A stretch of 13,410 nt of DNA from Deltaproteobacteria bacterium (GTDB taxonomy: Bacteria; Desulfobacterota; Desulfobulbia; Desulfobulbales; Desulfobulbaceae): assembly GCA_024277485.1 (NCBI GenBank), contig JAJRVA010000043.1, positions 1 through 13,410 of the forward strand, written 5' to 3'. How positions within the stretch are numbered: the first letter of the stretch is position 1; every line of letters begins with the position of its first letter. The position numbers and the translations under genes are program-made. Shown in pieces: positions 1 through 13,410 of the stretch. The notes under the pieces are model-generated. The model saw only the letters and a program-made list of their open reading frames with translations. It was not told the origin of the DNA and searched no databases.

Positions 1-779
1 CCCAGGTCCTGTTCACGGTTGATGTAGGTATACTGTCCGGGCAGAATTGAAGCAAAACTCTGGTTGACGAACTGCCAGAGTCCCTTGTAACCGGCCACCG
101 CCTTTTCAAAATGAATGACAAAGCTTGCTCCCTGCGCTAACTCCTCGCCCAGGCAGTAGGCTACCGGTCTGTTTTCACTATGGTAAATGCCGCCGCAGAG
201 CTGCAGTTCCTCCATTCTTTCCAGGCCTTCCCGGGCAGCGATATAGTCTCCCGGGCTGTCCCGGCCGTCTCGCCACTGTTCCAGGACCTCCAGGGCGTCC
301 GCGACATGTTTTTCAAGAAGCGGTCGGCCTTCGCAGGGAAACGTGTTGACAAAGGCCTTGATAAGATTTCTTTTTTTGGAAAATTTTCTGCCGGCAAGCG
401 TGGCAAGGTCATTGCGCAGGTAGAGGTAATCAAAATTATCCCGGTCTTCACGCACGTTCAGCCCCAGCAGGGTCAACTCCTCTGCCTGGGGTTCTGAGAC
501 GCATTTCATTGAACCGTATTTCTGCAGCAGGGTCTCGAGCATATCCATTGCCGGCAGGCCGAAGGGACTCATGAAAAAAGGAATGCCACTGTCCAGGCCG
601 GTAAGAACAAGCAGGTCGTCCGGCAGCCGGGCCACCCTGTAGTGATGGTCCCGGCGAAAAAGATAGAGGTTGGCAAAGGTAAACTCGGAGATGCCGTCCC
701 GCAGCTGTTGCAGCAGAGGATGCAGGAGTGGACGCATCTTCAGTGAGAGTTCTGCGGTGTTCGGGAAATCGGGTATCAT
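1..779 (-). CDS. DUF2156 (phosphatidylglycerol lysyltransferase C-domain-like) protein, partial
   Basis: The reading frame is open from an ATG at 779-777 to the left edge, giving 259 full codons with no stop, so the C-terminus is missing. The N-terminal part carries ISEFTFANLYLFR (about residues 30-42), the middle KFSKKRNLIKAF (132-143), and the end of the visible part INREQDLG (253-260). Together these are typical of the DUF2156 family, a GNAT-like fold related to the aminoacyl-transferring domain of MprF/LPG synthase. Members of this size are soluble and lack the MprF flippase helices; their substrate is generally unknown, so I give no reaction. No good Shine-Dalgarno sequence precedes the ATG, but the start fits the family's N-terminus and lies about 30 nt downstream of a good promoter at 817-844. 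The gene points away from everything else in the window and stands alone here. Confidence 0.82.
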   Translation of the reverse strand, partial: MIPDFPNTAELSLKMRPLLHPLLQQLRDGISEFTFANLYLFRRDHHYRVARLPDDLLVLTGLDSGIPFFMSPFGLPAMDMLETLLQKYGSMKCVSEPQAEELTLLGLNVREDRDNFDYLYLRNDLATLAGRKFSKKRNLIKAFVNTFPCEGRPLLEKHVADALEVLEQWRDGRDSPGDYIAAREGLERMEELQLCGGIYHSENRPVAYCLGEELAQGASFVIHFEKAVAGYKGLWQFVNQSFASILPGQYTYINREQDL

Positions 780-816
780 GTGGCAGCCGGATTCAGAATG
801 AAGCAGGTTTGGGGAA

Positions 817-844
817 AGTATACACGAGCCTGCCTGTTATGCAA
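817..844 (-). promoter_or_regulatory. Sigma70-type promoter of the DUF2156 gene
   Basis: Read on the minus strand, TTGCAT (844-839) and TATACT (822-817) are separated by 16 bp. Each box matches the consensus at five of six or nearly so. The predicted start near 810 would give a leader of about 30 nt before the ATG at 779. The boxes are clear to the eye; their use is inferred. Confidence 0.55.
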
Positions 845-876
845 GGAGGTGAAAGGAAAAGGAAAGAGATCAGGAC

Positions 877-918
877 AAAAAAACTGGACCAAGGCAGGAG
901 GTAAGCCACCTTGGTCCA
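877..918 (-). terminator. Intrinsic terminator on the minus strand
   Basis: A perfect 10-bp stem, TGGACCAAGG (918-909) with CCTTGGTCCA (894-885), has a 14-nt loop and is followed, in minus-strand reading, by G and then seven T (883-877). It ends the candidate small RNA and insulates the DUF2156 promoter about 33 bp further on. On the plus strand no T-run follows the stem, so termination should be one-directional. Confidence 0.75.
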
Positions 919-949
919 TCAAGGAGAAATTTACTGAAGCGCCATCAGT
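877..949 (-). ncRNA. Candidate small RNA of about 73 nt with C/U-rich anti-SD-like loops
   Basis: No protein gene fits this stretch, yet the minus strand has every part of an independent small transcript. A promoter (986-957) predicts a start near 949-951. The first element is a hairpin, TACTGA (950-945), loop 944-938, TCAGTA (937-932), 6 bp and perfect. A single-stranded pyrimidine-rich linker follows, with CTCCTT at 926-921. Then comes a perfect 10-bp stem, TGGACCAAGG (918-909) with CCTTGGTCCA (894-885), whose 14-nt loop contains ACCTCCT. The stem is followed by seven T (883-877), as in an intrinsic terminator. Two exposed CUCC motifs complementary to ribosome binding sites are a known design in trans-acting bacterial sRNAs, for example the C/U-rich terminator loop of Helicobacter RepG. 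I know no named family that matches. The alternative is a plain terminator for stray minus-strand transcription. Confidence 0.5.
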
Positions 950-956
950 ATATTTT

Positions 957-986
957 CTTATATACCACAGCGTGTCATGATGTCAA
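957..986 (-). promoter_or_regulatory. Promoter of the candidate small RNA
   Basis: On the minus strand a perfect -35 box TTGACA (986-981) is followed by TATATA (964-959, 16-bp spacer), overlapping TATAAG (962-957, 18-bp spacer). Either -10 choice predicts a start at about 949-951, directly at the first hairpin of the candidate RNA. No coding sequence starts downstream before the terminator at 885-918. Confidence 0.55.
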
Positions 987-1058
987 GGGGAATTTTTCAT
1001 AAGGGAAATAAATGCGCAACATGCCTGCTCAGCATTGTTTGGCCGGCACACCTTATCA

Positions 1059-1087
1059 TTGCCATTTCTTTTTTTTTGCTTTATTTT
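1059..1087 (+). promoter_or_regulatory. Possible promoter of the flavin oxidoreductase gene
   Basis: TTGCCA (1059-1064) and TATTTT (1082-1087) are 17 bp apart in a T-rich, AT-rich stretch. A start near 1094 would leave a leader of about 90 nt. The region is low in complexity (a run of nine T at 1069-1077), so chance matches are likely. Confidence 0.3.
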
Positions 1088-1182
1088 AAATATTTATGGG
1101 GACAGACATGGATTCCCTGTAAAAAAAGCAGCGAGTTTCATGTACCATGTTGGCTGCGACATCAATGTTGGAGGGAGGACAT

Positions 1183-2313
1183 ATGAGTATTCTTTTTGAA
1201 GAAACGACAATCAATGGAATGGTTCTGCGCAACAGGATGGTCAGGTCGGCTACATGGGAGGGGATGTGCGAAGCCGACGGGGAGCCGACCCGGAAGTTGA
1301 CTGACTGGTACTGCGACCTTGCCCGGGGAGGGATCGGTCTGATCATCACCGGGTATACCTTTGTGCGACCTGAAGGAAAGCAGCTTCCCGGGAAAATGGG
1401 TATCCATACCGATGAGTTCGCAGACGCGTTCAAAAGTATGATAGGGGCTGTGCATGATGCCGGCGGTACAATAGCGGTCCAGCTCGTTCATGCCGGTGGA
1501 CAGACCGATTCGGAAACAGCCGGTTGTCAACCCCTGGCTCCGTCAAGCGTCAAGGTGGCCCAGTTTCCGGAAATGCCGGCTGAGCTGGGCAAGGATGAAA
1601 TCAAAGATATCGTTGCCGCTTTCGGCAGCGGGGCACGCCGGGCAAAAGAATGGGGCTTTGACGCGGTCCAGCTCCATGGTGCCCATGGATATCTGATCAA
1701 CCAGTTTCTCTCACCCCTGACAAATCACCGCACGGATGAGTATGGCGGTTCCATTGAAAACCGGGGCCGCTTTCTCTTTGAGGTCTATGACAGTGTCCGG
1801 AAGGCTGTCGGTCCTGATTTCCCGGTCCTGATCAAGCTGAACGCGGCAGACAACCTGAAAGGCGGCCTGGGCATCGACGACGCCGTCGCTGTTGCCGGCA
1901 AGCTGTCTGAGGCAGGCATTGATGCCATTGAGGTCTCGGCAGGGACACCGGCTTCCGGAGACGATTCTCCGGCCAGGATGAAAATAGATAGACCTGAAAA
2001 AGAGGCATATCACGTGGATATGGCGAAAAAAATTAAGGAAATGGTTACCTGCCCGGTAACGGTTGTGGGCGGGATCCGTTCTTTTGAGGTGGCGGAAAGG
2101 GTCATCCGGGAGGATGGACTTGATTGTATTTCCATGGCAAGGCCACTGATTCGTGAACCGGACCTGGCCGTTAGATGGCAGGCCGGTGATAGCAGCCCGG
2201 CAAAATGTATATCCTGCAACAAATGTTTCATGCCGGGTATCAAGGAAGGGGGAATTTACTGCGTGGTGGAAAAAAAGGAAAAGGAAAAAGGTGCGTCAAA
2301 CGATTCCACCTGA
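1183..2313 (+). CDS. Old Yellow Enzyme family NADH:flavin oxidoreductase
   Basis: This 376-residue FMN-dependent TIM-barrel reductase most likely reduces activated C=C bonds of enones or enoyl compounds with NAD(P)H; the substrate cannot be read from sequence. Family marks are NGMVLRNRMVRSAT near the N-terminus, QLVHAGGQ (100-107), QLHGAHGYLINQF (163-175) with the substrate-binding H165/H168 pair and Y170, TDEYGGSIENR (184-194), VVGGIRS (294-300) and MARPLIREPD (318-327). Near the C-terminus Cys 342, 345, 348 and 360 form a C-x2-C-x2-C-x11-C pattern like the [4Fe-4S] site of 2,4-dienoyl-CoA reductases, but the second flavin/NADPH domain of those enzymes is absent. The ATG at 1183 is chosen because GGAGGGAGG (1170-1178) lies 4 nt before it and the protein starts at the family's usual point; an in-frame ATG at 1147 has no such site. 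It appears to be a single gene. Confidence 0.9.
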   Translation: MSILFEETTINGMVLRNRMVRSATWEGMCEADGEPTRKLTDWYCDLARGGIGLIITGYTFVRPEGKQLPGKMGIHTDEFADAFKSMIGAVHDAGGTIAVQLVHAGGQTDSETAGCQPLAPSSVKVAQFPEMPAELGKDEIKDIVAAFGSGARRAKEWGFDAVQLHGAHGYLINQFLSPLTNHRTDEYGGSIENRGRFLFEVYDSVRKAVGPDFPVLIKLNAADNLKGGLGIDDAVAVAGKLSEAGIDAIEVSAGTPASGDDSPARMKIDRPEKEAYHVDMAKKIKEMVTCPVTVVGGIRSFEVAERVIREDGLDCISMARPLIREPDLAVRWQAGDSSPAKCISCNKCFMPGIKEGGIYCVVEKKEKEKGASNDST

Positions 2314-2329
2314 AAGAGTTTCTCTGGTT

Positions 2330-2374
2330 ATGCCGGATTATTTGATAATGATTATTGAAATTTAAATCCGGCAT
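2330..2374. repeat. 10-bp inverted repeat around an FNR-like half-dyad
   Basis: ATGCCGGATT (2330-2339) and AATCCGGCAT (2365-2374) are perfect inverted repeats 25 nt apart, in the gap between the flavin oxidoreductase and ccoN. No T-run follows on either strand, so it is not a classic terminator. The loop holds TTGATAATGATTAT (2342-2355) and the -35 box of the predicted cco promoter. It may be an operator, or a 3'-end stem of the upstream mRNA. Confidence 0.6.
2342..2355. promoter_or_regulatory. FNR/CRP-like site upstream of the cco operon
   Basis: The 14-mer has a perfect left half-site TTGAT, a 4-nt spacer AATG and a degenerate right half ATTAT (consensus ATCAA, 3 of 5 matches). Its centre (2348.5) is about 41 bp upstream of the start predicted from the TATAAT at 2377, the usual class II activator position for FNR, which is known to control cbb3 oxidases in many bacteria. 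The same bases partly resemble a Fur box (GATAAT hexamers), so the regulator is uncertain. Confidence 0.35.
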
Positions 2375-2382
2375 GATATAAT
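2355..2382 (+). promoter_or_regulatory. Promoter of the cco operon
   Basis: TTGAAA (2355-2360) and a perfect TATAAT (2377-2382) are separated by 16 bp. A start near 2389 leaves a leader of about 160 nt before ccoN. The leader contains a short hairpin GCAGG-AAA-CCTGC and a mini-ORF at 2530-2571. The -35 box overlaps the edge of the FNR-like site. Confidence 0.6.
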
Positions 2383-2529
2383 AAGGATATCGTAAGATTA
2401 TCTTGAAGTTCCGGGGGGAGCCTCAAGGTTTTCATTCTATATAACTGTATCGCGACAGGCAGGAAACCTGCAGAATCGTTCATGCTGCAGTGGCCGATAA
2501 AGCGGTTCGTTTTTGCCGGAGGAATTGTT

Positions 2530-2571
2530 ATGGGGAAAGAAGGGGGGAAGGATGAAGCGAGCCACGTATGA
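2530..2571 (+). CDS. 13-residue leader ORF overlapping the ccoN start
   Basis: An ATG at 2530 stands 6 nt after a perfect GGAGGA (2518-2523) and opens a 13-codon frame (MGKEGGKDEASHV) that stops at 2569-2571, 20 nt inside ccoN in a different frame. The ribosome binding site of ccoN (2541-2551) lies within this mini-ORF, so its translation would expose or occlude that site. The arrangement is visible; translation and function are inferred, and it may be accidental because the codons are simply a G-rich SD region. Confidence 0.3.
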   Translation: MGKEGGKDEASHV

Positions 2572-3964
2572 TTATGATATTGTCAGGAGCTTCGTCAACT
2601 GGAGTATCCTGTGGGGGCTGGTCGCCGTTCTGGTCGGGGTGATCGTCTCCTTTCAGATGGTTGAGCCCGGGCTTAACTTTCCTCCCTACTTCACCTTTGG
2701 CCGCCTGCGGCCCATCCACACCAACGCGGGTATCTACGGCTGGGGGGTCGGGGTTATCTTTGCCACCTTCCTTTACATCGTCCAGCGTCTCTGCAAGACG
2801 CCACTCTGGAGTTCCAAGCTTGCCAGGTTTCAGCTCTGGTTTTTCAATGTCACCATCATCGCGTCCGCGCTGACCCTGCTGCTTGGCTATACCACCAGCA
2901 AGGAATATCACGAGATGGAATGGCCCATCGACGTGATGGTGGTCATCCTCTGGGTAGCGTTCGGCCTGAATGTGATCATGACCATTATCAAGCGCAAGGA
3001 AGAGCACATGTACATCTCCCTCTGGTACATGATGGCTGCAATCGTGGGCGTGGCGATTCTGTACCTGGTCAATGCCGCGGCCGTGCCGGTATCGCTCTTC
3101 AAGTCCTACTCGGCCTATGCCGGCACCAACGACGCCAATGTTCAGTGGTGGTTCGGGCACAATGCCGTGGCCATGGCGCTGACCGCCCCTCCACTGGCCA
3201 TGTTCTATTACTTTCTGCCCAAGTCGACCGGGGTGCCGATCTACAGCCATCGTATGTCGATCATCGCCTTCTGGAGCCTGATTTTCATGTATCTCTGGAC
3301 CGGGGCCCATCACCTGCTCTGGACCCCTGTGCCGGACTGGATCCAGACCCTGGCCATGGCCTTTTCCGTCATGCTGATCGCCCCATCCTGGGGTTCGGTC
3401 TTTAACGGGTATCTGTCCATGAACGGCCAGTGGCATCAGATGCGCGAAAACTACCTGGTCAAATTTCTGATCATCGGCATCACCTTCTACGGCCTGCAGA
3501 CCCTGCAGGGCCCGATGCAGGCGATCCGGACATTCTCGGCCTTCATCCACTACACTGACTGGATTCCGGCCCATATCCACATGGGAACCATGGGCTGGGT
3601 GTCCATGATCTGCTTTGCCTCTATTTATTACCTGGCCCCGCGGATATACGGCAGGAATCTTTACTCCATCCCCCTGGCCAACCTGCATTTCTGGCTGATC
3701 CTGATCGGCCAGCTGATGTGGTCGATTTCACTCTGGATCGCCGGAGTGCTGCAGGCCGGGATGTGGAGCGCCATGAACCCGGACGGCAGCCTGACCTATA
3801 CGTTCATGGAAACCATGGTCGAGATGTATCCCTACTGGTGGATCCGGGCTGCTGGCGGCGTGGTCTACTTTGCCGGCGTCGTCGTCTTTATCTATAATAT
3901 TGTCATGACGGTTCGCCAGGAGGGGGCTGAATCCCCCGAAGCTGCTGCTGAAGGGAGGGCCTGA
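2552..3964 (+). CDS. ccoN: cbb3-type cytochrome c oxidase subunit I (CcoN)
   Basis: This is the catalytic heme-copper subunit, an inner-membrane protein that reduces O2 to water and pumps protons. The 470 residues carry all expected ligands: H56 (RPIHTNAG) and H343 for low-spin heme b, H341 (PAHIHMG) for heme b3, H203 (WFGHN) and H253/H254 (GAHH) for CuB. Y247, six residues before H253, matches the cross-linked tyrosine of cbb3 oxidases. About twelve hydrophobic segments are seen, without the extra N-terminal helices found in some CcoN proteins. I chose the ATG at 2552, preceded by a G-rich SD (AGGGGGGAAGG, 2541-2551), because MKRATYDYDIVR fits the family start; a TTG at 2513 in the same frame has no SD. 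It is first in the cco operon and is followed after 2 nt by the ccoO fusion. Confidence 0.95.
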   Translation: MKRATYDYDIVRSFVNWSILWGLVAVLVGVIVSFQMVEPGLNFPPYFTFGRLRPIHTNAGIYGWGVGVIFATFLYIVQRLCKTPLWSSKLARFQLWFFNVTIIASALTLLLGYTTSKEYHEMEWPIDVMVVILWVAFGLNVIMTIIKRKEEHMYISLWYMMAAIVGVAILYLVNAAAVPVSLFKSYSAYAGTNDANVQWWFGHNAVAMALTAPPLAMFYYFLPKSTGVPIYSHRMSIIAFWSLIFMYLWTGAHHLLWTPVPDWIQTLAMAFSVMLIAPSWGSVFNGYLSMNGQWHQMRENYLVKFLIIGITFYGLQTLQGPMQAIRTFSAFIHYTDWIPAHIHMGTMGWVSMICFASIYYLAPRIYGRNLYSIPLANLHFWLILIGQLMWSISLWIAGVLQAGMWSAMNPDGSLTYTFMETMVEMYPYWWIRAAGGVVYFAGVVVFIYNIVMTVRQEGAESPEAAAEGRA

Positions 3965-3966
3965 TC

Positions 3967-4845
3967 ATGTGGGAAAAGAGACCTGTTCTGCTCCTGGTTC
4001 TGGCCACCGGCGCGATTCTTGTCGGTACAATCATAACCATGGTCCTGCCGTTCGCCTGGGTCAATACCGAGGCCGACCGGATTGCTTCCGTTGTCCCCTA
4101 CACTGCCCTGCAGCAGGAAGGGCGTGATGTCTACATCCGTGAAGGATGCAACAACTGCCATACCCAGACGGTCCGGCCGCTGGTGGCCGAGGTTATCCGC
4201 TACGGCGATTATTCAAAGAGCGGCGAGTTTGTCTATGACCGGCCCTTTCTCTGGGGATCGAAACGGACCGGTCCTGACCTGGCCCGGCTCGGCGGCAAAT
4301 ATCCTGACGAGTGGCATTACAAGCACATGGCATCACCACGGTCAATGGTGCCGAAAACCAACATGCCTGCCTATGGCTGGCTGGCGGAAAATACACTTGA
4401 TCCGCAGATGATCCGGCGTAAGATGGACGTCCTTGGTTTTCCCTGCACCGACAAGGAAATCCAGGCCCTGGCAGGAAAGACCGAGATGGACGCCATTGTC
4501 GCCTACCTGCAGAAACTTGGCAACGACATCCCCTGGCGTGAAGCCGCGGCAACAACTATTGTCGGTGATTTAAAGAATCCGTACGCTGGTGTCGAGCATG
4601 CAACCATGGAACCCTGGGAACGCCTCTACATGGAGAACTGCGCGGCGTGTCACGGTGAGCACCAGGAAGGCGACATCGGACCGGAGCTGGACGGGGCCGG
4701 CCTGGACGAGGAGGAACTGTTCGAGATCATCTACAATGGAATCACCGACGGCGGCATGCCGCCCTTTTCCAGCCTTGGCGCCGACAAGGTCTGGAAGCTG
4801 GTCAATTTCGTCAAATACTACAACATGGGCGAGGATCACCACTAA
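3967..4845 (+). CDS. ccoO: CcoO fused to a C-terminal cytochrome c domain (diheme)
   Basis: Residues 1-195 are a standard CcoO: an N-terminal membrane anchor (about 7-30), heme motif CNNCH (C61, C64, H65) in the family context GCNNCHTQTVRP, and axial Met133 in TNMPAY. Ordinary CcoO ends soon after the YLQKLG helix (180-185). Here a further domain of about 90 residues follows, with CAACH (C225, C228, H229), GPELDG (238-243) and a likely axial Met264 in GGMPPF, which resembles a CcoP cytochrome domain. The 292-residue protein should therefore hold two c hemes in the periplasm and pass electrons from a donor cytochrome to CcoN. It starts 2 nt after the ccoN stop, with GGGAGGG upstream. Because the next genes hold only a heme-less CcoP-like anchor, I infer that a CcoP heme domain was moved onto CcoO; a separate domain gain is also possible. 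Confidence 0.92.
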   Translation: MWEKRPVLLLVLATGAILVGTIITMVLPFAWVNTEADRIASVVPYTALQQEGRDVYIREGCNNCHTQTVRPLVAEVIRYGDYSKSGEFVYDRPFLWGSKRTGPDLARLGGKYPDEWHYKHMASPRSMVPKTNMPAYGWLAENTLDPQMIRRKMDVLGFPCTDKEIQALAGKTEMDAIVAYLQKLGNDIPWREAAATTIVGDLKNPYAGVEHATMEPWERLYMENCAACHGEHQEGDIGPELDGAGLDEEELFEIIYNGITDGGMPPFSSLGADKVWKLVNFVKYYNMGEDHH

Positions 4846-4986
4846 ATGGACCTGGCATCGATTTTGTATCTTGGCACCACCTTTGGCCTTTTTGTGATTT
4901 TCGTGCTGATTTTCATCCGCACCTACAGCAGGAAGCGCAAGGAAGAGGGAGAGATCGCCAAGTACCGCATGCTTGATGATGATTAG
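4846..4986 (+). CDS. ccoQ: CcoQ/FixQ-like small membrane protein
   Basis: The ATG directly follows the ccoO stop codon with no gap, and the frame encodes 46 residues: one hydrophobic helix (about 5-25), a basic stretch RTYSRKRK (25-32) and an acidic end. Size, topology and place between ccoO and the CcoP-like gene fit CcoQ, a non-catalytic subunit that stabilises cbb3 oxidase. Unusually, its last residues KYRMLDD (39-45) are identical in sequence and in residue number to those of CcoS encoded at 9502-9693, so it could instead be a CcoS-type duplicate occupying the ccoQ place. The identification rests on context more than on sequence. Confidence 0.65.
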   Translation: MDLASILYLGTTFGLFVIFVLIFIRTYSRKRKEEGEIAKYRMLDDD

Positions 4987-5009
4987 ATGGTAAAAGCGGG
5001 GAGTAAGCT

Positions 5010-5243
5010 ATGACAACGCAAGACAATATACACAGTGTGGATGAACCCTTTGACGGCATAAAAGAGCGCAAGGGAACCAAACCGCCGATCTACTTCAATG
5101 TTCTGTTCTATGGTCTGATCGTCTGGGGGGTGCTCTTCATGGGCTATTACCTGTTCAGCGGCTGGAGCTCCCACGGCGAGTTCCAGGAAAAGATGGCGGC
5201 CCACCAGGAGCGCTACTCACAAGGCATGCAGGGCGGTAAATAA
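5010..5243 (+). CDS. CcoP N-terminal anchor domain only (FixP_N-like), heme-less
   Basis: The 77-residue protein begins with EPFDGIKER (11-19), close to the FDGIxE signature of the N-terminal domain of CcoP, followed by one transmembrane helix (about residues 30-50) and a charged tail FQEKMAAHQERY. A complete CcoP is about 300 residues with two CxxCH motifs; here the frame stops at TAA 5241-5243 before any heme motif, and no cytochrome c domain follows in any frame up to ccoG. Together with the extra cytochrome domain on CcoO this reads as a split subunit: the anchor stays separate and the heme domain is fused elsewhere. An SD (GGGGAG, about 4998-5003) precedes the ATG, so it looks like an intact gene rather than a decayed one. 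It is the last structural gene before a terminator hairpin. Confidence 0.8.
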   Translation: MTTQDNIHSVDEPFDGIKERKGTKPPIYFNVLFYGLIVWGVLFMGYYLFSGWSSHGEFQEKMAAHQERYSQGMQGGK

Positions 5244-5307
5244 CGCATTGTGTGCGAACGGGGAATGCCCTTTGCCCCCGCTCCCTGCAGGCATGTGAAC
5301 GGTATTA

Positions 5308-5337
5308 CCGGGCGGTGTCATCGTAGCCCGGTTTTTT
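5308..5337 (+). terminator. Intrinsic terminator/attenuator between oxidase and assembly genes
   Basis: CCGGGC (5308-5313) and GCCCGG (5326-5331) form a perfect GC-only 6-bp stem with a 12-nt loop, followed at once by six T (5332-5337). It lies 64 nt after the CcoP-like gene and one base before the ccoG ATG. Since no clear promoter is seen between 5244 and 5338, it probably lets only part of the transcripts run on into ccoGHIS. Confidence 0.75.
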
Positions 5338-5338
5338 C

Positions 5339-6577
5339 ATGATAAACAGAAGCCGTTTCATAGGTCCCAGGCGCAGGCTGGTTCAATGGACCGCGACCCT
5401 GCTGCTTCTGCTCCTTCCCTGGGTGGAGGTGGATGGCAAAAGCCTGTTTTTAATTGATATTCCCGGGCTTCGTCTCTACCTGTTCGGTCAGATACTGCGG
5501 ATCCAGGACCTGTACCTTGTCCTGCTGGCTGCCCTTGTTTTTATTGCAGGATTCCTGCTGGTCACCGTCGTGCTCGGCCGGGTCTGGTGCGGCTGGTTCT
5601 GTCCGCAGACCACCCTGTCGGATGTGGCTGAATGGGCGGGGCGGCGGCTCGGGCTGACCGTGCGGCACAACAGGCTGCACGGGGCCCTCTGGCGCAAGGT
5701 TCTCACGCAGGGGGTCTACCTGCTGCTTGCTTTTCTGGTGGCATCCAACCTGCTCTGGTATTTCATACCGCCCCGTCTTTTTTTTGTGCGTCTTTTTTCG
5801 TTTGATCTGCACTACGCGGCCTGGATTACCTTCAGTGTAACCGGGCTGCTGGTCTACCTTGACCTGGCCCTGGTGCGGCGGCTGTTGTGCAGCGAGTTCT
5901 GTCCCTACGGGAGGTTTCAGACAACCCTTGTCGACAGGGCGACGCTGAGCCTGCACCTTCCTGAAATCGAGCTTGAGCGATGCATCGAGTGTGATTCATG
6001 CGTCCGGACCTGTCCGATGGAGATCGACATCCGGGATGGTTACCAGGTTGAGTGTACCAGCTGCGGGCGCTGCCTTGATGCCTGCCGCCGGGTCATGGCA
6101 AGGCGGGGCGAAGCAGGACTGATACAATACACTTTCGGCCTGCACGGGGAGGGGGCAGGAGAGTTGCTTAATCCGCGGGTTCTTCTTCCCGGTACGGCAA
6201 TGCTTGTCCTGCTGCTGGTTCTCGTGATTGCCCTGTATGACCGCCCGGCCGCCTCTCTCAAGGTCGCTGTCTCCCACACGGCTGCTCCTCGTCACCTGGC
6301 CGGCGGCCGGATGGGAACTTTTTTCAACGCGTGGATCAACAATCGCAGCCCGGAGGCTGCAACCTACTTTCTGCGGGCCCGTCACAAGGAGTCCGGCGCG
6401 TCCCTTTCCCTCAAGGGACAGGTACGGGCCAGGCTGGCTGCCGGGGAGAACCGACGCCTGGATTTCGTGCTGCTGTCCCCGGCCGGCACATCCCTGACCG
6501 TTGAATTCTTTCTGACCGATGAAGAAGGAGTGGAATTGTCTGCCGCGGAAGCGTATATTGGAGAGACACGGAAGTGA
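5339..6577 (+). CDS. ccoG: CcoG/RdxA/FixG polyferredoxin, cbb3 oxidase assembly
   Basis: CcoG is a membrane iron-sulfur protein needed for cbb3 maturation; studies of the family link it to Cu(II) reduction before copper insertion. The 412 residues show hydrophobic segments near 15-30, 58-80, 125-142, 160-180 and 284-300. The conserved CGWFCPQ (84-90) and CSEFCPYG (184-191) motifs are present. Two ferredoxin-type [4Fe-4S] sites follow, C215/218/221/225 and C239/242/245/249. The C-terminus (about 305-412) is a periplasmic Ig-like domain as in FixG_C. It is somewhat shorter than typical members (about 470), mainly at the N-terminus. The ATG at 5339 is the only candidate, since an in-frame TAG lies at 5324-5326. 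It has no SD, and the terminator T-run ends one base before it. It overlaps ccoH by a GTGA junction. Confidence 0.93.
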   Translation: MINRSRFIGPRRRLVQWTATLLLLLLPWVEVDGKSLFLIDIPGLRLYLFGQILRIQDLYLVLLAALVFIAGFLLVTVVLGRVWCGWFCPQTTLSDVAEWAGRRLGLTVRHNRLHGALWRKVLTQGVYLLLAFLVASNLLWYFIPPRLFFVRLFSFDLHYAAWITFSVTGLLVYLDLALVRRLLCSEFCPYGRFQTTLVDRATLSLHLPEIELERCIECDSCVRTCPMEIDIRDGYQVECTSCGRCLDACRRVMARRGEAGLIQYTFGLHGEGAGELLNPRVLLPGTAMLVLLLVLVIALYDRPAASLKVAVSHTAAPRHLAGGRMGTFFNAWINNRSPEAATYFLRARHKESGASLSLKGQVRARLAAGENRRLDFVLLSPAGTSLTVEFFLTDEEGVELSAAEAYIGETRK

Positions 6578-7044
6578 GCAAGACTATGACTGAGCCCAAA
6601 AAAAGGAATATCTACCCTGGCATGATTCTGCTGCTGATAGGCGCTTTCCTGGTTTTCCTGTCCTGGTCGGCCTTCCAGGCTGCCGGGCTCGGCACCAGGG
6701 TGACCGATGCCGCGTACTACAGCAAGGGGCTGAAATACAACACCACCCAGGTTGAAAAACGGGCTGCCGAGGTCCTTGGCTGGAACCTGGAGACCCGGCT
6801 TGACGGCCGCATCCTTTCGTTCCATCTCACCGATAACAGGGGAGGGGAAGTTGACCGGGCGGTGGGTTCCCTCTACCTGGCGATCCCCGGATCGGCCGAG
6901 AATATGTACCTGCCGCTTGAGGAGGTCTCCGCTGGCCGGTACAGGGTCAGTTTCGACGATGATGTGAGCGGCACCATTCAGGCACGCCTTGAACTGGAGC
7001 GTGACGGCGCCCGGCTCAACCGTCAACTGCTGCTCAATCTCTAA
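6574..7044 (+). CDS. ccoH: CcoH/FixH family cbb3 oxidase assembly protein
   Basis: This 156-residue protein has one N-terminal transmembrane helix (about 14-36) and a periplasmic beta-rich domain. The helix is followed by AAYYSKGLKYN (46-56), matching the family's D-x-YY-x-KGLxY pattern. FixH/CcoH is required for assembly and stability of the cbb3 complex and works alongside the copper ATPase CcoI. The GTG start at 6574 overlaps the ccoG stop (GTGA) and has GGAGAG (6560-6565) 8 nt upstream; an ATG at 6586 in the same frame is the alternative, without an SD. The place between ccoG and ccoI is the standard order. Confidence 0.87.
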   Translation: MSKTMTEPKKRNIYPGMILLLIGAFLVFLSWSAFQAAGLGTRVTDAAYYSKGLKYNTTQVEKRAAEVLGWNLETRLDGRILSFHLTDNRGGEVDRAVGSLYLAIPGSAENMYLPLEEVSAGRYRVSFDDDVSGTIQARLELERDGARLNRQLLLNL

Positions 7045-7078
7045 GCCCTGATCCCTGAAACCCGGCGCCTGACAAGCC

Positions 7079-9484
7079 ATGCACCCTCCCGAGATCTGCA
7101 CCCACTGCAATTTGCCGATTTCACCGGTTGATCGGGTGGTTGACCGGGTTGACGGTCGTGAACACCCCTTCTGCTGCCGGGGCTGTCGCGGCGCCTACGC
7201 CATGATCACCGGCGCCGGACTTGATTCCTTTTACGCGAAAAGGAGCTGGGAAAACCCGGGTATACCCGAAGGCGCTTTTGAATCCATCTATAATGATGCA
7301 TACCTTGAAACATATGCCACCGACACTGAGAATGGCCGGAAAATTTCCTTTATCATTGCCGGCATTCGCTGTGCAGCCTGCATATGGCTCATCGAGTCAA
7401 TTCTGCGTAAAATAACCGGAGTCAAGGAAGCATCGGTCAATTATGGAACGCATCGCGGCCGTGTCTGTTTTGATCCCAAACAGGTGACACCGGGCCGCAT
7501 TTTCAAGGCTGTTGCCGGGCTGGGGTATGTCCCGAAGCCTTATAGCCGGGATGAAGCGAGCAGTCTGCAGGAGCAGGAAAGCAGGTCGCTTCTCATCCGT
7601 TTTGTTACGGCGGCATTTCTTTCAATGCAGCTCATGGGCTATTCCATTGCGCTGTATGGCGGATATTTCAGCGGCATGGACCAGGAGAGCAGGCAGCTTT
7701 TGCAGTACTTTGCCGCCCTGGTGACAACGCCGGTGGTTTTTTTTTCCGGGGCCCCGTTTCTCAAAGGTGGATGGCGCTCTGTCCGCAACATGTCTCCCAA
7801 CATGGACCTGCTGATTGCCCTGGGCGTGCTGACGGCGTATCTGTACAGTCTCGGCGCCTTGTTTCTGGGAGGTGAGGTCTACTTTGAAACCTCTGCCATG
7901 ATTATCACCCTGATCCTGCTGGGCAGGATTTTTGAAAACAGCGCCCGCCGGAAGGCGTTTGCCGGAGTTGAAAGCCTGCTCCGTCTTTCTCCTGAGACAG
8001 CGCATCTTGAGCAGGAAGGCACAACAATCACTGTGCCGAGCAGCAGACTGCAGGCCGGTGACACAATCCTGGTCCGGCCCGGAGAGCGTTTTCCCGTTGA
8101 TGGCGTATTGCTGAACCATACGACCGAGGTGGATGAATCGGTTTTGACAGGCGAGCCTGATCCGGTTCTCAGAAGACCCGGGGAGGTGGTCCTTTCAGGA
8201 GCGCTGAACATATCCACTGCCATACAGGTCCGGGTAACACGGACAGCCGCAACCTCCTTTATGGCCCGCGTTGCACGTATGGTCGAGGAGGCGCAGAATC
8301 GGAAGGCACCGGTTCAGGGCCTGGCCGACAAGGTGGCACGTGTGTTTGTCCCGGTTGTCATAATGATAGCGCTGGCAACCGGTCTGTTCTGGTCTTTCGT
8401 CTCACAGGGCCCGGTTGAGCCCCTGCTCTATGCTGTATCGGTCCTTGTGGTTGCCTGTCCCTGCGCACTTGGCCTGGCCACCCCCACGGCAATACTTGTT
8501 GCCACCGGGACCGCCGCCGGCAGGGGAATCCTTTTCCGGGGCGGAGATACACTGGAGAGTACGGCCCGTCTCACAGTTGCCGCCTTTGATAAAACAGGTA
8601 CCCTGACAGAAGGCGATCCGCGGGTGGTCCGGATTGATCCCTGCCGCGGAGATGAACGGGTACTGCTGGAGCTGGCGGCAAAGGTTGAGGCGGGATCGAA
8701 TCATCCCATTGCCCGTGGTATAGTGCATAAAGCCCGCCTGGAGGGAATCGGCTTCAGCGGAGAGGGGGGCGAAGCGGTTCCCGGCAGGGGAGTGCGCCTG
8801 GCAACGGGCAAGGGCATGATTGTGGTCGGCAGCCGCCGGTTCATGGAGATGAACGGCGTCGATTTGAAGATGGACGAACCAACAGCCTTGACTGAAGTCC
8901 ATGTTGCCCTGGACGGGCGCTACCAGGGGTGTATTTTTCTTGATAACCGGCTCAGGCCGGAAGCACGGGAGGTCATCAGCAAGATCAGGGGCCTGGGGTT
9001 GAGGACTTTCCTGCTCACGGGTGACCACAGGTCTTCAGCGGAGAAAACAGCAGAGAAGGCGGACATTCAACACCCTGTCTTCAGCATGAGTCCCCGGGAC
9101 AAGGCAGACTGGGTCAGGAAAATGAACCAGGCCGGCGACACGGTACTCATGGTCGGTGACGGTGTGAATGACGCGCCGGCCCTGTCCGAGGCTGACGTGG
9201 GCTGCGCCATGGGGAGCGGAACAGATATAGCGCTTGAGACATCCGACCTGGTGCTGATGCATGACAACCTGGAACAGTTGCCCGCAGCAGTCGAACTGGC
9301 AAGGAAGACACGGCGGATTATCCGCCAGAACCTGTTCTGGGCTTTTTCCTACAACCTGGTCGCGCTCCCCCTTGCGGCTGCCGGAAAACTTGCCCCGGTC
9401 TATGCGGCAACCGCGATGGCCGCCAGTTCCGTCCTGGTGGTGGCCAACTCCCTGCGGCTGAAAAAAGTCAAGGGGCTGCAATAG
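7079..9484 (+). CDS. ccoI: CcoI/FixI copper-translocating P1B-type ATPase
   Basis: CcoI exports Cu across the inner membrane to supply CuB of the oxidase. The 801 residues hold, in order: an N-terminal cysteine domain CTHC (7-10) with FCCRGC (31-36), typical of CcoI-type ATPases; a heavy-metal-associated domain with GIRCAAC (95-101); the actuator TGEP (357-360); the transmembrane metal site CPC (460-462); the phosphorylation site DKTGT (D504); HP (542-543) of the nucleotide-binding domain; TGD (647-649); and GDGVNDAP (693-700). Eight hydrophobic segments are expected. All catalytic residues are intact, so it should be active. The ATG at 7079 lies 34 nt after ccoH without a good SD, but the protein begins exactly where the cysteine domain does. 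It shares the ccoGHIS operon. Confidence 0.95.
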   Translation: MHPPEICTHCNLPISPVDRVVDRVDGREHPFCCRGCRGAYAMITGAGLDSFYAKRSWENPGIPEGAFESIYNDAYLETYATDTENGRKISFIIAGIRCAACIWLIESILRKITGVKEASVNYGTHRGRVCFDPKQVTPGRIFKAVAGLGYVPKPYSRDEASSLQEQESRSLLIRFVTAAFLSMQLMGYSIALYGGYFSGMDQESRQLLQYFAALVTTPVVFFSGAPFLKGGWRSVRNMSPNMDLLIALGVLTAYLYSLGALFLGGEVYFETSAMIITLILLGRIFENSARRKAFAGVESLLRLSPETAHLEQEGTTITVPSSRLQAGDTILVRPGERFPVDGVLLNHTTEVDESVLTGEPDPVLRRPGEVVLSGALNISTAIQVRVTRTAATSFMARVARMVEEAQNRKAPVQGLADKVARVFVPVVIMIALATGLFWSFVSQGPVEPLLYAVSVLVVACPCALGLATPTAILVATGTAAGRGILFRGGDTLESTARLTVAAFDKTGTLTEGDPRVVRIDPCRGDERVLLELAAKVEAGSNHPIARGIVHKARLEGIGFSGEGGEAVPGRGVRLATGKGMIVVGSRRFMEMNGVDLKMDEPTALTEVHVALDGRYQGCIFLDNRLRPEAREVISKIRGLGLRTFLLTGDHRSSAEKTAEKADIQHPVFSMSPRDKADWVRKMNQAGDTVLMVGDGVNDAPALSEADVGCAMGSGTDIALETSDLVLMHDNLEQLPAAVELARKTRRIIRQNLFWAFSYNLVALPLAAAGKLAPVYAATAMAASSVLVVANSLRLKKVKGLQ

Positions 9485-9501
9485 CCCCTGGAGGCGGATC
9501 T

Positions 9502-9693
9502 ATGTTTAAATCAATCCTGATACTCCTTGTCCTGTCCTTTTTCTTGGGGATCGCGGCCTGGCTTGTCTTTCTATGGGCCGTGAAAAAAGGGGAGTTTGAT
9601 GACATTGAAGGTCCCAAGTACCGGATGTTGGATGACGAAGATGCGCCTCCGCGGAACAGAGACCGGAAGGATGCCCACGACACCCACCAATGA
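9502..9693 (+). CDS. ccoS: CcoS, cbb3 oxidase maturation protein
   Basis: The 63-residue protein has one N-terminal membrane helix (about 4-26) followed by EFDDIEGPKYRMLDDED (31-47), the signature of CcoS, which is needed for heme and copper cofactor insertion in cbb3 oxidase. The start has GGAGG upstream (within 9489-9495) at suitable distance. It lies 17 nt after ccoI and overlaps the next gene by ATGA, implying translational coupling. The acidic and charged tail after residue 47 is slightly longer than in many CcoS proteins. Confidence 0.92.
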   Translation: MFKSILILLVLSFFLGIAAWLVFLWAVKKGEFDDIEGPKYRMLDDEDAPPRNRDRKDAHDTHQ

Positions 9694-10367
9694 TTGATCC
9701 GATTTACAGTATAGTCCTGAGTACGGCTTTTTTAGGCTCCGGTCACTGTCTCGGCATGTGCGGCCCGGTTGTGGCGGCTTTTTCCCTGTCAGGCCGGGAC
9801 AGGAGAAGAGGGTTTGTGTTTCACCTCTTCTATAATATCGGCCGTCTGACAACCTACGGCATCATCGGTGTTGTTGCCGGGTGGTTAGGCTCTCTGCTCA
9901 ACACGACAGAGACATTTTCGATGCTCTCCCATGCCATCCTGCTGCTGACCGATTTCATTATTATCGGCATGGGAATGGCAACAGCCGGGATTTTTACACG
10001 GATCCGCTTCCTGCGCCTGGAATTTCCAGGTGTTCTTCAGGCAATGACCAGCTCCGCGGCGCGACTTCAGCAGCTTCCTGTTGCCCTTTCCGCCTTTCCC
10101 ATCGGCATGATAATGGGATTTCTGCCCTGCGGCTTTCTCTATGCCATCGCCCTGGCTGCCGCCGGCAGGGGGGATCCGCTTGAGGGCGGCCTGATTATGC
10201 TGGTCTTCGGGTTGGGAACCGTGCCTTCGCTGCTGCTGTTCGGCAGTGCCGTGCAGTGGCTGACGACAAAGGCAAGGGGTGAGATGCTCCGCTGGGCAGG
10301 TGTAATGGTGGTGGTGATGGGGTGCTATAACCTGTATCAGCATATCGGGCTGGTGGGTCTGGGGTAA
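9690..10367 (+). CDS. DsbD_2/TauE-like membrane protein of cbb3 assembly loci
   Basis: This 225-residue polytopic membrane protein has about six helices. It carries GHCLGMCGP (18-26) near the N-terminus and GFLPCGFLY (143-151) near helix 4. The GHCxGMCGP and LPCG motifs define the DsbD_2 group, often annotated as sulfite exporter TauE/SafE family or cytochrome c biogenesis transmembrane protein. Such genes commonly follow ccoI and ccoS. The paired cysteines C20/C24 and C147 suggest copper handling or thiol-disulfide transfer across the membrane; sulfite export is unlikely here and the name comes from distant similarity. It overlaps ccoS by 4 nt (ATGA) and is the last gene of the cco operon. 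Confidence 0.83.
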   Translation: MIDPIYSIVLSTAFLGSGHCLGMCGPVVAAFSLSGRDRRRGFVFHLFYNIGRLTTYGIIGVVAGWLGSLLNTTETFSMLSHAILLLTDFIIIGMGMATAGIFTRIRFLRLEFPGVLQAMTSSAARLQQLPVALSAFPIGMIMGFLPCGFLYAIALAAAGRGDPLEGGLIMLVFGLGTVPSLLLFGSAVQWLTTKARGEMLRWAGVMVVVMGCYNLYQHIGLVGLG

Positions 10368-10436
10368 TTCTTTTGCTGAAAATGAATTCCTTCGACCAGG
10401 AGGAAGATGCGGAGGCCGGTCAACAGGAAAAAATCG

Positions 10437-10457
10437 AGAAAAGTTCTTTTCTTTTTT
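10437..10457 (+). terminator. Possible weak terminator of the cco operon
   Basis: AGAAAAG (10437-10443) and CTTTTCT (10446-10452) are perfect inverted repeats with a very short gap, followed by more T up to 10457. The stem is AT-rich and the loop would be only about four bases after fraying, so termination would be weak. No better candidate lies between 10368 and 10480. Confidence 0.35.
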
Positions 10458-10468
10458 AAACAGCCTCC

Positions 10469-10474
10469 TATAAT
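10469..10474 (+). promoter_or_regulatory. Possible -10 box of the lipoprotein operon
   Basis: A perfect TATAAT lies 60 nt upstream of the lipoprotein ATG, but the -35 region (about 10446-10451, CTTTTC) is poor. A perfect TTGACA at 10488-10493 offers an alternative -35 whose -10 region (about 10511-10517) is weak. A promoter in 10440-10520 is likely; which boxes are used is not clear. Confidence 0.3.
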
Positions 10475-10533
10475 GCGACTGCATTTATTGACAAACTGTT
10501 CAGACAAGAAGAAGTATTGTACCAGGGAGAGTC

Positions 10534-11088
10534 ATGAAAAAAGTATTGCTTACAGTCATTTTTCTTTCAATTATTCTAATCCTCACCGCCTGCGACAGCG
10601 GGGACGGGGGGTCAAGCAGCGGTGGTACCGGTCCTGTGGCGCCGCCCAGCGACAAAATGCCTTCCACGGTCACCTTAAGTGCCTTTTCTGACTTTGACTG
10701 TACGGCTAACTGGACCAATCGTGATGGTGCGCTTGGTCTAAAAGCAGGTAGTGGCAGCGGCACATGCGAGGCTACCTTTCCCGGTGAGTCCGGAACGTAT
10801 AGGATGGTGCTTCAAGTGCAGACAGAGCGTGATGGTGCACCCGGTTACCGGGTAACACTGAACGGAACAGTTCTTCGCGAGGGAAATTACCCCTACGCAT
10901 GTGGAAAGTTAATGTGTAATACCACCTATGAAAAATGCCCGGATAGCAATAAGGACATAAATCTTGGTACACATACAGTCAATAAAGGAAATACCATTTC
11001 ATTCTATGGTAAAGAAACCTACCCATGCGGCTCTGAGCATGGAGCCTATGCAAAATGGCATAAAATTACCTTTACGCCTGTCAACTGA
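10534..11088 (+). CDS. Cysteine-rich lipoprotein with a predicted beta-sandwich domain, unknown function
   Basis: The 184-residue protein opens with a lipoprotein signal peptide ending in the lipobox LTAC (17-20), lipidated at Cys20. Asp at +2 would favour inner-membrane retention by the E. coli rule, which may not hold here. A Gly/Ser-rich linker (22-34) leads to a domain of alternating beta-strand pattern (about 45-182) with six cysteines (56, 78, 123, 128, 135, 165), enough for three disulfides. The stretch YRVTLNGTVLREG (105-117) recalls carbohydrate-binding-module-like sandwiches, but I do not recognise a family. GGGAGA precedes the ATG. It lies 33 nt before the next secreted-protein gene, probably in the same transcript. 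Confidence 0.8.
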   Translation: MKKVLLTVIFLSIILILTACDSGDGGSSSGGTGPVAPPSDKMPSTVTLSAFSDFDCTANWTNRDGALGLKAGSGSGTCEATFPGESGTYRMVLQVQTERDGAPGYRVTLNGTVLREGNYPYACGKLMCNTTYEKCPDSNKDINLGTHTVNKGNTISFYGKETYPCGSEHGAYAKWHKITFTPVN

Positions 11089-11121
11089 TACGGGGTTTGT
11101 ATCGGTAAGGTTCAGCCCGGA

Positions 11122-11559
11122 ATGAAAAGAACACTGTTTTTTTTCCTCTGCGCATCGCTGCTCAGTCTTCATCCCGCTCCTGCTCAGGACAACTCCTCAG
11201 GGGCGAAAGGGGCCATGTATGCAAGCAGGGATTTTGCAGAGGAGCAATATGTCTTTACACCGTACGACACCTTTTATTTCGTCCTGGACCTGTCAAATTT
11301 AGGTCCGGGAGAGCACCTCATAACAACAGACTGGATCGACCCATGGGGACGCCTGGAGAGGCAGAGTATCCACCGGGTAACCCTGGAGGATCCTCTCATG
11401 ACCTATCGTGTTTACTCGTGGCTGCAGCTGTGGAAAAAAGGGTTTGTCAGTCGGACCTTCACCGGAAGAGATTACAGTGACAGGGTTTTCGGGGAGTGGC
11501 GCGTGAAGATATACCTTAACGGCAATCCTGTCGTGGAGAGAAAATTCAAGGTCCGTTGA
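11122..11559 (+). CDS. Small secreted protein, unknown function
   Basis: This 145-residue protein has a Sec signal peptide (1-21, likely cut after PAPA at about residue 21) and a mature part of about 124 residues. That part reads as an Ig-like or other beta-sandwich: FYFVLDLSNL (51-60), then FGEWRVKIYLNG (123-134) and a final VVERKFKVR. The G-x-W-x-V-x-I-Y-x-N-G ending is common in periplasmic domains where an engineered-looking strand pair closes the sheet, but no family is assigned. There are no cysteines in the mature part. The SD is weak (AAGG about 11 nt before ATG). It follows the lipoprotein gene and converges with the cytochrome operon. Confidence 0.75.
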   Translation: MKRTLFFFLCASLLSLHPAPAQDNSSGAKGAMYASRDFAEEQYVFTPYDTFYFVLDLSNLGPGEHLITTDWIDPWGRLERQSIHRVTLEDPLMTYRVYSWLQLWKKGFVSRTFTGRDYSDRVFGEWRVKIYLNGNPVVERKFKVR

Positions 11560-11646
11560 GCAGTCGGGGTGGAGCCCTTCCAATATTTTCACGTTCTATG
11601 AAAAGCACCCTCCTGTTTCCTGCTTAAAGAAGAGTTTGATTGTTTC

Positions 11647-11686
11647 AGCCTGGTTGTCCTTTTGTCAGCTTGAAGGCTTTTTTTTT
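11647..11686 (+). terminator. Possible terminator of the lipoprotein/secreted-protein operon
   Basis: AGCCT (11647-11651) can pair with AGGCT (11674-11678), or more locally AGCT (11667-11670) with GGCT (11675-11678) around a TGAA tetraloop. Nine T follow (11678-11686). The stem is weak but the T-run is long and correctly placed. It overlaps the 3' end of the minus-strand gene at 11665, where the same bases encode the lysine-rich tail. Confidence 0.4.
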
Positions 11687-11973
11687 GTCTCGAGTATATA
11701 TTCCAGAAAATTCCGACATTTTTTCAAACGAAAAAGAAGCACCTTTTTTTTGGGATGAGTACTTTGCCTGACTGTGTCCATGAGGGAATCACAGCGGGCA
11801 ATCATCGAGGCGATTTCCTCAACAGGTAAGGTCTCCGCAGTCTCAGTTCGGCCGCATAATTCGTTAAAGGTTGTCTCTATATTATCCAGCTCGTCGGCAG
11901 CCAGGCTGTACAATGGTGAAAATAAAAAGAGAGAGCATATGAAGAGTGCTGAAAAACCGGCAAATCGTTTCAT
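11665..11973 (-). CDS. Small secreted helical protein at the end of the cytochrome operon
   Basis: The 102-residue protein has a Sec signal peptide (1-26, likely cut after SLAA) and a mature helical part of about 76 residues rich in charged residues, ending in a Lys-rich tail. It has no CxxCH, so no c heme. Mature cysteines are C40, C61 and C86. The ATG at 11973 lies 4 nt after the stop of the hexaheme cytochrome, with GAAGAGG upstream, so both are surely co-transcribed. A role as accessory or assembly partner of the cytochromes is inference from position only; I do not recognise the family. Confidence 0.75.
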   Translation of the reverse strand: MKRFAGFSALFICSLFLFSPLYSLAADELDNIETTFNELCGRTETAETLPVEEIASMIARCDSLMDTVRQSTHPKKKVLLFRLKKCRNFLEYILETKKKPSS

Positions 11974-11977
11974 CCTG

Positions 11978-12739
11978 TTACCTCTTCATAGCCGGGTGAC
12001 ACCCGGAGCAATCATCAAGCGGAAAAGCAATGCGCAGGTGACAGACGCCGCAGAATTTGTCTTCCAGAATATATTTCATGGCAAAGTGTTTGGTTGTTTT
12101 CTTTTTGACATTAAAAATATCCGGGTGACAATTAGCGCAGTCCAGCCAGCGAGTGTGGATTTTATGGTCAAACTGTGCCGGCGGGACTAAAGCCCAGTTT
12201 GCCTGCAATTCAAGTTTCTTGTCAAACCCTAAGGGTTTTTCATCCTTGTTGTAAAGACTGTAGACAGGATTGATTGTTCCGGATTCCATCGCATCAACCC
12301 AGTCCAGTTTGTTGCCGAATGGACTCTGTTCCACTTTCAGGAGAAATTCTTTATACTCTTTTTCCTGGGAGACTATTTTCCCTGTATGACACTTGTCGCA
12401 GTTTTCCTTTGTATGACCGAATACAATGGTTCCATCGTGGCAGGCACCACAGTAAAGACCGTTCCGGTTATCTTCTTCCATGATTTCGGTTTCTCCACGT
12501 GCAAAGGCAAAATCCAGTTCGAAGTGACAGACCCTGCAGGAGTATTTGATACGATGTCGCCAGTGAGAGAAGAAAACAGGCTGTACGTTGGCTCCGGTAG
12601 AGACCCGGTCCATAAGGATATCTCCGTAATCCTGCGGCTCGGGGAGGGGAGGTAATTCCCAGAAACTGCTTCTCCCTGCAACAGTGCCGGGCAAAAGAGT
12701 CAGGAAAAAAACAAAAAGGAGAGAAAAATGCAGTTTCAT
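11978..12739 (-). CDS. Secreted hexaheme c7-type cytochrome
   Basis: This 253-residue protein has a signal peptide (1-22, cut near VAG) and six CxxCH heme sites: CRVCH 68-72, CGACH 97-101, CDKCH 114-118, CANCH 201-205, CGVCH 230-234, CSGCH 244-248. They fall into two groups of three, each introduced by a His-rich segment (FSHWRH 57-62; FDHKIH 191-196) that should supply distal axial ligands. This is the pattern of a duplicated triheme c7-like domain, as in the 'c(7)-type cytochrome triheme' proteins of Desulfobacterota. Periplasmic electron transfer is expected; the partners are unknown. I chose ATG 12739 because it begins the signal peptide; an upstream in-frame ATG at 12835 would bury it. 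It starts 7 nt after the stop of a paralogous cytochrome, without a clear SD, so translational coupling is likely. Confidence 0.9.
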   Translation of the reverse strand: MKLHFSLLFVFFLTLLPGTVAGRSSFWELPPLPEPQDYGDILMDRVSTGANVQPVFFSHWRHRIKYSCRVCHFELDFAFARGETEIMEEDNRNGLYCGACHDGTIVFGHTKENCDKCHTGKIVSQEKEYKEFLLKVEQSPFGNKLDWVDAMESGTINPVYSLYNKDEKPLGFDKKLELQANWALVPPAQFDHKIHTRWLDCANCHPDIFNVKKKTTKHFAMKYILEDKFCGVCHLRIAFPLDDCSGCHPAMKR

Positions 12740-12746
12740 GGGCGCA

Positions 12747-13410
12747 TTACTGGACTGGAATCGTGTGACAGCGCTGGCAGTCAAGATTCGCAAAGGCAAC
12801 TTTTCCGTGGCATCCACCGCAATACCTGCCATCAAATATTTCCTGCATCGTATATGGCTTGGAGTCCTTCTTTACCGGAAAGATTTCCGGATGGCATAAT
12901 TCACAGCCGTTCCATACCGCATGTTTCTTGTGGGAGAAAATAATACTTGGCATGTTTGGCTGCTTTGGTTGAAGGGATAGTTCCGCCGGCTCTTTGATCT
13001 TCTTACTGGGCATGGAGACACCTTCAAGATAGTCAATCAGGGTAATCTGGCCTTTTTCCTCCATTGTCATCCAGTTGATCCCGTTGCCGAATCTTTCTTT
13101 CGGCAGACCCTTTCTGAAGGTATAGAAGTCATTCTTGAAGGTAACTTTTTTTCCGAAGGAATGACATCGGTCACAGGTATTTTTGTTGTTGCCCAGCAAC
13201 TCTTTATCCTCGGGCCCGAAAGCCACTGTGCCGTTGTGGCAGGAACCGCAATAGATACCGTTCCTGTTGTCCTGTTCCGTGATCCGGGTCTCTCCCGCCT
13301 GCATGGCAAAGCCGATATCAACATGACAGAGACGGCAGGTATATTTTGCCCGGTGCACCAAGTGTTTAAAAACAACAGGTGCAATTTTTTCCTGTTCGGA
13401 ATAGTTGTTA
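12747..13410 (-). CDS. Hexaheme c7-type cytochrome, partial (N-terminus off the window)
   Basis: The frame is open to the right edge; 220 codons are visible before TAA at 12749-12747. The missing part should be about 45 residues (signal peptide and linker) by comparison with the downstream paralogue. Six heme motifs are present in the same two-by-three arrangement: CRLCH, CGSCH, CDRCH, CELCH, CGGCH, CQRCH. The two proteins align through VVFKHLVHRAKYTCRLCH versus VFFSHWRHRIKYSCRVCH and the shared RNG-x-YCG-x-CH-x-GT block, so they are tandem duplicates. Segments between the heme groups differ more. A start at 13361 would cut into the first heme domain and is rejected. Confidence 0.9.
   Translation of the reverse strand, partial: NNYSEQEKIAPVVFKHLVHRAKYTCRLCHVDIGFAMQAGETRITEQDNRNGIYCGSCHNGTVAFGPEDKELLGNNKNTCDRCHSFGKKVTFKNDFYTFRKGLPKERFGNGINWMTMEEKGQITLIDYLEGVSMPSKKIKEPAELSLQPKQPNMPSIIFSHKKHAVWNGCELCHPEIFPVKKDSKPYTMQEIFDGRYCGGCHGKVAFANLDCQRCHTIPVQ

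Follow-up and report, generated by a model that had tools for sequence, protein, structure and literature searches.

The stretch of DNA analysed in this study, referred to as the window, comprises 13,410 bases from a probable Desulfobulbales genome. A partial gene on the minus strand (3..779) encodes a protein with a Pfam match to LPG_synthase_C (PF09924), and an Oxidored_FMN gene (Pfam) occupies positions 1183-2313 of the plus strand. Between the two, on the minus strand at positions 877..951 and outside of the LPG gene, lies the candidate small RNA gene considered here. Further along the window (2513-9693) is a cbb3 oxidase cluster in which COX1 and FixO were identified by Pfam, and ccoG, a P-type ATPase and a small ccoS-like ORF by resemblance.

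As given in a preliminary description of this DNA, the minus strand carries a TTGACA -35 box (981..986) and a -10 box that may be read either as TATATA (959..964), with a 16-nt spacer, or as TATAAG (957..962), with an 18-nt spacer. Both -10 candidates lack the T at position 6 and for this reason the promoter was not among the sites returned by a simple promoter scan of the window. Within the promoter spacer, and overlapping the -10 box, is the palindrome TGACACGCTGTGGTA (963..977), a candidate operator of the form TRNCAC-NNN-GTGRTA. Judged from the promoter spacing, transcription would start at about position 951 and produce an RNA of ~75 nt, termed the short form. At its predicted 5' end is the 6-bp hairpin TACUGA-UGGCGCU-UCAGUA (932..950) with the loop UGGCGCU, followed by the linker AAUUUCUCCUUGA (919..931) containing CUCCUU (921-926), both of which had been described correctly. 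An intrinsic terminator (885..918) comes next, separated by one G from the expected run of seven T (877..883). The terminator had been described as a 10-bp stem with an ACCUCCU loop; it is instead a stem of 13 pairs, G-U included, with the 8-nt loop CUUACCUC, and ACCUCCU (902-896) is divided between loop and stem. The stem is the longest among the 26 terminator-like sites of the window. The 75-nt RNA has a predicted fold of -27.1 kcal/mol (z = -3.9) that none of 200 shuffled sequences matched in stability, and the linker is single-stranded in this fold.

The preliminary description also held that no ORF fits the element. Two plus-strand ORFs of 58 and 66 aa do overlap it, but no ORF is conserved, and a peptide-coding reading was dropped on that account. 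In the window, the minus-strand ATG of the short form is followed by a frame of just 4 codons, and there is no such ATG in the related genome G077. A candidate separate promoter for the downstream LPG gene, TTGCAT-16-TATACT, is present at 817..844 of the minus strand. By eye, the corresponding sequences are TTGTAA-17-TATACT in G077 and TTGAAT-16-TATAAT in G002, with that of G001 being unclear.

Conservation of the short form and the long-form family

Genome contigs were scanned with the LPG protein and the best 80 of 436 relatives were kept. A blastn comparison with the intergenic region identified the element in two of these 80, L001 (titled uncultured Desulfobulbaceae, E = 4e-38) and L002 (titled Desulfobacteraceae, E = 7e-29). 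A DNA search of 73 genomes from the family of L001 gave three matches, namely L001, L002 and a third genome, G077. In all four cases, the window included, the short form is positioned 5' of an LPG_synthase_C gene. The sRNAs are 95-96% identical to that of the window with 67 of 75 columns invariant over the four, distributed as 13/13 in the linker, 32/34 in the terminator and 16/19 in the 5' hairpin. The promoter has 14 of 30 columns invariant, the operator is kept in the three short-form orthologues, and the -10 box begins with TATA in G001 and G002 and with TATC in G077. In the flanks, 15 of 133 columns are invariant in the upstream DNA and 10 of 97 in the spacer to the LPG gene. Since the sRNA unit is conserved and its flanks are not, it appears to be selected as a unit. 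The conserved promoter and stems between variable flanks that had been anticipated in close relatives are thus found in three further genomes, and with promoter elements, hairpin, linker and terminator all kept, these relatives support the proposal that the element is an independent sRNA gene having a promoter and terminator of its own, as does the lack of an Rfam match at this position.

Two covariance models were made, R1 from the first three copies and a broader R2 from ten copies, and both detected a long form in the order of L001. The R1 match at the window scored 108.7 bits, the window being part of the model seed. Across the order of L001 (257 genomes), R2 matched 16 genomes at E ≤ 0.001, of which seven (G001, G002 and G074-G078) were accepted because linker, operator promoter and terminator were all present. 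The matches in G043, G108, G114, G117, G130, G131, G221, G231 and G232 were judged by eye to be chance or unclear, and the R1 matches L110 and L111 were dropped likewise. A sample of the phylum gave R2 matches in five of 395 genomes; G274, G434, G494 and G615 were dropped by eye, and no credible family member besides G001 was found among these 395. Both R2 searches used stricter filters at which weak matches are lost. The family totals 12 copies in eight genomes including the window, four short and eight long.

The eight long copies are found in seven genomes, with two in tandem in G001 and one each in G002, G074, G075, G076, G077 and G078. In the long form, a 5' arm (GUUGAAAGUGCUUCAG in G074) pairs with a 3' arm (CUGAAAGCACUUCAAC) and is followed by the linker and a GC-rich terminator. 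The layout of the terminator is common to both forms while its stem differs between them. What all copies share is the linker with CUCCUU, a complement of Shine-Dalgarno sequences, and the linker core UUCUCCUUG is present in 8/8 long copies as well as in the short forms. An EI24/CysZ-type gene (PF07264, above cut-off) is located 3' of the long form in 7/7 genomes. The tandem copies of G001 (L132:5699-6426) are ~640 bp apart, one of them without a recognisable operator; a CbiM gene (PF01891) starts 0.3 kb from them and an XRE/two-CW gene 3.3 kb.

The preliminary description called for covariation in both stems, and this was found for the terminator but not for the local 5' hairpin. In an alignment of four short and six long copies that was fitted to the structure, 10 of the 12 modelled pairs of the terminator helix change on both sides, while the local 5' hairpin has no two-sided changes and its outer pairs are broken in six of the ten copies. 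The eight long forms were also aligned with MAFFT and assigned the structure of one of them, with 92.7% of cells able to pair. Two-sided changes occur in 7 of 24 pairs (arm helix 4/15, terminator 3/9), a number reached by 3 of 500 shuffles, with slid versions giving 1-3. Given covariation in the arm helix and none in the local hairpin, it is the long-range helix that has support in the long forms. The predicted local 5' hairpin is based on conservation in the short forms only.

A search against Rfam release 15 (4227 models) gave no match at any of the 12 copies (E ≤ 5 for the window, E ≤ 3 in 16 loci), consistent with the preliminary description, in which no matching family could be named. Sub-threshold matches to Betaproteobacteria_toxic_sRNA (23.8 bits, gathering 50) and anti-hemB (20.6 bits, gathering 49.5) at locus L209 were treated as chance, and the other sub-threshold matches fall away from the family copies. 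The loci L117, L118, L121 and L127, from four genomes in the order, have a pyrimidine-rich stretch (e.g. TTATCTCTTTTCTCC) directly 5' of a GC-rich terminator, and these units are possibly a separate anti-SD sRNA family.

A shared operator and its candidate regulator

TTGAC is present in all 12 family promoters and the palindrome TRNCAC-NNN-GTGRTA lies between the -35 and -10 boxes in 11 of them, the exception being the long copy G001a which has no recognisable operator. The pattern TTGACN(2-7)TRNCACNNNGTGRTA has a single match in the 13,410 bases of the window and none in 200 shuffles. With TRNCACNNNGTGRTA at 963-977, between its -35 and -10 boxes, the window promoter is counted with the candidate regulon. 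Over the 257 genomes of the order, the pattern occurs at 92 sites in 71 genomes (5 sites for a reversed-pattern control), ten of the 92 being promoters of the sRNA family. Some of the sites will be chance.

Operator loci were inspected in 68 cases with 74 sites. From BLAST comparisons to two reference proteins, nine sites are located 5' of a gene for a propeller-like secreted protein and seven 5' of an XRE gene. Identified by eye, nine sites are 5' of CO-dehydrogenase genes and five are 5' of an ABC ATPase gene (one tested). The one CO-dehydrogenase gene that was tested matched Prismane/CO dehydrogenase above the Pfam cut-off and TIGR01702 at 1e-89, below cut-off with the ORF being cut. One site each was found 5' of a type III sulfide:quinone reductase gene (NF049943, above cut-off) and of a DsbD-type gene, and two sites 5' of a gene of NapC/NirT type (one tested); the remaining sites are 5' of diverse or no clear genes. 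The term "propeller-like" is an impression and not a domain match; the one protein tested had no Pfam or NCBIfam match, and a PDB sequence search gave no match at E ≤ 1.

Several operator loci have additional features. At L189, L190, L193 and L194, a long leader extends between the operator promoter and the propeller-like gene, to ~200 nt past the site, and contains a common inverted repeat ACCATCTT..AAGATGGT or similar. At L212 (G110) and L214 (G113), operator sites flank divergent propeller-like and ABC genes. A further sRNA-like unit with the same operator is found at L209:1501-1700 (G001:C2:29506), having the arms GCUGUUAG and CUAACAGC, a C/U stretch UUUCAUUUCUCCG and a terminator loop ACCCCCCUC. 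At L200 (G011:C23) and L201 (G012:C175), the operator promoter is followed by a terminator-ended unit with CUGAUGGCG, which resembles the hairpin of the window; these units are perhaps a distant family member missed by the models.

The XRE gene product combines a helix-turn-helix with a cysteine-rich two-CW domain at the C-terminus. For the G001 protein, the HTH_3 match exceeded its cut-off and that to NF045718 (32.3 bits) fell just short of the cut-off of 35, while the L198 homologue matched NF045718 above cut-off at 46.1 bits and HTH_19 below cut-off. No mention of the two-CW domain was found in the open-licence PMC papers searched. The gene is present in 211 of the 257 genomes (E ≤ 1e-15) with one per genome in all seven sRNA genomes. 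On the strand of the gene, at least 16 operator sites are located 43-84 bp 5' of it, and three further sites precede it in G197, G228 and G004. It was found in 69 of 71 genomes with sites and 142 of 186 genomes without (Fisher p = 2e-5, the genomes not being independent); G110 and G113, both of which have operator sites, gave no XRE/two-CW match at E ≤ 1e-15.

The sequence CACNNNGTGGTA occurs no more than 400 nt upstream of the KTQK codons in 26 of 30 best-hit XRE loci, including those of all seven sRNA genomes, and 23 of these 26 sites are positioned at 89-104 nt. The remaining 171,692 strand-bases of these 30 loci contain none. In comparative work, an operator placed before the gene of its own regulator is commonly read as a sign of autoregulation. 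The placement of CACNNNGTGGTA ties the operator to the XRE/two-CW protein which, judging from where the sites lie, probably binds it. As the operator covers the spacer and the -10 box, binding would probably repress the promoter rather than activate it.

Proposed mode of action and alternative explanations

Comparison between genomes establishes, at the level of sequence, the gene unit with its promoter elements, operator and terminator, and the family to which it belongs; support for the XRE/two-CW protein as the regulator is indirect, and the exact 5' end, repression in place of activation, the anti-SD mechanism and the targets are offered as predictions. The reading favored here, with somewhat better than even confidence, is of a stand-alone sRNA that is controlled by the XRE/two-CW protein, independent of Hfq, trans-acting by anti-SD pairing, and RoxS-like in its logic. 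An RNA of ~75 nt would start at a sigma-70-type promoter whose spacer and -10 box are overlaid by a palindromic operator, and would end at its own intrinsic terminator. The XRE-type helix-turn-helix protein with the two-CW domain would bind the operator and probably repress the promoter. Once repression is lifted, the RNA may pair without Hfq, by way of the linker core UUCUCCUUG, with G/A-rich ribosome-binding sites. The ACCUCCU of the terminator would perhaps join in pairing with the target mRNAs, and translation of the predicted targets would be lowered.

A search for Hfq (PF17209) found it in none of the seven sRNA genomes (the relatives G001, G002 and G074-G078), with controls positive in 5 of 14; incomplete assemblies could hide single cases. 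With respect to targets, the pattern CAAGGAGAAA-N(1-9)-ATG was not enriched, having 43 sites in 22.4 Mb of the seven sRNA genomes versus 76 in 31.1 Mb of seven genomes without the sRNA, where one of the 43 is the antisense of an sRNA copy and the comparison genomes are larger. In the window, duplexes with 14 ribosome-binding regions were unremarkable against shuffles. The best of these involved ccoN and is not convincing since 22 of 200 mononucleotide shuffles were equally strong. The C/U-rich pairing role put forward in the preliminary description remains plausible from the linker being invariant in all 13 columns of the four short forms, but these two target tests were negative.

The negative tests would suit an independent RNA that acts on a protein or as a sponge on another RNA rather than on ribosome-binding sites. 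The 5' hairpin and terminator of the short form are nearly as conserved as the linker, which seems to exceed what linker pairing would need. However, the linker, unpaired in the fold, is the stretch that both forms retain, and the pairing parts of RoxS are described as C-rich regions (PMC4409812); a protein or sponge target is thus considered unlikely, though with a real share of the probability. A different explanation would have the element as a cis-acting leader, either an attenuator or a riboswitch-like terminator, that controls read-through into the LPG_synthase_C gene in the short form or the EI24/CysZ-type gene in the long form. Each form does have one constant neighbor on the same strand, LPG_synthase_C behind four of four short copies and EI24 behind the long form in seven of seven genomes. 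These genes belong to different families, however, the 97-nt spacer to the LPG gene is not conserved, and promoter-like sequences precede the LPG gene in three of the four cases by eye. Moreover, a conserved antiterminator pairing is not apparent, because the two forms differ in their terminator stems and yet retain the part upstream. The attenuator version was rejected on this last ground, and a leader of any type is regarded as improbable.

Terminator-like sites are frequent in the window (26 versus 14.7 in shuffles), as would be expected if hairpins and promoter had come together by chance or if the element was the mere terminator of a longer transcript from further upstream. Against this, four genomes keep promoter elements, start region and unit together, with only 15/133 invariant columns in the DNA upstream, and the upstream neighbors of the element differ between the window and G077. 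Such an origin is very improbable.

The stand-alone sRNA, probably under XRE/two-CW control, shares its promoter site with genes of CO and sulfide metabolism, and is therefore probably the RNA arm of a redox regulator. A broader proposal, to which about even odds are given, is that an order-wide and undescribed redox regulator (XRE plus two-CW, operator TACCACNNNGTGGTA) governs its own gene along with CO dehydrogenase, a type III sulfide:quinone reductase and cytochrome genes, and that one clade recruited multi-copy, Hfq-independent anti-SD sRNAs, long and short, as its negative arm in parallel to Rex-RoxS of Firmicutes.

Comparison with known systems

Beyond the preliminary description, there is a larger family, a long form with a 5' arm, a shared operator and a probable regulator. 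The short and long forms are apparently an uncatalogued sRNA family in a few sulfur-cycle bacteria, and the link to an XRE/two-CW regulator, apparently undescribed as well, is the point of interest. The operator yields a candidate regulon of CO dehydrogenase, one sulfide:quinone reductase and a NapC/NirT cytochrome. An sRNA family with a probable regulator and operator, and without an Hfq match in the seven genomes searched, makes Hfq-free sRNA regulation testable. A search of open-licence PMC papers for small regulatory RNAs of desulfobulb- names returned nothing on topic, only periodontal-biofilm work by title, which suggests that few sRNAs have been described from these sulfur-cycling bacteria. 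The sRNA literature on sulfate reducers does include a study in which Oleidesulfovibrio was annotated computationally from Rfam families.

Many Rfam sRNA families likewise consist of a stem, a linker and an intrinsic terminator. The "cuckoo" type sRNAs of alphaproteobacteria also occur in multiple copies with anti-Shine-Dalgarno motifs; their motif placement differs from the family here, and the sequence comparison with them was made through Rfam only. The Rfam models, among which we take RsaE to be included, gave no match at the 12 copies, and by sequence and structure the family does not group with RoxS/RsaE.

In RepG of Helicobacter pylori, a C/U-rich terminator loop pairs with a G-repeat in the tlpB leader (PMC8295292). 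The short form resembles RepG as described there in being a free-standing intergenic gene and in its C/U-rich terminator loop, the latter a parallel already drawn in the preliminary description. The two differ in that the loop CUUACCUC is confined to the short form and absent from the long forms, the linker being the part common to all. RoxS/RsaE of Firmicutes pairs at ribosome-binding sites through C-rich regions, its gene is controlled by ResD (ResDE) and Rex, and deletion of hfq is described as being without major effect (PMC4409812, PMC5419742). Compared to RoxS/RsaE as described in these sources, the family here is similar in its proposed Hfq-independence and in a C-rich region predicted to pair at ribosome-binding sites, and would be so in redox control at the promoter if the regulator of the conserved operator there responds to redox state. 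It differs in belonging to another phylum, in having a probable XRE/two-CW operator instead of a Rex site, and in its linker core UUCUCCUUG.
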